From Gemmatimonadota bacterium (lineage in GTDB: Bacteria; Gemmatimonadota; Gemmatimonadetes; Gemmatimonadales; GWC2-71-9), in assembly GCA_009692185.1 (NCBI GenBank), contig SHZT01000003.1, forward strand, positions 186,001 to 250,000: a stretch of 64,000 nt of DNA, in the 5' to 3' direction. A program made the translations under genes and the position numbers. Below the pieces are notes generated by a model. The model searched no databases, had not been told where the DNA came from, and saw nothing but the letters and a program-made list of their open reading frames with translations. This document shows positions 1-64,000 of the stretch, piece by piece (the first letter of the stretch is position 1; each line of letters opens with the position of its first letter).

Positions 1-543
1 CGCCTCGAACAGTTCGTCCATGCTGCCATACCCGCCTGGAAAAACTACGAATGCGCAGGCGTATTTCACGAACATGGTCTTTCGGACGAAGAAGTACCGG
101 AAGTCGATTTCCCGATCGAGGTACGGATTCGCGTATTGCTCGTGCGGCAGCTCGATGTTGAGCCCGATGGATTCGGTGCCCGACTCCTTGGCGCCCTTGT
201 TCGCGGCTTCCATGATCCCGGGGCCGCCCCCGGTGATGATCGCGAACTTCTCCTTGCCCAGCAGCTTGGCCGTCTCGACCGCCCGCAGGTACCACGGCGC
301 TTCCCGCGGCGTGCGCGCAGACCCGAACACCACGACCGCCCATTCCACGTCGGCCAGTTCGTCGAACCCTTGGACGAATTCGCCGGTGATCCTGAGCACC
401 CGCCACGGATCGGTGTGTGTAAACTCGTCGCGGTCCGGGACGGGCGTGGACTCGAACAGGCGCTCGTCTTCGGTCGTCCGCTGACCGATCGGCTTGGGGC
501 TGGCCTTGGGCTCAGGACGTGAGGGCTTCGATCGCCGCGGCAT
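1..543 (-). CDS. LOG-family (TIGR00730) Rossmann-fold protein, 3' end off the window
   Basis: Translation of the minus strand gives a lysine-decarboxylase-like/LOG protein. It has a Rossmann-type strand WAVVVFGSARTP, a glycine-rich ITGGGPGIMEAANKGA stretch, and the family signature PGGYGSMDELFEA, which corresponds to the PGGxGTxxE phosphoribohydrolase motif. Characterised relatives release cytokinin-type bases from nucleoside 5'-monophosphates; bacterial members of this subtype mostly have no proven substrate. The chosen ATG (543) overlaps the end of the upstream aminotransferase gene by 32 bases. The first ~35 residues are charged and look disordered. The reading frame is open to base 1, so the C-terminus is missing. 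Confidence 0.88.
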   Translation of the reverse strand, partial: MPRRSKPSRPEPKASPKPIGQRTTEDERLFESTPVPDRDEFTHTDPWRVLRITGEFVQGFDELADVEWAVVVFGSARTPREAPWYLRAVETAKLLGKEKFAIITGGGPGIMEAANKGAKESGTESIGLNIELPHEQYANPYLDREIDFRYFFVRKTMFVKYACAFVVFPGGYGSMDELFEA

Positions 544-1663
544 TGTCCTCGAATGTGTTGTAGAAGTAAGGGGACAGACGAACATGTCCCGGTCGCGCAT
601 CCACCACGATCCCGGCATCCGCCAGCTGACGAACCACCGCTGGCGGGTCGGCCGAAGGAATCATCACGATCGCCGTCCGGTCCTCGGGCCGCGCCGCCAC
701 CTTGGGACGGAGCCCGCGCGCCCGCGCCCGGCTGATCAGGTCTTCGGTGAGATCACTCACCACTTCGCGAATCGCCGTCGTGCCGATCTCCCGGACGATC
801 TCGAGTCCACCGATCTGGGTGTACACCGCCGCAAGGGCCGGCGTCCCCTGCTCGAACCGCTTCGCCCCATCATGCCACTCGACGTTGCGGGGGTCGAACC
901 CGAACTGATGTTTGTGCGCAAACCAGCCCGTGACCGTCGGCTCGAGTCGTGCGGCCACGTCGTCGCGCACATAAAGGAATACGATTCCCGGTCCGCCCAG
1001 GAGCCACTTGAGCCCGCCCGCCGTCAGGAAGTCCACGCCGCTCGCGTGCACGTCAACCGGCATCTGGCCGACGCTCTGGTATCCATCGATGTAGCACAAG
1101 GCGCCGTGGGCGTGCGCCGCGGCCGCCACGGCGGTGATGTCCTGGACAGCCCCCGAGGTGAAATACACATGGGATGTCGCAACCAGGGCCGTTCGGCCAT
1201 CCACGGCCCGGGCGATCATCTCCGGCGGAACTGTGATGCCATCGGGGCTCTCGACCATCACGACCTCGACCCCCAGCGGCCGCTTCGCCAGCCACTGATA
1301 TGCGACGGTGGGGAAGTCCAGGGACGTCGTGACGACCTTCGGACGGCGCTGGTAGTCGAGCGCGCTCGCCAGCACGGCGGTGGCGGTTGAAACGGAGGCA
1401 TGCAGCGCGATCTCCGAGGCCTTCGCACCGACTACCGCCGCGTAGCCGCCCCGCACCTGGTCGAGCGCGCCCCACCACACGTCGTACCACGCGGCCGCGC
1501 CGCGCCGGTCCCACTGATCCAGGTACTCTCCCACCCGCGCCCTCGAACGGGTCGAAAGCGCGCCCAGGGAGCAGGAGTTCAGATAGGTCTTTTCCCGGAA
1601 AATGGGAAACTCGGCGCGGTAACGCGCCAAGGCGTGGGTCCGCACGATGTTTGCGCCGGTCAT
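512..1663 (-). CDS. Class V aminotransferase (PLP-dependent, NifS/kynureninase-like)
   Basis: 383-residue fold-type I PLP enzyme. Asp193 and Gln196 in YIDGYQS and the Schiff-base lysine Lys219 in GGLKWLLG are in the expected order for the class V family. It lacks the cysteine loop and histidine context of housekeeping cysteine desulfurases; SufS is encoded separately at 12.6-13.8 kb. A transaminase, lyase or isopenicillin-epimerase-like activity is therefore as likely as sulfur transfer. The substrate cannot be read from the sequence. It is co-oriented with the LOG gene, which starts inside its 3' end. Confidence 0.85.
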   Translation of the reverse strand: MTGANIVRTHALARYRAEFPIFREKTYLNSCSLGALSTRSRARVGEYLDQWDRRGAAAWYDVWWGALDQVRGGYAAVVGAKASEIALHASVSTATAVLASALDYQRRPKVVTTSLDFPTVAYQWLAKRPLGVEVVMVESPDGITVPPEMIARAVDGRTALVATSHVYFTSGAVQDITAVAAAAHAHGALCYIDGYQSVGQMPVDVHASGVDFLTAGGLKWLLGGPGIVFLYVRDDVAARLEPTVTGWFAHKHQFGFDPRNVEWHDGAKRFEQGTPALAAVYTQIGGLEIVREIGTTAIREVVSDLTEDLISRARARGLRPKVAARPEDRTAIVMIPSADPPAVVRQLADAGIVVDARPGHVRLSPYFYNTFEDNAAAIEALTS

Positions 1664-1697
1664 CGGTACGCAATATACAGGTGGCTGCGGAGCCCGA

Positions 1698-1943
1698 TCA
1701 GGCGGCCGAGCGCCGCGGGCGGAGAACGGAAATCAGGCTCACGATCGCCCAGACGCCCTCGAGCAGGACGAATCCGGCCCGGCGGTCCCACGCGCCAACC
1801 ACGGTGAGCGCCGTCGAGCCGAGTAGATTGGCCCACAGGTACGCGGGCGTGTTGCTCAACCAGCGGCCGCGCTGAAGCAGCACGAACGCGACCAGCACCA
1901 GCACCGCACCGAGGAGCGACAGCACTTGAATAACGTTGTTCAC
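1698..1943 (-). CDS. Small membrane protein (CBU_0592-like)
   Basis: An 81-residue protein with three hydrophobic stretches (about residues 4-22, 37-53 and 57-72) and a basic C-terminus. The order matches small CBU_0592-type integral membrane proteins, in which a conserved N/LLGS-like segment lies between helices (here WANLLGSTALTVVGAW). The function of that family is unknown. It is divergent from the plus-strand gene that follows, and lies just downstream of nothing else on this strand. Confidence 0.65.
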   Translation of the reverse strand: MNNVIQVLSLLGAVLVLVAFVLLQRGRWLSNTPAYLWANLLGSTALTVVGAWDRRAGFVLLEGVWAIVSLISVLRPRRSAA

Positions 1944-1997
1944 GGTTCTTCACCCCATGCCGCCGGCAGTTGGCCCGGCTTGGCCTTGTCGTTGTCT

Positions 1998-2219
1998 GTG
2001 CGGGCCCTGGTGAACCCCCGGCTCGCGCTGGACCTGCTGTCCCTGGCTTGGGCCTTCCGCGCCCGCGGATGGTATCGCCGCCCACCGTTCCTGCCGGTTC
2101 CGTCAAAGGAATACGTCGCGTGGCGCATGTACACGGCCTACGGAGACAACGCGGCCGTTCCGCCCCTGGAAGATGTCATCCGCTTCGCACAATGGCGCCG
2201 CAAACTGCTGAACCTCTGA
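1998..2219 (+). CDS. Small conserved hypothetical protein upstream of queG
   Basis: A 73-residue product if GTG 1998 is the start. A longer frame from 1926 would overlap the divergent membrane-protein gene, so the later start is preferred. The protein carries an aromatic and basic core around AFRARGWYRRPPFLPVP followed by EYVAWRMYTAYGD. It has no signal peptide or clear membrane helix. It overlaps the queG start by 28 bases, which suggests co-translation. I do not recognise a function, and the exact start is uncertain. Confidence 0.55.
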   Translation: MRALVNPRLALDLLSLAWAFRARGWYRRPPFLPVPSKEYVAWRMYTAYGDNAAVPPLEDVIRFAQWRRKLLNL

Positions 2220-3175
2220 CTCCCGAAGGGCGCGCGCACCGGGTCAAGGACAAGGCGCGCCAGCTGGGATTCGACGAGGTGGGCATCACGGACCTCGCTC
2301 CCACGCCTCACGCCGAGGCCCTGACAACATGGCTCAACGCCGGCATGGCCGCCTCGATGCAATACATGCAGAGGCAGGAAATCCGGCGACGTGATCCATC
2401 ACGGATTCTCGAGGGCGCCACTCGAGCCGTGGTGGTTAGCCGCAATTATTACACGGACGACCCGCCCAGCCAGCCCGGGGAAGGCAGGGTCGCCAAATAC
2501 GCGCGGGGCCGGGATTACCACGAGGCCATGGCGGGCCCGCTCGAGGAGCTTGCGACCTGCATTCGCGGGCTGGGACCCCGAAGTGCCGTGACCGGGGCCT
2601 ACGTGGACGCCGGTCCTGTCCCCGAGCGGGAGCTCGCCCAGCGGGCCGGCCTCGGCTGGATCGGCAAGAACACCATGCTGATCAATCCCAGCCGCGGCTC
2701 GTACTTCTTCCTGGCGTCGGTTTTCACATCGGTGGACCTGGCGATTGACCTCCCGTTTGCGGCCGACCGGTGCGGCACATGCACGCGCTGCCTCGATGCC
2801 TGTCCCACGGGGGCATTCCCCGAAGAGCGTGTGCTCGACTCCCGGCGCTGCATTTCCTACCTCACCATCGAGCACCGGGACGACATTGATCCGTCCCTTC
2901 AGCCACTCATGAATGACTGGCTTTTCGGTTGCGACGTCTGCCAGCAGGTCTGCCCGTGGAACGTGAGCTTCTCGGCGGTGGCAAGCGACCCCGCGCTCAA
3001 CATGGACGCGAACCTCGGGAGCCAGCCCCTGAAGCCGATCGAGGCGGCAAGTGACGTTGAGCTGGCTGGCCGCTTTGGGTGGACTGCCATGGAGCGGACC
3101 GGGCCGGCAGGACTGCGGAGAAACGCCGCGATTGCGCTCGCCAACATCCAGCGCCAGGCGGTTCGACCGGCATGA
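2192..3175 (+). CDS. queG: Epoxyqueuosine reductase QueG
   Basis: Catalyses the last step of queuosine synthesis, the cobalamin-dependent reduction of epoxyqueuosine in tRNA to queuosine. The start is set at ATG 2192 because the family N-terminus (helix then GFDEVGITDLAP) follows directly. The catalytic region shows YVDAGPVPERELAQRAGLGWIG-type sequence. Two 4Fe-4S clusters are visible: CGTCTRCLDACPTG and CDVCQQVCPWN. Length (327 aa) is slightly short, ending soon after a HEAT-like C-terminal segment. The stop overlaps the next ATG by 4 bases. Confidence 0.95.
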   Translation: MAPQTAEPLTPEGRAHRVKDKARQLGFDEVGITDLAPTPHAEALTTWLNAGMAASMQYMQRQEIRRRDPSRILEGATRAVVVSRNYYTDDPPSQPGEGRVAKYARGRDYHEAMAGPLEELATCIRGLGPRSAVTGAYVDAGPVPERELAQRAGLGWIGKNTMLINPSRGSYFFLASVFTSVDLAIDLPFAADRCGTCTRCLDACPTGAFPEERVLDSRRCISYLTIEHRDDIDPSLQPLMNDWLFGCDVCQQVCPWNVSFSAVASDPALNMDANLGSQPLKPIEAASDVELAGRFGWTAMERTGPAGLRRNAAIALANIQRQAVRPA

Positions 3176-3453
3176 AAGAGGCGGCCCTTCGGGAGCGCCT
3201 GAGCGAAATCCAAAAACGGCTGGCTGCCGGACTGGAGAGGATCGATCCGCACCACCGCCTGGTGGGTCGGCCCGTGAGATACCGGGTCATAGCGGGTCAG
3301 GCGTTCGAGATTACGTACCGGGATGTGGGGCGAATCGAGGAAGCCGAACTGCTCGGCGTAAAGAAGCTGATCGGTCAGCCGTGCTCCTGGAGCGTGACCC
3401 CGCAAACCGCGGAGACACTCACCGTCCGGTTCGTGGTCCCGCTCAATAGCTAG
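3172..3453 (+). CDS. Conserved hypothetical protein, translationally coupled to queG
   Basis: A 93-residue soluble protein that begins at ATG 3172 inside the queG stop (ATGA overlap). It has an amphipathic N-terminal helix (about residues 1-25), followed by a beta-rich section (VGRPVRYRVIAGQAFEITYRD split over two strands). There is no signal peptide or metal motif. Its coupling to queG suggests co-expression, but the sequence does not point to a role in tRNA modification. Function unknown. Confidence 0.7.
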   Translation: MKEAALRERLSEIQKRLAAGLERIDPHHRLVGRPVRYRVIAGQAFEITYRDVGRIEEAELLGVKKLIGQPCSWSVTPQTAETLTVRFVVPLNS

Positions 3454-3458
3454 GCGAC

Positions 3459-4217
3459 CTACATCCCGGTGGGGTGATCGGCGAAGTCCCACGGAAGTGC
3501 GAAGCGCTGACCGGCGTGCGCGGCCAGTTCCTGCACGCCCATCGTCTCGGTGGCATAGTGACCCCCGAAAATCAGGTTCACGCCAAGTTCCTCCGCCTCG
3601 AGGTAGCTGTGGTGCGGCCCTTCCCCGGTGATCAGGGTATCGAGTCCGGCCCCGACCGCCTCCTGGAGGGCGGAGGTTCCGGCACCGCTGACCACGCCCA
3701 CCCGCGCCACCCTCGGCGGCCCGCCCGGGACGAGCCGGGGGGCGCCGCCAACCACGTCCTGCAGCTGCTCAAGGAGATCCTCCCGTGACATGTCCGTCCG
3801 ACCCCAGTACCCGATCTGAATGCCTTCAAACGTCCCGAACGGCACCAGGTCGGTGAGGCCGACTTTGCGGGCAAGGAGGACGTTGTTGCCGATCTCGGGG
3901 TGACAGTCGAGCGGCAAGTGGGCTGAGTACAGGGCGACGCCATGCCCGGTCAGCAGTTGGGCGCGGCGGCCAAAGACCCCGGTGAGTGGCTTGAGTCCAC
4001 CCCAGAAAAGGCCATGATGGACAAGCATCAGGTCCGCCCGCCGCGAGATCGCCTCCCGGATCGTCGCCTCGCAGACATCCACCGCGGCAACGATTCGCGT
4101 GACGGTCCCGGCGTTCTCGACTTGCAGGCCGTTCAGCGCCCGCTCGTCATCCGGCGTCTCTGCGACGCGCAGGTAGGAATCGAGGTAGGTGACCAAGTCG
4201 GTCAGGGAAACGGGCAT
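3459..4217 (-). CDS. Nif3-like dinuclear metal centre protein (DUF34/YbgI family)
   Basis: 252 residues from ATG 4217. The longer frame to 4310 adds an unconserved tail across an AT-rich spacer. Family marks are the N-terminal LNGLQVE, the metal-binding LMLVHHGLFWG (two adjacent histidines), YSAHLPLDCH, and the C-terminal IFGGHYATETMGVQ, which supplies further ligands. Members form toroidal hexamers with a two-metal centre. Proposed roles include GTP cyclohydrolase-like and metal-chaperone functions, and none is settled. Confidence 0.9.
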   Translation of the reverse strand: MPVSLTDLVTYLDSYLRVAETPDDERALNGLQVENAGTVTRIVAAVDVCEATIREAISRRADLMLVHHGLFWGGLKPLTGVFGRRAQLLTGHGVALYSAHLPLDCHPEIGNNVLLARKVGLTDLVPFGTFEGIQIGYWGRTDMSREDLLEQLQDVVGGAPRLVPGGPPRVARVGVVSGAGTSALQEAVGAGLDTLITGEGPHHSYLEAEELGVNLIFGGHYATETMGVQELAAHAGQRFALPWDFADHPTGM

Positions 4218-4367
4218 GCGGGGGCTGGTTGCTACTTCGCAGTCTTGCGACAGTAACGAGCCATCAACACAGTTGAAATAGTGTCGAACTGTGGTGTAAC
4301 CCGTTGTCACTCAATGGTATATAAACGTCAACATAACCAACATCGAGTGTTGACAACACAACTCGAG
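4218..4367. other. AT-rich spacer between bactofilin and nif3 genes
   Basis: A 150-base spacer with markedly lower GC than its flanks, including TATATAA near 4318-4324. On the minus strand it sits directly upstream of nif3 and downstream of the bactofilin stop, so it is the likely nif3 promoter region. I could not place a -35/-10 pair with confidence. Confidence 0.35.
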
Positions 4368-4850
4368 TCAGTTCACTGGCGTTGAGGGAGCCGACTCCGC
4401 CGGCCTCTGATCGGGGGCTGTCGCAGCGGCGAGCTCTCGCTGGGCGGCCTGGGTCAATGCCTGGGGATTCCCCATCCGGATGTGGCCGTTCACCTCGCCA
4501 CCTTCGTGAACGAGGATGCGTTGGGTGGTGATATCGCCCTCGATGATGGAGGACGCCTGCACTTCTACCCGTTCGTCCGCCAGGATCGAACCGCGGATCT
4601 CCCCACCGACCACCGCCTCGCGGGTAAAGACGTCACCCTCGATTCGCCCGCCCTTCGCAACCAGAACCTGGCGGTCCGCCCGGACGCTTCCGATAACCGT
4701 TCCCTCGACCTTCACGATACCGTCGGAGCTGAGCTCACCAACGATGCTCGTCCCGGCGGCGATGACCGACAACGCCGCTTCGCGGGAGGCCGCCCTGGCA
4801 TCCCGGGGATTGATCTCGGTCCTGACCGCAGTCATCGATGCCATGTTCAC
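4368..4850 (-). CDS. Bactofilin (polymer-forming cytoskeletal protein)
   Basis: A 160-residue protein with a short N-terminal tail, a central right-handed beta-helix of about 100 residues (from SVIAAGTSIVGELSS to GEVNGHIRMG) built from regular turns of the G-x-V/I-x-G type, and a disordered Ala/Pro-rich C-terminus. Bactofilins polymerise without nucleotide into membrane-associated filaments and scaffold cell-wall enzymes. In Myxococcus they also position ParABS components. Its ATG overlaps the stop of the M23 peptidase gene by 4 bases, making it the last gene of the parA-parB-M23-bactofilin run. Confidence 0.93.
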   Translation of the reverse strand: MNMASMTAVRTEINPRDARAASREAALSVIAAGTSIVGELSSDGIVKVEGTVIGSVRADRQVLVAKGGRIEGDVFTREAVVGGEIRGSILADERVEVQASSIIEGDITTQRILVHEGGEVNGHIRMGNPQALTQAAQRELAAATAPDQRPAESAPSTPVN

Positions 4851-5638
4851 GACTCCTCGAGTGCGAGCGAGCGCGGGTCTACCGACCGGCCGCTCCGGCG
4901 AACTTCAAAGTGAAGGTGCGGCGCAGTGGAACGGCCGGTTGACCCCGACAACGCCACCACCTGTCCCGCACTAACCTGATCACCATTGGTCACGATAATA
5001 CGCGATGCGTGACCGTACATCGTCTGATAACCGTCCGGGTGGTCAATCAAGACGAACAAACCAAGGTCGGCATCGGAACCTGTTTGCGCCACTGTCCCGC
5101 CTCCGGAGGCCCGGATCGGGGTGCCGGTCGGAACCGCAATGTCGATGCCTGGGTGAGCCTCGTCAGCGCTGCCCTCGCCAATCTGCCCCCGGGTGATCAC
5201 TCCTGCCTCATCCAGAGGCCAGCGGTTCGGAGTTGAAGGACCGGTGACCCCGACGGAGCGTCCCGGAACGGCCGCCAGCAGCGGGTGCGCCTGGGGCAAT
5301 GCCTCCCCGGCCAACGGCCCGGCCGGCACAATGTCGCCACCGAGCATGGATCGCACCTGCCCGTACCGCCGCTCCATTTCCCGCAGCCGGTCCCGAAGAT
5401 CGCGAACCTGCTCGTTCTCGGCTTCCAGGCGGCTGATATCCCGGGTCAGCAATGGAACCCTGGCGGCTGCGCGAACGATCGGTGCATACAGCGCGGCGCC
5501 CAGCAGAATGAGAAGCAGAATAGACCCGCCGGTGATGAGGCCCGTGCGTAGCGCCCACGCGGAAATGCGGATAGTGCGGGAACCGACTTCGCCGTCCCGG
5601 TGAATCATGATCGTGACATCGCGGCGCCGTTCGGTCAT
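4847..5638 (-). CDS. M23-family cell-wall metallopeptidase, membrane anchored
   Basis: 263 residues: a cytoplasmic basic start, one membrane helix (about 33-52), a coiled coil (about 64-97, LEAENEQVRDLRDRLREMER type), then an LytM/M23 domain. Zinc ligands are seen as HPGID (H-x3-D) and HLHFE (H-x-H), with YGHAS between them, so the catalytic set looks complete. The family cleaves peptide crosslinks in peptidoglycan or activates amidases. It overlaps parB upstream and bactofilin downstream by 4 bases each. Bactofilin-M23 pairs are known, but direct linkage to parAB is less usual. Confidence 0.93.
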   Translation of the reverse strand: MTERRRDVTIMIHRDGEVGSRTIRISAWALRTGLITGGSILLLILLGAALYAPIVRAAARVPLLTRDISRLEAENEQVRDLRDRLREMERRYGQVRSMLGGDIVPAGPLAGEALPQAHPLLAAVPGRSVGVTGPSTPNRWPLDEAGVITRGQIGEGSADEAHPGIDIAVPTGTPIRASGGGTVAQTGSDADLGLFVLIDHPDGYQTMYGHASRIIVTNGDQVSAGQVVALSGSTGRSTAPHLHFEVRRSGRSVDPRSLALEES

Positions 5639-6525
5639 GCGTCGAAGGGCTGGCCGAGGATCTCTTCGAGCAAGCGCGAGAGATCGTCACTCGAATAGAA
5701 GTTGATGATGAGGCGCCCGCCTTTTCCCCTGGCGCGAACGAACACGTCGGTCTTCAGCCGCTTCCGGAGTTCGTCTTCGATCCGCCGTACCTCGGGGGCG
5801 AGCGGCCGGGCACGCGGCCCCTTGGCCCCACCGGTGCGATGCGCCGGGGCGCGGTCGCCCCGGGCAAGATCCTCGAGTTCCCGAACCGACGTCCCTTGTT
5901 CGACGGCTTGGAGGGCCAACCGCAAGACCTCCGCCTCCGAGCGCACCTGCAGCAGCGCGCGGGCATGGCCGCCGGTGAGTTTCCCGGCGTGCAGGAGGTC
6001 CTGAACCGCTTCGGGCAGTTTGAGGAGGCGCAGGGCGTTGGTGACCGTGGTCCGGTTGCGGCCCACGAGCTCGCCGACATCCTCGTGGGAAACACCGAAC
6101 TCGACGACCAGGCGGTGATAACCCCGCGCTTCATCGATGGCGGAGAGTTGATCTCGCTGAAGATTCTCGACGAGCGCCAGCGTCAGCATCGTACGGTCGT
6201 CCACGTCTCGTACGACCGCCCCGATTTCCTTCCAGCCCAACCGCTCGGCCGCCCGCCACCGTCGCTCGCCGGCGACCAACTCGTACCGGTTTTCAGATAC
6301 CGGCCGAACAATCACTGGCTGCAAGAGACCCGATACGCGGAGAGATTCCGTGAGCTCCGCGAGGGCGCCTTCGTCGAACACCCGGCGCGGCTGGAACTGG
6401 TTTGGCCGGATCGCGCCCATCGGGACCTGGACGAGAGATCCATCCGCCCGTGCTTCCGCTGCCGAGGGTCCGAGCAACGCTTCCAACCCTCTCCCCAAAC
6501 GCCGACGCCCGCCGGTTTCCGTCAT
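5635..6525 (-). CDS. parB: Chromosome-partitioning protein ParB
   Basis: 296 residues. The N-terminus (RRRLGRGLEALLG) is the ParA-stimulating segment. The ParB/Srx domain contains the CTP-binding GERRWRA motif, followed by the HTH region (EDVGELVGRNRTTVTNALRLL) that reads parS, and a C-terminal dimerisation domain. A perfect parS lies at 7435-7450, just upstream of parA. It overlaps both parA and the M23 gene by 4 bases. Confidence 0.96.
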   Translation of the reverse strand: MTETGGRRRLGRGLEALLGPSAAEARADGSLVQVPMGAIRPNQFQPRRVFDEGALAELTESLRVSGLLQPVIVRPVSENRYELVAGERRWRAAERLGWKEIGAVVRDVDDRTMLTLALVENLQRDQLSAIDEARGYHRLVVEFGVSHEDVGELVGRNRTTVTNALRLLKLPEAVQDLLHAGKLTGGHARALLQVRSEAEVLRLALQAVEQGTSVRELEDLARGDRAPAHRTGGAKGPRARPLAPEVRRIEDELRKRLKTDVFVRARGKGGRLIINFYSSDDLSRLLEEILGQPFDA

Positions 6526-7328
6526 GCCCCCACCTTGGCCGAAGTGGCCGTCCGTGGAAGGGCCTCGACCCGACGAATCAACTCCTGGGCGAGCGCGAGG
6601 TAGCTCTTGGCCCCGACCGACTGGACATCATACAGAAGGATGGGCTGGCCGAAACTCGGGGCCTCCGCGAGCCGCACGTTCCGCGGAATCGCCGAGCGGA
6701 ACATCTTGGCGCCGAAGTATTCCTGCGCTTCTCGGGCGACCTGCCGCGAGAGGTTCAGTCGGTGGTCATACATCGTGAGGACAACACCGTCGATCGCCAG
6801 GTCGGCGTTGAAGTTCTGCTGAACCAGCTTGATCGTGTTGAGCAGCTGGGAAAGCCCTTCGAGCGCGTAGTACTCACATTGAATCGGAATGAGCACCGCG
6901 TCGGCCGCACTCAACATGTTCAACGTCAGCAAGCCGAGCGACGGCGGGCAGTCAATCAGAACGAATTCGTAGTCGCGTCGAATCGAATCGAGCGCATTTC
7001 GCATGACGGACTCGCGACCGCTCCGGTTCACCAGCTCGATTTCTGCTCCCACCAAGTCTTGTGTCGCGGGAATTACATCGAGCGAACTGAAGTTGACGGC
7101 TCGGCGCGCAACAGCTCCCATCGGCACCTCATCCATCAGCGCATCGTAGAGCGACGCCCTCACGGTTTGCCGGTCGATCCCGATACCGCTCGTGGCGTTA
7201 CCCTGGGGGTCCGAATCGATGAGCAGCGTCCGACGTTCTGCAGCAGACAACGATGCAGCAAGGTTTACGGCAGTCGTGGTCTTACCGACTCCGCCCTTCT
7301 GGTTAGCAATTGCAATGACCCGACCCAT
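6522..7328 (-). CDS. parA: Chromosome-partitioning ATPase ParA (Soj)
   Basis: 268-residue deviant Walker ATPase. The P-loop KGGVGKTTTA (residues 11-20) contains the signature lysines, the A' segment is IDSDPQGNAT, and Walker B is FVLIDCPPSLG. It partners ParB to move origin regions along the nucleoid. The ATG overlaps nothing upstream, and the 137-base leader before it holds parS, so binding of ParB could repress this operon. The downstream order is parB, M23 peptidase, bactofilin. Confidence 0.96.
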   Translation of the reverse strand: MGRVIAIANQKGGVGKTTTAVNLAASLSAAERRTLLIDSDPQGNATSGIGIDRQTVRASLYDALMDEVPMGAVARRAVNFSSLDVIPATQDLVGAEIELVNRSGRESVMRNALDSIRRDYEFVLIDCPPSLGLLTLNMLSAADAVLIPIQCEYYALEGLSQLLNTIKLVQQNFNADLAIDGVVLTMYDHRLNLSRQVAREAQEYFGAKMFRSAIPRNVRLAEAPSFGQPILLYDVQSVGAKSYLALAQELIRRVEALPRTATSAKVGA

Positions 7329-7434
7329 ATGTGTGTAAGTCTTTGTTGTTAAATTGATTATGCGTTTTATGAAATACCACTGTGGCCCTGCAACGCTCCA
7401 AGATACTCCTTGGGCCCAGTGTCGTCAAAGCAGG
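7329..7434 (-). promoter_or_regulatory. Probable parA promoter region
   Basis: AT-rich leader just upstream of parA on the minus strand (TTGTTAAATTGATTATGCG near 7345-7365 on plus) between parS and the ParA start. It is the only sizeable spacer before a four-gene run, so a promoter here is likely. The exact -35 and -10 boxes are not assigned. Confidence 0.4.
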
Positions 7435-7450
7435 TGTTTCACGTGAAACA
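7435..7450. promoter_or_regulatory. parS: parS centromere site
   Basis: The 16-base palindrome TGTTTCACGTGAAACA matches the canonical bacterial parS at every position. It lies between the mnmG stop (7466) and the parA start (7328). ParB would load here as a CTP-dependent clamp. No second perfect copy was noticed by eye in the window. Confidence 0.97.
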
Positions 7451-7465
7451 GGTTGGTTGGGCTAG

Positions 7466-9343
7466 CTATGCGGCTGTAGCGCGGCGGCGAATCACTTCGA
7501 AGACAAGGTTTTGGAGATCAGAAGGGGTGACGCCGGGGATCCGGCCAGCCTGCGCAAGAGAGCCGGGGCGAGTCGATGTGAGCTTCTGCCTGGCTTCGGT
7601 GGAGAGACTCTTCATGTCGGAGTAGGGAAGATCGGCCCGAAGGGAGAAGCTTGCCAGCTCGGTGAGTCGATCGGCGGCTTCCCGTTCGCGGGCCAAATAC
7701 CCCTCATACTTGAGCTCGATCTCCGCGGAAACCCATGCCTCGTCGCTGAACGGCCCGAAGCTCGGACCGTGAACCGCACCCAAGAGGGCCTTTAGGGACA
7801 AGTCTGGTTGCCGTACCAAGTCGGCTACTGTCTGTGGTGAAGCTGCGGCATTGCGACCGGCGTTCGCAAGCAACGCTGGCGCCTCAGCGACGGAGAGCCG
7901 AGACTCTCGTGCGGAAGAAACGATCTCTTGCTCCTGACCAAGGCGATGATCAAGGACGCCGAGTTCGGCTGGGGTCAGCATTCCCAGCTTGGCGGCCAAC
8001 GGTCCAAATCTCTTGAGCGCGTTGTCCTGGCGGAGGAGAAGCCTGAACTCGGATCGCGATGTGAATAGCCGGTACGGCTCGTCCACGCCGCGCGTGACCA
8101 GGTCGTCTACCAGAACGCCGATGTACCCGTCGTCCCGACCGAAAACGATGGGCTCGACATCGTTCAGGCGTCGTACGGCGTTGATTCCCGCGATCAGGCC
8201 CTGGCCGGCCGCCTCTTCGTAACCAGTGGTTCCGTTGATCTGGCCAGCGAAGAACAGCCCTTCAATTGCCTTGACCTCAAGCCACGGCGTCAGCTGCCGG
8301 GGTTCGTAGAAGTCGTACTCGATGGCGTACCCTGGCCGAGTCATCACTGCACTCTCAAGGCCGGGCACGGCGTGGAGCATCTCCACTTGGACTTCCGGCG
8401 GGAGTGACGTGGACAGGCCGTTCACATACAGCTCGGCGGTATCGAGGCCCTCGGGCTCCAGGAAAACCTGATGCCGTTCGGCGTCCGGGAACTTGACCAC
8501 CTTGTCTTCGACCGAAGGGCAGTACCGTGGACCGCGCGATGAGATGGCCCCGCCATAGAGCGCAGATTCTTGTAAGTGGTTGTTGATTATAGTCTTAACG
8601 TCACTTCCAGCCCATGTTATCCAGCACGGCCGCTGGTCAGGCCTGTCTGTTTGCCCGAAGGCGGAGAAGCGATAGTCCGGCCGCTCGCCATCCTGACGAT
8701 CCAGCCCAGCGTAGTTCACCGATCGCCCGTCGATACGCGGTGGCGTGCCGGTCTTGAAACGCCCGACCTCGAGGCCAAGCGACTCCAGTTGTTCCGCGAT
8801 GTCGATCGCGGGCGCGTCACCAGCACGACCCGCGGGGATCTGCGTGGTAGTTCCCATGTGAATGCGACCACGCAGGAACGTCCCGGCCGTGATGATCACG
8901 GCCTTGCTCGTGAATTGACGGCCGTCCATCGCCTGCACGCCGCAAACTCGCCCCGCCTCAAGGAGGAGCGCCGCCGCGGTAGCCTGCTGGAAGCTGATGT
9001 TTGGCTGTTCTTCGAGAATCGAGCGAACGGCGCGCCGATAGAGCGAACGATCGCATTGTGCGCGTGGCGCCCAGACCGCCGGGCCCTTGGACTGATTGAG
9101 CATGCGGAACTGAATCGTGCTCCGATCGGCTGCCCGGCTCATCACGCCGCCGAAAGCATCGACCTCCCGGACGACCGTGCCCTTGGCAATTCCTCCTATG
9201 GCCGGGTTGCACGACATTTGCCCGATCGTCTCGAGGTTGCTCGTCATGAGCAACACCCGCGCGCCCAGGCGCGCAGCCGCGGACGCCGCTTCCGAGCCGG
9301 CGTGACCACCACCGATGACGATGACGTCGAAGTCGGTCTTCAT
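7466..9343 (-). CDS. mnmG: tRNA uridine-5-carboxymethylaminomethyl modification enzyme MnmG (GidA)
   Basis: 625-residue FAD enzyme that works with MnmE (encoded at 45.2 kb) to modify wobble U34 of tRNAs. The dinucleotide-binding VIGGGHAGSEAA is at residues 9-20, the MSCNPAIGGIAKG and GTFLRGRIHMG blocks are present, and the C-terminal helical domain ends with the family's GRIPGVTPSDLQNL. Length is normal. rsmG (gidB), which often follows, is absent here and parS-parA comes next instead. Confidence 0.97.
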   Translation of the reverse strand: MKTDFDVIVIGGGHAGSEAASAAARLGARVLLMTSNLETIGQMSCNPAIGGIAKGTVVREVDAFGGVMSRAADRSTIQFRMLNQSKGPAVWAPRAQCDRSLYRRAVRSILEEQPNISFQQATAAALLLEAGRVCGVQAMDGRQFTSKAVIITAGTFLRGRIHMGTTTQIPAGRAGDAPAIDIAEQLESLGLEVGRFKTGTPPRIDGRSVNYAGLDRQDGERPDYRFSAFGQTDRPDQRPCWITWAGSDVKTIINNHLQESALYGGAISSRGPRYCPSVEDKVVKFPDAERHQVFLEPEGLDTAELYVNGLSTSLPPEVQVEMLHAVPGLESAVMTRPGYAIEYDFYEPRQLTPWLEVKAIEGLFFAGQINGTTGYEEAAGQGLIAGINAVRRLNDVEPIVFGRDDGYIGVLVDDLVTRGVDEPYRLFTSRSEFRLLLRQDNALKRFGPLAAKLGMLTPAELGVLDHRLGQEQEIVSSARESRLSVAEAPALLANAGRNAAASPQTVADLVRQPDLSLKALLGAVHGPSFGPFSDEAWVSAEIELKYEGYLAREREAADRLTELASFSLRADLPYSDMKSLSTEARQKLTSTRPGSLAQAGRIPGVTPSDLQNLVFEVIRRRATAA

Positions 9344-9440
9344 ATCCCCACAAATATGTCCCGGCGGCGCGCGTAATTCAGCACCTGCACCGCGTGATTC
9401 GGATGACGCTCCGCATTCCTTCGCCGGCTAGACTCGCTCC

Positions 9441-9803
9441 ATGTCCAACTATCACAATCTCAAGGCGTGGCAGCACGCCCGTCGCCTGGCCGTCGAGGCC
9501 GCCCGCGCGGCCCGGCAACTCCCAAGGCACGAGCAGGCGGTTCTCGGTACGCAGCTTCGTGAGGCAGCGTACTCGGTGGCGGCCAAGATAGCGGCGGGAA
9601 GCGTGGCGGCGGGGGCGGCCCGGCTCGCAGCGTTCGATTCTGCCCGGCGGTCACTGGCGGAAATCGAGACCATTCTGTCGGTGGCGCACGACCTGGAATA
9701 CTTGCCGACCGCCGACTACGCCCGGCTCGAGGCGTGGTGCCTGGAGGCGACGCGGACTCTCTGTGGGTTGGACCGAAAGGTCAGGTCCGGGGCTGGCCCC
9801 TAA
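9441..9803 (+). CDS. Four-helix bundle protein (S23 / 23S rRNA intervening-sequence type)
   Basis: 120 residues beginning NYHNLKAWQHARRLAVEAA, the usual start of this family, followed by four predicted amphipathic helices and an Ala-rich middle. Family members form pentameric four-helix bundles, and many lie inside 23S rRNA insertions, although many others, as here, do not. Function is unknown. The gene stands alone between divergent mnmG and the convergent ABC permease gene. Confidence 0.85.
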   Translation: MSNYHNLKAWQHARRLAVEAARAARQLPRHEQAVLGTQLREAAYSVAAKIAAGSVAAGAARLAAFDSARRSLAEIETILSVAHDLEYLPTADYARLEAWCLEATRTLCGLDRKVRSGAGP

Positions 9804-9813
9804 GCGATGGGTA

Positions 9814-11091
9814 TCAGTTCGTGCGAACCCAACGCCACAACTCGGGAAGCGTGGGGCGCTTGCCGTACATCAGTATGCCAATGCGGTAGATCCGGCTCGC
9901 TGCCCACACGATGCCCACCAGCGTCACGATGAGCACCACGAGTGACAGCACGACCTCGCTGCCCGCTACCGGGGCCGCGGCCCACCGTACCGGCATGGCA
10001 ATGGGGGAGAAGAACGGAATTATCCCGAGCCAGAACGCCAGCGAGCCGTTGGGATCGTTCAGAATTCCGATCATCATGACGGTGGGCACCACGAGGAGCA
10101 TGACGATGGGTGTTTGCGCCTGCCGGGCTTCGGCCTCGCTGCTGGACATGGCCGCCACGGCGGCAAACATCGACGCGTACAGGAAGTACCCGAGCAGGAA
10201 GTACGCCAGGAATATCGCCGCCGTGAGCATCGATATGTGGGGCATCAAAGACGCACTGGCGGTCACCTCGGGGCTTGCGTTGAACGCCCGCATGATGGCC
10301 GCCTGTTGACCACCAAGCACCGCAGCGCTCGCACCCCAAATCGTCAACTGAAAAACACCCACCGCACCAACGCCAATCACCTTCCCGGCGAGAAGCTGAA
10401 ACGGCCGGAGACTCGAAATCAGGACCTCGATGACGCGGGAGGTCTTCTCCTCCACAACCGACCCCATCACGCTCGCCCCGTACAGGATGATGGACATGTA
10501 CAACACGAGCCACATGGCGTAAGCCAGGACAAACGACCCTTCACCCGACTGCGTCGAGCCCTTGGGGCCCCCAAGTTTGACGGTCTTGAGATGGACATCG
10601 ATCTTCGCGCGTCGCACGGCTTCCGGGTTGACACCCTCCCGCGTGAGTCGCTCGGTCAGGGCCGATTCCTCGATGTCCCTCGAGAGGAACTGCATGTCGC
10701 GCGGAGAGGACACGTTGGTCCCGCGATACTCGATCTTCCCGTCGTTCACGGACTCATCGGTCACGATCAGGAATCCGTCGAGCTCCTTGGCAACGACCAG
10801 CGATGTCAGTGAGTCGGCGACGTTCTCGAGGCGTTCGACCCCTGCTGCAACGCGAACGGCCTTGATCGGCTCGGTGCCGTCCAGGGCGCTCGTGACGCGC
10901 TCACCGAAGCCCGCAGTGGACACGTCGAGCACCACGATGACCCGTTCGCGTGCACCCCGTGTACTGAGGATGACCGGGACCACGAACATAGCCGCCATGA
11001 ACAAGGGGCCGAGCAATGTCGCGACCATGAACCAGCGGCTCTTCACCCGCTCCATGAACTCGCGCCGGATAACAACCCAGATCTTGCGCAT
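9814..11091 (-). CDS. ABC transporter permease, NatB/ABC-2 type
   Basis: 425 residues from ATG 11091 (MRKIWVVIRREFMERV, a typical NatB start). One membrane helix near residues 20-40 is followed by a large extracytoplasmic domain of about 150 residues, then five to six helices to the C-terminus. It pairs with the ATP-binding protein encoded 7 bases upstream. Relatives export sodium or act in envelope stress, but the substrate here is not readable. Confidence 0.9.
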   Translation of the reverse strand: MRKIWVVIRREFMERVKSRWFMVATLLGPLFMAAMFVVPVILSTRGARERVIVVLDVSTAGFGERVTSALDGTEPIKAVRVAAGVERLENVADSLTSLVVAKELDGFLIVTDESVNDGKIEYRGTNVSSPRDMQFLSRDIEESALTERLTREGVNPEAVRRAKIDVHLKTVKLGGPKGSTQSGEGSFVLAYAMWLVLYMSIILYGASVMGSVVEEKTSRVIEVLISSLRPFQLLAGKVIGVGAVGVFQLTIWGASAAVLGGQQAAIMRAFNASPEVTASASLMPHISMLTAAIFLAYFLLGYFLYASMFAAVAAMSSSEAEARQAQTPIVMLLVVPTVMMIGILNDPNGSLAFWLGIIPFFSPIAMPVRWAAAPVAGSEVVLSLVVLIVTLVGIVWAASRIYRIGILMYGKRPTLPELWRWVRTN

Positions 11092-11098
11092 GGCTCCC

Positions 11099-12046
11099 CT
11101 ACGGCTCGACCGCGACCGCAGTGGCGGCCGAGGATCCGACGCGATCAAGGAAGATCTTGTGAAGTGACGGCTCGACGATCTCGAAGCGGTTGATCTGCGC
11201 CCCAGCGCTCAGCAAGCTGGTCAACAGCTTCTGGGGCGGCGTCCCCTCCGCCATTTCCACTTCGGCGAAGTTTCCGTAGTTGTCCGCCTTGGCCACCAAC
11301 GACTTGTCCGCCAAGATCTTGTCTATCGAGGCCAGGCCTTCCTGTACCCCGACGGCCACATGCCGGCCGTGGTGGTCGCGTTTTACGTCCGCCACGCGGC
11401 CATCCAGCACCTTCTCTCCGCGCGCTATGATGCAAACGGATTCGCACAGCCGCTCAGCCTGATCCATGACGTGAGTCGAGAACACGATGGTCGCCCCCTG
11501 CCGTGATAACTCCAGGACGGTGTCTTTCATGACCTGGCTGTTCACGGGGTCGAGCCCCGCGAAGGGCTCGTCCAGAATCACGAGATCGGGTTTGTGGAGC
11601 ACCGTGGCAATGAACTGCACCTTCTGCTGCATGCCCTTCGATAACTGGTCAACCTTGTGTCCCCCCCAGGCCGACAGGCCCAGCCGCTCCAGCCACTCCG
11701 GCGCCGCCGTCTTGGCGACTCGGCGATCGACGCCCTTGGCCTCGGCCAGAAAGATCAACAGGTCGAGGACCTTCATCTTCTTGTAGAGTCCGCGCTCTTC
11801 GGGGAGGTACCCAATTCGGTGGCTCAAGGCCCAGCCGCCGTCCTTCACGCCGAGGACGATGGCCGTTCCGGTGTCGGGCTTCACGATCCCCATGATCATC
11901 CGGATCGTGGTCGTCTTGCCGGCGCCGTTGGGCCCGAGCAGTCCGTATATAGATCCGCTCGGGACCTCGAGCGACAACTCGTGGACCGCCACGTGGCCCG
12001 CGTAACGCTTGGTGACTTCGTGGAGCTCGAGAGCGGAGTCAGTCAT
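11099..12046 (-). CDS. ABC transporter ATP-binding protein, NatA type
   Basis: 315 residues with Walker A GPNGAGKTTTIRM, signature LSKGMQQKVQF, Walker B LVILDEPFAGLDP and switch histidine FSTHVMDQ. The extra C-terminal ~85 residues are typical of NatA/CcmA-like exporters with a DUF4162-type tail. It is encoded immediately before its permease, and the pair forms a likely two-gene operon. Confidence 0.93.
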   Translation of the reverse strand: MTDSALELHEVTKRYAGHVAVHELSLEVPSGSIYGLLGPNGAGKTTTIRMIMGIVKPDTGTAIVLGVKDGGWALSHRIGYLPEERGLYKKMKVLDLLIFLAEAKGVDRRVAKTAAPEWLERLGLSAWGGHKVDQLSKGMQQKVQFIATVLHKPDLVILDEPFAGLDPVNSQVMKDTVLELSRQGATIVFSTHVMDQAERLCESVCIIARGEKVLDGRVADVKRDHHGRHVAVGVQEGLASIDKILADKSLVAKADNYGNFAEVEMAEGTPPQKLLTSLLSAGAQINRFEIVEPSLHKIFLDRVGSSAATAVAVEP

Positions 12047-12127
12047 GCCCCAACCGTTTCAGAATGGTGCGCCCCGGGAGTTCCCGGCGCGGCGATCAGG
12101 ATACACGCCGGCCCGATGTCCGGCCAG

Positions 12128-12580
12128 CTACTCCGTGGAAACGGGCTCGCCGGCGCCCCGGATCACGGCCCGGAGGGCGTGCCAGGGAAGGGTTGCGCAC
12201 TTCACGCGCGTCGGGAACGCGCGGACGCCGGCAAATGCGGCGAGTTTCCCCAAATCGGCGGCTTCAACCGGGACGTTGGGGTCCGACGTTACCATGGAAT
12301 GGAAACGGGTGGCCAGCGCTTCGACCTCCGCAACAGATCTCCCTTTGACCAGGGTCGTCATCATCGACGCCGCGGCCTTGGAAATGGCGCAACCAGATCC
12401 CTGGAACGCCACTTCTTCGATGGTCGGTCCGGAGACCCGCGCAAAGACGGTCACCCGGTCTCCGCAGAGCGGGTTGTGCCCCTGCGCCTGGCATGTGGCC
12501 CCGGCGAGAGGTCCGAAGTTCCTGGGGTTTCGATTGTGGTCGAGGATGACCTGTTGATAGAGGTCGGCCAGGTCGGTCAT
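12128..12580 (-). CDS. sufU: Fe-S assembly protein SufU (U-type scaffold / SufS sulfur acceptor)
   Basis: 150 residues. Three conserved cysteines (LCGDRV, GSGCAISKA, VKCATLPW) plus Asp in CGD form the zinc site of SufU. The insertion between the second and third cysteines marks SufU rather than IscU. It accepts persulfide from SufS. Its ATG overlaps the sufS stop by 4 bases and it closes the suf operon. Confidence 0.95.
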   Translation of the reverse strand: MTDLADLYQQVILDHNRNPRNFGPLAGATCQAQGHNPLCGDRVTVFARVSGPTIEEVAFQGSGCAISKAAASMMTTLVKGRSVAEVEALATRFHSMVTSDPNVPVEAADLGKLAAFAGVRAFPTRVKCATLPWHALRAVIRGAGEPVSTE

Positions 12581-13842
12581 CCGGCAAACACCTTGCGCGC
12601 CCTGGTCACGGCGGCGGCGAGGGCGTCGACGTCCTGACGGTTGTTGTAGAACGCCAGCGAGGCGCGTGCCGTGGCCGGAATACCAAAGCGGTCCATGACC
12701 GGTTGAGCGCAGTGGTGGCCGGCCCGAATCGCCACGCCTTCCTGGTCCAGGATCGTTCCGAGGTCGTGCGGGTGCACGCCATCGAGCACGAATGACACCA
12801 CCGCCGCCTTGTGCCCCGCGGTGCCGATCAGTCGAACCCCGGGAATCGCCTCGAGCACGCCGGTAGCGTACTGCATCAGGTCGGCTTCGTGCGGCTTGAG
12901 CACGTCCCAGCCGATGCTCTCGACGTAGTCAAAGGCGGCCGCGAGACCAATTGCCCCGGAAATGTCGGGGGTCCCCGCCTCGAACCGGGCGGGCGGGTCG
13001 GCGTACTCTGTATGCTCGAACGTCACGGACCGGATCATGTCGCCGCCGCCCTGGAACGGTTGCATGCCCGCGAGTCGCTCGGCCCGCCCGTACAGCACCC
13101 CGATGCCGGTGGGCCCGAACGCCTTGTGGCCGGAAAAAGCGTAGAAATCGCAACCGAGCCGCTGGACATCTACCGGACCGTGCGGCACGGCTTGGGCGCC
13201 ATCCACCAGGACCGGGACGCCGCGTGCATGCGCCATGGCGACGATCTCTTCGATGGGGTTCACCGTCCCCAGCGCGTTCGACACGTGCGTCACCGCAACC
13301 ATGCTGGTCTTGGGGCCAATCAGCGCGGGGAGCTCATCCATCAGGAGCTCTCCCCGATCGTTCATGGGGATCACCCGGATCCGCGCCCCCTGCTCGCCGG
13401 CCACCAACTGCCAGGGCACGATGTTCGAATGGTGCTCCATCGCGGATACGAGGATTTCGTCACCCGGACGGAGCGCGGGCCGTACAAAGCTGTACGCGAC
13501 GAGGTTGATGGCCTCGGTTGTTCCACGAACGAAAATAATTTCGCCGGGGTCGCGGGCGTTCAACGCCCGCTGAATGCGGACCCGCGCGGCTTCGTGAGCC
13601 AGCGTGGCGCGCTCGCTCAGGTAATAGACGCCGCGGTGGATATTCGCGTTTTCGGCTTCGTAGAACCGGCTGATGGTATCGATGACGGCTTGGGGCTTCT
13701 GGCTGGTGGCGCCGCTGTCGAGGTACACCAGCGGCTTGCCTCGAACGTTGGTTTGCAAAATGGGGAAGTCGCGGCGGACCGCTTCGACGTCGAAGCCCGA
13801 CCGCGTGGCGGGGCGCTCGGCGACCGCCGGACTGCGTTTCAC
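12577..13842 (-). CDS. sufS: Cysteine desulfurase SufS
   Basis: 421 residues from GTG 13842, which overlaps the sufD stop as GTGA. A longer frame to 13869 would overlap sufD by 31 bases. Group II desulfurase marks: Schiff-base lysine in AFSGHKAFGPTG and the catalytic cysteine in IRAGHHCAQPVM. It provides sulfur for cluster assembly through SufU. Confidence 0.95.
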   Translation of the reverse strand: MKRSPAVAERPATRSGFDVEAVRRDFPILQTNVRGKPLVYLDSGATSQKPQAVIDTISRFYEAENANIHRGVYYLSERATLAHEAARVRIQRALNARDPGEIIFVRGTTEAINLVAYSFVRPALRPGDEILVSAMEHHSNIVPWQLVAGEQGARIRVIPMNDRGELLMDELPALIGPKTSMVAVTHVSNALGTVNPIEEIVAMAHARGVPVLVDGAQAVPHGPVDVQRLGCDFYAFSGHKAFGPTGIGVLYGRAERLAGMQPFQGGGDMIRSVTFEHTEYADPPARFEAGTPDISGAIGLAAAFDYVESIGWDVLKPHEADLMQYATGVLEAIPGVRLIGTAGHKAAVVSFVLDGVHPHDLGTILDQEGVAIRAGHHCAQPVMDRFGIPATARASLAFYNNRQDVDALAAAVTRARKVFAG

Positions 13843-15179
13843 GCCGTGGCGCCGGTCCGCTGCCGGCAAAGGCGTTCGAGCAGGACCGGATACAGGTGGC
13901 TCCGCATGGCCTCCGACCCGAGCCGGGAAATAACGTCCGCCGCGAAACCGTACGTGAGCAGGTTCCGGGCCTCGAGGGCGTCGAGCCCGCGGCTCCGAAG
14001 GTAGAACATGGCCGCGTCATCCACCGGGCCGAGCGTTGCGCCGTGTGTGCACTTCACGTCGTCGGCGTAGATCTCCAGCTGTGGCTGGCTGTCAGCCCGC
14101 GCTTCCGGCGACAACAACAAGTTGTTGTTCGTCTGCTTGGAGTCCGTGCGCTGGGCGCCCGGCCGAACGATGATGCGACCGGTGAACACTCCCCGCGACT
14201 GCTCGTCGAAGATTCCGTTGAACAACTCATGGCTCTCGCAGTGCGGCTGGGCGTGGTCAATCGTCGTGTGGTGGTCGATGTGCTGGCGGCCGCCGGCCAG
14301 CGTGAGCCCGTTGAGAATCAGGTTTCCGCCGGCCCCGTTCATGACCGCGCCAATGTCGTGCCGCGTGAGCGCGCTGCCCAGCGCCACCGAACACGACTCG
14401 AGGACGGAGTCGCGCCCCTGGGTCGAGTGGGTCGCCGCAAGGTGGTATGCGCTCGCCCCCTCCTGCTGTACCCGGCAATGATCGAGCCGCGCGCCGTCCC
14501 CCAGCACCAGTTCAGTGACGGTATTGGTGAAGTAAGGGCCCGTATCGGCGCCGGCGTACCGCTCTACGACAACGCCGCGGGCCCCCTCGTCCACGACGAT
14601 CAGTATGCGCGGGTGTGACACCCATGCACCGCCGACTGGTGCTGACAGGAACAGGATTTCGAGTGGGTCCCGGAGATCGACCCCGCGAGGGATGTGAAGG
14701 AATGCGCCGTCCCGAACGAAGGCCGTTGAAAGAGCCGTGAACCCGTTCTCATCGAACCTGGCATGCTGGCCGAGGTGTTTGCGCACCACCTCGGGGCTGG
14801 TTTCCAAAGCGGATTGCAGGCTTTCGAACCGCACACCCGGCGGCAACCCTCGCACTGAGGAGGGGGCCGATTCGAACCGTCCGTTCACGAACACCAACCG
14901 GTTGCCTGCATCGCCGCCAACCGTCAGGCCGGCGAGCGCCGAGGCGGAATGAACGACGTCGGATCGGGCAGGCGTGAACGGCGTTTCCAGCAGGGAGGAA
15001 ACGCTGGTGAACCGCCAGGCCTCTTCCTTCACCGTCGGGAAGCCAATCTTGGCAAACTGCCCGGCGGCGCGTTCCCGCAGTTCCATCAGCCAGGCTGGGG
15101 CGTGGGCCCCGCCGTTCAGGGTGAACTTCCTGAAATCGGCGAGGTAGTGGTCTCGCCCGTCAGGTGCCTGCTTTGACAT
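13839..15179 (-). CDS. sufD: Fe-S cluster assembly protein SufD
   Basis: 446 residues from ATG 15179. An N-terminal helical region with the KEEAWRFTSV motif is followed by the long right-handed beta-helix and the C-terminal segment (HGATLGPVDDAAMFYLRSRG) that pairs with SufB. The final part ends LLERLCRQRT. Part of the SufBCD scaffold. Its start is 7 bases after the sufC stop. Confidence 0.95.
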   Translation of the reverse strand: MSKQAPDGRDHYLADFRKFTLNGGAHAPAWLMELRERAAGQFAKIGFPTVKEEAWRFTSVSSLLETPFTPARSDVVHSASALAGLTVGGDAGNRLVFVNGRFESAPSSVRGLPPGVRFESLQSALETSPEVVRKHLGQHARFDENGFTALSTAFVRDGAFLHIPRGVDLRDPLEILFLSAPVGGAWVSHPRILIVVDEGARGVVVERYAGADTGPYFTNTVTELVLGDGARLDHCRVQQEGASAYHLAATHSTQGRDSVLESCSVALGSALTRHDIGAVMNGAGGNLILNGLTLAGGRQHIDHHTTIDHAQPHCESHELFNGIFDEQSRGVFTGRIIVRPGAQRTDSKQTNNNLLLSPEARADSQPQLEIYADDVKCTHGATLGPVDDAAMFYLRSRGLDALEARNLLTYGFAADVISRLGSEAMRSHLYPVLLERLCRQRTGATA

Positions 15180-15186
15180 CAGCGCC

Positions 15187-15941
15187 TCAGGCAACGGCCC
15201 GCTCCGACAACAGCCAATCGTAGCCTCGCGCTTCCAGCTCGAGCGCGAGTTCCCGGCCACCCGATTTCAGGATGCGGCCCTCGGCCAGGACGTGGACATG
15301 ATCAGGCACGATGTAGTTGAGGAGGCGTTGGTAGTGCGTCACGACGATCGCCGCCGTGTCAGGCTTCCGGAGCCGGTTCACAGCTTCCGCAACGGTCTTA
15401 AGCGCGTCGATGTCGAGCCCCGAATCGGTCTCGTCGAGCAACGACAGCTTCGGTTCGAGCACGGCCATCTGGAGGATCTCGTTCCGCTTCTTCTCGCCGC
15501 CGGAGAAGCCGTCGTTGACCGGCCGGTTCATCAGCGCGTCATCCCAGCCGATGGCCTTGAGCTTCTCGTGCAGAACGTCGAGGAAGTCGATCGGATCGTA
15601 TTCCTCCTGGCCACGGGCCTTCCGGATCGCGTTCACCGCGGACCGCAGGAAGTAGGCGTTGGTGACGCCGCGGATCGTCACCGGGTACTGGAACGCGAGA
15701 AACACGCCTTCGCGGGCCCGTTCCTCGGGATCCATGTCGAGCAGGTCCTTCCCGAGGTACGTCACTGAGCCGCCAGTGACGGTGTAGGCCGGGTGCCCTG
15801 CCAGCAGCTGGGCCAGGGTGCTCTTGCCCGACCCATTGGGACCCATGATCGCGTGCACTTCGCCCGCCTTCACCGACAGGCTGATCCCTTTCAGGATCTC
15901 TTTGCCTTCTACGGTGGCCCGCAGATCCTTGATTTCCAGCA

Positions 15942-15942
<1 letters not shown>
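15187..15942 (-). CDS. sufC: Fe-S cluster assembly ATPase SufC
   Basis: 251 residues from ATG 15942, which shares a base with the sufB stop (TAATG). Walker A GPNGSGKSTLAQ, signature FSGGEKKRNE, and the Walker B segment LSLLDETDSGLD typical of SufC are all visible. It powers SufBCD remodelling during cluster assembly. The longer open frame upstream lies inside sufB and is not used. Confidence 0.96.
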
Positions 15943-17371
<1,429 letters not shown>

Positions 17372-17375
<4 letters not shown>

Positions 17376-18049
17376 GCAGACTCCTGAATAGTTCCCAGCG
17401 AGCGCGGTACGCCAACGTGCGTCACGGCGTACTCGCAGGCATGACAGCCGTTGGGGATGTGGGCGTCGCGCCGCACATCCGCCTGGAGGATCTCCCGGAG
17501 AAAATCGGCCTCGGCGTCGCAGATTTCCGGGTACTTCTCGGCGACGGCCTGCATCGCGCAGTTATGCTCGGCAATCCGGACCCCGCCGCCGGCCAGGGGC
17601 GTCCACTCCGCCATGAACCCCTGCTGCCGCAGGAACTCCACCACGGTCTCCACGCGCTCCTCGGCCGATGAACCTTCCAGACTCGCCGAGAGGCCGTGCG
17701 CTTGGGTCTCGAACCGCCCGGCAAAGAACTTCTTCACCTCGGCGCGCCCGCCCCGTTGCTCGAGGTAGGTCAGCGCTTCGGTGAGCTCCTCGGCGTAGCG
17801 GCGGGGAAAGAGCGCTTCACCGGCGTTTGCCAGGCGATAGGCGAACGTTGGAGCGCCCTTGCCGCGCTGCTCTCGTCCGTACTCGACGAGGTCATCCGCC
17901 TCGAGTCCCTTGAGGTGGCGCCGGATCGCGTTCGACGAAACGCCGTATCGCGCGGCAAGTTCGCGCGCGGTGAGCGGCTGATGCATTTTCAGATCCTGCA
18001 GAATCCGGCCACGAAGTCCTTTGGGGACGACCATAGTCCGTGTCTCCAC
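17372..18049 (-). CDS. sufR: SufR-type Fe-S-sensing transcriptional regulator
   Basis: 225 residues. The N-terminal winged helix ([25 protein letters not shown], residues 26-50) is of the DeoR/SufR type. Four cysteines (164, 177, 202, 205) are spaced C-x12-C-x24-C-x2-C in a region matching the cluster-binding part of SufR. It is first in the suf operon and overlaps sufB, so it probably autoregulates. A second in-frame ATG is at 18034. A palindrome at 18075-18090 is the operator candidate. Confidence 0.88.
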
Positions 18050-18068
18050 CCTGGGAAGAGGTCTTGCT

Positions 18069-18094
18069 CAACTAAACAAACACTTTTGTTATTG
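18069..18094. promoter_or_regulatory. Candidate SufR operator / suf promoter palindrome
   Basis: In the AT-rich spacer upstream of sufR a perfect inverted repeat AACAAA-N4-TTTGTT spans 18075-18090. Flanking bases extend the symmetry loosely (CAAC on the left, ATTG on the right). Its position 26 bases or more before the sufR start and its isolation in a high-GC region make an operator likely. Binding by SufR is inferred. Confidence 0.55.
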
Positions 18095-18115
18095 AACTCG
18101 CAAGGAATCAAGGAA

Positions 18116-18712
18116 TCAACGGGGAAAGCGGGCGAGCAAGGCTTGGTAGTCACCGGGGGTATCTATGTCCTCCAAAACGGCCGGATCGTCGGTGGACACC
18201 TCGCAGACGCGGCCGGGGTCGGCTCGAACAACCGCCCTGGCGCCATCATCCGGCGGCGCAGCCAGTAACTCATCGAACACAGCCATTGAGAAGATGACCG
18301 GATGACCCCGCCGCCCGCTGAAAACCGGCAGAGTCACGGCTTTCTGGAAGCGCAGAAACGCAGTTACCATGTCTATGACGGTGCCAGGCCGTACGTGCGG
18401 CTGATCAACCGGCCAAACCAAGAGTGCATCAACCGATTGGTTGATAACACGCCTTATCGCAGCTTGGATTGATCACAGCGGTACCGCAACTGGTGTTGTT
18501 GTGTTGTAGACCGACGTCAAGCTATGTAAGTCAATATATTTCGCAATCTTGGCGTCATCATGCGCAACTGCGATCATTACATCAGTTATAGCAGCAGAGC
18601 GAACTGCGTTTGCGATGAGCTCGACAAAGGTCATTCCACCAAGCTCCAGTAGGGCTTTTGGCCGGCCCATCCGGCTGGACTCACCAGCAGCAAGGATGAC
18701 GGCTGAAATCAT
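18116..18712 (-). pseudogene. MobA/MocA-like nucleotidyltransferase with an in-frame TGA
   Basis: The frame from ATG 18712 starts with AVILAAGESSRMGRPKALLEL, the nucleotide-binding signature of molybdopterin nucleotidyl/cytidylyltransferases. It meets TGA at 18473-18475, then continues in the same frame with SIQAAIRRVINQS and LLVWPVDQPHV to 18116. Read through, it would be 199 codons including the TGA, about normal length. The TGA falls where relatives have a small residue (G/S/A) before the S-I/L of the substrate loop. The first half has unusually low GC (about 18480-18650). A nonsense mutation or sequence error is the simplest reading. Confidence 0.75.
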
Positions 18713-18775
18713 CGCTTGGCTCGCAGGAACGCAGCCATTAGATTGTTGGTCGAAACCATACAAAGGTGAGGAGAC

Positions 18776-19332
18776 TTGCCACGACGCCAAGTTCGACTGT
18801 TGGGAGATCCCGACCTCAGGATCCGGGCCACCACGGTTACCAACGCAGCCTCATCGGCCATCAGGGTCGTTGTTGACGAGCTCCGGGAGGTGCTCAAGGC
18901 TGAGCGTCGGAAGCACAAGCTGGGTCGGGCCATTGCCGCGCCCCAAATTGGGGCCCCATCCGGGTGGTGTACGCCGAACTAGTTGGAAAACCCTGGGTGC
19001 TCATCAATCCGGAGATCGTAGATGTGGGCACGGATGACTTCCTGGTGTGGGACGACTGCTTCTCGTTTCCCGACCTGATGGTCCGGGTACAGCGTTCGCA
19101 CCGGATCAAGGTTCGCTATCAGGACTTGCGGGGCAAGGCCCACGTCGTGGACCTCGAAGGTGACCGGGCCGAGCTGATCCAGCACGAAATGGATCACCTC
19201 GATGGCGTTCTTGCGGTGGACCGGCCGGTGGGACTGGACCCGTTCTGCCTACGCGACGAGTGGGGGAAGCACTACTCAAAGAAAACCCGCTACGGCACGC
19301 CGGCCCCCCGCACGGCGCCCCTCAGCGTCTGA
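18776..19332 (+). pseudogene. def: Peptide deformylase, interrupted by a one-base frameshift
   Basis: From TTG 18776 (preceded by GAGGAG) the protein runs through motif 1 (GRAIAAPQIG). It then needs one inserted base near the GGGGCCCC run (18950-18957) to continue as IRVVYAELVGKPW and on to motif 3 HEMDH. Motif 2 is the divergent DDCFSFP rather than EGCLS, a form found in type III-like deformylases. Restored length is about 186 aa. The enzyme removes formyl groups from new proteins and is normally essential unless a second copy exists, so an assembly error is a real possibility. Confidence 0.8.
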
Positions 19333-19354
19333 CCCTCAGCCGCGGCTGAGGGTC
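19331..19354. terminator. Perfect 24-base palindrome between convergent genes
   Basis: GACCCTCAGCCG followed by its exact reverse complement CGGCTGAGGGTC spans the stops of the deformylase (19330-19332) and the SDR gene (19336-19338). As RNA it forms a hairpin of about 10 pairs on either strand. No U tract follows, so it may be a bidirectional attenuating structure rather than a classic intrinsic terminator. Confidence 0.5.
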
Positions 19355-20046
19355 ACCGCGGTGCCGGTCACGATTCCAGCGTCATCCCCTGAAAGGAACG
19401 CGACCACCGCCGCTATTTCGTCGGGCGCCAGCCAGGTGGCCGTGTCCGCTCCGGGGTTTGCCTTCCGGTTAGCAGCCGTGTCGATGACCGTCGGGACAAT
19501 GGAGTTTGCCGTGATGTGCCACGGCCCGAGTTCCTTGGCCAGCGACTCGGTGAAGTTCTGCACCGCGGCCTTCGCCGCCGAATAGGCGCCCAGGTTCGAG
19601 CCCCCCCGGTTCACGGCCGGCGCAGACGAGACGTTGATGATCCGGCCCCACTTTCTCGCCTTCATCCCCGGTATCGCTGCCCGACTGCAGAGGAAGGCCG
19701 ACGTCGCGTTGAGCCGGAGCATCCGTTCCCAGGCCGCGAGTTCGGTCTGATCGACCGGGCCAAAGACGAAACCTCCGACGATGTTCGCCAGCACATCCAC
19801 CCGCTGACCATCCGTTTCGAGAGTCTTGAACAGGGAAGCGACCTCCGCCTCCGAGGTCACATCGCACCGGTGAAGGCGAACGCGGCCTGCCAACCCACCC
19901 AGTTGCTGCTTCAGTTCAGGCACTTCGGCTTCCATCACCCACGGTACGTGCACTGTGGCCCCGTCCCTGGAGAATCGGGCCACAACCGCCCGCCCGAGGG
20001 CCCCGGTTCCACCGGTGACGAGCACCCCGCGGTTCCTAGGATTCAC
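19336..20046 (-). CDS. Short-chain dehydrogenase/reductase (SDR)
   Basis: 236 residues from GTG 20046, which overlaps the upstream hydrolase stop as GTGA. Classical SDR marks: VTGGTGALGRAV (cofactor), NVSSAP (Ser) and YSAAKAAVQNF (Tyr-x3-Lys). The NNAG element is replaced by NIVGGF. NAD(P)-dependent alcohol/ketone chemistry is expected, but the substrate is unknown. Close coupling to the thioesterase-hydrolase gene suggests a shared acyl or ester pathway. Confidence 0.88.
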   Translation of the reverse strand: MNPRNRGVLVTGGTGALGRAVVARFSRDGATVHVPWVMEAEVPELKQQLGGLAGRVRLHRCDVTSEAEVASLFKTLETDGQRVDVLANIVGGFVFGPVDQTELAAWERMLRLNATSAFLCSRAAIPGMKARKWGRIINVSSAPAVNRGGSNLGAYSAAKAAVQNFTESLAKELGPWHITANSIVPTVIDTAANRKANPGADTATWLAPDEIAAVVAFLSGDDAGIVTGTAVTLSRG

Positions 20047-21257
20047 AGCATGGACTCCAGGAAGTCGGACACGATTTCGACGGTGGCATCGGGTTGTTCC
20101 AGCGGGGCGACGTGCCCAGCGCCCATGACGGTCTCGAACCGCGATCCCTTGATCCCGACGGCCAGGGCGCGCGACGTGCCGCCAGGAATGAGCACGTCCT
20201 CGGATCCCGCCACTATCAGGGATGGGACGCTGACCGTGGATAGCAGTTGCGTGGAGTCCTCGCGGTCGCGCATCGCGGCCACGGCCGCCTCCAACCCTCC
20301 TACCTGGTTGTCGAGCAGCATGGTGCGTACGTGCCCGGCGACATTGGCCTCCGCCTTGACCGTGGCCGCGGCCAGTAGCCGGGGGAAAAACGTGTCCGCC
20401 AGCCCGCGGACGCCGTCCGTCCGGATCTGCTCGATCATCTCGTTCCGCTTCGTGCGTCCATCTGGATTGTCCCCTTCGGCGCGTGTCGAAATGAGGACGA
20501 AGGCCCGGACGCGGTCGGGGTGGGCGCGCCATAGCTGAAACGCGACATACCCGCCAAGGGAAAGCCCACACACCACGGCGCGATCCACACGCTGGTCGTC
20601 CAGGACCCGGACCATGTCGTCTGCGTAGCGGGCGATGGTCGCCGTTCCGTCGGGAAACGCGTCGCTCAGGCCGAAGCCGGGAAGGTCCGGCGCCATGCGT
20701 CGCCAGCCGGGGAGCCCGGCCACGAGCGGCCTCCATAGCGTTCGATCCATCGGGAATCCGTGAATGAACAAGATTCCCGGACCATCGCCCTTCAGGTCGA
20801 TTGTGAGTTGCCGGTCGCCAAGCACGAGGTGGTGCGGTGGATCCGCGAGAAGCGGAGAACGCACGCCAAATGCGTCTGTCACCGCCGGAGGAACAGGCGT
20901 GGGCCGGCCCTGTGCGTCGATGCACACCGCCGTGAACTCGCCGGCGGCAATCAGGCGTCCGTCCCCGACTCGCCGAACCAGCTGGTGCATGGAAAAACTG
21001 GTCTTCCCGTGCTGGGTCAGCGAAAGATCGAAGCGGAGCGCTTCCCCGGGAAACGCGGCGGCATAGTATTCGACGTTCGCCTTGCGAATGGCGGGCCACG
21101 CGCCGGCCCTCGTGAAGACATCCGTTCCAGGCCCCAGCGCAAGCGCCTCCCAGCGAGCCCGCTCAAATAGCCGCAGGAACGCCGCCTGGTTTACATGACC
21201 GTAGGCGTCGCAGTCGTCGGGGTAGATGCGAAGCTGAACTGCGGGAACAAGGGACAC
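20043..21257 (-). CDS. Fusion of hotdog thioesterase and alpha/beta hydrolase
   Basis: 404 residues. Residues ~1-140 are a 4HBT hotdog domain with YPDDCDAYGHVNQAAFLRLFE, the acyl-CoA thioesterase active-site block. Residues ~150-404 are an alpha/beta hydrolase: oxyanion FIHGFPMDR, nucleophile GLSLGGY, acid AGSEDVLIP, and His GAGHVAPLEQP. Both halves keep their catalytic residues. A single chain could hydrolyse an acyl-CoA and then an ester or lactone, but this is inference. The following SDR overlaps its stop. Confidence 0.88.
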   Translation of the reverse strand: MSLVPAVQLRIYPDDCDAYGHVNQAAFLRLFERARWEALALGPGTDVFTRAGAWPAIRKANVEYYAAAFPGEALRFDLSLTQHGKTSFSMHQLVRRVGDGRLIAAGEFTAVCIDAQGRPTPVPPAVTDAFGVRSPLLADPPHHLVLGDRQLTIDLKGDGPGILFIHGFPMDRTLWRPLVAGLPGWRRMAPDLPGFGLSDAFPDGTATIARYADDMVRVLDDQRVDRAVVCGLSLGGYVAFQLWRAHPDRVRAFVLISTRAEGDNPDGRTKRNEMIEQIRTDGVRGLADTFFPRLLAAATVKAEANVAGHVRTMLLDNQVGGLEAAVAAMRDREDSTQLLSTVSVPSLIVAGSEDVLIPGGTSRALAVGIKGSRFETVMGAGHVAPLEQPDATVEIVSDFLESML

Positions 21258-21286
21258 GAAGGTAAGCTAAGCGGAGGTTTGTCCAT

Positions 21287-21460
21287 ATGCGCCCATCGAC
21301 CGACTACATCGAACACCTCGCGCGGCTCGCCCGGAAGATCCACGGCGATTCCGCCCTGGGGTCAACCCCGCCCCAGCCGGACGCCGAGTTCTTCAAGGTG
21401 ATGGCCAAGGCGCTCGACGAGATCGTCGCCGGGTTCAAGTCCGTTTCCCAGCGCGAATAA
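21287..21460 (+). CDS. Small acidic-basic helical protein (57 aa)
   Basis: ATG 21287 is preceded by GGAGG with 9-base spacing, a good ribosome site in this genome. The 57-residue product has two likely helices (DYIEHLARLARKIHG and AEFFKVMAKALDEIVAGF) joined by a Pro/Gly loop. It ends 3 bases before the RNase D start. I do not recognise it. The RBS and close coupling to rnd support it being real. Confidence 0.6.
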   Translation: MRPSTDYIEHLARLARKIHGDSALGSTPPQPDAEFFKVMAKALDEIVAGFKSVSQRE

Positions 21461-21463
21461 GTC

Positions 21464-22645
21464 GTGACTGAGAGCCGAAACGCCTCGCCTCCCCAGTTGA
21501 TCACCTCGGCAGAGGGGCTCGCGGCCCTTGCCGGGCGCCTGGGTAAGGCGCCGTTGGTCGCCTTCGACACCGAAGCCGCCTCGTTCCACAAGTACACCGA
21601 CCGCGTTTACCTGATACAGGTGAGTTCCTTGACCGAAACCGCCGTGGTGGACCCCCTGGCGGTGAAGGACCTGACGTCGCTCGGCAACTTGCTGGCCGAC
21701 CCCGGTATCGAAGTGGTGTTTCACGACGCGGACTACGACCTGCGGTCGCTCGACCGCGACTACGGCTTCCGGGTGCGGCATGTATTCGACACTCGGATCG
21801 CGGCGCAGCTGCTGGGTGAGCCGGAAATCGGGCTGAACGCACTGCTCCAGAAGAACTTTGGCGTCAAACTGGACAAGAAATACCAGCGGGCGGACTGGTC
21901 CCAGCGACCACTGACCCCTGAAATGATCGCTTATGCCGCAGCGGATACGCAGCACCTCCCGGCGCTCAAGGACGTTTTCCAGCGCCGCCTTGGCGAGCAG
22001 GGACGCCTGGGGTGGGCGCGAGAGGAGTTCGGCCGGCTCGAATCCATTCGTTGGAGCCCGGGGGAACCGGACGAAGTCTACCTCCGGCTCAAGGGCGCGA
22101 AGGTACTCCCCCCACAGTCGCTTGCGGTGCTGCGTGCCGTACATGGGTGGCGGGAGACTGAGGCGCGGTCGCTCGATCGGGCCACGTTCCGGGTCTGTAT
22201 GAACGAGACCCTGATGGCGCTGGCCCAGCATGCACCGGTGACGCGTGAGGCCCTCGAGGCCATCCGGGAAATTCCGCCGCCAATAGCCAAGCGGTACGGC
22301 GAACGGTTTCTCACCGAAGTGCGGGCCGCCCTGGCGCTACCGCCCGAACAATGGCCGCGTATCGAGCGGCGGCGCGGAGAGAAGAAGTTCGATCCCGCGA
22401 TTGACGCGCGGCTCGAGCGGCTCAAAGCCATGCGAAACGCGCGCGCGCAGGAGTTGGGCTTGGAACCGGGGGTGCTGTGTCCGAACGGTACTCTCGAGGC
22501 ACTCGCCCGCAGCGAGGCGAAGGACCCGACGGCGCCCGGCGCGGTCAGTGAACTCCGGGCGTGGCAACGTGAGGCCGTCGGGGCTGAGCGGATTCTGGCG
22601 GCCTTACCGACGCCGCCGGTAGACCCGAATCAGAGCCCCAGGTAG
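21464..22645 (+). CDS. rnd: Ribonuclease D
   Basis: 393 residues from GTG 21464. The DEDDy exonuclease domain shows FDTEA (D, E), FHDADYDLRSL (D) and the third motif YAAADTQHL (Y-x3-D), so the active site is complete. An HRDC-type region follows at about 210-290 and a second helical repeat after it. It trims 3' ends of tRNA and other RNAs. The 3' end overlaps the convergent SufT-like gene by 16 bases. Confidence 0.92.
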   Translation: MTESRNASPPQLITSAEGLAALAGRLGKAPLVAFDTEAASFHKYTDRVYLIQVSSLTETAVVDPLAVKDLTSLGNLLADPGIEVVFHDADYDLRSLDRDYGFRVRHVFDTRIAAQLLGEPEIGLNALLQKNFGVKLDKKYQRADWSQRPLTPEMIAYAAADTQHLPALKDVFQRRLGEQGRLGWAREEFGRLESIRWSPGEPDEVYLRLKGAKVLPPQSLAVLRAVHGWRETEARSLDRATFRVCMNETLMALAQHAPVTREALEAIREIPPPIAKRYGERFLTEVRAALALPPEQWPRIERRRGEKKFDPAIDARLERLKAMRNARAQELGLEPGVLCPNGTLEALARSEAKDPTAPGAVSELRAWQREAVGAERILAALPTPPVDPNQSPR

Positions 22646-22929
22646 GCCCTGACCCGAGGGTCAATTCGCTCGGGCGTCCAGAATGGCTCCCACACGATTT
22701 CTATGTCGACGTCCTTGACCCCATCCAGCAGCTTCACGGCCTTTTGCGCGTCGCCGACAATTTCGGGTCCCGATGGGCAGCCGGGAGACGTGAGCGTCAT
22801 CTTGATGTCCACGTCGCCTTCCTCGTCTATGGCAACGTCGTAGACCAGGCCCAGGTCCACGATGCTCAGGTTGAGTTCGGGGTCCTTTACGTGTCTCAGG
22901 GCCTTCTGCACCGCTTCCTCGGTAATCAT
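22630..22929 (-). CDS. MIP18/DUF59 family Fe-S assembly factor (SufT-like)
   Basis: 99 residues containing the whole DUF59 domain: VKDPELNLSIVDLGLVYDV near the start and TSPGCPSG with the conserved cysteine. Family members such as SufT, PaaD and CIA2 help mature Fe-S proteins. It is not in the suf operon (12-18 kb) but may assist it. The ATG overlaps the stop of the upstream serine hydrolase by 4 bases. Confidence 0.88.
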   Translation of the reverse strand: MITEEAVQKALRHVKDPELNLSIVDLGLVYDVAIDEEGDVDIKMTLTSPGCPSGPEIVGDAQKAVKLLDGVKDVDIEIVWEPFWTPERIDPRVRAYLGL

Positions 22930-24011
22930 TTAGTGGACTCCTCTTCCAGGGCGATTGCCGCGTCTGCGACGTGGCCCCGGATTTCCTTCAAGCGAGTGAT
23001 TGAGCGCGGGTTGCGCGGGGCATAGACCCGGTTGGTCAGCATCACGGCGAAAACCCCTCGGTCCGGATCAATCCAGATCGACGTCCCCGTGAACCCGGTG
23101 TGACCAAACGTCCGGGAGCCCATCCGCCGGCCCCAGTTGTCGGTGGTCGTCGAGTCGCGGAGTTCCCAGCCCAGGGCCCGGGAACCCCCCTGCCGTACTA
23201 TAAACCGGGACAGGGTCTCCTGCCGAAAGAGTCGAGCGCCGTTCCCCATCCAGAACTGGGCGTATCTCGCCAGCTCCAGGCCGGTGCCGAACAGACCGGC
23301 GTGCCCAGCCACGCCCCCCAATCGCGCGGCGTTCTGGTCATTCACCGTGCCGGCAATTGATGTGCCGCGCCACAGCCCGGTTGGAGCGACGCGGGACCAG
23401 ATCCTCTTCGGCGGCCGGAACCGGGTCTCGGACAAGCCGAGAGCCTTGAACACGTTCTGCGACACGAATGAGTCGAGCGACGTTCCACTTATCCGTTCAA
23501 CGATCCATCCCAGCAGCATCGCGTTGAGATCCGAGTACTCGACGTGTGTGCCGGTCTTCCATCGGAGCGGCTCCCGCATCACGACCTGCCGGGCCCCTTT
23601 TGCGTCGCGGGCGAGTGTATCGAGCCGGAGAAAGGCGCGAAGCCCCGAGTTGTGCGCCAACAGGTTGCGCACTGTGACCGCGTCCTTCCCAGCCCCCGAA
23701 AAATCCGGCAGGTAACCGGAAACACGCCCGTCGAGACTCATCTGACCCCGTTCGACGAGCAGCATGATCGCCGGCGTCGTCGCGACCACCTTCGTGAGTG
23801 ACGCAAGGTCGTAGAGCGACGTCCGCGGGTCGGGAACAGCGCTGGTGCTCGACCACGTGAAATGGCCGAACCCTCGGGCATAAAGGATGGTGTCTCGCGT
23901 GCCGATGACCACGACTGCGCCCGGAAAGACGCCACGCTGAATACCGGCGGTGATGGCACGGTCGACGTCGGCGGTCGCGAGTGCCTGAAGCAGGAAGGCC
24001 GCGATGATCAC
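22926..24011 (-). CDS. Serine hydrolase, beta-lactamase class C / esterase family
   Basis: 361 residues from GTG 24011, which puts a signal-peptide-like hydrophobic segment (VIIAAFLLQALATA) at the very start. The catalytic triad motifs are SLTK (S-x-x-K), YSDLN (Y-x-N replaced by YSD) and HTGFTG (H-x-G). Such proteins are periplasmic D-Ala carboxypeptidases, esterases or amidases; true beta-lactamase activity is less likely. Divergent from the M28 peptidase gene. Confidence 0.88.
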   Translation of the reverse strand: MIIAAFLLQALATADVDRAITAGIQRGVFPGAVVVIGTRDTILYARGFGHFTWSSTSAVPDPRTSLYDLASLTKVVATTPAIMLLVERGQMSLDGRVSGYLPDFSGAGKDAVTVRNLLAHNSGLRAFLRLDTLARDAKGARQVVMREPLRWKTGTHVEYSDLNAMLLGWIVERISGTSLDSFVSQNVFKALGLSETRFRPPKRIWSRVAPTGLWRGTSIAGTVNDQNAARLGGVAGHAGLFGTGLELARYAQFWMGNGARLFRQETLSRFIVRQGGSRALGWELRDSTTTDNWGRRMGSRTFGHTGFTGTSIWIDPDRGVFAVMLTNRVYAPRNPRSITRLKEIRGHVADAAIALEEESTK

Positions 24012-24077
24012 ACCAGCTATCTTAGCTGGTCGTTTATCGGCGTGACAGCGACACACGAGTTCGGGAGACGACCAGGG

Positions 24078-25586
24078 ATGACCACGAAACTGCCGTTCCT
24101 GCTGTTGGCGTGTGTGGCCTGCGCCCCGCAACGAGTGGTTCGGCAGACCGCGTTGCTCGAGGGTGTTGGTAGCGTCCGGATCGACACCACGGCAATTCGC
24201 GGATACACCCGGTTTCTGGCCGACGACGACCTCGCGGGACGCGCCACCGGATCGCCGGGCGGCGACATCGCGGCAGTCTACATCGCCGCCGCCTGTACCG
24301 GGCTCGGCCTCGCGCCCGTGGGCGGAACCTATTTCCAGAACGTGGCGCTCGAGGAAGCCTCGATCTCGACCGACGGCACCGAGTTCACCGTCACCGGATC
24401 TGCCGGAGTTCGCGCATTCGCGTATCCCCGTTCGTTCCTTCCCAACGCAGGGCTGGCTCCGCCGGCCGGGTTCGCTGGCCCGGCCATGTACGGCGCAACG
24501 AGCGACGATCTGCTGGCCGGGGGACTCGTTCTTTCCGGGGCGGTCGCGGTCGTGGGCGGGGCACTCGCTCGCGACGACGACGATTCACTGAAGGCACGGG
24601 GGGCCGTCGGGCTCGTCCAGTTGGTCCTGGACAAGGGTCAGTACCTCCTATACATGCGCAGCCGGGGTGACAGCCGGCTCCGGCTTGCCGACTCGTCCAT
24701 CGCGCGTTCGTTCTCCAGTTCACTGCCGTCCATCGTGGCCGGGCCGGACCTCTCCCGTCGCTTGCTCAACGGACTGCCGATCTCCTCCAAGGCGACGGCC
24801 CTCCCGGATTCTGTTGCCGTCCGCGTCGCCTTCGATGGGAGGCCCCTGAACGCCCGCAACGTTGCATGCCTCCTTCCCGGAACCGATCCGAGACTCAAGG
24901 ACACGGCGGTCGTGTATACCGCGCACTACGACCACTTGGGCGTCGGAATCCCCGACGACCGGGGTGATTCTATCTACAACGGGTTTTCCGACAACGCGGC
25001 CGGGGTCGCGATGCTCTTGTCCATCGCGCAGGCTTTCAGTGTCCGGGGTAACCGGCCACTGCACTCGGTACTGTTTCTGTTTTTCACGGGCGAGGAGCAA
25101 GGCCTGCTCGGATCGGACTACCACGTGGCGCGGCCGCTGTGGCCCCTGGCCCGGATCAAGGGGGTTATCAATCTCGACGCCGGGGCCCCGCCCGGGAGGC
25201 CGTGGAACTGGAGACTCGCGGGCGGTGATCGCACCGCGCTGGGGACGCTGGCACGGGACGTGGCGGCGGAACACGGATGGAGCGCCACCACATCGCCGGC
25301 AACGCCAAACTCAGACTACTTCCCGTTCGCCCGCCTGGGCGTGCCGGCGGTGTTCATCGTTCCGGGAAACGGTCCCTACCAGGGTCTCACTGCAGACAGT
25401 TCGCTGGCCCTACGACGACGGTGGGATCACTACCACGATCCGGCCGATGAATGGGCAGCCGACTTTCCTTTTGCGGGATTGGGCCGGTATGCGGAATACG
25501 CCTTCTACATCGGCCGCGCCATGGACCTGGGAAAACGGGAGCGCTCGGCTGAACCCAGGCCCGACGCCCCGCAGTCGCCCCACTAG
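24078..25586 (+). CDS. M28-family zinc aminopeptidase, probable lipoprotein
   Basis: 502 residues from ATG 24078. The N-terminus KLPFLLLAC fits a lipobox with Cys at about position 12. The peptidase domain lies in the second half: AHYDHLG (His), SDNAAGVAM (bridging Asp), TGEEQGLLGS (Glu pair), INLDAG (Asp), and a final His in the C-terminal segment. A PA-like insert probably occupies about 150-270. Its stop shares the CTAG tetranucleotide with the convergent matrixin gene. Confidence 0.9.
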   Translation: MTTKLPFLLLACVACAPQRVVRQTALLEGVGSVRIDTTAIRGYTRFLADDDLAGRATGSPGGDIAAVYIAAACTGLGLAPVGGTYFQNVALEEASISTDGTEFTVTGSAGVRAFAYPRSFLPNAGLAPPAGFAGPAMYGATSDDLLAGGLVLSGAVAVVGGALARDDDDSLKARGAVGLVQLVLDKGQYLLYMRSRGDSRLRLADSSIARSFSSSLPSIVAGPDLSRRLLNGLPISSKATALPDSVAVRVAFDGRPLNARNVACLLPGTDPRLKDTAVVYTAHYDHLGVGIPDDRGDSIYNGFSDNAAGVAMLLSIAQAFSVRGNRPLHSVLFLFFTGEEQGLLGSDYHVARPLWPLARIKGVINLDAGAPPGRPWNWRLAGGDRTALGTLARDVAAEHGWSATTSPATPNSDYFPFARLGVPAVFIVPGNGPYQGLTADSSLALRRRWDHYHDPADEWAADFPFAGLGRYAEYAFYIGRAMDLGKRERSAEPRPDAPQSPH

Positions 25587-26380
25587 GGAAGGCGCATCGA
25601 CCCCGGGATCAGTTCATAGAGCAGGCGGGCCGATGCCCGGTCGCGCGGCGTGAGATCTTCGTGCACCTGCGTCGTGGGGTACATTACGTCGGCTGCGTGA
25701 TCCGAGTGGCCGAGACCCAGCAGGTGGCCGATTTCGTGGAGGGCAACCGTGTGGACGGCCTCCGGCGGCAGTGGATTTCCCCCGGGGTTCTGCACCGCCA
25801 GTGTCAGTGTCCCCGAGATCAGCCACCCGGCGCGGTTCCAGCGGACGTCCGCCTGTCCGGTTCGATCGATCGCGAATTCGCGAATCCATCGCACCTGGAC
25901 CTCGGCGCCCGCCGAATCGCTGGTGAAGATGAACGTGACGGGGATATCGCCGACACGCTCCCAGTTCCTGAAGGCGTCGCGCACCGCCTCTCGCATCGCA
26001 GGGACGTATCCCACTGGGCCTGTGTCGGGGAAGTAGACCCGGAGCGGCGGGTCCATGTGGTCCGACCAGCGCTTGAGAACGGAGTCGCCTTGAACGAGCA
26101 TGGCCGGCAGGTAGGTGTTTGACTCCGTGATCCGGCGAAGGTTGCGCTCGCGGACGCGGCGCAACGAGTCCAGGCGAACTACGCCCGCGGATTGGCTGAC
26201 CGTGTCAGCGCCGAGGGCTCTGTCCTCGGTGACCGCCTGCGCGAGGCGAATGCTCCGGCGCGACTGCGCCACCACCAACGCAAGGCCAAAGCAGGCGACG
26301 GCAAGAACCCAGATGCGACGCACGTTTCCAATATGCTCCGAGCCGGCCACCCCGCGCCACCAGCGGGACGGGCGATTCAC
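25583..26380 (-). CDS. Matrixin-like zinc metalloprotease
   Basis: 265 residues with one N-terminal membrane/signal helix (WVLAVACFGLALVV, about 24-38). The metzincin signature HEIGHLLGLGHSDH is followed by the Met-turn DVMYP, so the zinc site is complete. There is no pro-domain cysteine switch. Probably membrane-anchored or secreted. Starts at 26350 or 26323 (GTG) are also possible. It is divergent from the MMPL gene. Confidence 0.9.
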   Translation of the reverse strand: MNRPSRWWRGVAGSEHIGNVRRIWVLAVACFGLALVVAQSRRSIRLAQAVTEDRALGADTVSQSAGVVRLDSLRRVRERNLRRITESNTYLPAMLVQGDSVLKRWSDHMDPPLRVYFPDTGPVGYVPAMREAVRDAFRNWERVGDIPVTFIFTSDSAGAEVQVRWIREFAIDRTGQADVRWNRAGWLISGTLTLAVQNPGGNPLPPEAVHTVALHEIGHLLGLGHSDHAADVMYPTTQVHEDLTPRDRASARLLYELIPGSMRLP

Positions 26381-26389
26381 GGCGGGCCG

Positions 26390-28708
26390 GTGACGGTTCC
26401 GGTCCCGGAACTGCGTCGGAGTGGTCCCCAGAGCAGCCAGGGATCAAAGGGGTTCCCTGCCGCCATCGTGCGGTTGCGGGTCTCCGTCATCGTCTTCTGG
26501 CTGCTGGCCGGGGCGTTTGCGCTCCCGGGGGCTCGGCGCGTAGACCAGGTCCTTCGGGTGTCCGGCTCGGGACTACGGAATTCCGAGTCTGTCCAGGCCG
26601 ATCGCACGATTCGCAGGGCATTCACCCGGCCAGTCGCCGACTTTCTCGCCGTCACGGTCCAGGGACCGGTGCCGATCACCGATCCAGGTTACAGCCTCCT
26701 GCTCGATTCGCTCGGCGCCATCGCAGCCCGCCAGTCCTACGTCACCCGGATGGTCTCGATCCGGAACGTTGCCGACTCGAGCCTCGTGAGCCGTGACCAG
26801 CGCACCACGTTCCTCGTCGCGGCATTCGCGGTTGACACGCGCACGCCGGCAGGGGAGCGCGTGACGGCGTTTCGCGATTCCATCCATGGCATGCACGCCC
26901 GTGCCGCCCCGGGGAGCGCCTACGAAGTCAACGTGACCGGCGGACCGGCCCTCGATTTCGACGTCCGGTCCGTGAGCAAGCTCGATGCAGAACAGAGTGA
27001 GTGGCGTGCGTTGCCCCTGTCCGCCGCGGTGCTGATTCTCGCGTTTGGGGCGATTGTGGCTGCCGCCTTGCCCCTCCTGGTCGGGGTGTTTGCCATCACG
27101 TTTGCGTTGGCTGTCGTGCACATGGCCGCGAGTTTTCTTCCGATGTCGGTCTTCGTTCTGAACATCGTCTCGATGGTAGGGCTCGGCGTTGGCATCGACT
27201 ATTCACTCCTCATTGTGACGCGGTTCCGGGAGGAGCTCAATCGCGGACTCAACCCACGAGAGGCGGCCGAACGCACCATCGCGACGGCCGGCAGCGCAGT
27301 GGTGACCAGCGGACTGACGGTGGCCGTAGGTTTCGCGGCGTTGTTCGTGATTCCACTCGATGAAACCCGCTCGGTCGCCATTGGCGGCCTCGTGGTCGTG
27401 GCCAGCGCCGTGCTCCTCTCCATCACGTTTCTCCCGGCGACGTTGTCGCTGCTCGGCCAGTCGCTGGATTTCCCCAAGTGGCTCGCGCGCCGGCTCGCCT
27501 GGTACCACGCGCCCACCACGTGGGAGCGCTGGACGCGCTGGCTGTCGCACCACCGGTACCGGGCAATCGCCATCGGGGTTGGCGTGTTTGCGGTCCTCAT
27601 CCTCCCGCTCGCCGGCATCAAGATCGGCATGCCGCGGGCCGGATGGTTCCCATCGACGACCGAATCCGGGAAAGGCGTCCGCGCCCTGGAGAGCATGGGC
27701 GCGAGGGGCGTGCTGCAACCCGTGCGCGTCCTGGTGCAGGTCCCTGAGGGTCAACGCGTGGTGAGCAGCAAGTATCTCCGCGGACTCCGGCGCCTGTCCG
27801 ATTCCCTCACGGCGGATCCTCGCGTCGATCGGGTGCGCAGCGTGGTGAGCATCAAGCCCGGCACCTCGCTGCTTCAGTACAGCATGTTGTACAGCGACAT
27901 GGAGAGCGCCCGGGCCAAGTCACCAGAGTTCTATAGTGCGTACTTGTCCCCCGACAACCGGACGACGGTGGTGGACGCGGTGCTCGCCGACTCAACCACG
28001 TTCACCAGTTCCATGGACGTGGTACGCCGCATTCGGGCGATCGTGCGAAGCGGCGCCACCGGGCTCGACACCGCCGGCGTGCTGGTGGGGGGCTTCGCCG
28101 CTTCCAGCGTGGATCTTCAGGACGAGCTGCTGGCGCGGTTCCCCCTCCTCATCGCTGTCATCCTGGTCGCCACGGCCCTGATGTTGTTCATCGCGTTTCG
28201 CTCGATCCTGGTCCCGATCAAGGCCGTCGTCATGAACTGCCTGTCGGTCGGCGGGGCCTTCGGGTTGATCGTGCTGGTATTCCAGTACGGGGTCGGCAGC
28301 CGTCTGTGGGGCCTCGACGGCCCGACCGAGGCCGTTTACGTCGTCGTGCCGGTGCTCGTGTTTGCCACGGTGTTCGGGCTCAGCATGGACTACGAGGTGT
28401 TTCTCCTGTCCCGCATCAAGGAATCGTTTGACCGGACCGGCAGGAACACGCAGGCCACGATGGAGGGGTTGTCCACAACCGCCTCGACCATCACGAGCGC
28501 AGCGGCGATCATGATGATCGTGTTCGGGGCAGCGAGTTTCTCGCGGGTGCTGGCGGTGCAGTTGATGGCGTTCGGGTTGGCGGTCGCGGTCTTTCTCGAC
28601 GCCACGCTGGTCCGGATGATCCTGGTCCCTGCCATCATGCACGTCGCGGGCCGGTGGAACTGGTGGCCGGGCGTCCGGGGCCCCAGCGACGACGGGACCA
28701 ACAACTAG
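26390..28708 (+). CDS. MMPL/RND-family transporter
   Basis: About 772 residues from GTG 26390. Later starts such as GTG 26468 are possible and the first membrane helix begins soon after. Two homologous halves each have one helix, a large periplasmic loop and five or six more helices. The proton-relay motifs are GVGIDYSLLIVTRFRE and GLSMDYEVFLLSRIKE. MMPL proteins export lipids or hydrophobic compounds, and the substrate here is unknown. Its TAG stop shares CTAG with the next convergent gene. Confidence 0.9.
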   Translation: MTVPVPELRRSGPQSSQGSKGFPAAIVRLRVSVIVFWLLAGAFALPGARRVDQVLRVSGSGLRNSESVQADRTIRRAFTRPVADFLAVTVQGPVPITDPGYSLLLDSLGAIAARQSYVTRMVSIRNVADSSLVSRDQRTTFLVAAFAVDTRTPAGERVTAFRDSIHGMHARAAPGSAYEVNVTGGPALDFDVRSVSKLDAEQSEWRALPLSAAVLILAFGAIVAAALPLLVGVFAITFALAVVHMAASFLPMSVFVLNIVSMVGLGVGIDYSLLIVTRFREELNRGLNPREAAERTIATAGSAVVTSGLTVAVGFAALFVIPLDETRSVAIGGLVVVASAVLLSITFLPATLSLLGQSLDFPKWLARRLAWYHAPTTWERWTRWLSHHRYRAIAIGVGVFAVLILPLAGIKIGMPRAGWFPSTTESGKGVRALESMGARGVLQPVRVLVQVPEGQRVVSSKYLRGLRRLSDSLTADPRVDRVRSVVSIKPGTSLLQYSMLYSDMESARAKSPEFYSAYLSPDNRTTVVDAVLADSTTFTSSMDVVRRIRAIVRSGATGLDTAGVLVGGFAASSVDLQDELLARFPLLIAVILVATALMLFIAFRSILVPIKAVVMNCLSVGGAFGLIVLVFQYGVGSRLWGLDGPTEAVYVVVPVLVFATVFGLSMDYEVFLLSRIKESFDRTGRNTQATMEGLSTTASTITSAAAIMMIVFGAASFSRVLAVQLMAFGLAVAVFLDATLVRMILVPAIMHVAGRWNWWPGVRGPSDDGTNN

Positions 28709-28956
28709 CGGCGGGGGCCGGCGAGGGCGATCGCCCGCTGGAGAAACTTGCCGCGAAGGTCCCAGTGCCACGCTTCCACCCGTACCCCTGAGGGCGGATA
28801 TCGCAACGGCTTGTACTGCAGCCAGCTAGGGGAGAGGCCGAGCCGGACGCCGGCTTCGAGGAGGAGCGCGCGGTCGGCGGAGACCAGGTGAGCCCACGGC
28901 TCACTCCGCAGCGTGAAGCGATGCAGCCAGAGCCCGCCATCCAGCGCGTGTGTCAT
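28705..28956 (-). CDS. DUF4031-like small protein
   Basis: 83 residues. The segment WAHLVSADRALLLEAG followed by LGLSPSWLQ and a Pro/Tyr-rich part resembles DUF4031 proteins (H-L-V-S-D ... W-x-Q). The usual terminal HYD is altered to WHWD. Function unknown. It is convergent with the MMPL gene, overlapping by four bases. Confidence 0.6.
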   Translation of the reverse strand: MTHALDGGLWLHRFTLRSEPWAHLVSADRALLLEAGVRLGLSPSWLQYKPLRYPPSGVRVEAWHWDLRGKFLQRAIALAGPRR

Positions 28957-28993
28957 CCCCTCGCGCCAGAGCCGGAACTCTACCCAGCTGGGC

Positions 28994-29377
28994 TCAGATA
29001 CAGTCCACCACTCCTTCGTGATTGGCCGACCCGAGCGGCGCGGCTGACCCGATGAAAATGTTGCATTGCGCCGCAGTACCGGTATGCGTGGCCGTCGCCG
29101 ACCAACCCGAGGACGTCGCTTCGTTCACCGTCAGCGTGACGTCCTTGCTGGTTTCGAAACCGCGAGCGTAGACGGAGTGGGGATCCGAGCTATAGGTGGC
29201 GAAATCGAAGAAATACGATTCCTCGGCGGTGGCGAAGTTCCGCAGGTCAACCTTCATCACGCTCACGTAGGTGCGGTCCCTGGCAAGATCGAACTGCGGA
29301 CCGACGATCGCGGCCAGCAGACCGATGATCACCACGACCATCATGAGCTCCATGAGGGTAAAACCGCGACGCGACAT
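28994..29377 (-). CDS. Type IV pilin-like prepilin (pseudopilin)
   Basis: 127 residues from ATG 29377. A short basic leader MSRRG ends in Gly, then FTLMELMMVVVIIGLLAAI, the canonical prepilin cleavage/methylation site with Glu5 and hydrophobic helix. The rest is a small globular head with two cysteines near the C-terminus (QCNIF and VDCI) that could form a pilus disulfide. No assembly genes are nearby. Confidence 0.88.
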   Translation of the reverse strand: MSRRGFTLMELMMVVVIIGLLAAIVGPQFDLARDRTYVSVMKVDLRNFATAEESYFFDFATYSSDPHSVYARGFETSKDVTLTVNEATSSGWSATATHTGTAAQCNIFIGSAAPLGSANHEGVVDCI

Positions 29378-29441
29378 TGTGCAAACCGGGGCGCTGGAAT
29401 CGGACGCAATTTGGAAGAGGTACCACCCCGCAATCAAGGGG

Positions 29442-32207
29442 TCAGTGCTTTGCGTCCAGCCAGTTGACCCCCACCCCCACGTCAACCACCAGCGGCACCC
29501 TAAGCTGCGCGGCCGCTTCCATTTCGCGCCGCACCACCAGGCTGGCCGCGGCCACCTCCTGCTCCGGGGCCTCGATAATGAGTTCGTCGTGCACCTGCAG
29601 TAGCATGCCGCTCCCCGGTGCTTCGGTCTTGAGGGCCCGCGCAACGTTGATCATGGCCACCTTGATGAGATCCGCCGCCGACCCCTGGAGGGGTGAATTC
29701 ATGGCCGTGCGCTCCCCGAACGCGCGGCTGTTGTAGTCCGAGTGGCGTAATTCCGGTATATAGCGCCGGCGGCCCCGCAGGGTCTCCACGTAGCCCGCCT
29801 TCTTCGCCTGTTCGATGGTCGCATCCAGGTAGCGGCGCACACCTGAGAATCGTTCGAAGTAGCGGTGAATGAAGTCCCGCGCCTGTTCCTGGGAGATGCC
29901 CAGCTGCCGGGACAACGCGAACGGCCGCTGGCCGTAGATCGTGGCAAAATTGATTTTCTTGGCCCGGCCGCGCATTTCCGGGGTCACGCGATCCACGGGG
30001 ACATCAAAGATGATAGCGGCGGTTTCACGGTGAATGTCTCCGCCCTTTTCGAACGCACCAATGAATGCCGGGTCTTGGGAGAAATGCGCGAGGAGCCGCA
30101 GTTCGATCTGAGAGTAGTCCGCCACGACAAACCGGGCGCCGGGCGCCGCGATGAAACAGCGACGGATCTCCTCCCCGCGCGGGGTGCGTACCGGAATGTT
30201 CTGCAGGTTCGGGTCGGATGACGAGAGGCGCCCGGTGGCGGCGCCAGTCTGATTGAAGCTGGTGTGGATGCGGCCGGTCGCGGGATCCGCACTCAGCGGC
30301 AGGACGTCCACGTACGTGGACTTGAGCTTCGTGAGCTCGCGGTATTCCAGCAGGAGCCGAGGAACCGCAAACCCGGAGTCCGCCAGCTGGGCGAGCACGT
30401 CGGCGTCGGTCGAGGCACCCGTCTTTGTCTTCTTGATCACGGGCAACTGGAGTTTCTCGAACAGGATATGCCGGAGCTGGGGAGTGCTGTTGATGTTGAA
30501 CTCCGTGCCTGCCTCGTGATGAATCTGTTGCTCGAGCGACTGCAACTCCGCGCCGAACTGCCGGGATAGTTCCATGAGGCGCGGCCGGTCAATCGCGATA
30601 CCCCGCCACTCCATGTCCACCAGCACACCAACGAGCGGAATCTCGATCTCCGCCAATAATTGCCCGACGGCCATCCCTTCCAGACGCGGCTCAAGGCGTT
30701 CCTTGAGTTCGGCCACGGCCTTCGCCGCGTCGCCCGCGAGACGCGCGGTTTCATCCACCGGCCGCTCGGCCACGGGCTTCCCGTCACGCGGCGTGCGCGC
30801 GAGCTGGGCGGTTGATACCACTGTCCGGCCGAGGATGTCGGTCGCCACCGCGTCGAGATCGTGAGAGCGCTTGCCGGGGTCGATGACAAAACTCGCCAGC
30901 ATCGAGTCGCAAGCCGCGCCGGCGAGCTCGATGCCGCCACGCCGGAGCGCCAGCCAGTCCCGCTTGATATCGTGGCCGCCCTTGGGGATCGCGGCGGTGC
31001 CCAGCAACTCGCGCAACGGTTTCGCCCCGGCACTCTCCAGCGACAGGTTCGAGACCGGGACCTCGTCCTGCAGGAGATCCCCGTGCCCCCCATCGTGCCC
31101 CACCGGCACGTACCAGCAGCGGTCCGGTGAGGTGGCCAGGGCAAAGCCCACCAGCCGGCTTTGAATGACGTTCTCGCGGCTGGTGACTGTCGCCAGGGTC
31201 ACGAAGCCGGCAGCCCGAATCGCGGCGACCATCGCCTCCACCTGAGCCGCGTCCTGCACCAGGCTGGTGGGGGGTATCGGCGCCCCGGGAGACTTCGCTT
31301 CCGTGGGCTCCCCAAGGCGCTCCACGAGTGTGTGGAATTCGAGCTCCGTGAACAGGCGCCGAAGAGCATCGTTGTCGGGAGGGACCAGCAGGAACGCGTC
31401 CGACTCGAGCGCCACGGGAACATCCCGCTGAATCGTCACCAGGCGGCGGGACAACCGGGCGTCGTCTCCGCCTTTCTCCAGGGCTTCGCGGGCGCGCTTC
31501 TGTGTGACGTCGGCGGCGTGCGCGAGGATCGAGTCGAGGTCGCCGAACTGGTTGATGAGCTGGATCGCCGTCTTCTCACCCACGCCGCGCACGCCGGGCA
31601 CGTTGTCGGAACTGTCCCCGACCAGCGCCAGGTAGTCCACGACCCGGTTGGCCGGCACGCCCAAGCGCTCAGCGGCCGTGCTCTCGTCCACCCACTGCTC
31701 CTCGACCCCGGCGGGACCACCCCGCCCCGGGTTGAGCAACGTGATGCCCGGCCCAATGAGCTGGTAGAAGTCCTTGTCCCCTGAAACGACCACGGCCGGC
31801 AGGCCGCCCGACGACGCCTGGGTCGCCAGCGTGCCGATTACGTCATCGGCTTCGTACCCGGCGATCGCCACGAGGCGAATGCGGAACGCCGCCAAGAGTT
31901 CTTCGACCCGCAGAATGGACCGGTCAAAATCCTGCTGCATCTCCGCGTTGAGTTTTTCGCGGGTCGCCTTGTACGCGGGGAAGACCTCGTGACGGAAGGA
32001 CGTACCGGCATCGTGCACCCACGCGACGTGAGTCGGCCGTTGCTTTTCGATAAGTCGCAGGAGGAAGTTGGTAACACCCCAGGCAGCTGACGTGTTTTCG
32101 CCCCGGCTTGTCCGCAGGGGCCGGCTCATCATGGCGAAGAATGCCCGGTAGATGAGGGCATAGCCATCGATGAGGAACAGGCGGGACTCAGGTGGCGGGA
32201 GCGACAC
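29442..32207 (-). CDS. polA: DNA polymerase I
   Basis: 921 residues from GTG 32207, placing SRLFLIDGYALIYRAFF at the N-terminus as in the family. 5'-3' exonuclease about 1-295, a 3'-5' exonuclease-like domain about 320-510, and the polymerase domain with motif A DYSQIELRLLAHFS, motif B KKINFATIYGQ and motif C LQVHDELIIE. The proofreading domain appears degenerate: the expected D-x-E strand reads LATVTS. Functions in repair and Okazaki-fragment processing. Confidence 0.95.
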   Translation of the reverse strand: MSLPPPESRLFLIDGYALIYRAFFAMMSRPLRTSRGENTSAAWGVTNFLLRLIEKQRPTHVAWVHDAGTSFRHEVFPAYKATREKLNAEMQQDFDRSILRVEELLAAFRIRLVAIAGYEADDVIGTLATQASSGGLPAVVVSGDKDFYQLIGPGITLLNPGRGGPAGVEEQWVDESTAAERLGVPANRVVDYLALVGDSSDNVPGVRGVGEKTAIQLINQFGDLDSILAHAADVTQKRAREALEKGGDDARLSRRLVTIQRDVPVALESDAFLLVPPDNDALRRLFTELEFHTLVERLGEPTEAKSPGAPIPPTSLVQDAAQVEAMVAAIRAAGFVTLATVTSRENVIQSRLVGFALATSPDRCWYVPVGHDGGHGDLLQDEVPVSNLSLESAGAKPLRELLGTAAIPKGGHDIKRDWLALRRGGIELAGAACDSMLASFVIDPGKRSHDLDAVATDILGRTVVSTAQLARTPRDGKPVAERPVDETARLAGDAAKAVAELKERLEPRLEGMAVGQLLAEIEIPLVGVLVDMEWRGIAIDRPRLMELSRQFGAELQSLEQQIHHEAGTEFNINSTPQLRHILFEKLQLPVIKKTKTGASTDADVLAQLADSGFAVPRLLLEYRELTKLKSTYVDVLPLSADPATGRIHTSFNQTGAATGRLSSSDPNLQNIPVRTPRGEEIRRCFIAAPGARFVVADYSQIELRLLAHFSQDPAFIGAFEKGGDIHRETAAIIFDVPVDRVTPEMRGRAKKINFATIYGQRPFALSRQLGISQEQARDFIHRYFERFSGVRRYLDATIEQAKKAGYVETLRGRRRYIPELRHSDYNSRAFGERTAMNSPLQGSAADLIKVAMINVARALKTEAPGSGMLLQVHDELIIEAPEQEVAAASLVVRREMEAAAQLRVPLVVDVGVGVNWLDAKH

Positions 32208-32269
32208 GCGGGGAAAATACCCTTCAACACATCGTGGGATCAGACCTTCAGGACTTTGACCGCATGGAG

Positions 32270-32443
32270 TCACTTGTCCCCCGTCTGCACTTCGAACTCC
32301 ACCTCCTGGCCTTCCGCCAGGGTCTTGAAGCCGTCAGCCTGGATGGCCGAGAAATGCACGAACACGTCGGGCCCGCCGGCATCCTGCTGGATGAATCCGT
32401 ACCCCTTCGCGTCGTTGAACCACTTCACCTTGCCCCGAGCCAT
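32270..32443 (-). CDS. Cold-shock protein, stopped early by TGA at a conserved glycine
   Basis: The 57 residues from ATG 32443 are a CspA-type OB fold: [14 protein letters not shown] (RNP1) and DVFVHFSAI (RNP2). The frame meets TGA at 32270-32272 after VQTGDK, then continues in frame with LHAVKVLKV to a second stop at 32240-32242. That gives a normal 67-residue length if read through. The TGA replaces the glycine of the usual K-G-P/L motif (GGA to TGA). The shorter product lacks the last beta strand. Real truncation, sequence error and readthrough are all possible. Confidence 0.85.
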
Positions 32444-32517
32444 ACGCCAACCTCACAGAGTGACGTGCGGCGCCTATTCTGCGGCCCGGTGCAGACGTCG
32501 TCAAGAAACGGCGGCCT

Positions 32518-34725
32518 TCAGGTCCCGCCGGCCATCCCTGCGGTGGTTTCGGCGGGGTAGAGGATCCGGTACAACGACCAATTCCGCAGAACGGTGCGCA
32601 CGTACCCCCGGGTTTCAGCGTACGGTATCCGGTCCGTGAATTGGACCGGATCGCGACCGGGGAACCGGCGGCGCCAGCGCTCGACCGGCGTCATCCCCGC
32701 GTTGTAGGCCGCGAGCGATGGCGCGACGTCTCCTCCGTAGTGGCGCAACAGCGCGGCCAAATGGGCGGAGCCGACATGGATGTTCGCATCGGGAACGCGC
32801 AGGAACAGGTCGCTCCAGTCGACTCCTCCGCGTTGCGCCGCCTGCCGCGCGGTACCCGGCATCACCTGCATCATGCCCCGCGCGCCGGCCCGCGAGCGGG
32901 CGAGCGGGTCGAAACTCGACTCCTGTCGAATCAGCGCGGCCAGCAGGTATTCGTCGAGTCCGAACTCCCGCGCTTCCGCGGAAACCACGGCGCGGAGCGG
33001 CCACGGGTAAATGGCGCGCAGGACCCGGGCGTCATTCAGGGTTCTGGTTCGTGCCGCCCGCCAGCCGAGCGTGATGGCCACCGTGGGTCGGCCGCGGTGT
33101 GCCAGTGCGTCCCCGAGGTCCAGCGCTTCGTCGGCCGAGAGGTTTTGCGCGAGCAGCCAGGCAATCAACGCTCCCGCCTCGGACGCGAACCCGGCTTCAT
33201 CCAGCAAGTCCAGTTCCGCCAGGCTTCGCTCGAGCGCACGCGACGCTACCAGCGGAACCGCCGGAGCAACAATCGGGAGCGGAAGACTCGCCCGGCCACG
33301 CGCCACGCCGCCGAAGTAGCCCAATGAATCGGCGCGGGCCAGGTCCCGCCACGCCAGTCCGGCGGCGACGGAGTCCCCCCTGCGTACCGCCAGCACCGCG
33401 AGGAAATACCGCGCCGTCGTGTGCTGGAGGCCGCGAGCATCCACTTCGGCCTGGTACCAGCGTGCCGCCACCGCTGTGTCCCCCGCCGACAACGCGTTGG
33501 CGGCGAGCCGGAGGCGCGCCTGCGATGCGTAGTCGTGGGTCGGCCATCGCTCCACGACCTGCCGAGACAGGCTCTCCGCCTCCGCGCGGCGACCGGCTTC
33601 CTGCGAGAGATCGGCTTGCAGGAACGTGGCCATCGGGGCGAGTTGGTGTGTCGGGTGCGCGGAAAGGAAAGCCGAAACCGCCACTGCGGCTGCGAGGGGT
33701 CGACCCAGCCGGAGCAACGTGCGCGCAACGCTGAACTGCGCACCGGCACTCTCGGGCGCGCTCCCTCCCGCCGCGCGCTGATAGGCATCCAGCGCGTCGT
33801 CGTAGTGCCCGGCCTCCGACCGGATGTCTCCCAGGGTGATCAGCGTGCCGACCGACACGTCGCCCCGGGCCACTGCCTGCCCCGCGAGGTCTGCGGCCAG
33901 CGCGGGGGATTCCCGGCGCACCGCTCTCGCCAGCGTGAGGAACTCGGCCGGTTGAGAAGGCCGGAAGACGTTGCGGGCCAGGTCCACGCCTACGGCCGCG
34001 ACGGCAGTGTCGCCGGCGCGAAGGGCGCGGTATGCCAGCAGTCGCGCCCCGGCGCTGTCGCCGCTAGCAAGCGCCAGCCGGGCCGCGCGGCCATCGAACC
34101 CGGCACCCGCCAGTACGGCGACCGCCCGGGCCGTGTCGCCCGAGCGCGCCAGCAACTCGCCACGCACGGAAGGGATCAAGACCCGGCCCGCAGGGGGCGC
34201 AGCATCGAGCAAGGTGAACGCAGCGGCCGTATCGGCCGACACCCGCGCCTCCCGCAATGCGAGCCAGCCCGCAATGAGTGGCAGCGCCGTCCGTGCCTGC
34301 CGATAACTCGCGGCCGAAGCCGCATCGAGACCAGCTCGTTCGAACGCGTCGCCCGCCCGGGCCAGCAGGATGCCACGCGCAGCGCTGTCCCCGGCCTCTC
34401 CCCAGACGGAGAACATGGCGCCGGCACGAGCAAAGTCCCCGGCCCCGAATGCCGCCGTGGCCTCCAGGCGCTGGTCGGTGACGTGGTACAGCGCAAGGAG
34501 GCTTCTGGCGCGGTCGGGGCGCCCGATGGTGATCTCTGCTTCAGCCGCACGGAGAACGTCTTCCGTACGCACGGCGTCCCGGAGGGCGGCTCGGGCCTCA
34601 ATCGCCACATGCCACGGACCGATGGGCGGCGTCGCTTCTACTACCCGGACGTCGGTCTGGGCCCGGAGCGCGGGCGGGGCTGACAAGACCAGCCCGACAC
34701 CGAACATGAAGGCGCGGCGCCTCAT
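32518..34725 (-). CDS. Soluble lytic transglycosylase (SLT) with long TPR-like region
   Basis: 735 residues. A signal peptide (FMFGVGLVLSAPPALRA) is followed by about 530 residues of Ala-rich helical repeats, and a C-terminal SLT domain (about 590-725). The catalytic Glu is in LIRQESSFDPLARS, followed by RGMMQVMPGTA and SLAAYNAG, giving the family 1 signature. It cleaves glycan strands of peptidoglycan. The ATG overlaps the stop of the GWxTD gene by 4 bases. Confidence 0.92.
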   Translation of the reverse strand: MRRRAFMFGVGLVLSAPPALRAQTDVRVVEATPPIGPWHVAIEARAALRDAVRTEDVLRAAEAEITIGRPDRARSLLALYHVTDQRLEATAAFGAGDFARAGAMFSVWGEAGDSAARGILLARAGDAFERAGLDAASAASYRQARTALPLIAGWLALREARVSADTAAAFTLLDAAPPAGRVLIPSVRGELLARSGDTARAVAVLAGAGFDGRAARLALASGDSAGARLLAYRALRAGDTAVAAVGVDLARNVFRPSQPAEFLTLARAVRRESPALAADLAGQAVARGDVSVGTLITLGDIRSEAGHYDDALDAYQRAAGGSAPESAGAQFSVARTLLRLGRPLAAAVAVSAFLSAHPTHQLAPMATFLQADLSQEAGRRAEAESLSRQVVERWPTHDYASQARLRLAANALSAGDTAVAARWYQAEVDARGLQHTTARYFLAVLAVRRGDSVAAGLAWRDLARADSLGYFGGVARGRASLPLPIVAPAVPLVASRALERSLAELDLLDEAGFASEAGALIAWLLAQNLSADEALDLGDALAHRGRPTVAITLGWRAARTRTLNDARVLRAIYPWPLRAVVSAEAREFGLDEYLLAALIRQESSFDPLARSRAGARGMMQVMPGTARQAAQRGGVDWSDLFLRVPDANIHVGSAHLAALLRHYGGDVAPSLAAYNAGMTPVERWRRRFPGRDPVQFTDRIPYAETRGYVRTVLRNWSLYRILYPAETTAGMAGGT

Positions 34726-36083
34726 GGACGCCGGGACCGGGTCAACACCATCTGATAGTCCGATCGGGAGGAGGGCGTCAGGCGAAAACGGCCAAAGCCC
34801 ATGTCGTCCACGAAATCCAGCACCAAACGTTCGGCGTTGTATGTCCACCGGATCGAGCGGCGTGATCCCTGCAAGCCGGAGCTCTGGTCGAAGACATCGT
34901 CGGGCTCCCCGATGTTGATGAAGACCTCGCCCCGATCCGTAAGCCACCCTGGGTCCGAGCCCTCCCGATACTTCTGATTAGCCACCTCGATGCGAGCGAA
35001 GTACTCGATCATCGCCTCGTTTTCGGGCGTCACCGGGTTCGGGTCGGTCTCCCGCCAGAATTCACGCCACAGGGCCGGCCGTTCCGCCGCAGACGCGGCG
35101 CGTAACGTGCGAATCCGGTCGGCGAACCCGAAATACCGCAACAGGCTGAGCACGTCGTCCAGGTTGGCCACCACCCAGACATCGGAAACGCCGACGAACA
35201 CCGGCGCCCGCACCGTGTCTCTTGATCCCAGCGTCGCCTCGAGTCGCAGCTCGCCGACCGGCAGCACCGCCGGATCGACGAAAACAAGCGCCGCCGCAAC
35301 GTCACGGGTGCCAACAAGGGCGGCGGTGGAGATCCAGACCTGCACGCCGGCCTCGTCCAGTGCGCGAACCTGAACCGCTGTCCCGCTGTCGAGGCCATAT
35401 CCCTCGATATAGACGCGCAGCGTATCGGTACCGAAAGGAACGGAGGAGCGCGGGTTCAGGACGAGCTCAGGAGGCGATGTGCGACCTGCCCGCTCCTGGA
35501 CCTGATAGACGGGAATAATCGAAGACAGGACCGGTCCCCGGTCGAATCGTGGCACGTCCAGTGCCTCCGAGTCGCGGGAAAAACCACCGGTGTTCAGGTC
35601 ACGAACCGTGACGCCGACCCAGCCGGACCCGGGCGGCAAAGACACCACTTTCTGGAAGATCACGCTTTCATCCGCGCGCTGCGTTTCCTGATAACCGCCG
35701 ACCCGAATGGTTTCCGTCGAAGAAAGCCCATGGTTCCCCCCGGCGAGCGAGAACTGAAGCTCCACTTGATACGACGCTTCGAATCCTGTGGTTGTGCGCC
35801 TGAACGAGAGTGTGGTGTTGGCGAGGGATGCGGCGAAGACCGCCAGAGTGGTATCTGGTGAGCGGCCCGCGAGAAACCGCACATTCCCCACGAACGCCAC
35901 CGGTGATCCGTGCGCAAGGAAGCCAGCCCGCCGATACGTCATCGACAGATCCAACATGCCCGGCAGTACTACGTCCGGAGTTGGGGGCTTCTCGCTCCCC
36001 ACCCGTCGCCATTGCCCACACGCCGTGACGACGACAACAAGCATCGCCGCCGACACACCGGGCCGAATACGCTGAAGTACCAT
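34722..36083 (-). CDS. GWxTD domain protein, probable lipoprotein
   Basis: 453 residues with an N-terminal hydrophobic segment and lipobox-like VVTACGQ. The C-terminal domain carries EFWRETDPNP, then GWLTDRGEVFINIGEPDDV, the GWxTD signature. The middle part is beta-rich. GWxTD proteins occur in Bacteroidota, Gemmatimonadota and relatives and have no assigned biochemical role. It is coupled to the downstream transglycosylase gene by a 4-base overlap, which hints at an envelope function. Confidence 0.88.
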   Translation of the reverse strand: MVLQRIRPGVSAAMLVVVVTACGQWRRVGSEKPPTPDVVLPGMLDLSMTYRRAGFLAHGSPVAFVGNVRFLAGRSPDTTLAVFAASLANTTLSFRRTTTGFEASYQVELQFSLAGGNHGLSSTETIRVGGYQETQRADESVIFQKVVSLPPGSGWVGVTVRDLNTGGFSRDSEALDVPRFDRGPVLSSIIPVYQVQERAGRTSPPELVLNPRSSVPFGTDTLRVYIEGYGLDSGTAVQVRALDEAGVQVWISTAALVGTRDVAAALVFVDPAVLPVGELRLEATLGSRDTVRAPVFVGVSDVWVVANLDDVLSLLRYFGFADRIRTLRAASAAERPALWREFWRETDPNPVTPENEAMIEYFARIEVANQKYREGSDPGWLTDRGEVFINIGEPDDVFDQSSGLQGSRRSIRWTYNAERLVLDFVDDMGFGRFRLTPSSRSDYQMVLTRSRRP

Positions 36084-36150
36084 TGCCTTACGAAACCTTA
36101 GGGGCCGTCTTGCCCGAGTTCAAGAGCGCTGGTTACCTTGCCGGACTTCC

Positions 36151-37062
36151 ATGGCCTCCGAGAACCTCGCCGGGCGCACGATAGCCGGGTACCGCCTGCT
36201 CGAGCGGGTGGGCGAGGGTGGAACAGCCGCCGTCTATCGCGCCCGCCACGCCGACCGCGGCCTCGCCGCCGTCAAGGTATTGAAGGACCGTTTTCGGAAC
36301 GATGCCGTGACGGTAAAGCGATTCCTCCGCGAAGCCGGTTACGGCACCCGCGTCCAGCACCCTGCCGTTGTTCGCACGTACGACTTCGGACAACTGGAAG
36401 ACCTGTATTACCTAGCCCTGGAGTGGGCCGAAGGTGAAGCCCTCTCCGCATGCATCTCTCGAGACGGGCCGCTCGATCCCCGGCTCGTTGCCCAGATCAT
36501 CGACCAACTCGCGTCCGCGCTCACCGCCGCCCACGCCGTCGGCATCATTCATCGCGATCTGAAGCCCGAGAACATCATGTTCGACCGTGCGACGGAAGGC
36601 GTGAAGCTCCTGGATTTCGGTATCGCGAGAGATGCCCAGGAGGCCTCAGGCGACCGCCTGACACGCGCAGGATTCTTCGTGGGAACACTCCAATACGTAG
36701 CACCCGAAGCACTCTCCGGCGCCCTCGCCGGCGAGCCCGCCGATATCTATAGCCTTGCAACGATTACCTACTACCTGCTTACCGGACGTCACCCCTTTCA
36801 CGGCAAGTCGCCGCGAGACCTGTTTACCCAGTTGCTGAACTCGGATCCGCGCCCGCTTCGGGACGCGGCTGGTCCTGACCTGATCGTTACCCCAGGTCTG
36901 GAGCTCGCCGTCATGACAGCGCTCTCCCGGGACCCCGAAAAACGACAGAAATCAGTGCGCGAGTTCGCTGACCAAGTCATTGCAGGAATTAGAGAAAAGC
37001 CGGCTGAACCACCACCAACTTGGCCAATTGACAGGATCCTGAAAACATTGGGATTCAAATAG
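36151..37062 (+). CDS. Serine/threonine protein kinase (Hanks type), soluble
   Basis: 303 residues covering little more than the kinase domain. P-loop GEGGTAAVYRA, lysine AVKVLKD, catalytic HRDLKPENIM, DFG in LDFGIARD and APE in YVAPEALSG. No membrane helix or PASTA/NHL sensor follows, so it should be cytoplasmic. It is divergent from the GWxTD gene and 8 bases before pyrE. The last bases have a lower GC than the rest. Confidence 0.93.
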   Translation: MASENLAGRTIAGYRLLERVGEGGTAAVYRARHADRGLAAVKVLKDRFRNDAVTVKRFLREAGYGTRVQHPAVVRTYDFGQLEDLYYLALEWAEGEALSACISRDGPLDPRLVAQIIDQLASALTAAHAVGIIHRDLKPENIMFDRATEGVKLLDFGIARDAQEASGDRLTRAGFFVGTLQYVAPEALSGALAGEPADIYSLATITYYLLTGRHPFHGKSPRDLFTQLLNSDPRPLRDAAGPDLIVTPGLELAVMTALSRDPEKRQKSVREFADQVIAGIREKPAEPPPTWPIDRILKTLGFK

Positions 37063-37070
37063 TAGTAGCT

Positions 37071-37634
37071 ATGACTACCACTAACGTCATTAAGCTTAAG
37101 AATCGGCTAGTCGAGCTCCTCGACACCCGTTCTGTCCGGCGCGGCGACTTCACGCTGTCATCCGGTCGCAAGTCCCATTACTACATCGATGCGCGACGCA
37201 CAACGATGGCTGGTGAAGGCCTCGCCATCATCGGGGAGCTTGGGATCAACGCGATCCGGTCGCTCGGGTGGAACGTCGACGCCGTTGGTGGAATGACGCT
37301 GGCCGCCGATCCGATCGCGTATGCGATAGCGGTGGCAAGTCGCCACTCGCCCCCGCCGCTCGACGCCTTCACGGTGCGTAAGGAGCAGAAGACACACGGG
37401 ACCGGGCGACAGATCGAGGGCTGCTTCGAGAAAGGAATGAGCGTCGTCATCGTGGAAGACACGATCACCACCGGCGGGTCAGCCGCTCGCGCTGCCGAGG
37501 TGGTGCTGGCTCAGGGTGGGACGGTTTCAGGTGTCCTCGTCCTGGTGGATCGCGAGGAAGGCGGCGTGGAAGCCCTGCGGGCCGCTGGTCATGCCGTCCA
37601 CTCACTTCTGTCGATCAAGGACCTCGGACTCTAG
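37071..37634 (+). CDS. pyrE: Orotate phosphoribosyltransferase
   Basis: 187 residues. The PRPP-binding motif VIVEDTITTGGSA and the orotate-binding region KSHYYIDAR are visible, together with the flexible loop RKEQKTHGTGRQIEG. It makes OMP from orotate and PRPP in pyrimidine synthesis. It follows the kinase gene closely and no other pyr genes are nearby; upp lies at 57.8 kb. Confidence 0.95.
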   Translation: MTTTNVIKLKNRLVELLDTRSVRRGDFTLSSGRKSHYYIDARRTTMAGEGLAIIGELGINAIRSLGWNVDAVGGMTLAADPIAYAIAVASRHSPPPLDAFTVRKEQKTHGTGRQIEGCFEKGMSVVIVEDTITTGGSAARAAEVVLAQGGTVSGVLVLVDREEGGVEALRAAGHAVHSLLSIKDLGL

Positions 37635-37661
37635 CGCCGAAGGTCCCCTCCCGGACGCCCT

Positions 37662-38540
37662 TCACCACCTTCGTCCGTGGTCCACCACCCCAGGTTCGAG
37701 TGGATGAAAGGTGTGAAAGGTCGTCCGGAAGGGGACGATCATGCGGTTCACGTAGTCGTCGAGCGCGGTGGCGAACCGATACCGCCGGCGAAACTCGCTA
37801 CCCGTCATGCCGACAACCGCCCTCAAGTGCCTCCCCAGGCTCTGTGGCGAGGAGTATTCGAGCCGATACGCGACATCGCCTACCGACAGCCCGTCCATCT
37901 CGAGCAACTGCGCCGCAAAAAGAAGGCGTGTGGCGGCCAGATAACGCTTGGGCGACACGAGGCGGGCACGGAAGAACCGGGACATCATGGTGGTTGGGCG
38001 GACGTGCAGATGTGCAGCCAGCGCCCGTACAGAGGGCGTACCGACGGCCGTACGGATCATCACCTCGAAGAAACGACGACAATCCGGGGTGGGCTCGCCC
38101 AGCATGGGGATGACGCGGCCGAGAATCCGCGCCGACGCGGGTGACGCGGAGTGCGCGACGAGGTCGCGCAGGTCCTGCCACCCGTCGCGCACGGTGAGGT
38201 CCACCAGTCGGCGGACGCCCGAGGCGCCGAGGTACAAGAGGCGTTCTGTTGATGCCGAATCGTGGCTGGAAACCACGGCCACCGTGGGAACGGCCGGGAA
38301 GCGGCGAATGAGGGCGGCGACCCGCGGCGCGTCCTCTCGAGAGATTCTCCGCGGCGAAACGAGCACGGCGCTGACGGGGCGCTCCCGAACCGCGCGCATG
38401 ACTTCGGGCAGCGTATTGGTATGGATCCACCGGGCCTGGCCCTGGACAGCCACTGTCACGCGGGCACGCTCATCCGGATCCATGACCATTGCAACGATGG
38501 GTGGCGCGACCACGACCGGCTCCGCTGATTGACGGGGCAC
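37662..38540 (-). CDS. AraC-family-like regulator with receiver-like N-terminal domain
   Basis: 292 residues. The C-terminal ~110 residues form an AraC-type pair of HTHs: VRALAAHLHVRPTTMMSRFF and LSVGDVAYRLEYSSPQSLGRHL. The N-terminal ~140 residues resemble a response-regulator fold (VAMVMDPDER, PVSAVLVSPRR, TVAVVSSHD) but lack a clear phosphoacceptor Asp, so phosphorylation is doubtful. Convergent with pyrE. Confidence 0.8.
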   Translation of the reverse strand: MPRQSAEPVVVAPPIVAMVMDPDERARVTVAVQGQARWIHTNTLPEVMRAVRERPVSAVLVSPRRISREDAPRVAALIRRFPAVPTVAVVSSHDSASTERLLYLGASGVRRLVDLTVRDGWQDLRDLVAHSASPASARILGRVIPMLGEPTPDCRRFFEVMIRTAVGTPSVRALAAHLHVRPTTMMSRFFRARLVSPKRYLAATRLLFAAQLLEMDGLSVGDVAYRLEYSSPQSLGRHLRAVVGMTGSEFRRRYRFATALDDYVNRMIVPFRTTFHTFHPLEPGVVDHGRRW

Positions 38541-38645
38541 TATACCGCGCCCTGCTCAACGCCCTTTCAAATCGCCATTCCGCCCCGGCAACAGGGCCTG
38601 TCCTGCCGTTCGTTGCGCGTCCTGGCTATCTTGCGAATGGACCAC
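38541..38645 (+). promoter_or_regulatory. Spacer with presumed rnpB promoter
   Basis: The 105 bases between the AraC-type gene start and the rnpB 5' stem must hold divergent promoters for both. A TATCTT box (about 38629-38634) is a -10 candidate for rnpB, but no matching -35 at normal spacing is convincing. Confidence 0.3.
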
Positions 38646-39005
38646 CGCCGGTGGAGTGTGATGGTCGCGACCCGCTTTCGGGCGGGCCGAGGAAAGTCCG
38701 AGCTCCAAGGGCAGACTGCCAGGTAACGCCTGGGCGCCGCAAGGCGACGGATAGGGCCACAGAGAATAGACCGCCCGCGCAAGCGGGTAAGGGTGAAACG
38801 GTGGGGTAAGAGCCCACCGCGCGACCGGCAACGGTGGCGGCACGGCAACCCCCAGTCGGAGCAAGGCCAAATAGGCGGCGAGACCCGGCCCGGGTCGTTC
38901 CACGCCGCGGGTAGGCCGCTTGAGTCGGCGGGCGACCGCCGGCCTAGAGAGATGACCGTCTCCCGCTCTGCGGGAAACAGAACTCGGCTTACGGCTCCAC
39001 CGGCG
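38646..39005 (+). ncRNA. rnpB: RNase P RNA, bacterial type A
   Basis: Conserved blocks in order: GAGGAAAGTCCGAGCTC (P3/P4 side), GATAGGGCCACAGAGAATAGACC, GGGTAAGGGTGAAACGGTGG with GGTAAGAGCCCACCG, and the 3' ACAGAACTCGGCTTAC. The ends are set by an 11-base-pair P1 stem: CGCCGGTGGAG (38646-38656) with CTCCACCGGCG (38995-39005). It processes tRNA 5' ends with the RnpA protein encoded at 42.8 kb. Confidence 0.95.
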
Positions 39006-39052
39006 CCTGGTTCACCTCAAGTCCTTGGATATCGCTGCCAAACTCTTCTGCA

Positions 39053-39881
39053 ATGCGCGGTTTCGTGCTGGCGTGTGCCCTTCTCGGAGGGTTTTCGCCA
39101 TGCGTCGCGGCGCAGGTGCCCGCTTCCCGATCCCGCGACTATCTCTTCGCCTCGAATGCGGACGACGCTCGCGCCCTCCTGGTCAACCCGGCAGGCCTCG
39201 CCCGACCGATTGCGTCTCTTTTTGGCGAATTCTCGAGTGTCCTCGCGGCAGACGGCGGCCGTCGCCTGGGGCAGTACAGCTTCGGCGTGAGTTCGCGGAG
39301 CGCCGCCGTTGGCTACCAGCGCGACCTCTGACAGCCTGCCCAGTATTGGCACGTGGCGGGTCGCCGGCGCGATGGCGCTCACGAAGCTGGCGCTCGGCAC
39401 CAGCATCGCGTTCCACAAAGGCGGGCGGTCATGGGATGCGGGCATGCTGTACACGCCGCTCCCGACCGTATCGTTCGGGCTGGTCGTTCGAAACCTGGGA
39501 CGACCGGTGGTACGGGATAGCGCGCTTCGGATCGTCGTGGCCAGCGCGGTCACGTTCCGGCCGGCCCGCGGGGCGGCGCTCACGGCCGAGGTGCTCGGCA
39601 CCGAGCGACGACCGGTCGCGGGCTACGACCGGCGCTACCGCGCGGGCGCCCAGATCGTGTTGCCGATCCGGTGGCTCGTTACCGCCACGTCTGCCTTTGA
39701 ATTCGAGTCACGGCCAAGTGGGAACAGATTGGGACGCTGGAGTATCGGAGTCGCGTTCGGCAGGCTGAATCAACTGCTCGGGGTTGCCACGACAGCGGAG
39801 CCGGAGGGTGTGGCGAGAAACTTGGAGGCCTACAGTCTCGCGGCGATCGCCAAGGGCGTCACCCGCCCAGGACCCTTCTAG
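39053..39881 (+). pseudogene. Predicted outer-membrane/PorV-PorQ-like protein, frameshifted
   Basis: An N-terminal signal peptide (FVLACALLGGFSPCVAA) and a segment with ALLVNPAGLA, as in outer-membrane proteins of the FadL/PorV kind, run to a TGA at 39329-39331. The next frame (LPSIGTWRVAGAMALTK to TRPGPF) continues the same beta-rich protein, so one extra base near GCGCGACC (39319-39326) would explain the break. Restored length is about 275 aa. Its TAG stop shares CTAG with the convergent dnaN gene. Confidence 0.65.
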
Positions 39882-40987
39882 TCCACCAGCCGCAGGGGCA
39901 TGACCAGGCAGAGGTACGCAGCCGGATCGTCCCAGCCCGCCGGCTCGATCGTCGCCGCACGCTCCGGGGCCTTGAAGCTGAACTTGACCTCGTCCGTCGG
40001 CATGTACTTCAGCACTTCAAGCAGATAGTTCGCGTTGAAACCGATTTCGAGGGGCTCTCCATCGTACGATACGGCAATCTCGTCCTGGGCTTCGCCCAGG
40101 TCCGGCGTCGAAACGGCGAACCGGAGCGTTCCGCTGGAAAATGCCAGGCGGACCCGATGGGTCTGGTCGCTCGCGACGACACCGACACGCCGCAACGCCG
40201 ATGACAGTGCTTCCTTGTCAATCGTGGCGACCTTGTCATTCTCCCGCGGAATGACCTGCTCGTAGTTGGGATACGGACCTTCGATGAGCCGGGTAAAGAC
40301 GCGCGTATCGCCGGTCCGAAAGCCGAGGTGGTTTTCGCTCTTCGCGATTTCGATCATATCGGCGGCACCGAACAAGCGCCGGATCTGTTCCAGCGCCTTG
40401 GGTGGCACGATAAGGTCAGCTGATTCCTTGGCCCCGGACGCCGGAACGTCCATCTTCGCCAGCCGGTGCCCGTTCGTGGCCACCATCCGCATCTTCTCGC
40501 CCCGCAGCTCCCAAAGCACGCCGTTCAGGATCGGGCGGCTTTCCTCGGTCGAGGCGGCGAACGAAACGTGATTAACAAGCTTGAGCAGGTCGGCCGACGT
40601 GACACTCCACGCCTTGTCGAACTTGACCGGTGGGAAGTTCGGGAACTCTTCCTTGGCAATTCCGAGCAGCTTGAACTTTGAACGGCCACATTCGAGGTTG
40701 ATCCGTTGCTCACCCGCTCCGGTGATTCGCACAGCAGCGCTCGGCAACTCCCGGACGATCTCGACCAGCTTTTTCGCCGGCAGCGTGACCGCGCCTGGCG
40801 CGTCAACATCGGCCGGAACGAGTGTGCTGACTGCGATATCGAGATCGGTACCGGACAGCCTGAGGCCATCACTGCCGGCCTCGACGAGAATGTTCGCCAG
40901 AACTGGAAGTGTGGTCTTTGCAGGAACGGTCGGTGAGACAGCCGCGAGGCCATCGTGCAAACGTTCACGGGTAATTGTGAACTTCAC
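39878..40987 (-). CDS. dnaN: DNA polymerase III beta sliding clamp
   Basis: 369 residues from GTG 40987. Three clamp domains are visible: an N-terminal KFTITRERLHDGLAAVSP, a middle region containing EFPNFPP and ESRPILNGVLWE, and the conserved C-terminal CLVMPLRL. It lies downstream of dnaA in the usual order, separated by a 225-base spacer with origin-like features. recF does not follow. Confidence 0.97.
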   Translation of the reverse strand: MKFTITRERLHDGLAAVSPTVPAKTTLPVLANILVEAGSDGLRLSGTDLDIAVSTLVPADVDAPGAVTLPAKKLVEIVRELPSAAVRITGAGEQRINLECGRSKFKLLGIAKEEFPNFPPVKFDKAWSVTSADLLKLVNHVSFAASTEESRPILNGVLWELRGEKMRMVATNGHRLAKMDVPASGAKESADLIVPPKALEQIRRLFGAADMIEIAKSENHLGFRTGDTRVFTRLIEGPYPNYEQVIPRENDKVATIDKEALSSALRRVGVVASDQTHRVRLAFSSGTLRFAVSTPDLGEAQDEIAVSYDGEPLEIGFNANYLLEVLKYMPTDEVKFSFKAPERAATIEPAGWDDPAAYLCLVMPLRLVD

Positions 40988-41212
40988 GAGTTATCCCGAC
41001 CGGGAAGCATATGTAAAGATACTTCTATACCTATTTATTATCATAGTCGTAGTAGTAGAGGCACCGGAAAACTGTATAACCGCTCCAACTCCTTCCGTTT
41101 TCGAATCATGTGAGCCCACCCATCGTGTGGGTTCACCGTCGGATCTGTGGAACGTTCGTGGAATCACCCGGAGTTTCCGCCCGTACTCAACAGTATCCCC
41201 AAGTTTTCCCGG
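40988..41212. other. oriC: Probable oriC core in dnaA-dnaN spacer
   Basis: In plus-strand order: an AT-rich block (about 41008-41046), TAG-TCG-TAG-TAG-TAG (41044-41058) resembling a DnaA-trio, the GC-rich GGCACCGG (41060-41067), then a reverse TTATACAGT box (41071-41079, 7/9 to TTATNCACA). Further weak boxes are TTATCCCGA (40990-40998) and CGTTCCACA reversed (41146-41154). This order matches the basal unwinding element described for Bacillus subtilis. Origin function is inferred. Confidence 0.6.
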
Positions 41213-42595
41213 TTAGGGTGCGGACAACTCCCGGCGCGCTAGATCCACCCGGTCCTTGAACTGCCGGTCGCGCTGCATGGTGTCCTGGACCTTGCCCAAA
41301 CTGTGAATCACCGTTGAGTGGTCGCGCCCCCCAAAGGCCTGCCCGATTTCAACCAACTGCATGTGCAGGAGATCCCGGGCGAGGAACATGGCCACCTGGC
41401 GGGGGACCGTGAGCGTCTGGGTGCGAGCCTTGGACCGGAGACCCTCGGGCGTCACACCCCACCGGCGCGCAACGATCTCCTGGACCCGGTCGATGCTCGG
41501 CAGGGCGGCCGGATGATCGGCCGCGGCGTCGGCCGCGCGGATCTTATCCGACAGCGCGTCGCGGGTGAGCTCGATGGAGATTTCGCGGTGCTTAAGTGAG
41601 GCGTAGAGCAGCAATTTGATGATGCATCCCTCGAGCTCGCGCACTGAACTCCGCACATGCTCGGCGATGAACCGCAGTACGTCGTCAGGGATCATGAGTT
41701 CGAGATGGTCTTGCTCAGCCTTCTTTCGCAGGATCGCGATCCGGTGCTCCAGGTCCGGCTGGCCGACGTCGGCCACCATCCCCCATTCAAACCGGCTGAT
41801 CAGCCGTTTTTCCAGCCCCGGGATTTCCTTGGGCGGGCGGTCGGACGTGAGGACGATCTGCTTGCCCGCCTCGTGCAGGGCGTTGAACGTGTGGAAGAAT
41901 TCCTCCTGGGTCATTTCCTTGCCTTCGAGGAAATGCACGTCGTCCACCAGGAAGATGTCCACTTCGCTCCGGTACTGGCGGCGGAATTCGGGCATGGTGC
42001 GCGAGTGGATGCTCTCGATGACCTCGTTGATGAACTGCTCCGCGCCCATGTAGGCGACGCGGGCATTGGGCTGTTTTTCGAGAATCGCGTGCGCGATAGC
42101 CTGCATGAGGTGGGTCTTACCAAGGCCGGTCGCACCGTAAATAAAGAGCGGATTATAGGTCTTGGCGGGCGCTTCGGCGGTTGCATAAGCCGCCGCGGCA
42201 GCCAGTTCGTTCGATTTCCCGATAACGAAGGTGCGGAAGGTGTAGCGATCATTGAGCGGCGTGGCCCGTTTCAGCGGCTTCGTGGGCCCGGTACTCGGGG
42301 GCGGCGCGACGAAGAAGTCCATCTGCGGCCGCTGGGCGCGCTCTTCCTGTACCTGGAACGAAACGGTCAGCGCCTGGCCCAGGGACTTCGCGGCCAGACG
42401 GGACAAGAGGGGGGCGTGCTTGGACTCATTCCACTCGACGGCGAACTGATCCGGGGCGGCCAGGACCAACCGGCCGTTGCTCAGGCCGACAGGTTCAGCG
42501 GGCTCGAGCCACGTGCGGACGGTCGCGTCAGGAAGTTCCCGCCGTGCCTCTTCGAGCACACGGCTCCACGCTTCTTTGGCTGATAGTTCCATCAA
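41213..42595 (-). CDS. dnaA: Chromosomal replication initiator DnaA
   Basis: 460 residues with all four domains. The AAA+ domain has Walker A GATGLGKTHLMQA and Walker B VDIFLVDDVHFL. Domain IV contains the DNA-binding signature GGRDHSTVIHSL. The N-terminal domain I is about 80 residues, and domain II is short and Pro-rich. It is divergent from rpmH, the common order at bacterial origins. Confidence 0.97.
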   Translation of the reverse strand: MMELSAKEAWSRVLEEARRELPDATVRTWLEPAEPVGLSNGRLVLAAPDQFAVEWNESKHAPLLSRLAAKSLGQALTVSFQVQEERAQRPQMDFFVAPPPSTGPTKPLKRATPLNDRYTFRTFVIGKSNELAAAAAYATAEAPAKTYNPLFIYGATGLGKTHLMQAIAHAILEKQPNARVAYMGAEQFINEVIESIHSRTMPEFRRQYRSEVDIFLVDDVHFLEGKEMTQEEFFHTFNALHEAGKQIVLTSDRPPKEIPGLEKRLISRFEWGMVADVGQPDLEHRIAILRKKAEQDHLELMIPDDVLRFIAEHVRSSVRELEGCIIKLLLYASLKHREISIELTRDALSDKIRAADAAADHPAALPSIDRVQEIVARRWGVTPEGLRSKARTQTLTVPRQVAMFLARDLLHMQLVEIGQAFGGRDHSTVIHSLGKVQDTMQRDRQFKDRVDLARRELSAP

Positions 42596-42719
42596 CTAGT
42601 GCGAAACCGGGGGGTGGGGGGTACAGGGCAACCGAACGTATTGCTGGCATGTGGAAAAGTCAACCTTGACCGGAAACGTCTGGCGCGGGTAGTTTTCCTG
42701 CCCCGAAAGAGAGTTCAGG
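42596..42719. promoter_or_regulatory. Divergent dnaA/rpmH control region with DnaA box
   Basis: The 124-base spacer between dnaA and rpmH holds TGTGGAAAA (42650-42658), the complement of TTTTCCACA, one base from the consensus DnaA box. It could serve dnaA autoregulation or belong to the origin. A G-rich run lies at 42609-42621. Promoters for both genes must be here but were not resolved. Confidence 0.5.
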
Positions 42720-42881
42720 ATGAAGCCCTCATACCGGCCACGCAACAAGCGGCGTAGCAACACGCACGGGTTCCGGGCGCGCATGAAAACGCGTTGGGGC
42801 CGCGCCGTGCTGTCCCGTCGGCGAAAAAAGGGCCGGAGACAAGTCGCGATTCGCATTCCCTCGAAGCACGGAGCTCGCTGA
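42720..42881 (+). CDS. rpmH: Ribosomal protein bL34
   Basis: 53 residues: [20 protein letters not shown] followed by [19 protein letters not shown], the hallmark of bL34, with a slightly extended C-terminal tail. It is too short to be listed by many gene finders, but the protein motif is unmistakable. Its 3' part overlaps the apparent start of rnpA. Confidence 0.95.
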
Positions 42882-43216
42882 CGGCTGAGGCACTCCCTCG
42901 CGGCTGGCGCCTGTCGCAGGGATCAGCGCTTACGGCCGTGTTGCGTGTGGGTCGCCGCCGCCGCACGCCCCGTCTGGACATCGCATGGTATGCCAATGAC
43001 ACCGGCCACCCGCGGCTCGGCGTGATCGTGGCGCGTTTTGGCGGCACGGCCGTTCGGCGAAATCTTCTGCGGAGGCGGCTCCGGGAGATCGCACGCCGCC
43101 GAATCCTTCCGCGACTGGCTGCCGTAGATGTGGTGGTCAAGTCGCGCGCCGGCGCCTACGACGCGGACGTCGGGACCCTCGCCAACGATCTGGAGCAATG
43201 GCTGTCGTCGCTGTAG
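42794..43216 (+). CDS. rnpA: Ribonuclease P protein component
   Basis: 140 residues if TTG 42794 is the start, which lies inside rpmH (88-base overlap). The only other in-frame start-like codon before the conserved region is CTG 42878. Conserved RnpA elements are LPRGWRL near residue 35, [12 protein letters not shown] and the RNR-like [14 protein letters not shown]. It forms RNase P with the RNA at 38.6 kb. The overlap resembles the nested rpmH-rnpA of Thermus. Confidence 0.88.
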
Positions 43217-43434
43217 CGGTCAATGTTCCCCAGGCCCTCGCCATCGCGCTGATTCGTCTTTATCAGCTCGCGCGGGCTCCGTTCCCGTCACCTTGCCGCT
43301 ATCACCCGACCTGCTCCGGCTACGCGATCGATGCGGTCCGTCGGTACGGTGCGCTCAAGGGTTCCTGGCTTGGCCTCAAACGGATCCTGCGGTGCCATCC
43401 GTTTCGGACCGGCGGCTTCGACCCGGTCCCGTAG
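43198..43434 (+). CDS. yidD: Membrane protein insertion efficiency factor YidD
   Basis: 78 residues with the family block [24 protein letters not shown] (cysteines at CRYHPTCS) and [18 protein letters not shown] at the end. It assists membrane protein insertion together with YidC, which follows 12 bases downstream. It overlaps the rnpA end by 19 bases. Confidence 0.95.
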
Positions 43435-43446
43435 GCAACGACAATC

Positions 43447-45129
43447 ATGGACCGGCGCACGATCCTGGCGATCGTATTGATCCTCATGGTGGCGGTGCTG
43501 CCGTCACTGTTATTCCGTCCGTCCGCTCTCGTTCCTGCAGCGGATGTGCTGGTCGGTGGGTCAGCCGACTCAGGCGCCCCGGTGAATGTGACGCCCTCGG
43601 CGCCTGCTGTCCGGGCGCCAGTCTCTTCGCTGCGGGAAACCGCGGACCCGGTGACGCGTCGGTCGGCCGATCAGGACTCCAGCGCCGAGCAGATCGTCGT
43701 CGTCGAATCACCGCTCTATCGCTTTTCGTTTTCCACCCACGGCGCGCGCCTGGTTGGCGCCGTTCTGAAGCACTACCGATCGTTTGCCCCAGGTGATTCC
43801 GGCCCGGCGAACGTCGTGCCGGCCGAGTCCCAGTTCCTTGATTACCGCGTCGTGTTCGGCGTTGACACGGTCAAGCTGTCGGACTGGACGTTTGCCCCGT
43901 CCGCTGAGCGGGTCGATGTCGGCCCCGGTGGCGCAGAACTCACGTGGACCGCACGTCGCGCCGGCGCGGTGGTCACGCTCCAGTACCGGTTTGCGGATTC
44001 TGACTACCTCTTTGACGTCCACGGCGATCTCAACGTCGGCGGTTCGCAGAGCGGCCTGGTGCTGGTCGGGATGGGGCCCCACCTGCGGATGGTCGAGTCG
44101 GACTCGGTAGACGACCGGCGTTCCTACTCCTTGGTGACCAAGGCACGTTCGACCGAACGGGTGGACTTCAGCGCTCTCGACCCGGGCGAACGCCAGGAGC
44201 TTCCTGGGCCCTTTGAGTGGGTGGCCTTCAAGACCAAGTACTTTGTGGCGGCCGTCCTTGCGCTCGATTCGGGCGCGTCCCAATTCGGTGGCGTCGCGGC
44301 CGTCGGGGGCCCGCGCTACGGGAAGCAGGCTTCGAACGCGAGCGCCTTTGCATCACTGCCGGCGCCCAACGGAGTGTTCAGCCACTCGGTCTACATCGGG
44401 CCGCAGGAATACCGCCGGCTCGCAGGCATCGGCCACAACTTGAACGACGTGAATCCGTACGGTTGGATCCTGCGGCCCGTGATTCAGCCGTTCTCCGTGC
44501 TGATCGTTCGTATCCTGCTCTGGATGCACGAGGGCCTGCACCTGGCCTACGGGTGGGTGCTCGTCCTCTTCGGGATTGCCGTGCGCGTGGTGCTGTGGCC
44601 GCTGAACCAGAAGGCGATGCGGTCATCCATGGCGATGCAGGCCCTGCAGCCCGAAATGAAGGCGCTCCAGGACCGCTACAAGACCGAGCCGCAGAAAATG
44701 CAGCAGGAAATCATGAAGCTGTACAAGGATCACAACGTGAGCCCGCTCGGGGGCTGCCTGCCCATGCTGATCCCGATGCCGGTCTTGTTCGCGTTGTTCT
44801 TTGTGTTCGCCAATACCATCGAGTTCCGCGGCGTTCCGTTCCTCTGGTTACCGGACCTGTCGCGGGCGGATCCCCTGTACGTCATTCCCCTCCTGATGGG
44901 GATCTCGATGTATGGGCTCTCAAAGATCGGCCAGATGGGGATGCCGCCGAACCCGCAGGCCACCATGATGCTCTACATCATGCCCGTGATGTTCACGGTG
45001 CTGTTCCTGCAATTCTCGTCCGGGCTGAACCTGTACTACGCCGTGAGCAACATCGCGAGCATTCCGCAGCAATGGCTCATTTCGCGCGAGCGGCTGCGGC
45101 GTCAGAAGAAACCGGCGGCGGTGACGTAA
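43447..45129 (+). CDS. yidC: Membrane protein insertase YidC
   Basis: 560 residues. An N-terminal membrane helix (about 5-22), a long periplasmic beta-sandwich domain (about 70-340), and the conserved 60-kDa inner-membrane domain with five helices from about 350, including PLGGCLPMLIPMPVLFALFF and NLYYAVSNIASIPQQW. Gram-negative type by its large periplasmic domain. Fourth gene of the rpmH-rnpA-yidD-yidC-mnmE set. Confidence 0.97.
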   Translation: MDRRTILAIVLILMVAVLPSLLFRPSALVPAADVLVGGSADSGAPVNVTPSAPAVRAPVSSLRETADPVTRRSADQDSSAEQIVVVESPLYRFSFSTHGARLVGAVLKHYRSFAPGDSGPANVVPAESQFLDYRVVFGVDTVKLSDWTFAPSAERVDVGPGGAELTWTARRAGAVVTLQYRFADSDYLFDVHGDLNVGGSQSGLVLVGMGPHLRMVESDSVDDRRSYSLVTKARSTERVDFSALDPGERQELPGPFEWVAFKTKYFVAAVLALDSGASQFGGVAAVGGPRYGKQASNASAFASLPAPNGVFSHSVYIGPQEYRRLAGIGHNLNDVNPYGWILRPVIQPFSVLIVRILLWMHEGLHLAYGWVLVLFGIAVRVVLWPLNQKAMRSSMAMQALQPEMKALQDRYKTEPQKMQQEIMKLYKDHNVSPLGGCLPMLIPMPVLFALFFVFANTIEFRGVPFLWLPDLSRADPLYVIPLLMGISMYGLSKIGQMGMPPNPQATMMLYIMPVMFTVLFLQFSSGLNLYYAVSNIASIPQQWLISRERLRRQKKPAAVT

Positions 45130-45173
45130 TCACGGTCGCTGTCCCTCCCGCCCGCCGCAGGTAGGTTTTCTCC

Positions 45174-46502
45174 ATGCTGTCCGACGTCATCGCCGCCATC
45201 GCCACTCCCCCCGGCCGCTCCGCCCTCGCGGTGATCCGCGTGTCCGGGCGCGGGGCGCACGCAATCGCGGCGACCGTCCTCCGACCGTTCGCCGTCGAAC
45301 CGCTGCGCGAGGCTCGTCTCACCGAGGCCGTGGGTGCCGACGGAGAACCATTGGACCGGCCCCTCTACGTGGTGTACCGCGGACCGGCATCGTATACGGG
45401 CGAGGACGTCGTCGAGATCTCGACCCACGGCGGGTTGCTGGTGCCAGCCGAGGTCCTGGCGGCCCTGGGCGCGGCCGGCGCGCGGCCTGCGGCGCCCGGA
45501 GAGTTCACGCGCCGCGCCCTCCAGAACGGCAAGCTCGACCTGCTGCAGGCCGAAGGCGTGGCGGACATGATCGATGCGACCGCCCCGGCCCAGCGCCGGG
45601 CTGCGCTCAGCCAGATGGATCGCGGGCTGTCGGCGCGCATCGAGCGCTTGCGCGAGCAAGTGCTCGAGGTCGAGGCGCTGGTCAGCTATGACATCGATTT
45701 CCCCGAAGAAGACAGCGGCCCGGTCGCCCCGGAGCGGATCGCGGCGGCCACCACGACGCTCGAACATGCGTTGGAAGGCATTCGCGGGACCGCGCGGGAC
45801 GGCGAGCGACTGCGTGAAGGCGCGCTCGCGGTGATCGCCGGGCGCCCCAACGCGGGAAAGTCGTCGTTGTTCAACGCGCTGCTGGGGTCGGAGCGCGCCA
45901 TCGTGACCGAGATCCCCGGCACCACGCGGGACGCGATCGAGGCGCCGGCCGTGTGCGACGGGTTTCCGTTTCGACTGGTCGACACGGCGGGTCTGCGCGA
46001 ATCGGAAGACCGGATCGAGCGCCTGGGGATCGAGGTGAGCCGGAAGTACCTGTCGGCGGCCGACCTGATCGTCTTCTGCGCGGAATCAGGAAGAGATCTG
46101 AGTGCCGACGAAGAGAAAGCGATCGGAGAGTTTCCCGCTCCCGTCGTGCTCGTGCGCACCAAGGCCGACGTGCGCGGCGGTGGCGAGGGTGTCGCCGTGT
46201 CCGTACACACGGGGCAGGGACTGGCGGCGCTCCGGGCCGAGCTCGCGCGCGCGGCGTTTTCGTCGCTCGCAGTCCGGGGAGATGTTGCGCCGGTGGTGAC
46301 CAGGGCCCGTCACCGTGCCGCACTGGAGCGAGCGCTGGTTGAGGTTCGAGGGTTCACGGCCGCGCGGCGCTCGGGGCTCGAGGCGGCTGTTGCCGCGACG
46401 CACCTGCGTGCCGCGATTACCGCCCTCGAGGCGATCATCGGCGTCGTGGCGCCCGACGACGTGCTCGGGCGCGTGTTCGCGACGTTCTGTGTGGGAAAGT
46501 AG
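45174..46502 (+). CDS. mnmE: tRNA modification GTPase MnmE (TrmE)
   Basis: 442 residues: N-terminal folate-binding domain (TPPGRSALAVIRVSG), helical domain, GTPase domain with G1 GRPNAGKSSLFNAL, G2 region TEIPGTTRD, G3 DTAGL, G4 RTKAD in place of NKxD, and the C-terminal FCVGK with its functional cysteine. It works with MnmG (7.5-9.3 kb) on U34 of tRNA. Confidence 0.96.
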   Translation: MLSDVIAAIATPPGRSALAVIRVSGRGAHAIAATVLRPFAVEPLREARLTEAVGADGEPLDRPLYVVYRGPASYTGEDVVEISTHGGLLVPAEVLAALGAAGARPAAPGEFTRRALQNGKLDLLQAEGVADMIDATAPAQRRAALSQMDRGLSARIERLREQVLEVEALVSYDIDFPEEDSGPVAPERIAAATTTLEHALEGIRGTARDGERLREGALAVIAGRPNAGKSSLFNALLGSERAIVTEIPGTTRDAIEAPAVCDGFPFRLVDTAGLRESEDRIERLGIEVSRKYLSAADLIVFCAESGRDLSADEEKAIGEFPAPVVLVRTKADVRGGGEGVAVSVHTGQGLAALRAELARAAFSSLAVRGDVAPVVTRARHRAALERALVEVRGFTAARRSGLEAAVAATHLRAAITALEAIIGVVAPDDVLGRVFATFCVGK

Positions 46503-46505
46503 GAG

Positions 46506-47480
46506 CTAGGCGGTCTGCATGCCGGCGGCGCGTTCTTCCGCCTCCGGAAACTCGTGCGCGGCCGCCCGGAGAGCGGCGGCAATCCCACTGTGCTGCACCA
46601 GCGTTTCAACCATGCGCCAGCCGACGTAGTACCCGGACCGTTCCGGGATCACTTTCCCGTTCACCAGTCGAGCGTTGGGACTCATGCCGCCCGACAGGAA
46701 CCGCAGGCGGAAGCCGAGCCCCGTCTCATCGAGGTCGTGCTGCACGGCGCGGCGGAGGAATGCGTCCAGCTCCCGCAGGCGGCGATACTGGCGCCGGCTG
46801 TAGCCGAGGTATTCCCAGGGTTCCGCATCCGGCACGATCGCCTGGGCAGCGGCCACGGCCAGTCCTTCGTTGATCAACAACTCGCGCAGCGTCGTGCGAC
46901 TCCCGCTTTCCCAATAATCGTAGTTGCCACTTGCCTCGCGGATCACCCGGGCCAGCTCGCTCCGACTCGCCGGCGAGGTGTAGCGGACCGTGTGCGCGAT
47001 CTCGTGCGCGATCCACAAGCGCATCTGGTCCGGATCGAGGCCCATGCCGAAGGAGTCCGGGTTGGGGCGCCCGGTGAAGTGTTCCGCGCAGATGAACGCG
47101 ATCCCGCTGCCGTTGACGACGAGCTCGCCGGCGTTTGCCGCCCCGACGCCGACCATCAAGTAGAGGTGGGCCGGCCGGTCCATCTCGAACAGGTCCCGGC
47201 ACCGCGCCATGGTGTCTTCGGCGATAGCCGCCACGTTCACGCGGTCCATCATTTGCTGAAGATCCTTGCGCAGCGCCGCGAGCGTGCGGAGGACGACGCC
47301 TTCCGCGTGCGGGCTGTCGAGGTCGATGACGTAATTATGCCAATACGCCGCCAGCACCGAGCGGTGCTCGTCGAGGTATCGGTGATAGGCCTGGAGCGGG
47401 TCGGGCGCGGCGAGGACCGCGAAGAATTCGGGGATGAGGTTGATAATCATGGACGGCACAATCTGGATGCCGCCCTTCAT
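46506..47480 (-). CDS. Putative zinc metalloprotease (HEXXH, DUF2268-like)
   Basis: 324 residues from ATG 47480; ATG 47450 or GTG 47492 are alternative starts. The central HEIAHTVRY has the HEXXH zinc site, and a downstream LINEGLAVAAAQA supplies a likely third ligand Glu. The preceding block LYLMVGVGAANAGELV and GIAFICAEHF resembles the DUF2268 predicted protease family. There is no signal peptide, so it is probably cytoplasmic. Function unknown. Confidence 0.65.
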   Translation of the reverse strand: MKGGIQIVPSMIINLIPEFFAVLAAPDPLQAYHRYLDEHRSVLAAYWHNYVIDLDSPHAEGVVLRTLAALRKDLQQMMDRVNVAAIAEDTMARCRDLFEMDRPAHLYLMVGVGAANAGELVVNGSGIAFICAEHFTGRPNPDSFGMGLDPDQMRLWIAHEIAHTVRYTSPASRSELARVIREASGNYDYWESGSRTTLRELLINEGLAVAAAQAIVPDAEPWEYLGYSRRQYRRLRELDAFLRRAVQHDLDETGLGFRLRFLSGGMSPNARLVNGKVIPERSGYYVGWRMVETLVQHSGIAAALRAAAHEFPEAEERAAGMQTA

Positions 47481-47492
47481 CGGGACAAGCAC

Positions 47493-47612
47493 GCCGTCCG
47501 CGTTCTATGTCCGCGTCGCCGATCAGGCCTTGACACCTGAACAACCGAACGCCCGGTCGGCAGGTCGAAACTGTCGCGTTGGTGCAGCAGCCTCTTGCGG
47601 AAGTCCGGCGGG
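47493..47612. other. 120-base spacer, nothing recognised
   Basis: It lies upstream of the HEXXH protein gene and downstream of the rhomboid gene on the minus strand. No hairpin with a U tract or clear promoter was found. Confidence 0.3.
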
Positions 47613-48440
47613 CTACTCCCGCTTCATCTGCTTCGAGGTGTCGTAGAGGAAGCGGCGTTCGGCCGCGGTGAGACTGTTGAGCCCGCTGGCAGAAATCTTG
47701 TCCAGGACGCGGTCCATCTCGCGCTGGACTGAGTCAGCCTGGGAGCGGGTCGAGCAGTGGTCCACGCGCGCGCGCGCGCCTTCGCTGGCGGGACGGGCCA
47801 GCACGCGGACTTCACTCCGCCGCGGGAGCGCGGGGCGGACCCTGCTGGCAAGCAGTTGTTGGGTCTTCAGGTACGCGAAGCCGAAGAGGAATCCACCGAT
47901 GTGGGCGAAGTGGGCTACGCCGTCCCGCGCGCCGCTTACACCCAGCAGCAGGTCCATGCCGAACAGGAACAGGACTAGCCACTTCACCTTGACGGGCATG
48001 GGGAGGGGAACCAGATACACCGGTGCGTCGGGCCAGTAGAATGCGAAGGCCAGCGCCACGCCGAGCGCCGCAGCCGATGCACCCACCACGGGGCCGACGC
48101 CGGCCACGAAGAGCATCAACAGGAAGGACACCGCCGCTCCACCCAGGCCGCACAGCAGGTAGTAGCGAAGGAACGCCCCACCGCCCATCCGCTCCTCCAC
48201 GGAGGGGCCGAAGAAGAAGATCATGAGCAGGTTGAAGGCCAGGTGTAGAAAACCGCCGTGGACGAACATGTACGTGATGAACGTCCACGGCTGGACATCC
48301 GCGGTGGCGGGCCGGAACGCGAAGAGTTCGAAGAACCACGGGCCGGTGAATACCGTGATGGTGAGCAGATACACCACGGCATTCGCGATCAGGATTCGCC
48401 GGACCCACGGCGTCAGGGAGAACGGGGATCGGAACGGCAT
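47613..48440 (-). CDS. Rhomboid-family intramembrane serine protease
   Basis: 275 residues. Six membrane helices in the first ~195 residues. The catalytic Ser lies in VGASAAALG and the His in HFAHIGGFLFG; the WTFITYMFVHGGFLHLAFN block is the usual rhomboid second-helix region. The C-terminal ~80 residues are a cytoplasmic tail with DRVLDKISASGLNSLTAAER, the short domain often found at the end of bacterial rhomboids. Confidence 0.93.
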   Translation of the reverse strand: MPFRSPFSLTPWVRRILIANAVVYLLTITVFTGPWFFELFAFRPATADVQPWTFITYMFVHGGFLHLAFNLLMIFFFGPSVEERMGGGAFLRYYLLCGLGGAAVSFLLMLFVAGVGPVVGASAAALGVALAFAFYWPDAPVYLVPLPMPVKVKWLVLFLFGMDLLLGVSGARDGVAHFAHIGGFLFGFAYLKTQQLLASRVRPALPRRSEVRVLARPASEGARARVDHCSTRSQADSVQREMDRVLDKISASGLNSLTAAERRFLYDTSKQMKRE

Positions 48441-48459
48441 GTATCTCTAGTCTACCCTC

Positions 48460-49488
48460 TCAGGCCCCGACTTTGTTCCCAAAGGCCGCGCGCCGCAAAG
48501 CCAGGTCGCAGATCGACTGGCACAGCGTGCCGAAGTCTATGCCCACCGCAGCCGCCGACTGGGGGAGAAGGCTGGTGCGCGTCAGGCCGGGGAGCGTGTT
48601 GGCTTCGAGACAGTGGGGCTCGCCAGCCCCGTCCAGCCGAAAATCCACCCGGGAGAAGTCACGCAGGCGGAGCGCGAGGTGCGTGCGGAGCGCCAGTGCC
48701 TGCAGGCGTGACGCGAGGGCCGGGTCGATCTTCGCGGGAAACACTTCCTTGCACATGCCCGGCGTGTACTTGCACTCGTAGTCGAAGATTTCGTGACTGG
48801 GAATGATCTCGCCGACCGCGAGGGCGACGTCGCCCAGCACCCCCACGGTGAATTCCCGGCCCGGCAGGAACCGCTCAAGGATGACCTGGGTGTCATACTG
48901 CTGGGCGAGCTTGATCGCCGCGGGCAAATCACCACGGGACTTGACCAGCGTGAGGCCAACGGTGGAGCCCTCGCGACTCGGCTTGACGATGAGGGGCAAC
49001 CCGAGCGCTTCGACCTGCCGCGTCTCCGCCGGCCACGTGAACCAGTCGGCCGTGAGGATTCCGGCTCCCTTGAGCAGCCGTTTCGTGAGATCCTTGTCGA
49101 GCGCCAGCGCGCTTCCCAGCATGTCGCTGCCGGCGTAGGGGATGCCCGCCAGCGTCAGCAACGCCTGGATCTCGCCGCCTTCGCCCTGCTGCCCGTGAAG
49201 CACCAGGAATACCATGTCGGCCTCACGCAGCTCGGCGACCTGCGCCAGGGCCGGGCCCAGCTCCATCGCCCGCAACGCTTTCAACTCGGACATCGTGGGG
49301 GGGGCCCGGCCGACCGCGGGCGCGAGGTAGCGCGTTTCATTTGCCGGTGACAGCGCGCCGTTCGCCGTGTCTATCACCGAAACCTGGTGCCCGCGCTCTC
49401 GCAGGGCCGCGACGACCTGCGCGGCCCCGGCGAAAGCCACGTCCCGTTCCGGCGTGGAACCGCCGGTCAGCACCGCGATGCGGGTCAC
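48460..49488 (-). CDS. ddl: D-alanine--D-alanine ligase
   Basis: 342 residues from GTG 49488, which overlaps the upstream gene's stop as GTGA. The N-terminus IAVLTGGSTPERDVAFAG is the Ddl start. The ATP-grasp domain includes LPLIVKPSREGSTVGLTLV and the C-terminal LDGAGEPHCLEANTLPGLT. It makes the D-Ala-D-Ala dipeptide of peptidoglycan. Last gene of a run that starts at 55.8 kb or further upstream. Confidence 0.95.
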   Translation of the reverse strand: MTRIAVLTGGSTPERDVAFAGAAQVVAALRERGHQVSVIDTANGALSPANETRYLAPAVGRAPPTMSELKALRAMELGPALAQVAELREADMVFLVLHGQQGEGGEIQALLTLAGIPYAGSDMLGSALALDKDLTKRLLKGAGILTADWFTWPAETRQVEALGLPLIVKPSREGSTVGLTLVKSRGDLPAAIKLAQQYDTQVILERFLPGREFTVGVLGDVALAVGEIIPSHEIFDYECKYTPGMCKEVFPAKIDPALASRLQALALRTHLALRLRDFSRVDFRLDGAGEPHCLEANTLPGLTRTSLLPQSAAAVGIDFGTLCQSICDLALRRAAFGNKVGA

Positions 49489-50873
49489 CGGATTCCCGCC
49501 AACTGATGGAGGACGTCGTACCGGGTCACGATGCCGGCGACGGCGCCGTTCTTCCGCACCAGCACCGCGGGCGCCTCGTGCGACAGGAGTGATGTCAGCC
49601 GCTCCACCGGCCAATCTCCGTCTACCACAGGGAACGGTGCGTCCATCAGTTCGCGGACTGGCTGATCGAGCACCTTTGGGTCCTCCAGCGCGCGGGCCAT
49701 CAAGGATGGCTCGCTCAGGGCCCCCACGCCGGTTCCGCTCTCCAGCACGGGAAGCTGGGACACGTTGTACGTGCTCATGAGGTTGAGCGCCTGCCGGACC
49801 GTGGCTTGCGGGGCCACGTGCACCAGTGGTGGCGCGCCACGGTCCTTTCCCGACACCAGGCGGGAGGCGGTGACCCGATCTGCTTCCAGAATCTGGTTCT
49901 CCTTGAGCCATTCGTCGTTGAAGACCTTCGACAGGTAGCGCTCACCCGTGTCGGAGAGCACCGTCACCACCATGGCTGACGGGTCGTTCACCTGGCGGGC
50001 CACCGCCAGCGCCGACACGATGTTGACCCCGGTGGATCCGCCGACAAAAAGCCCTTCTTCCTTCGCGAGCCGGCGCGCCATGAGCATCGCGTCCTGGTCG
50101 GATACCTCGATCCATTCGTCAATCACGTCGAAATGCAGCGATGTCGGAATCTTGTCGCCACCGATGCCCTCGACCTTGTATGGGTGCCCCTCTCCCTTGG
50201 TGTGGGTCCTCGCGTACTCCCCGTAGATGGACCCCACCGGATCGCCGGCCACGACGCGGATCCTGGGGTTCTTCTCCTTGAGGTACTTCCCGGCTCCGCT
50301 CACCGTCCCGCCCGTGCCCGGCGCGCAGACGAAATGCGTGACCTTCCCCGCCGTCTGCTGCCAGATTTCCGGCCCGGTCGTGTGGTAATGCACATCCGGG
50401 TTCACCGGGTTGTAGTGCTGGTCCGCGAAAATCGCGTTCTCGTGCTGGGCGGCGATCGAGCGCCCTTTCATGATGTAATTGTCGGGGTGGTCCGGCGGCA
50501 CCGCCGTCGGCGTGATGATGACCTCGGCTCCCAGTGCGCGCAGCAGGCGCGCTTTCTCCTGGGACATCTTGTCCGGCATGGTGAAAATGCAGCGGTAGCC
50601 TTTGACTGCCGCCGCGAGTGCCAGCCCGACACCGGTATTACCTGATGTCGCCTCGACGATCAACCCGCCGGGCTTGAGCCGGCCCTCCCGCTCCGCCGCT
50701 TCGATCATCGCCAGGCCAATGCGATCCTTGACCGACCCACCGGGATTGAAGAACTCGGCCTTGGCGTAGATCGGGGTGCGAAGGCCGGCAGTGACCCGGT
50801 TGAGCCGGATGAGCGGCGTCCATCCGATGGTTTCGAGGACGTTGTTATAGAGGGCCGTGTGCTGCGGCTTCAT
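49485..50873 (-). CDS. Cystathionine beta-synthase (with two CBS domains)
   Basis: 462 residues. The PLP domain shows NPGGSVKDRIGL (Schiff-base Lys), SGNTGVGLALAAAVKG and the glycine loop GTGGTVSGAGKYL. The last ~130 residues contain a CBS-domain pair that could bind adenosyl ligands. Length and layout match bacterial/eukaryotic-type cystathionine beta-synthase rather than a plain cysteine synthase. The ATG overlaps the TonB_C gene stop by 4 bases. Confidence 0.9.
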   Translation of the reverse strand: MKPQHTALYNNVLETIGWTPLIRLNRVTAGLRTPIYAKAEFFNPGGSVKDRIGLAMIEAAEREGRLKPGGLIVEATSGNTGVGLALAAAVKGYRCIFTMPDKMSQEKARLLRALGAEVIITPTAVPPDHPDNYIMKGRSIAAQHENAIFADQHYNPVNPDVHYHTTGPEIWQQTAGKVTHFVCAPGTGGTVSGAGKYLKEKNPRIRVVAGDPVGSIYGEYARTHTKGEGHPYKVEGIGGDKIPTSLHFDVIDEWIEVSDQDAMLMARRLAKEEGLFVGGSTGVNIVSALAVARQVNDPSAMVVTVLSDTGERYLSKVFNDEWLKENQILEADRVTASRLVSGKDRGAPPLVHVAPQATVRQALNLMSTYNVSQLPVLESGTGVGALSEPSLMARALEDPKVLDQPVRELMDAPFPVVDGDWPVERLTSLLSHEAPAVLVRKNGAVAGIVTRYDVLHQLAGIR

Positions 50874-51286
50874 GGTTGCGGCTGGGACAGCGCACGCTCG
50901 GGCCGGCGAAAATGCACGGGTTGCAGGAAGGCGGTGCTCACCGCGCGGCCGTTGCGCCTGGCCGGCGCGAAGCGCATGGCGGGGACACCGGCCTTCGCCG
51001 CCGAGTCGAGCGCGGGCACACCGCTCCCCTCCGCCACGCGGGTGGACTCCGGACGCAGGCGACCCAGGGAATCGACGAACAGGCGGAGGATCACGGTGCC
51101 TTCCAGGTTCTGCTGGAATGCATCGGCCGGGTAGCGCACCGGCGGCTCGGCGTTCGTCGCCACGGGCGCCTCGAACGGCGGTTGCGCGGTCGTCGCAGGA
51201 CCGCTGGACGAGGCGGCGGGCGGCTGTGGCCCGCCGCACGCCGCCCAGGCGATCGCCATGAGGGTCACCGGCGCCGCACGATTCAT
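50870..51286 (-). CDS. TonB C-terminal-domain lipoprotein
   Basis: 138 residues from ATG 51286, overlapping the mutS stop by 4 bases. The N-terminus has a lipobox (IAWAAC), followed by a Pro/Ala-rich linker. The C-terminal ~80 residues match the TonB_C fold: YPADAFQQNLEGTVILRLFV and LDSAAKAGVPAMRFAPARRNG. There is no N-terminal membrane helix or ExbBD partner, so classic TonB energy coupling is unlikely. Confidence 0.82.
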   Translation of the reverse strand: MNRAAPVTLMAIAWAACGGPQPPAASSSGPATTAQPPFEAPVATNAEPPVRYPADAFQQNLEGTVILRLFVDSLGRLRPESTRVAEGSGVPALDSAAKAGVPAMRFAPARRNGRAVSTAFLQPVHFRRPERALSQPQP

Positions 51287-53874
51287 GGAGCCTCCGCTTT
51301 TCGCTTGAGGTCGGCGAGGCGATTGAGCGCCTCGAGCGGCGTGAGCGAGTCGGCGTCCAGCGCCAGCAACTCCTGGATGACCGAATGCCCACTCTCGAAC
51401 AACGCCAACTGACCTGCGTCCTTGCCGCCGACCGGCTCTGCGGCGGCGACATGACGCTCCGATTCGAGATGGGCCAGGATCTCCCACGCCCGCCGCACGA
51501 CCTCGGACGGCAGGCCAGCCAGTTGCCCGACGTGAATCCCGTAGGACTTGTCCGTGCCGCCCGCTTCGAGCCGATGCAGGAATACGACGGTGTCGCCCGT
51601 CTCACGCACGGCCACGTTGAAGTTCCGCGCTCCGCGCAGTGTCTCGGTGAGCTGGGTGAGCTCGTGGTAGTGGGTCGCGAAGATCGTCTTGCAGCCGATC
51701 CGGTCATGCAGGTGCTCCGTCACGGCCCACGCGATCGCTACGCCATCGTACGTGGATGTCCCACGGCCGATCTCGTCCAGCAGGACGAGACTCCGGTCGC
51801 TGGCACCGTGCAGGATGGCGCTGGTCTCGGCCATTTCCACCATGAACGTGGACTGGCCCCGTCCCAGGTTGTCGCTCGCCCCCACCCGTGTGAACACACG
51901 ATCCACCACGCCGATCACCGCAGCGTCTGCCGGGACGAACGACCCGATCTGCGCGAGAATCACCGAGAGACCGACCTGGCGGAGAATGGTGGATTTCCCG
52001 GCCATGTTCGGGCCGGTCAGGAGGATCACCCGCCCCGATTCGTCCATGTGGACGTCGTTGGGGATGAACTTTCCCTGCGGCAGCATACGCTCGACCACGG
52101 GATGCCGGCACTGGGTCAGCCGGAGCGCGAACTCGTCGGTCATCGTCGGACGGACATAGTTCTGCCGCGTCGCCGCGTCGGCGAGCGCGGCGTACACGTC
52201 GAGCCCGGCCGCCGCGCGCGCGGTCGCCTGGAGGCGCGAGAGGCGTTCACTCACGGCGGCGCACAAGGCGTCGCACAACTCCCGCTCCCTCGTGACGATG
52301 CGTTCCTCGGCCCCCAGGACGCGGGCTTCGTAGTCCTTGAGCTCCGGCGTCACGTAGCGCTCGGCGTTGGCAAGCGTCTGGCGGCGTTCGTAGTCCGCCG
52401 GCGCCGCGCCTTTCTGGAATTTGGTGATTTCGATGTAGTAGCCGAAGACGCGGTTGTATCCGACCTTGAGCGAGCTGATTCCGGTCCGCTCGCGTTCCCG
52501 CCCCTGCATCTCGGTGATGAACCGCTTGCCGCCGTCCCTGAGTTCCCGCGCCTCGTCGAGGTCAGCGTCGGCGCCCGGCCGCACGGCGTCGGTGTCGCCG
52601 ATTGCCGCGGGCGGTTCGTCCACCAGGACGCGGGCGAGGTCCCCGGCGAGATCCGTCAGGAGGTCGAGTTCGTGGGCGATGCGCTCGAGTTCCGCGCTGC
52701 CGTCCCGCCGGGCGAGCCCGTCGAGGGCGCTCTTCACGTCCGGGAGCCGTTCCAGCGAGCGTCGGAGTCCGCCCAGGTCGCGGGGGGTGGCACGGTGCGT
52801 GGCGGCGCGCGACGAAAGCCGCTCGATGTCCCGCATGCCGGAAAGCGCGTCCCGCAGGCGCTCCCGGCCTCGCGCGTCCGACACCAGCACCGCCACCGCA
52901 TCGTGGCGCGCCCGGATCGCGGGCGACGACCGGAGCGGCGCCAGCAACCAGCCGCGCAGGAGCCGGGCTCCCATCGGTGTCACCGTGCGGTCCAGTGTTT
53001 CGAGGACCGTGCCGCCCTCCTGCCCGGGGCGCAGCGGCTCGACCAACTCGAGGTTGCGGCGAGTCATTTCGTCGAGCGGCACGGTGCCACCCGCGCGGCG
53101 AAGCGTCGGGCGGGCCACGTGCGGAAGGCCACCCGGCTGCAGTTCCCCGGCGTAGCGGAGCAGGGCCCCGGCCGCCGCCAGCGCCGGCCGGTCGCCGGGC
53201 CCCACCCCCAGGCCATCGAGGCTGGCGAGCCCAAAGCGGCGTCTCAAGTCGTCGGACGCTACGTCGGCGTCGAACTCCCATCGCTCGCGCCGCGTCAGCA
53301 TCACATCGCCCGCGCCCGGAACTCGAACATCGTCCCCCGCGGGTACCACCAACTCCCGCGCATCATAGCGGCGGAGGGCCGGCTCAAGTTCATCCGGCCG
53401 CACCGTCTCGAGGGCGAGTTCCCCGGTTGAGATGTCGAGCGCGGCGAGACCCACCGGGTCACCGGCCAGGACTGCGACAAGGAAATTGTTCCGGGGTGCG
53501 TCGAGGAGGCCCTCGGAGAGCGTCGCGCCGGGCGTGATCGTTTCGACCACCTGGCGCTTGACGACGCCCTTCGCAAACCGCGGGTCCTCCATTTGTTCGC
53601 AGATCGCCACGCGGTGCCCCCGGGCAACCAGCCGGCGCACGTACTCCGCGGCCGCGCGCACGGGAACGCCGGCAAGCGGCACGTGAGCGGCACTGCCATT
53701 GTTGCGCGTCGTCAGGGTGAGGCCCAGCTCGCGCGACGCCAGCTCGGCGTCGTCATAGAACATTTCGTAGAACTCGCCCATGCGGAAAAAGACAATCGCT
53801 TCGGCGTGGCGTGACTTGATGTCGCGGTATTGCTGCATGAGGGGCGTGCCGACGTCGGCCTCGCCGCGCGTCAT
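51283..53874 (-). CDS. mutS: DNA mismatch repair protein MutS
   Basis: 863 residues. The mismatch-sensing motif FFRMGEFYEMFYDDAE (Phe-x-Glu as GEFYEMF) is near the start. The ATPase domain has Walker A GPNMAGKSTILRQ and LVLLDEIGRGTSTYDG, followed by the helix-turn-helix and the C-terminal beta-clamp/tetramer region. Full length. Overlaps the SPOR gene upstream and the TonB_C gene downstream by 4 bases each. Confidence 0.97.
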   Translation of the reverse strand: MTRGEADVGTPLMQQYRDIKSRHAEAIVFFRMGEFYEMFYDDAELASRELGLTLTTRNNGSAAHVPLAGVPVRAAAEYVRRLVARGHRVAICEQMEDPRFAKGVVKRQVVETITPGATLSEGLLDAPRNNFLVAVLAGDPVGLAALDISTGELALETVRPDELEPALRRYDARELVVPAGDDVRVPGAGDVMLTRRERWEFDADVASDDLRRRFGLASLDGLGVGPGDRPALAAAGALLRYAGELQPGGLPHVARPTLRRAGGTVPLDEMTRRNLELVEPLRPGQEGGTVLETLDRTVTPMGARLLRGWLLAPLRSSPAIRARHDAVAVLVSDARGRERLRDALSGMRDIERLSSRAATHRATPRDLGGLRRSLERLPDVKSALDGLARRDGSAELERIAHELDLLTDLAGDLARVLVDEPPAAIGDTDAVRPGADADLDEARELRDGGKRFITEMQGRERERTGISSLKVGYNRVFGYYIEITKFQKGAAPADYERRQTLANAERYVTPELKDYEARVLGAEERIVTRERELCDALCAAVSERLSRLQATARAAAGLDVYAALADAATRQNYVRPTMTDEFALRLTQCRHPVVERMLPQGKFIPNDVHMDESGRVILLTGPNMAGKSTILRQVGLSVILAQIGSFVPADAAVIGVVDRVFTRVGASDNLGRGQSTFMVEMAETSAILHGASDRSLVLLDEIGRGTSTYDGVAIAWAVTEHLHDRIGCKTIFATHYHELTQLTETLRGARNFNVAVRETGDTVVFLHRLEAGGTDKSYGIHVGQLAGLPSEVVRRAWEILAHLESERHVAAAEPVGGKDAGQLALFESGHSVIQELLALDADSLTPLEALNRLADLKRKAEAP

Positions 53875-54746
53875 TGCTCCTCCACCACGAACGGCGTGCC
53901 GCCCATCTTGCGCTTGATCTCGGCGGCCAGCTTGGTGGCTTCGGCCTTGGTCTTGAAGCGGCCGACCTTGACCCGCAGGAAGCCGTCCGCATCGCGACTG
54001 ACCCGCGGCTGGTAGCCCGCGCGCTTGAGGGACTGCATGGCCTGGTCGGCCGACGCGGGACTGCGTACCGCGCTCACCTGGACGGCGTACGCCACGACGA
54101 CGGCCGCGGCTGGCGGTGCGCCCGGGTTCGGTGCCGCGCCGGCAACTGAGTCGGGCGGCGGGGCGGGGGGAACGGTGTCGGGTTTCTGTACGAGAGATAC
54201 GCCCTGGCAGCGCTGGACGTAGAACCGAGCCCGGTTGGCCAGTTCGACGTCTTCGGCGGCTGAGTCGGCGGCCTGTGTCAGGAATCGGCAGGCGCTGGCG
54301 AGATCACCCAGGTCGAGCTGTGCCCGCCCGGTCCAGAACGCGGCCTGCGGGCGGACCATGCTAAAGGGGTAGTCATCAAGAACCCGGCGAGCGGACTGGC
54401 TTGCCGTATTGAGGTCCCCCGAAGCGAATGTGATCTGTGCCATGCGGAGAAGCGCGCGGTCCGCCCAAGCGGACTCCGAGTACTCGACGCTGGCGCGCCG
54501 GAAATACCGGAGCGCCGTGTCCGGGTCGGCGGCTACGACGCCTGCGGCGTAGAGCGTTTCCGGGAATCCTGAATCGGTCGGGGAGGTTGCCGCGAGCCGC
54601 CGGCGCACGATGGCGCGCGCGGAGTCACCCTGGCCCTCGGTCGCAAGGCGCACGGCCTCTCGAAGCGTCGAGTCCTGTTGGGCGACTCCGGCTGCCGGGA
54701 GGACCGCCAGCCACAACGCCGACAGGATAACGCGGGGGATCTTCAT
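53871..54746 (-). CDS. SPOR-domain protein with tetratricopeptide-like repeats
   Basis: 291 residues from ATG 54746. A signal peptide (ILSALWLAVLPAAGVAQ) is followed by TPR-like helices (about 30-175), a Pro-rich linker, and a C-terminal SPOR domain (AYAVQVSAVRSPASADQ to FVVEEQ) that should bind denuded septal glycan. Likely periplasmic and division associated. It overlaps the holA stop by 4 bases. Confidence 0.88.
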   Translation of the reverse strand: MKIPRVILSALWLAVLPAAGVAQQDSTLREAVRLATEGQGDSARAIVRRRLAATSPTDSGFPETLYAAGVVAADPDTALRYFRRASVEYSESAWADRALLRMAQITFASGDLNTASQSARRVLDDYPFSMVRPQAAFWTGRAQLDLGDLASACRFLTQAADSAAEDVELANRARFYVQRCQGVSLVQKPDTVPPAPPPDSVAGAAPNPGAPPAAAVVVAYAVQVSAVRSPASADQAMQSLKRAGYQPRVSRDADGFLRVKVGRFKTKAEATKLAAEIKRKMGGTPFVVEEQ

Positions 54747-55795
54747 GCGGCCACGCGCGCCCGGGCCATGCGGAGCAACATGGTGGTCAGTGTGCCTTGC
54801 TCCTCGCTGACGCCGGTGGACTTGAGTGCACGATCCGCCTCGCTCAACGTGCGGAGAGCCTGGTCTAGTTCCTGGGCGGTCCATCGGTCCACCAATCCAG
54901 CATAGCGACCCCCCTCGGTAGTGTAAGAACCGAGGCCTTGGGGCCGCGCGGTGAAAAAGGAATTGCGTATTGCACCCTCGAGGGCGCCACGAGAGCCTCC
55001 GTTGTCGAGCAGCGCCCGTGCATGGCGGACGGCAAGCAATACGGTTCCTAGCAGCGTGACCATTTTCACCCCATCGGCGCCGGCCTGGGGCACGACCACG
55101 TCCAGCAGTCGAATGCTCTTGGCCGTATCCCGGCCAACCGCCGCTGCCACCCAATCGGAAACCGTCTCACCTCTCCGCACCCCCACCATCCGCGCCACGT
55201 CGTCGGTCGTGACCGCGTTGCCCGCGGGGCAAGCCGACGCCAGTTTCTCGATTTCCATCCTGACATGGGCCAGGTCCGAGCCGACCACGGAAAGCAGGTG
55301 GGCGGCTGCGTCCGGCTGCAGCGTAATCCCTATGCGCTCGGCTCGCTCGATCGCCCACCGGCGCGCCGCGTCCGGTGTCAGATCATCAACGTTGACGTGG
55401 CGGGCCTTGGCGGCCGTGGCGGGGCTCACCTTTTCTCCCGCGCCATGGACCAGCACCAGCACCGTAGAGGGCGATGGGCGTTCCAGGTAACGCGCGAGCA
55501 CCTTCCAGACAGACGCACTGGCCCGCCATTGCTCCAGGTTCTTCACCACCACGACACGGCGCTCCGCGAGCATCGGCGGGGTTTCCACGAGGGCGTGCAA
55601 CGATTCTCCGTCGAGATCGCCGGCGCTTCGGACGTCGAGATTGAAGTCCCGGGCAGCAGGATCGATGGCCGCCGTCACCAGGGCCTTGGTCAAATCTTCT
55701 TTCAGGATATCTGCGTCGCCGGTGAGGTAGTAAACCGGGACCAGTTCGCCCTGATTGAGGGCTTTGTAGGCAGCATTGAGCGAGAGCGGCGCCAT
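54743..55795 (-). CDS. holA: DNA polymerase III delta subunit
   Basis: 350 residues. The clamp-loader delta start ELVPVYYLTGDADILKED and PPMLAERRVVVVKN are conserved, and the middle region RWAIERAERIGITLQPDAAAHL matches the family's lid domain. The alpha-helical C-terminal collar follows. It opens the DnaN clamp at primers. It is 26 bases after the anti-sigma gene. Confidence 0.92.
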   Translation of the reverse strand: MAPLSLNAAYKALNQGELVPVYYLTGDADILKEDLTKALVTAAIDPAARDFNLDVRSAGDLDGESLHALVETPPMLAERRVVVVKNLEQWRASASVWKVLARYLERPSPSTVLVLVHGAGEKVSPATAAKARHVNVDDLTPDAARRWAIERAERIGITLQPDAAAHLLSVVGSDLAHVRMEIEKLASACPAGNAVTTDDVARMVGVRRGETVSDWVAAAVGRDTAKSIRLLDVVVPQAGADGVKMVTLLGTVLLAVRHARALLDNGGSRGALEGAIRNSFFTARPQGLGSYTTEGGRYAGLVDRWTAQELDQALRTLSEADRALKSTGVSEEQGTLTTMLLRMARARVAA

Positions 55796-55821
55796 CCCAG
55801 CGGAAAGTACCGCCGGCGCCG

Positions 55822-56343
55822 TTAGCGCGGGAGGTTTGTCCCGGTATCGAGCGGAGCGTGGTAGGGAAGGCGACCCATTGCGGCACTGCTGAACGCCGGT
55901 ACCTGGAGGTCGGTAAACGTGACGAAGGGAACCCCGGCGTTGACGATGACCATTGGACTGGGAGAGGTCGTATGGGGTGCCCGGTTCGCCGTTCGGGTAC
56001 CCGGCGCCAACTCGGCCGTCGTGGATCGCTGGTGGATCACCAACGCCAAAGCGGCCGCAAGTACCAGCAGCGCCGCCATGCTGGCTGCTGCGGACGTTGC
56101 GGGCGTCTCGGTCTCCCCTCCGGCCGCGATGCGCTGGCGAAGGCGATCCCGGAAACGGGGCGTCGGCTCCACGTCAACCGAAGCCCGGCGCAGGGCTTGG
56201 ACCCCGTTGCGAACACTCGCGTCATACCGGCCGCACGCGGCGCAGGTCGCCAGGTGCAGGCCCAACTGACCCACGACCAGGGGGTCGTGGATCAGCCCGT
56301 CCCGGTAATCGGAGTACTGTCGCAGAAAGTCGGTGCACTTCAT
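55822..56343 (-). CDS. Zinc-finger anti-sigma factor (zf-HC2 type)
   Basis: 173 residues. The cytoplasmic HLATCAAC motif (H-x3-C-x2-C) lies at about 30-37. One membrane helix (SMAALLVLAAALALVI, about 85-102) separates it from a periplasmic tail. It should sequester the ECF sigma factor encoded 41 bases upstream. The signal that releases it is not apparent. Confidence 0.88.
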   Translation of the reverse strand: MKCTDFLRQYSDYRDGLIHDPLVVGQLGLHLATCAACGRYDASVRNGVQALRRASVDVEPTPRFRDRLRQRIAAGGETETPATSAAASMAALLVLAAALALVIHQRSTTAELAPGTRTANRAPHTTSPSPMVIVNAGVPFVTFTDLQVPAFSSAAMGRLPYHAPLDTGTNLPR

Positions 56344-56384
56344 CGAGCGATTGATACCCCGGTGGAGCCGGGGGTTCCAGGTGG

Positions 56385-57032
56385 TCAGTCCAGGCGCGGC
56401 TCGATGAGCTGGGCAAACCGGTTCCGGGCCCGGTTTAACCGGCTCTTGACGGTGCCCAGGTTGCAGCGCGTGATGTCCGCGATCTCCTCGTAACTCTTTC
56501 CTTCCAGTTCCCGGAGGATGAACACGACCCGGTGGTGCTCGGGCAGCTGGGCGACACTCCAGTCCACCAACTCGCGCAAATGCCGCTTGCGATACAGGTC
56601 GTCCGGCTTGTTCTGGGGGTCCTCGAACTGCAGCGGCCGGTGATCGGCCTCCCAGTTCTTCTTGAAGGTCTGGAACAGGACCAGCGGATTGCGGCTGCGG
56701 TTCCGCAGTTCGTTCTTCGCCAGGTTGGAGGCAATCGTGTAGATCCAGGTTGAGAACTTCTTCGACTGGTCAAAGCGGGCGAGATGGCGGTGGACGCGAA
56801 TGAAGACTTCCTGGACGAGATCTTCTCCCCGTTCACGATCGCCGATCGTGCGGTACACGAAGTTGAGAAGGCGGCGCTGGTAGCGCTCGACCAACTCGTC
56901 AAACGCATGCGAATCGCCACCCAGGTGCGCGGCAACCACGGCGGAATCGTCCTGCGCGTGCAGCAACAACCGCCCGGTGGCGCGGGGCGCCCCGATTTCG
57001 GTTGTGTTCGATGGGCCTAGGACTGTCCTCAT
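56385..57032 (-). CDS. ECF RNA polymerase sigma factor (RpoE-like)
   Basis: 215 residues from ATG 57032, chosen because AGGAG is 7 bases upstream; a longer frame to 57098 lacks that site. Region 2 shows LVQEVFIRVHRHLARFDQSK and FSTWIYTIASNLAKNEL. Region 4 shows LPEHHRVVFILRELEGKSYEEIADI. It has a short unconserved N-terminal extension. It is followed by its zinc-finger anti-sigma. Confidence 0.92.
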   Translation of the reverse strand: MRTVLGPSNTTEIGAPRATGRLLLHAQDDSAVVAAHLGGDSHAFDELVERYQRRLLNFVYRTIGDRERGEDLVQEVFIRVHRHLARFDQSKKFSTWIYTIASNLAKNELRNRSRNPLVLFQTFKKNWEADHRPLQFEDPQNKPDDLYRKRHLRELVDWSVAQLPEHHRVVFILRELEGKSYEEIADITRCNLGTVKSRLNRARNRFAQLIEPRLD

Positions 57033-57198
57033 GGGTCGCTCCTGTTGGTCGTACAGGTACTTGAGCATTTCCCGTACCGTGTGGAACCATCCAGCCAACC
57101 AACTGACTCCAAGTCACTTAGCTACGTTACTGACGTGACACTACCACGATACAGTCGTTTTGCTTTTGTCCCTGAAGGATGACAATGATGGCTTCCTT
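57033..57198. other. Spacer upstream of the ECF sigma gene
   Basis: 166 bases, moderately AT-rich, that must hold the promoter for the sigma-anti-sigma pair. A weak inverted repeat TTGTC/GACAA lies near 57163-57186, just beyond the NUDIX gene start region. No clear ECF-type promoter was found by eye. Confidence 0.3.
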
Positions 57199-57756
57199 CT
57201 ACTTATTCAGGCGGAAACCAGCCACGTAGAGTAACGCTGCGACGGTCTTGGCATCCGCGACATCGCCCCTTCGTATCATCTCAAGGACACTCGAGAGCTT
57301 CTCTGCCCTTACCTCAATGAACTCGTCCGGCTCGTGGGTCGCTTCTCCTACCGTGATTCCTGTTGCCCAGAAGAGATGGATTCGCTCGTCGGTGAATCCC
57401 GGTGTCGTGAACACGGTGGTCAGGTGTTCGAGGTGCTCCGCCCGGGCCCCCGTCTCCTCTGCCAGCTCGCGCCGGGCGCAGGCGAGGGGCTCCTCTCCCC
57501 GCTGTAGTACGCCGGCTGGTATCTCCCACAGCGTGCCGCCCGCGGCGTACCGGTACTGGCGCAGCATCAGCACGAGCGGGTCCGGGTCGGCCGGGTCTCC
57601 CAGGATCGGAACCACCGCGGCGGCACCGGGATGCCGGATGATTTCGAGCTCGATGGTGGACTGGTCCGGGGCCCGCACCGTGTCTACGTCCACGGAGACT
57701 ACCCGGCCGGAAAAGGCGCGTCGGCTGGCCAGCCGGGCTTCCGGGGACGGCTTCAT
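57199..57756 (-). CDS. NUDIX hydrolase, ADP-ribose pyrophosphatase-like
   Basis: 185 residues from ATG 57756, with AGAGG 6-7 bases upstream. The NUDIX box is GVLQRGEEPLACARRELAEE with TGA following, a full G-x5-E-x7-R-E-x2-E-E match. The preceding LRQYRYAAGGTLWEIPAG is typical of ADP-ribose/ADP-sugar pyrophosphatases (NudF type). Located just after upp. Confidence 0.9.
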   Translation of the reverse strand: MKPSPEARLASRRAFSGRVVSVDVDTVRAPDQSTIELEIIRHPGAAAVVPILGDPADPDPLVLMLRQYRYAAGGTLWEIPAGVLQRGEEPLACARRELAEETGARAEHLEHLTTVFTTPGFTDERIHLFWATGITVGEATHEPDEFIEVRAEKLSSVLEMIRRGDVADAKTVAALLYVAGFRLNK

Positions 57757-57805
57757 CCGCACCTCTGGTATAGACGATCGAACAGGCTGAAACGTTGCGA
57801 CGGCT

Positions 57806-58438
57806 TCAAAGTGTGCCGAACAGACGGTCTCCGGCATCCCCGAGGCCAGGCAGGATGTATCCCTTGTCGTTGAGTTCCCGGTCGAGCGCGGCCGCGTAAA
57901 TCGCCACGTCGGGGTGGGCCTGGAGCATGCGCTGGATGCCCTCCGGGGCGGCCACCAGGCAGAGAAACCGGATGCGCTTCGCGCCGGCCCGTTTGAGGGC
58001 CGTGACCGCCTGGGCCGCGGACCCGCCCGTGGCCAGCATCGGGTCGAGTACGAAGAACAAGCGGTCCTCTTCGGTGCCTGGGATCTTGAAGTAGTAGTCG
58101 ACCGGCTCGAGGGTATCGTGATTGCGGTACAGGCCGATGTGTCCTACTCGGGCGGTCGGGAGGAGCTGGGCAATACCCTCGACCATCCCAAGCCCCGCGC
58201 GGAGAATCGGGACGAGGGCCAGTTTGGGCCCGGCCATTTGCCGGCCTTCGAACCGTTCCAGGGGAGTTTCCACCGTGGCGGGGGCCAGCGGCAGGTCCTT
58301 GGTTGCCTCGTATGCCATCAGCGTCGCGATCTCGCTGACCAGCGCCTTGAAGTCGCGGGGCGATGTCTCCCTGGCGCGAAGAATCGTGAGCTTATGCTGA
58401 ATCAGCGGGTGGGCCACGACGGTCAGGTTACGGAACAT
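57806..58438 (-). CDS. upp: Uracil phosphoribosyltransferase
   Basis: 210 residues from ATG 58438 (ATG 58450 is an alternative). Family marks are [17 protein letters not shown] at the start, the PRPP loop [12 protein letters not shown] and the C-terminal [17 protein letters not shown]. It salvages uracil to UMP. It is divergent from the CsgG-like gene; the NUDIX gene follows 49 bases downstream. Confidence 0.95.
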
Positions 58439-58570
58439 GAGCACAATCATAGGAGGCCCGGCCGTGGGCGTCGAGAGGTGATCCAGCGCATTGACACGGC
58501 CGCTGCCCGCCCGTACGATAGCCCCCAAGTCGTCCGCCCCAGGTGCTCACTCTCGGTTGCGAGGTCACCA

Positions 58571-60188
58571 ATGAGTACACGATCCCTGACAGGCCGCGTC
58601 GCGCTCGCCGTCATTTCATTGACGTGCGCGGGCAGCGTCGCAGTGCACGCGCAGGACAAGAAGCGCGTTGCGGTCCTCGATTTCGACTACCAGACGGTCC
58701 ATTCGTCTGTCTACGAGATGTTTGGCAGCGACGTCGACATCGGCCAGGGCATCGCGACGATGCTGGTGACCGAGCTCGTGAAGAACGGCACCTACTCGGT
58801 GATCGAGCGCCAGGCGCTCGACAAGATTCTCAAGGAGCAGAACTTCCAGGCGGGCGGGCCGACGCGAGCAGCGCCGCATCCCTCGGAAAAATGCTCGGTG
58901 TGGACGCCGTGATCACGGGTGCGATCACGCAGTTCGGCCGTGATGACAAGAAGGTGGGCATCGGCGGCGCCGGCATCGGGCCCTTGCGTATCGGCGGCCT
59001 CGGGAAGAGCAGCGCGAAGGCGACGGTCAAGATCGATGCGCGCATCGTGGACGTCACCACTGGCGAGATTCTGCAAGTTGCCGAAGGCACCGGTGAATCG
59101 GCCCGCGGCGGAGTCCTCGTGGGCGGCGCGGTTGGCAAGGTCGGGGGCGCGGTGAACATGTCGAGCTCGAATTTCAGCGCGACCATCATCGGTGAGGCCA
59201 CCCGGAAGGCCGTAGATGACCTGACCAGGACGGTCGTCGAAGCCAGTTCCCGAATCGTGGCGCGGAAGGTCGAGATCTCGGCCCTTGTGGCCGATGCGTC
59301 CGGCTCGGAGGCCACCATCAGCGTCGGTTCTTCGGCCGGCGTCAAGAAGGGCGCCAGCTACGACGTGGTGCGTCCGGGTCGCGAGATCAAGGACCCCGCC
59401 ACGGGCCGGGTGATCCGGCGCGTGACCACACCAGTGGGAACCATCACGATCACGGAGGTCGGGGCTGACTTCGCGGTTGGCCAGGTCACCGGTGGTCCTG
59501 CCAAGGCCGGTGACTGCGTGGGCACATGCCCGTCGGCGCCCGCCAGTACCGCACCCTCACAGCCTGAGGCGGCGGCACCAGAGCCGTCGCGCGCGCCCGT
59601 GGTTGGCGCGGCGCTGGGAGCCATTGCGGCGTTGCCTTCCGGGCCGTGGGCGTACGCGCCCTATCAGTTCAAGGGCACCGAGCACTTCCGGTATGAGGTT
59701 CGCAAGGTGGACGGCAAGGCTGTCGAGACCAGCCACTACAACCTGGACATCCAGCCCTCGGGCAGTGGCGCTACCGGATGAAGGTGGATGGCAAACTGGG
59801 TGACGAGGCGTACTCGTCTACCGTGACCGCGCCAAGCGCGAACGCGGGCGGTAGGATGGGCGGCATGATGGGCATGGGCCAGCTCATGGCCCTGGGCCCG
59901 GTGGGCGCCGTGCTGCTGAACCCCATGATGAGCATGATGTTCATGGGGCACGAGCTGACCCTGGGCGACGGCTGGAGTTCGTCGAATGGAGGCCGCAGTA
60001 CCTCCATGAAGGTCGAAACCAAGTGTCAATTCGCGGGTGTCACCGGTTTGAACGCTGTGATGCGCGAGAACCAGGAAGTGAAAATGGAAAACTGCCTGTC
60101 GCCCAACGTGCCGTTGCCATTGAGCGTCACGCTGCACGAGGGAAAGAACGATTACACGGAAATGAAGCTGGTGGAGTTCCGGCCCTGA
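58571..60188 (+). pseudogene. CsgG-family secreted protein, broken by two one-base frameshifts
   Basis: From ATG 58571 a signal peptide (VALAVISLTCAGSVAVHA) leads to RVAVLDFDY and GIATMLVTELVKNGTYSVIER, the CsgG/curli-transport fold. The frame is lost at the G-rich run 58850-58860 and resumes one frame over as AASLGKMLGVDAVITGAITQ to 59781. A second lost base near 59760-59763 leads to QWRYRMKVDGKLGDEAYSS, ending at 60188. Restored length is about 539 residues. Both breaks are missing bases next to G runs. Confidence 0.72.
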
Positions 60189-60194
60189 AGAGGG

Positions 60195-61259
60195 CTACGG
60201 AATAACGAGCAGGGCTGCCTTCCCGCCGAAGTCGTCGGGGACCGCGGTAATATCGTCCGGCACCGTCCAGCGGTCTCCGTTCACCAGCAGCGCGAACCGG
60301 TAGACGCCCGGGAGCAGGGCCAACTCGGCTGACCAACGCCCCGCGCGGTCCCGCGCGAGGGATGCCGGTTTCCACGCGTTCCATTCGCCTGCGATAGCCA
60401 CCGCCTTCGCGTCCGGCACCGCAATCGACACCTTGACCCTCGCCTGGCCAAGACGCTCGACCGCGACGGATCGACGGCCGGTGAACACGGTTCGCTGCGG
60501 CAGGGTAAAGCGAAGCCCCACGGACGCGAACCCGCCACTGGTAAAGCCACTCACATCCCGCGGATACTCGCCGGCAGTCGCTTCGAGGACGGTCGAGATG
60601 GTAGGGTGGACCTGAAAGCGAACGTGCCATTCCGGGTTGTCACGCAGATCACCCGCTCGAATACCGAGCCCGCTTTCGAGCCGGACGATTCCGCGCTCTA
60701 AGGTCACCACTGCAGCCGCGTCGGCGAACTGGGCCGTTGCCGTCCGGCTGGCTGCAGCCTGCGCCGTCAGGGTCACCAGGCCGCTGACCCGGGCGTCCAG
60801 GCGACCCTCTCCGGTGAATAGCAGGAGGTTCGTACCATCCACGCGCCGGACCCCACCTCCGCCAACCCGCACAGAACCCCCGACGCGGCGAGCGGTGAAC
60901 AAGAGGACGGGTCCGCCGGCCGCGATTTCGGAGTGGTTCGTTCCATCGAAGGTTCTGGCGCTCCCGAAACCAACGACACCCAGGTTGACGGAGCCGGACA
61001 ACGGCAGTGTCAACACTCCCTGGCCGGCCACCTGGACGGCTGTCTCGCCGGTGGTGAAGCGGGAAAAACTGGCATCGAACATGGCGGCCGTGCGTCGCTG
61101 GGCGAAGCCCACCCGGGCCGAAACGAGGGCGGCCGTACCGGCCACGGAGTCAGCGTAACGAGCGTGGACTCCTCCAACGAGGATGGAGGCTTCCTGGGCC
61201 GCCAGCGAGCCCGTGGCCAGGCTGCCAGCTGCCACCAGGAGCCAGGCAGCTCGCTTCAC
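60195..61259 (-). CDS. Secreted beta-barrel-like protein with C-terminal glycogen-binding (CBM48/AMPK-type) domain
   Basis: 354 residues. A signal peptide (AAWLLVAAGSLATGSLAAQ) is followed by ~240 residues of alternating strands with Gly and aromatic residues, typical of an outer-membrane barrel. The C-terminal ~80 residues are a CBM48-like domain: VAIAGEWNAWKPASL, GRWSAELALLPGVYRFALLV and NGDRW. Last gene of the sigma-linked operon, overlapping the previous gene by 4 bases. Confidence 0.8.
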   Translation of the reverse strand: MKRAAWLLVAAGSLATGSLAAQEASILVGGVHARYADSVAGTAALVSARVGFAQRRTAAMFDASFSRFTTGETAVQVAGQGVLTLPLSGSVNLGVVGFGSARTFDGTNHSEIAAGGPVLLFTARRVGGSVRVGGGGVRRVDGTNLLLFTGEGRLDARVSGLVTLTAQAAASRTATAQFADAAAVVTLERGIVRLESGLGIRAGDLRDNPEWHVRFQVHPTISTVLEATAGEYPRDVSGFTSGGFASVGLRFTLPQRTVFTGRRSVAVERLGQARVKVSIAVPDAKAVAIAGEWNAWKPASLARDRAGRWSAELALLPGVYRFALLVNGDRWTVPDDITAVPDDFGGKAALLVIP

Positions 61260-61984
61260 GGCTTCGGTTTCAGTGTCCCGGACTCGTCGCTCGAGTGGGG
61301 TGGCGCGGCCATCACCGGGGTGGTGGTCGCGGCCCGTCCGGTCAGCTCGGGCCGGTCGATGGCCAGCAGGTTACCAGCCAGCATGCGGGTGGTAACCTCC
61401 GCGACGGTCATTCCGCGAGCCATCATCGACGCCGCGACGGACGGAAGCTCGAGGACTTCGTTGGGGGTATGTCCGTCCTTGAACGCCTGCCCCACCGCGT
61501 GGGTCGCGGCCCCGCGTTCAATTCCCTGCGCGGCCAGCGACGAAGCCACCATGAGACCGGTGGCCGCCGCGTCGGTGCGTCCGGCGCTGCGGATGAGGGT
61601 GCGCACGTCGTCGGGCGTCATGCCGCGGGCCAGTGCCTGGGCGGCCGCGGAAACAACGGAACTTGCCGGGTTGCTCAGCCCTGCCCCGAGGGCGGCATCA
61701 CGAGCCGCCGCCAGCCGGTGACGAAGGTCACCCACGGCAATTACCAGGCGATCGGAGGCGGCGTGCTTAGCCCAACCCTCGAGCGCCTTGTTGGCCAGCG
61801 GTTCAACGGGGAGTCCCTCCCGAATCGCCTGGGCCGCGATCTGCTGGATCTGGTTCGCCAGCTCGGCCGGCGCGCCCCGCGCCAGGAGTTCACCCCGGAC
61901 ATCCGATGTCGCCGCGGGTTCCTGCGCAGACAATGCCCCGGCCGCGAGTGTCGCCACGAGCCACGCGCGAACGATGTTTGTCAT
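61256..61984 (-). CDS. Secreted helical-repeat protein of unknown function
   Basis: 242 residues with a signal peptide (AWLVATLAAGALSAQEP). The mature part contains several related helical units of the pattern A/R-x-G-M/L/A-x-x-x-x-V/L-x-x-x (about residues 35, 55, 119, 152, 169 and 189), and a disordered C-terminal tail. I do not recognise the family. It overlaps genes on both sides by 4 bases in an operon with two glycogen-binding-domain proteins. Confidence 0.72.
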   Translation of the reverse strand: MTNIVRAWLVATLAAGALSAQEPAATSDVRGELLARGAPAELANQIQQIAAQAIREGLPVEPLANKALEGWAKHAASDRLVIAVGDLRHRLAAARDAALGAGLSNPASSVVSAAAQALARGMTPDDVRTLIRSAGRTDAAATGLMVASSLAAQGIERGAATHAVGQAFKDGHTPNEVLELPSVAASMMARGMTVAEVTTRMLAGNLLAIDRPELTGRAATTTPVMAAPPHSSDESGTLKPKP

Positions 61985-62541
61985 GATTTCACCACACCCC
62001 TTGGGCTGATCACGATGATGCTGTTGGTCTGCCCGAAACCGTCAGCGACCTGCGCGTGCGCCGTAGGATCGGCGATCCAGCGCTGGCCGTCTACCACGAA
62101 CAGATACTCGTGCGACCCCACCTTCAACGGTACCGTCGCCGTCCAAAGCCCCGGTGCGGCACTGGGCACCAGCCGGATCGCGTCCTGGCTCCATGAATTG
62201 AACGACCCAGCAAGGCTGACCGTCGATGCCTCGGGTGCGACCAACTCGAACCGCACGAGAACTGTTCCCGCCGATGCCAACCCTGTGTCCGCTGCTCGAC
62301 CGGGCCACATGAGCAGTAACGCTACCGAGGCGGCGAATGCCAACACGATTGGACGGACGTTCACGCGTTGTGGTGCGAGCAACCACTGCAGGAATCCCCG
62401 CCGCCCCCTGGGGGACAACGACCGGACACGTGCCATGACCGCGTTGTCCAGGCCCGACGCTGGCTGGCGGATTCCAGCCGCGTAGGCGGCCAAGGCCAGC
62501 TCGAAACGATCCTCACTCAACTCGGACGACTTGTCGTTCAT
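61981..62541 (-). CDS. Membrane protein with periplasmic CBM48/AMPK-type domain, possible anti-sigma factor
   Basis: 186 residues. The cytoplasmic part (1-62) is helical (DRFELALAAYAAGI). A membrane helix (64-79) follows, and the C-terminal ~85 residues are an isoamylase-N/AMPK glycogen-binding domain with aromatic GSFNSW (117), GLW (133) and DGQRW (155). No zinc finger is present. It starts one base after the ECF sigma stop, the usual place for an anti-sigma factor. Regulation of that sigma by a glycan ligand is inferred. Confidence 0.8.
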   Translation of the reverse strand: MNDKSSELSEDRFELALAAYAAGIRQPASGLDNAVMARVRSLSPRGRRGFLQWLLAPQRVNVRPIVLAFAASVALLLMWPGRAADTGLASAGTVLVRFELVAPEASTVSLAGSFNSWSQDAIRLVPSAAPGLWTATVPLKVGSHEYLFVVDGQRWIADPTAHAQVADGFGQTNSIIVISPRGVVKS

Positions 62542-63084
62542 TCAAGCACCGTTAAGTCCTTCCAGCTTTTTCCGCAAAACCTCGCGGGCGCGATAGACGC
62601 GCATCTTGAGCGCGTCCACTCCCGCGCCCAGCAACTCGGCGATTTCCTCATACGAGCGTCCGTCAACGTGCTTCATCACAAACGCTTCCCGCTGCTCTGC
62701 GGTCAGCTCGTTCAATGCTCCTTCAATGGCCCGCCCAAGCTCATCCTGCTCCATCGGCCGGTCGGCGCGCTCCCGGGCCGGCGTGTCGTGCTGGTCCAGC
62801 GGCTCGGTCCGGCGCCGCGCGCGGGCGTTGTGACACTGATTCGTCAGGATCCGGAAGAACCAGTGCTTGAACCGGCTGGGCTCGCGGCACGACTGCAACG
62901 ACTGGAAGGCGCGGATGAAGGCTTCCTGGAGGGCGTCTTCTGCCGTGTCCTGGTCCCCAACCATGGCGGTCGCATACCGCCCGAATTCGATCCGGTACCG
63001 CTCGACCAGCACCCGGTAGGCCTCGGCATCTCCCGCCAGGACTTGGGCAACAACCTCCCCATCGGGGGCCTGATTCTCAGACAA
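62542..63084 (-). CDS. ECF RNA polymerase sigma factor
   Basis: 180 residues. Region 2 contains ERYRIEFGRYATAMVGDQDTAEDALQEAFIRAFQ (shown in two halves in the family) and FKHWFFRILTNQC. Region 4 contains LTAEQREAFVMKHVDGRSYEE and the helix-turn-helix IAELLGAGVDALKMRVYRAR. It starts 15 bases after the protoporphyrinogen oxidase stop and immediately precedes the CBM48 membrane protein, so it is probably the transcriptional driver of this operon. Confidence 0.92.
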   Translation of the reverse strand: MSENQAPDGEVVAQVLAGDAEAYRVLVERYRIEFGRYATAMVGDQDTAEDALQEAFIRAFQSLQSCREPSRFKHWFFRILTNQCHNARARRRTEPLDQHDTPARERADRPMEQDELGRAIEGALNELTAEQREAFVMKHVDGRSYEEIAELLGAGVDALKMRVYRAREVLRKKLEGLNGA

Positions 63085-63099
63085 GAGACACCATATCCG

Positions 63100-64000
63100 T
63101 CAAACGGGTAACGGCCTGGCGACCGACCGGGCAACGTCACGGCCGGACCGGACCGCCCCGGGGACACCCCCTGGGACGTACGCGGCCCCGGCAAGGTGGA
63201 GGGACCCGAGCCGCTCCAGGCGGCCAAGCAACTCGCCCACAAGACCTTGATGCCCCGGTCCGTATTGGGGGATTGCCTCGGGCCAGCGCGAAACGAGGGC
63301 CTCTGCGGGTGTTCCGGACAGGCCCAGAACCGCACCCAGGACTCGAACGGAACGGTCGACCCAGCCCTCATCGGAGACGTGAAGCTCGTCGGGTTCAGGC
63401 CGGAAGAATGCCCGAAGGAGGACCGTCCCCCTGGGGGCCCGGTTGGCAAACTTTGACGAGCTGAACCCACAGGCCCGCAGCCCCTCCGAGCCCTCGTTCC
63501 CCGGGGCGACCACGAAACCGGTCGCGGCCAGCGGATGTGAAACCGCCGTGCGCGGATAGCCGAGGGACACACACAAGTTCGAGGTCAGCACCAGGGTCTC
63601 CAGGAGCGCGGCTGCTTCGGGATCAATGGGCGCGATCAGGGCGGCCGCGGCGCGAGGAGGGACAGCCAGCAGGACGTTCGGTGCCTCCCGGGTTGCCCCA
63701 CCGGACGTGGTGAGGCGCCACTGGCCGTTTGCTCGGTCGATCCGCGTTACGGGGCAGTCTGAAAAAATCTCCACTTTGCCCTTCAACGTGTTCAGAAGCG
63801 CGTGAGGCAACGCTCCCATGCCCGCTTTCAGCGAAGACAGGCCGCCGGGCCGGGATTCATCGGGAACGGGGATTCCGAGGAGCGCGGCCCCGTCACGCGT
63901 GGAGAGGTCGGACAGAGAGCCCCCGCGCAGGAGCAGCGAGCGGCGTTCCAGTTGCGGGATAATCTGGTCGGCGAGTCCCAGCTCCTTGCACAAGGCGGGA
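63100..64000 (-). CDS. hemY: Protoporphyrinogen oxidase (HemY type), 5' end off the window
   Basis: The C-terminal ~300 residues of an FAD amine-oxidase-fold protein. GGLSSLKAGMGALPHALL is the HemY substrate-domain loop, VLLAVPPRAAAALIAP follows, and the C-terminus LHLAGAAYVPGGVPGAVRSGR is the FAD-binding end motif. It oxidises protoporphyrinogen IX to protoporphyrin IX in haem synthesis. The frame stays open to base 64000, so the N-terminus lies outside. Confidence 0.88.
   Translation of the reverse strand, partial: PALCKELGLADQIIPQLERRSLLLRGGSLSDLSTRDGAALLGIPVPDESRPGGLSSLKAGMGALPHALLNTLKGKVEIFSDCPVTRIDRANGQWRLTTSGGATREAPNVLLAVPPRAAAALIAPIDPEAAALLETLVLTSNLCVSLGYPRTAVSHPLAATGFVVAPGNEGSEGLRACGFSSSKFANRAPRGTVLLRAFFRPEPDELHVSDEGWVDRSVRVLGAVLGLSGTPAEALVSRWPEAIPQYGPGHQGLVGELLGRLERLGSLHLAGAAYVPGGVPGAVRSGRDVARSVARPLPV

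Follow-up and report, generated by a model that had tools for sequence, protein, structure and literature searches.

Does the spacer between dnaA and dnaN of this Gemmatimonadota bacterium carry an element that opens the chromosomal origin (oriC), comparable to the basal unwinding system (BUS) of Bacillus subtilis? The latter is also located between dnaA and dnaN. It consists of DnaA-boxes 6/7, a GC spacer, DnaA-trios and an AT-rich DUE (PMC6669920, PMC8287927, PMC10721633). The locus was analyzed within a window of 64,000 nucleotides, positions 186001-250000 of contig C14. This contig is 301,573 bp long, and the whole genome comprises 2.63 Mb on 30 contigs.

The predicted origin and its DnaA protein

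The genes flanking the spacer were assigned by their Pfam domains:

41213-42595, minus strand: dnaA, replication initiator, 460 aa (Bac_DnaA, Bac_DnaA_C, DnaA_N)
39878-40987, minus strand: dnaN, sliding clamp, 369 aa (DNA_pol3_beta domains)
40988-41212, no strand: dnaA-dnaN spacer, predicted oriC, 225 bp (dnaA-dnaN order, GC-skew sign change)

The position between dnaA and dnaN and the sign change of the GC skew, calculated from contig C14 of this draft genome, are both consistent with the prediction of an oriC here. The skew amounts to -0.027 and +0.018 over 70 kb on either side of the spacer, which is a small amplitude, and the minimum of the cumulative skew of the contig lies 3.8 kb from the spacer. 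Two relatives are available as single contigs. For G043, with dnaA at base 101, the sampled skew was near zero just past dnaA, positive in all five stretches between 200 kb and 1.8 Mb past the gene, and mostly negative beyond 1.8 Mb, with positive exceptions at 3.0 and 4.2 Mb. No clear skew pattern was seen in the 19 stretches sampled from G021.

Among named records, those nearest by DnaA come mostly from Gemmatimonadetes MAGs, although a record with 62% identity carries the label Nitrospiraceae. We aligned the window DnaA to 8btg and checked the eight residues that form the trio-reading and arginine-finger set in B. subtilis numbering, the functions of which were taken from PMC10721633. All of them (N187, I190, I193, R202, K222, E223, E228, R264) are identical to B. 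subtilis. Hence, the DnaA encoded in the window has both the arginine finger and the trio-reading residues expected of the cognate protein of a BUS. A DciA family protein is encoded in 19 of 21 genomes of the lineage, including that of the window, and a DnaB_2 (DnaD-type) match was found in none of the 21, with positive B. subtilis and L. lactis controls. Therefore, helicase loading in this Gemmatimonadota lineage is presumably DciA-type.

Many relatives encode a second protein of ~600-1000 aa with two DnaA-type ATPase stretches (e.g., L169:956-2878, minus strand). The ORF beside this example resembles an MglA-like GTPase, a name given by eye. The window's genome yielded no match to such a two-ATPase DnaA-like protein.

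A probable opening element in the spacer

The features recognized in and around the spacer are the following:

41005-41048, no strand: AT-rich tract, candidate DUE (40-bp GC windows)
41044-41058, plus strand: DnaA-trio block TAG-TCG-TAG-TAG-TAG, the complement of CTA CTA CTA CGA CTA (sequence, trio score)
41059-41062, no strand: short GC-rich spacer from the second box register to the first trio (sequence)
41063-41071, minus strand: second tandem box register (-13), TTTTCCGGT, 5/9 to TTATCCACA, probably very weak
41071-41079, minus strand: DnaA box 1, TTATACAGT (plus strand reads ACTGTATAA), 6/9 to TTATCCACA (register -21 as in relatives)
41022-41027, minus strand: mirror trio-like TAG-AAG at the offset of the f1/f3 AGYAG (20% of shuffles reach its score)
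40991-40999, plus strand: weak convergent box candidate TTATCCCGA, 7/9, across the AT tract from box 1
41193-41201, plus strand: additional box-like 9-mer GTATCCCCA, 7/9
42650-42658, minus strand: box-like TTTTCCACA, 8/9, upstream of dnaA

The initial annotation had described an AT-rich tract, TAG trios, a GC-rich segment and a reversed DnaA box in the order and polarity of the B. subtilis BUS. We found this arrangement on the plus strand: the AT tract is followed by the five triplets (first TAG at 41044-41046, last at 41056-41058), by 12 bp (AGGCACCGGAAA, 41059-41070) and by the reversed box. The proposed likeness to the B. subtilis BUS also holds for the 12-bp spacing between box and trios and for the location between dnaA and dnaN. 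The extent of the GC-rich segment has to be revised: GGCACCGG overlaps the degenerate second box register (41063-41071, minus strand, 5/9), leaving a true GC spacer of ~4 bp (41059-41062). The box had been said to deviate from the consensus, and it does, with 6/9 matches in box 1 and 5/9 at the second tandem position.

When the spacer was shuffled 2000 times with its dinucleotides preserved, its best 5-triplet trio score was never reached. At least four TAG among five consecutive triplets occur at two places of the contig, both strands counted; the place outside the spacer is GC-rich, and first-order Markov simulations gave an average of 0 such runs (20 simulations). The 40-bp segments starting at 41005-41009 make up four of the six with the lowest GC content on the contig (at most 22.5%, compared to 65.7% overall). 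The sole other 40-bp stretch of the contig with an equally low GC content is found at 7336-7376 of the window (starts 7336-7337). A scan for sigma-70-like sites detected none between 40900 and 41300, and a reading of the element as a promoter of this type was dropped.

The published BUS search rule asks for a box with at most two mismatches to TTATCCACA, or a known species-specific box, and three NAN trios. On the trio strand, three consecutive TAG lie next to the box, followed by TCG and TAG. The distance of 12 bp is within the limit of 16 bp, and the box is reversed relative to the TAG strand, which is the correct orientation; the published distribution of box-trio distances peaks at 10-13 bp (PMC8287927). 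It is the box that departs from the rule, since TTATACAGT has three mismatches and the second tandem position four. A search allowing two mismatches would therefore miss this genome's own box. Judged by its layout, the module is homologous in position to rule-passing BUS and is predicted to work like one, without being a rule-passing member itself.

Fixed and variable parts of the element across the phylum

DnaA was found in all 61 genomes of a first collection (the window's own and 60 relatives) and, at E <= 1e-90, in 184 of 200 genomes sampled phylum-wide. We compared 126 dnaA-dnaN spacers or downstream stretches in batches of 60, 50, and 16, the first of which takes in the window and six loci from named-record DnaA matches. 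All 60 loci of this first set, the window counted, show the dnaA-dnaN order. The spacers were grouped into f1/f3, f2, and other families, the split between f1/f3 and f2 being based on DnaA identity to the window (68%) in the first set and on family labels in the later sets.

At least three of five triplets were CTA or CTG in 114 of the 126 spacers (f1/f3, 55/57; f2, 28/30; other families, 31/39). The position of the trio block was picked by a score in which trios and, to a lesser extent, a nearby box count positively, and these counts are therefore descriptive and do not represent a blind test. The register of the boxes is not dictated by this score: the mean match to a direct box peaks at -21 and -13 in all three groups, and TTATACAGT of the window sits precisely at -21.

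For the individual triplets, 116 blocks were retained after leaving out ten of the 126 with uncertain anchors (L125, L021, L146, L148, L212, L224, L246, L249, L253, L221). The first trio was NTN in all 116. In-phase CG-centred triplets (CGA or CGG, corresponding to TCG-type on the trio strand) were present in 38 blocks, a frequency that may be somewhat inflated by the anchor score, which slightly favours CGA, and never at the first trio. Therefore, the TCG of the window is no flaw peculiar to one genome. The pattern suggests that the central adenine may be dispensable in trios away from the box. The published rule is passed by 52 of the 126 spacers (f1/f3, 15/57; f2, 10/30; other families, 27/39), and the window is not among them.

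In one group of relatives (g66; L021, L269-L288), the CTA trios are replaced by an ATGA[TC]GA-type block, located behind the DnaA boxes, in 21/21 spacers; the motif is present in 1/68 others. The DnaA of this group has N187, I193, R202, and E228 unchanged and V instead of I190; this V also occurs in 11/68 others. The block is possibly a natural switch of the trio sequence.

A mirror motif on the other strand and a convergent box

On the strand opposite the trios, past the AT tract, we observed a trio-like motif, AGYAG. Six rows with uncertain anchors (L125, L021, L146, L148, L212, L224) were left out of the mirror-motif counts and of the arm-swap test described below, and L002-L005 and L026 were additionally excluded from the discovery groups. 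AGYAG occurred in 21/38 spacers of the f1/f3 discovery group (shuffle mean 6.1) and in 13/17 of a second f1 set (shuffle mean 3.5), which had been displayed before counting and contains several near relatives of discovery genomes. The f2 groups gave 6/13 and 6/12 (shuffle means 2.9 and 3.2) and the other families 5/19 (shuffle mean 1.8). Reversed and reverse-complement controls were near background.

The motif was also counted after clustering at 75% identity, with L004 and L207, apparently one contig by their equal length and spacer, merged in the deduplicated counts. It was then found in 21/34 f1/f3 spacers (mean 5.7, maximum 14 in 1000 shuffles), 11/24 of f2 (5.7, maximum 12), and 6/21 of the other families (2.2, maximum 9). 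Within offsets 13-22, a range set after the positions had been seen, the f1/f3 count was 20/34 (shuffle mean 1.34, maximum 7). A mirror 3-trio score exceeded all 500 shuffles in f1/f3 and in f2; in the other families it was not significant against 500 shuffles.

The other families have a convergent DnaA box (at least 6/9) 33-38 bp past the trios in 13/22 spacers (shuffle mean 1.1; direct boxes 0/22), a count made in the same batch in which these boxes were first spotted by eye. A prediction fixed beforehand was then applied to a second batch: 12/16 spacers had a convergent box at offsets 30-41, or 5/9 when only non-redundant spacers were counted (shuffle mean 0.63, maximum 4; direct 1). In f1/f3 and f2, we did not find the convergent box; right-hand boxes are mostly direct there. 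We had also stated in advance that mirror trios would be phase-locked to the convergent box. The first batch had given 75 in phase versus 21 and 36, but this prediction failed in the second batch (5 in phase versus 26 and 12, non-redundant).

As a control, we inspected 43 non-Gemmatimonadota origins with clear trios. AGYAG was present in one of them (shuffle mean 1.5), and inverted boxes of at least 7/9 in nine (shuffle 4.9), so there may be a slight right-hand inverted-box tendency outside the phylum. The neatest two-sided arrangement observed comes from a non-Gemmatimonadota spacer, L050 (Bacterium UASB270), with trios, an AT tract, an opposite-strand TAGTAG, and a perfect convergent TGTGGATAA.

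Gemmatimonadota origins might be two-sided, with a short AT tract flanked by the BUS towards dnaA and by a mirror half towards dnaN. The mirror half would comprise the opposite-strand trio-like run and, in several families, the convergent DnaA box. DnaA filaments might then engage both strands and prepare the symmetric loading of two helicases, in a phylum in which we found DciA and no DnaD-type protein. We regard this model as possible, though on the doubtful side; it is reasonable, unproven, and firmer for the phylum than for the window genome. The window alone offers TAG-AAG (41022-41027) and the 7/9 convergent candidate (40991-40999), neither of them strong, and TTATCCCGA, which lies inside the dnaN leader, could be a chance match.

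Interpretation of the element

We consider it very probable that this element serves to open the chromosome's oriC and works like the BUS of B. subtilis. DnaA bound to the reversed box or boxes (41063-41079) would nucleate an oligomer, which would extend onto the TAG trios of the plus strand (41044-41058) and capture their bases. The duplex would then open into the adjoining AT tract (41005-41048), where the helicase would be loaded. The order of the sequence parts, the box register, the conservation across the phylum, the trio-reading residues of DnaA, and the local skew switch argue for this reading; binding, unwinding, and use are its predicted components. The three mismatches of box 1, the four of the second position, the small skew amplitude, and the skew minimum 3.8 kb away count against it, as do the patternless skew of G021 and the exceptions on the other arm of G043. 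A further point against it is L083 of the same genus, for which identical scoring also gives poor values for the trios and the box. With so degenerate a box, the deficit is probably made up by other boxes of the spacer or by a cooperative array of DnaA.

The same weak boxes could mean that the spacer is oriC with an ancestral BUS in decay, in which other boxes or the AT tract bring about opening and the trios are a remnant. Both the window, with 6/9 and 5/9, and its sibling L083, where the sequence is CTATTACCACTATGG and the box scores poorly in register, fail the published rule. However, four of the five triplets are still TAG, the AT tract is extreme, CG-centred triplets are widely tolerated, and the trio-reading residues of DnaA are intact, which makes decay improbable. 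A plain CTA/TAG repeat, arisen by chance or replication slippage, deserves hardly any credence: short trinucleotide repeats do occur, and the contig has its second TAG-rich site, but the spacer comparison already contradicts this reading, since the box register is fixed in spacers that are otherwise near saturation (median identity past the trios 0.57, shuffled 0.49).

Trios and mirror motif could also pair with each other, as a hairpin within the leader transcript of dnaN or as a cruciform, and regulate dnaN instead of replication. Many relatives indeed have CTACT...AGTAG inverted repeats ~20 bp apart. When arms were swapped between genomes, however, own-genome arms gave a mean of -7.91 and swapped arms -8.38, and 176 of 200 swaps were equal or better. 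Own arms thus pair no better than swapped ones, and compensatory change is not apparent. Moreover, the trios adjoin DnaA boxes in a fixed register, and no terminator-like site was found. We rejected a hairpin of trio and mirror motif on the arm-swap test, and regulation of dnaN by such arms is very unlikely, still more so than decay.

Relation to known origins

The BUS-like module shares with that of B. subtilis its order, strand polarity, tandem boxes, the 12-bp distance from box 1 to the trios, TAG as the commonest trio, the trio-reading residues of DnaA, and the dnaA-dnaN position. It differs by the three mismatches of the window box and by the CG-centred trio, which is frequent in Gemmatimonadota. 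The tandem box registers are 8 bp apart in this phylum and, by eye, ~9 bp in Bacillales spacers. Gemmatimonadota relatives add the mirror motif and, in some families, the convergent box, and the lineage has DciA, with no DnaB_2 (DnaD-type) match found.

The oriC of Thermotoga maritima offers a partial parallel. Its eTrio consists of three TAG repeats between AT elements, within an AT-rich DUE bound by DnaA, and there is an inverted box within the box cluster; unlike the arrangement described here, its minimal origin of 149 bp has a DUE with five flanking boxes (PMC10316083). In the passages of this paper that we consulted, second-strand trios are not described. The DnaD recognition element (DRE) of B. 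subtilis is likewise a single-strand element facing the trios, and a role in guiding the second helicase has been proposed for it, but its sequence, 5'-TnnT-3', is simply complementary to the trios (PMC10201434). In contrast, the mirror motif forms a trio-like run of its own past the AT tract, in genomes in which no DnaB_2 match was found.

Of 2070 origins, 1755 have a predicted BUS (PMC8287927), and finding one in a further phylum was to be expected. The module described here, BUS-like and with a degenerate box, is mostly ordinary, BUS already being known as widespread. 'Gemmatimon' is absent from the main text of PMC8287927, and no paper combining 'DnaA-trio' and 'Gemmatimonas' was found in the literature searched; a prior listing in supplementary tables is possible. 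New are the mirror trios that lie past the AT tract on the opposite strand and the convergent DnaA box in other families. Neither the search results nor the consulted passages of PMC6669920, PMC10721633, PMC10201434, PMC10316083, PMC13326638, and PMC6323995 describe an origin with trios on each of its strands.

The 126 diverged spacers add a distinction between fixed parts of the element (first trio, box register) and variable ones (CG-centred trios), and the same set reveals a conserved element on the opposite strand. This mirror-strand element is the part deserving follow-up. How helicase loading is directed in bacteria that lack DnaD is a stated open question (PMC10201434). If Gemmatimonadota origins are indeed two-sided, they would make this question testable with short DNA scaffolds.

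Follow-up and report, generated by a model that had tools for sequence, protein, structure and literature searches.

The analyzed window (64,000 nucleotides from contig SHZT01000003.1 of a Gemmatimonadota bacterium) contains a predicted operon of four minus-strand genes, encoding an ECF sigma factor (SIG), a membrane protein with a periplasmic CBM48 domain (CBMTM), a secreted helical protein (HEL) and a secreted barrel-like protein with a second CBM48 domain (BAR), preceded by a predicted ECF-type promoter (Table 1). The genes are tightly packed: no base separates the stop codon of SIG (62542-62544) from the ATG of CBMTM at 62541, and 4-base overlaps join CBMTM to HEL (61981-61984) and HEL to BAR (61256-61259). 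All four open reading frames of the initial annotation, with their spacing of 0 to 4 bases, were recovered at the coordinates it gave. Its assignment of the first gene to the ECF sigma factors was borne out by matches to sigma regions 2 and 4, and the CBM48/AMPK-type domain that it described in both envelope proteins was recognized by Pfam in each of them. A search of the whole 2.6 Mb genome returned only these two AMPK1_CBM domains.

Table 1. Features of the operon in the analyzed window.
Feature	Coordinates	Strand	Evidence
Predicted autoregulatory ECF promoter, GTTACC-N17-GTCT	63086..63112	-	Motif class recurs upstream of SIG in relatives
SIG, ECF sigma factor, 180 aa, TTG start	62542..63084	-	Pfam Sigma70_r2 5e-14, Sigma70_r4_2 4e-15; TIGR02937 above cut-off
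CBMTM, single-pass membrane anti-sigma factor (by family homology), periplasmic CBM48, 186 aa	61981..62541	-	Pfam AMPK1_CBM 5.5e-11
HEL, secreted all-helical repeat protein, 242 aa	61256..61984	-	Alignment of 62 members; helical model
BAR, secreted barrel-like protein with C-terminal CBM48, 354 aa	60195..61259	-	Pfam AMPK1_CBM 8e-6; strand-like alternation

HEL, initially described as a secreted helical-repeat protein, was indeed modelled as all-helical (pLDDT of about 92 over residues 31-205). No relatives of this protein were found in Pfam or the PDB; a comparison of folds returned only designed helical repeats with middling scores, and nothing specific. The layout of BAR comprised a putative barrel (residues ~22-262) and the CBM48 domain (~275-354), and the strand-like alternation of hydrophobicity in this protein was reached by only 3 of 1000 shuffled sequences.

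Conservation and co-evolution of the cassette

Gene order was compared in a set of 60 aligned loci, comprising the window, a further 57 from the same phylum and two from Nitrospirota (L033, Nitrospiria bacterium; L034, Nitrospira sp.), both of which carry SIG-CBMTM-HEL. SIG lay directly upstream of CBMTM in 57 of the 60 loci, mostly with a 4-base overlap, and either HEL or BAR lay directly downstream of CBMTM in 57/60. The arrangements found were SIG-CBMTM-HEL-BAR, SIG-CBMTM-BAR-HEL, and SIG-CBMTM-HEL with a divergent BAR, the latter gene being absent near SIG in some cassettes and divergent in others. The ordered gene set, which the initial annotation had proposed to seek in other genomes, is therefore conserved among relatives, and this conservation far exceeds chance. 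Within the window's phylum, 190 of 298 genomes and 82 of 119 genera yielded relatives of CBMTM, often with several copies per genome, the weakest of these matches possibly representing other CBM48 proteins.

Since the 60 loci had been chosen via CBMTM, the conservation test was redone starting from HEL. All of the HEL loci examined (30/30) sat within the cassette, and the HEL family was seen only there. The HEL and CBMTM searches had 42 genomes of the family in common; of these, by hand count, 27 had both genes, 13 had neither and two were discordant (27/1/1/13; Fisher 7e-9). Pairwise distance matrices of SIG, CBMTM and HEL correlated at 0.82-0.84, exceeding 1000 of 1000 permutations, a correlation that in part reflects common ancestry. 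The cassette evolves as one unit. Relatives on plasmids were limited to small CBM48 proteins from Vibrio and Pseudoalteromonas that had no accompanying sigma factor, and the matches in Verrucomicrobia consisted of CBM48 alone, with no cassette.

Full-length CBMTM was present in 24 of 118 genomes of Nitrospirota, and SIG adjoined CBMTM at every locus of this phylum where the SIG-partner gene was called. In these cassettes the barrel is encoded by a separate neighbouring gene that matches Pfam Phenol_MetA_deg, BBP2_2 or SlipAM, all outer-membrane barrels; together with the alternation pattern described above, these matches lend indirect support to a barrel in the N-terminal part of BAR. A CBM48 lipoprotein also adjoins the Nitrospirota cassettes. 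The origin of BAR as a fusion of a barrel with this lipoprotein was considered and rejected: all 48 BAR domains formed one clade in the CBM48 tree (support 0.88) and the lipoprotein domains were placed elsewhere, so that orthology between the two is unsupported. This separation suggests that recruitment of a CBM48 to the outer membrane may have happened on more than one occasion.

CBMTM as a putative anti-sigma factor

The predicted topology of CBMTM comprised a cytoplasmic part (residues ~1-61), a transmembrane segment (~62-78) and the CBM48 domain (~92-180), with the positive side facing the cytoplasm. The window copy has a single transmembrane segment and no cysteine, and therefore no zinc finger, in agreement with the initial description of a membrane protein that occupies the usual position of an anti-sigma factor and lacks this motif. 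Its absence is no objection to such a role, because zinc-free domains are common among class I anti-sigma factors (~44%; PMC7406223). When a profile of the cytoplasmic part (first 81 residues, 50 members) was compared with PDB sequences, RsiW (6e-8) and RseA (9.5e-5) were the top two matches, with MucA and a second RseA lower, and NCBIfam anti-sigma models matched 23 and 19 of the 50 members. By homology, the CBMTM family is a family of anti-sigma factors.

Class I anti-sigma factors bind sigma-4 through helix 1 and sigma-2 through helix 4 (PMC7406223), and both helix regions are present in most CBMTM members. The window copy keeps the AVMAR helix, which corresponds in the alignment to the helix 4 region through which RsiW and RseA bind sigma-2, and is missing the LDGE helix (helix 1) found in most relatives. 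Given this short domain, its role as an anti-sigma factor is graded as likely only. By analogy with the two-helix CnrY, which binds both sigma regions despite a short domain (PMC7406223), the domain of the window copy could yet bind SIG. A degenerate N-terminus that no longer binds SIG, leaving CBMTM as a positive factor or an orphan, would account for the missing helix, for the lack of any Pfam score when the 81 N-terminal residues of the window copy were searched alone, and for the low model confidence of residues 1-60. However, the cognate position of the gene, its co-evolution with SIG and HEL, the retained AVMAR helix, and the full cassette kept by other short members (e.g., L047) make this explanation very unlikely.

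The CBM48 domains and their candidate ligands

AMPK1_CBM matched 46 of the 48 BAR family members; the window copy scored 26.4 bits vs. a Pfam cut-off of 26.8, and was above cut-off in the genome search. The CBM48 of CBMTM was modelled with high confidence (pLDDT 90-98) and closely resembled the AMPK-beta1 CBM (TM 0.88-0.89, rmsd 1.6). Both stacking tryptophans were kept when the aromatic residues of the pockets were checked: the equivalent of W100 occurred in 60/60 CBMTM and 48/48 BAR sequences, that of W133 in 58/60 and 47/48, respectively. The N150 equivalent was kept in 55/60 CBMTM copies, and the equivalent of AMPK-beta K126 showed no conservation in the CBM48 members. The tryptophan pair, together with N150 in CBMTM, was much more strongly conserved than the average alignment column (mean identity 22-29%). 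Retention of W100 and W133 in both groups of domains points to a ligand bound at the canonical site.

These residues, and a fold equal to that of the cyclodextrin-binding AMPK-beta domain, would suit glycan sensing proper, in which the CBM48 domains would bind a starch-like or other polysaccharide, either of external origin or belonging to the envelope of the cell itself, and thereby cause release of SIG. A precedent is provided by Clostridium thermocellum, whose SigI/RsgI biomass-sensing system uses RsgI anti-sigma factors (PMC4711584, PMC12203970). Against this explanation, GH13, GH57, GT5 and GT35 were all undetectable in this genome (99.9% complete), while identical searches of 14 control genomes recovered GH13 in 13, GT5 in 12, GH57 in 9 and GT35 in 12. 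Carriage of the cassette was likewise independent of GH13 among 61 genomes of the family (25/43 carriers vs. 9/18 non-carriers, hand-counted; p = 0.58). Neighbouring genes gave no hint of a carbohydrate ligand either: in the few flanks inspected no carbohydrate-enzyme gene was recognized beside the cassette, and these flanks held housekeeping or unrelated genes. The glycogen or starch reading is weakened by the four undetected enzyme families and by the lack of relation between carriage and GH13; the missing alpha-glucan enzymes speak against the usual CBM48 ligand. Of the glycan sensing initially proposed, the sensing of a glycogen- or starch-like glycan is not supported, and glycan sensing in the broader sense is regarded as unlikely.

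The absence of the tested alpha-glucan enzyme families would be compatible with an envelope-stress sensor resembling RseA/RseB, in which the CBM48 domains would bind protein and CBMTM would dock HEL or unassembled BAR, so that a defect in folding or assembly would free SIG. The relative gene order matches rpoE-rseA-rseB (sigma factor, one-pass anti-sigma factor, periplasmic protein), the CBMTM family has an RseA-type cytoplasmic domain, and HEL is an obligate secreted partner. Nevertheless, a protein ligand offers no obvious reason for keeping sugar-stacking tryptophans, and the Pfam families RseA_C and MucB/RseB were absent from the matches of the 60 CBMTM members and, for HEL, from the best 25 of 40 families. 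A stress sensor of this kind is considered somewhat unlikely.

Promoter, proposed switch and related systems

Of 57 cassettes, 30 had a motif of the form GT[TGA]AC-N15-19-[CGA]TCT ahead of SIG, vs. 2.7% of random windows of the same loci, a contrast that is somewhat optimistic because the motif was derived from and tested on the same sequences. Among 20 Nitrospirota loci, the majority of which lay outside the discovery set, the motif recurred in 8, and a predicted ECF promoter of the expected type also precedes SIG in the window. Genome-wide, the strict motif had one site, located at this operon, and its reversed control also had one; the motif is short and about one chance occurrence is expected per genome. 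No excess of the strict motif was detected in three relatives. The presence of the motif before divergent BAR genes was also considered and rejected (1/12 with the motif, 11/12 without). Since the single strict site lies at the operon, the genes of the cassette itself are its evident targets. The conclusion that can safely be drawn is a predicted autoregulation of the cassette; a large strict-motif regulon was not apparent, and the initial proposal that the sigma factor drives envelope genes found no support as regards a wide set of targets.

The operon is best read, with somewhat better than even confidence, as an autoregulated trans-envelope ECF sigma/anti-sigma switch in which the outer-membrane products would be both input and output. 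At rest, the short RsiW/RseA-type cytoplasmic helical domain of CBMTM would hold SIG, and its periplasmic CBM48 would monitor the outer region of the envelope. The second CBM48 would be attached to the outer membrane via BAR, or mostly via the separate lipoprotein in Nitrospirota, and HEL would be a periplasmic partner. A changed contact or ligand would then lead CBMTM to free SIG, probably through proteolytic cleavage of the kind known for RseA and RsgI, and freed SIG would act on the promoter at 63086-63112 to transcribe the operon that encodes it, so that HEL and BAR levels would rise and the contact would be restored. The direction of signalling and the role of HEL are likewise presumed in this scheme. 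Its weak points, which were counted against the switch, are the missing helix 1 of the window copy, the variability of BAR and the weak argument from CBM48 fusion.

A more tentative extension, held at less than even confidence, is that two related CBM48 domains, one on an inner-membrane anti-sigma factor and the other anchored in the outer membrane, could act as a sensor of the intermembrane gap or of a shared glycan. Such a sensor would parallel FecA/FecR while being made of unrelated components, with the new helical family HEL as go-between. The FecI-FecR-FecA system brings together at one locus an ECF sigma factor, a one-pass anti-sigma factor with a periplasmic domain, and an outer-membrane barrel with a periplasmic domain. 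The cassette similarly unites an ECF sigma factor, a one-pass putative anti-sigma factor and a barrel-like protein with an extra domain, but its putative barrel has ~240 residues, the paired domains are CBM48 and not STN, and HEL is additional. No FecR domain and no TonB receptor with STN/plug was found among the Pfam matches of 60 CBMTM and 48 BAR members at E values up to 1.

With class I systems of the RsiW/RseA type the cassette shares a cytoplasmic helical domain, one transmembrane helix, a gene placed right after that of the ECF sigma factor and a predicted ECF-type promoter ahead of the sigma gene. It differs from them in the periplasmic part of CBMTM, which is a CBM48, in the lack of a zinc motif, in the loss of helix 1 in the window copy, and in the accessory proteins HEL and BAR, which are neither RseB nor SusCD. 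As in SigI/RsgI, a putative membrane anti-sigma factor bears a carbohydrate-binding-type domain on the outside; however, the sigma factor is of the ECF type and not sigma-I, the envelope layout is Gram-negative, the outside domain is a CBM48, no carbohydrase was seen, and the RsgI N-terminal domain had no match among the Pfam matches of the 60 CBMTM members. The cassette domains share with the CBM48 of AMPK-beta the fold and the W100, W133 and N150 equivalents, but differ in the non-conserved K126 equivalent, in their attachment to a putative bacterial anti-sigma factor and in a host without the tested glycogen enzyme families.

The principle of a membrane anti-sigma factor with a sensor domain is already known. 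No paper describing CBM48/AMPK1_CBM as an anti-sigma sensor was found, and neither the HEL family nor a paired outer-membrane CBM48 was found in the literature searched; the ECF re-classification (NAR 2021, doi 10.1093/nar/gkaa1229) lay outside the scope of this search, and an entry for this group there is possible. The results assign a putative sensor to a group of ECF sigma factors that a large proportion of the genomes in two phyla possess, singly or in several copies, and define HEL as a secreted helical family that returned no relative from Pfam or the PDB. They also point to a bacterial anti-sigma factor whose periplasmic part is an AMPK-type glycogen-binding domain, in an organism that lacks the main glycogen enzyme families, and they turn the ligand of these CBM48 domains into a directly testable question.

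Surroundings and start of the cassette

The annotated TTG start of the ECF sigma gene SIG is directly abutted by the -10 element of its predicted promoter (window 63082-63089), and comparable spacing was found in several relatives; the transcript may be leaderless or the start misassigned. A CsgG-type gene and its follower, for which the Pfam search of the window gave no family match, converge on the cassette and end only a few bases from it. A few kb away lies a second ECF sigma gene followed by the gene of a likely zinc-type anti-sigma, a conventional pair in contrast to SIG and the membrane anti-sigma CBMTM.

Features of the window and related loci (L0xx, local coordinates)
Feature	Location	Strand	Remark
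CsgG-type gene and follower	window 58543-60188	+	CsgG-type: PF03783, 1e-18
Second ECF sigma, likely zinc-type anti-sigma	window 55822-57098	-	HLATCAACGRY; NCBIfam anti-sigma, 5e-6
Sigma-2-only gene	L050 1315-1743	-	
Sigma-2-only gene	L051 3817-4233	-	
Sigma-2-only gene	L052 3837-4202	-	
Sigma-2-only gene	L056 2438-2998	-	
Sigma-2-only gene	L058 6175-6669	+	
Sigma-2-only gene	L060 6189-6572	+	
Sigma-2-only gene	L071 6256-6579	+	
Sigma-2-only gene	L073 3820-4245	-	
Sigma-2-only gene	L082 3778-4113	-	
Second HEL gene	L074 7555-8289	+	after BAR
Second HEL gene	L083 2468-3169	-	after BAR
Second HEL gene	L084 7441-8121	+	after BAR

Variation among related loci

Some cassettes carry a second gene for the secreted helical protein HEL. 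At the Verrucomicrobia loci L035, L036, L040 and L041, the CBM48 proteins are small, with neither signal peptide nor neighbouring sigma gene, and their domains were placed among anti-sigma CBM48 domains in the tree.

Sigma-2-only proteins

At nine loci, a gene divergent from and adjoining SIG encodes a product of 107-186 aa with sigma-2 only, lacking sigma-4 (profile positions 1-96 of 169 matched, 7e-15 to 1e-21). Such a protein could titrate the anti-sigma by mimicking a sigma factor.
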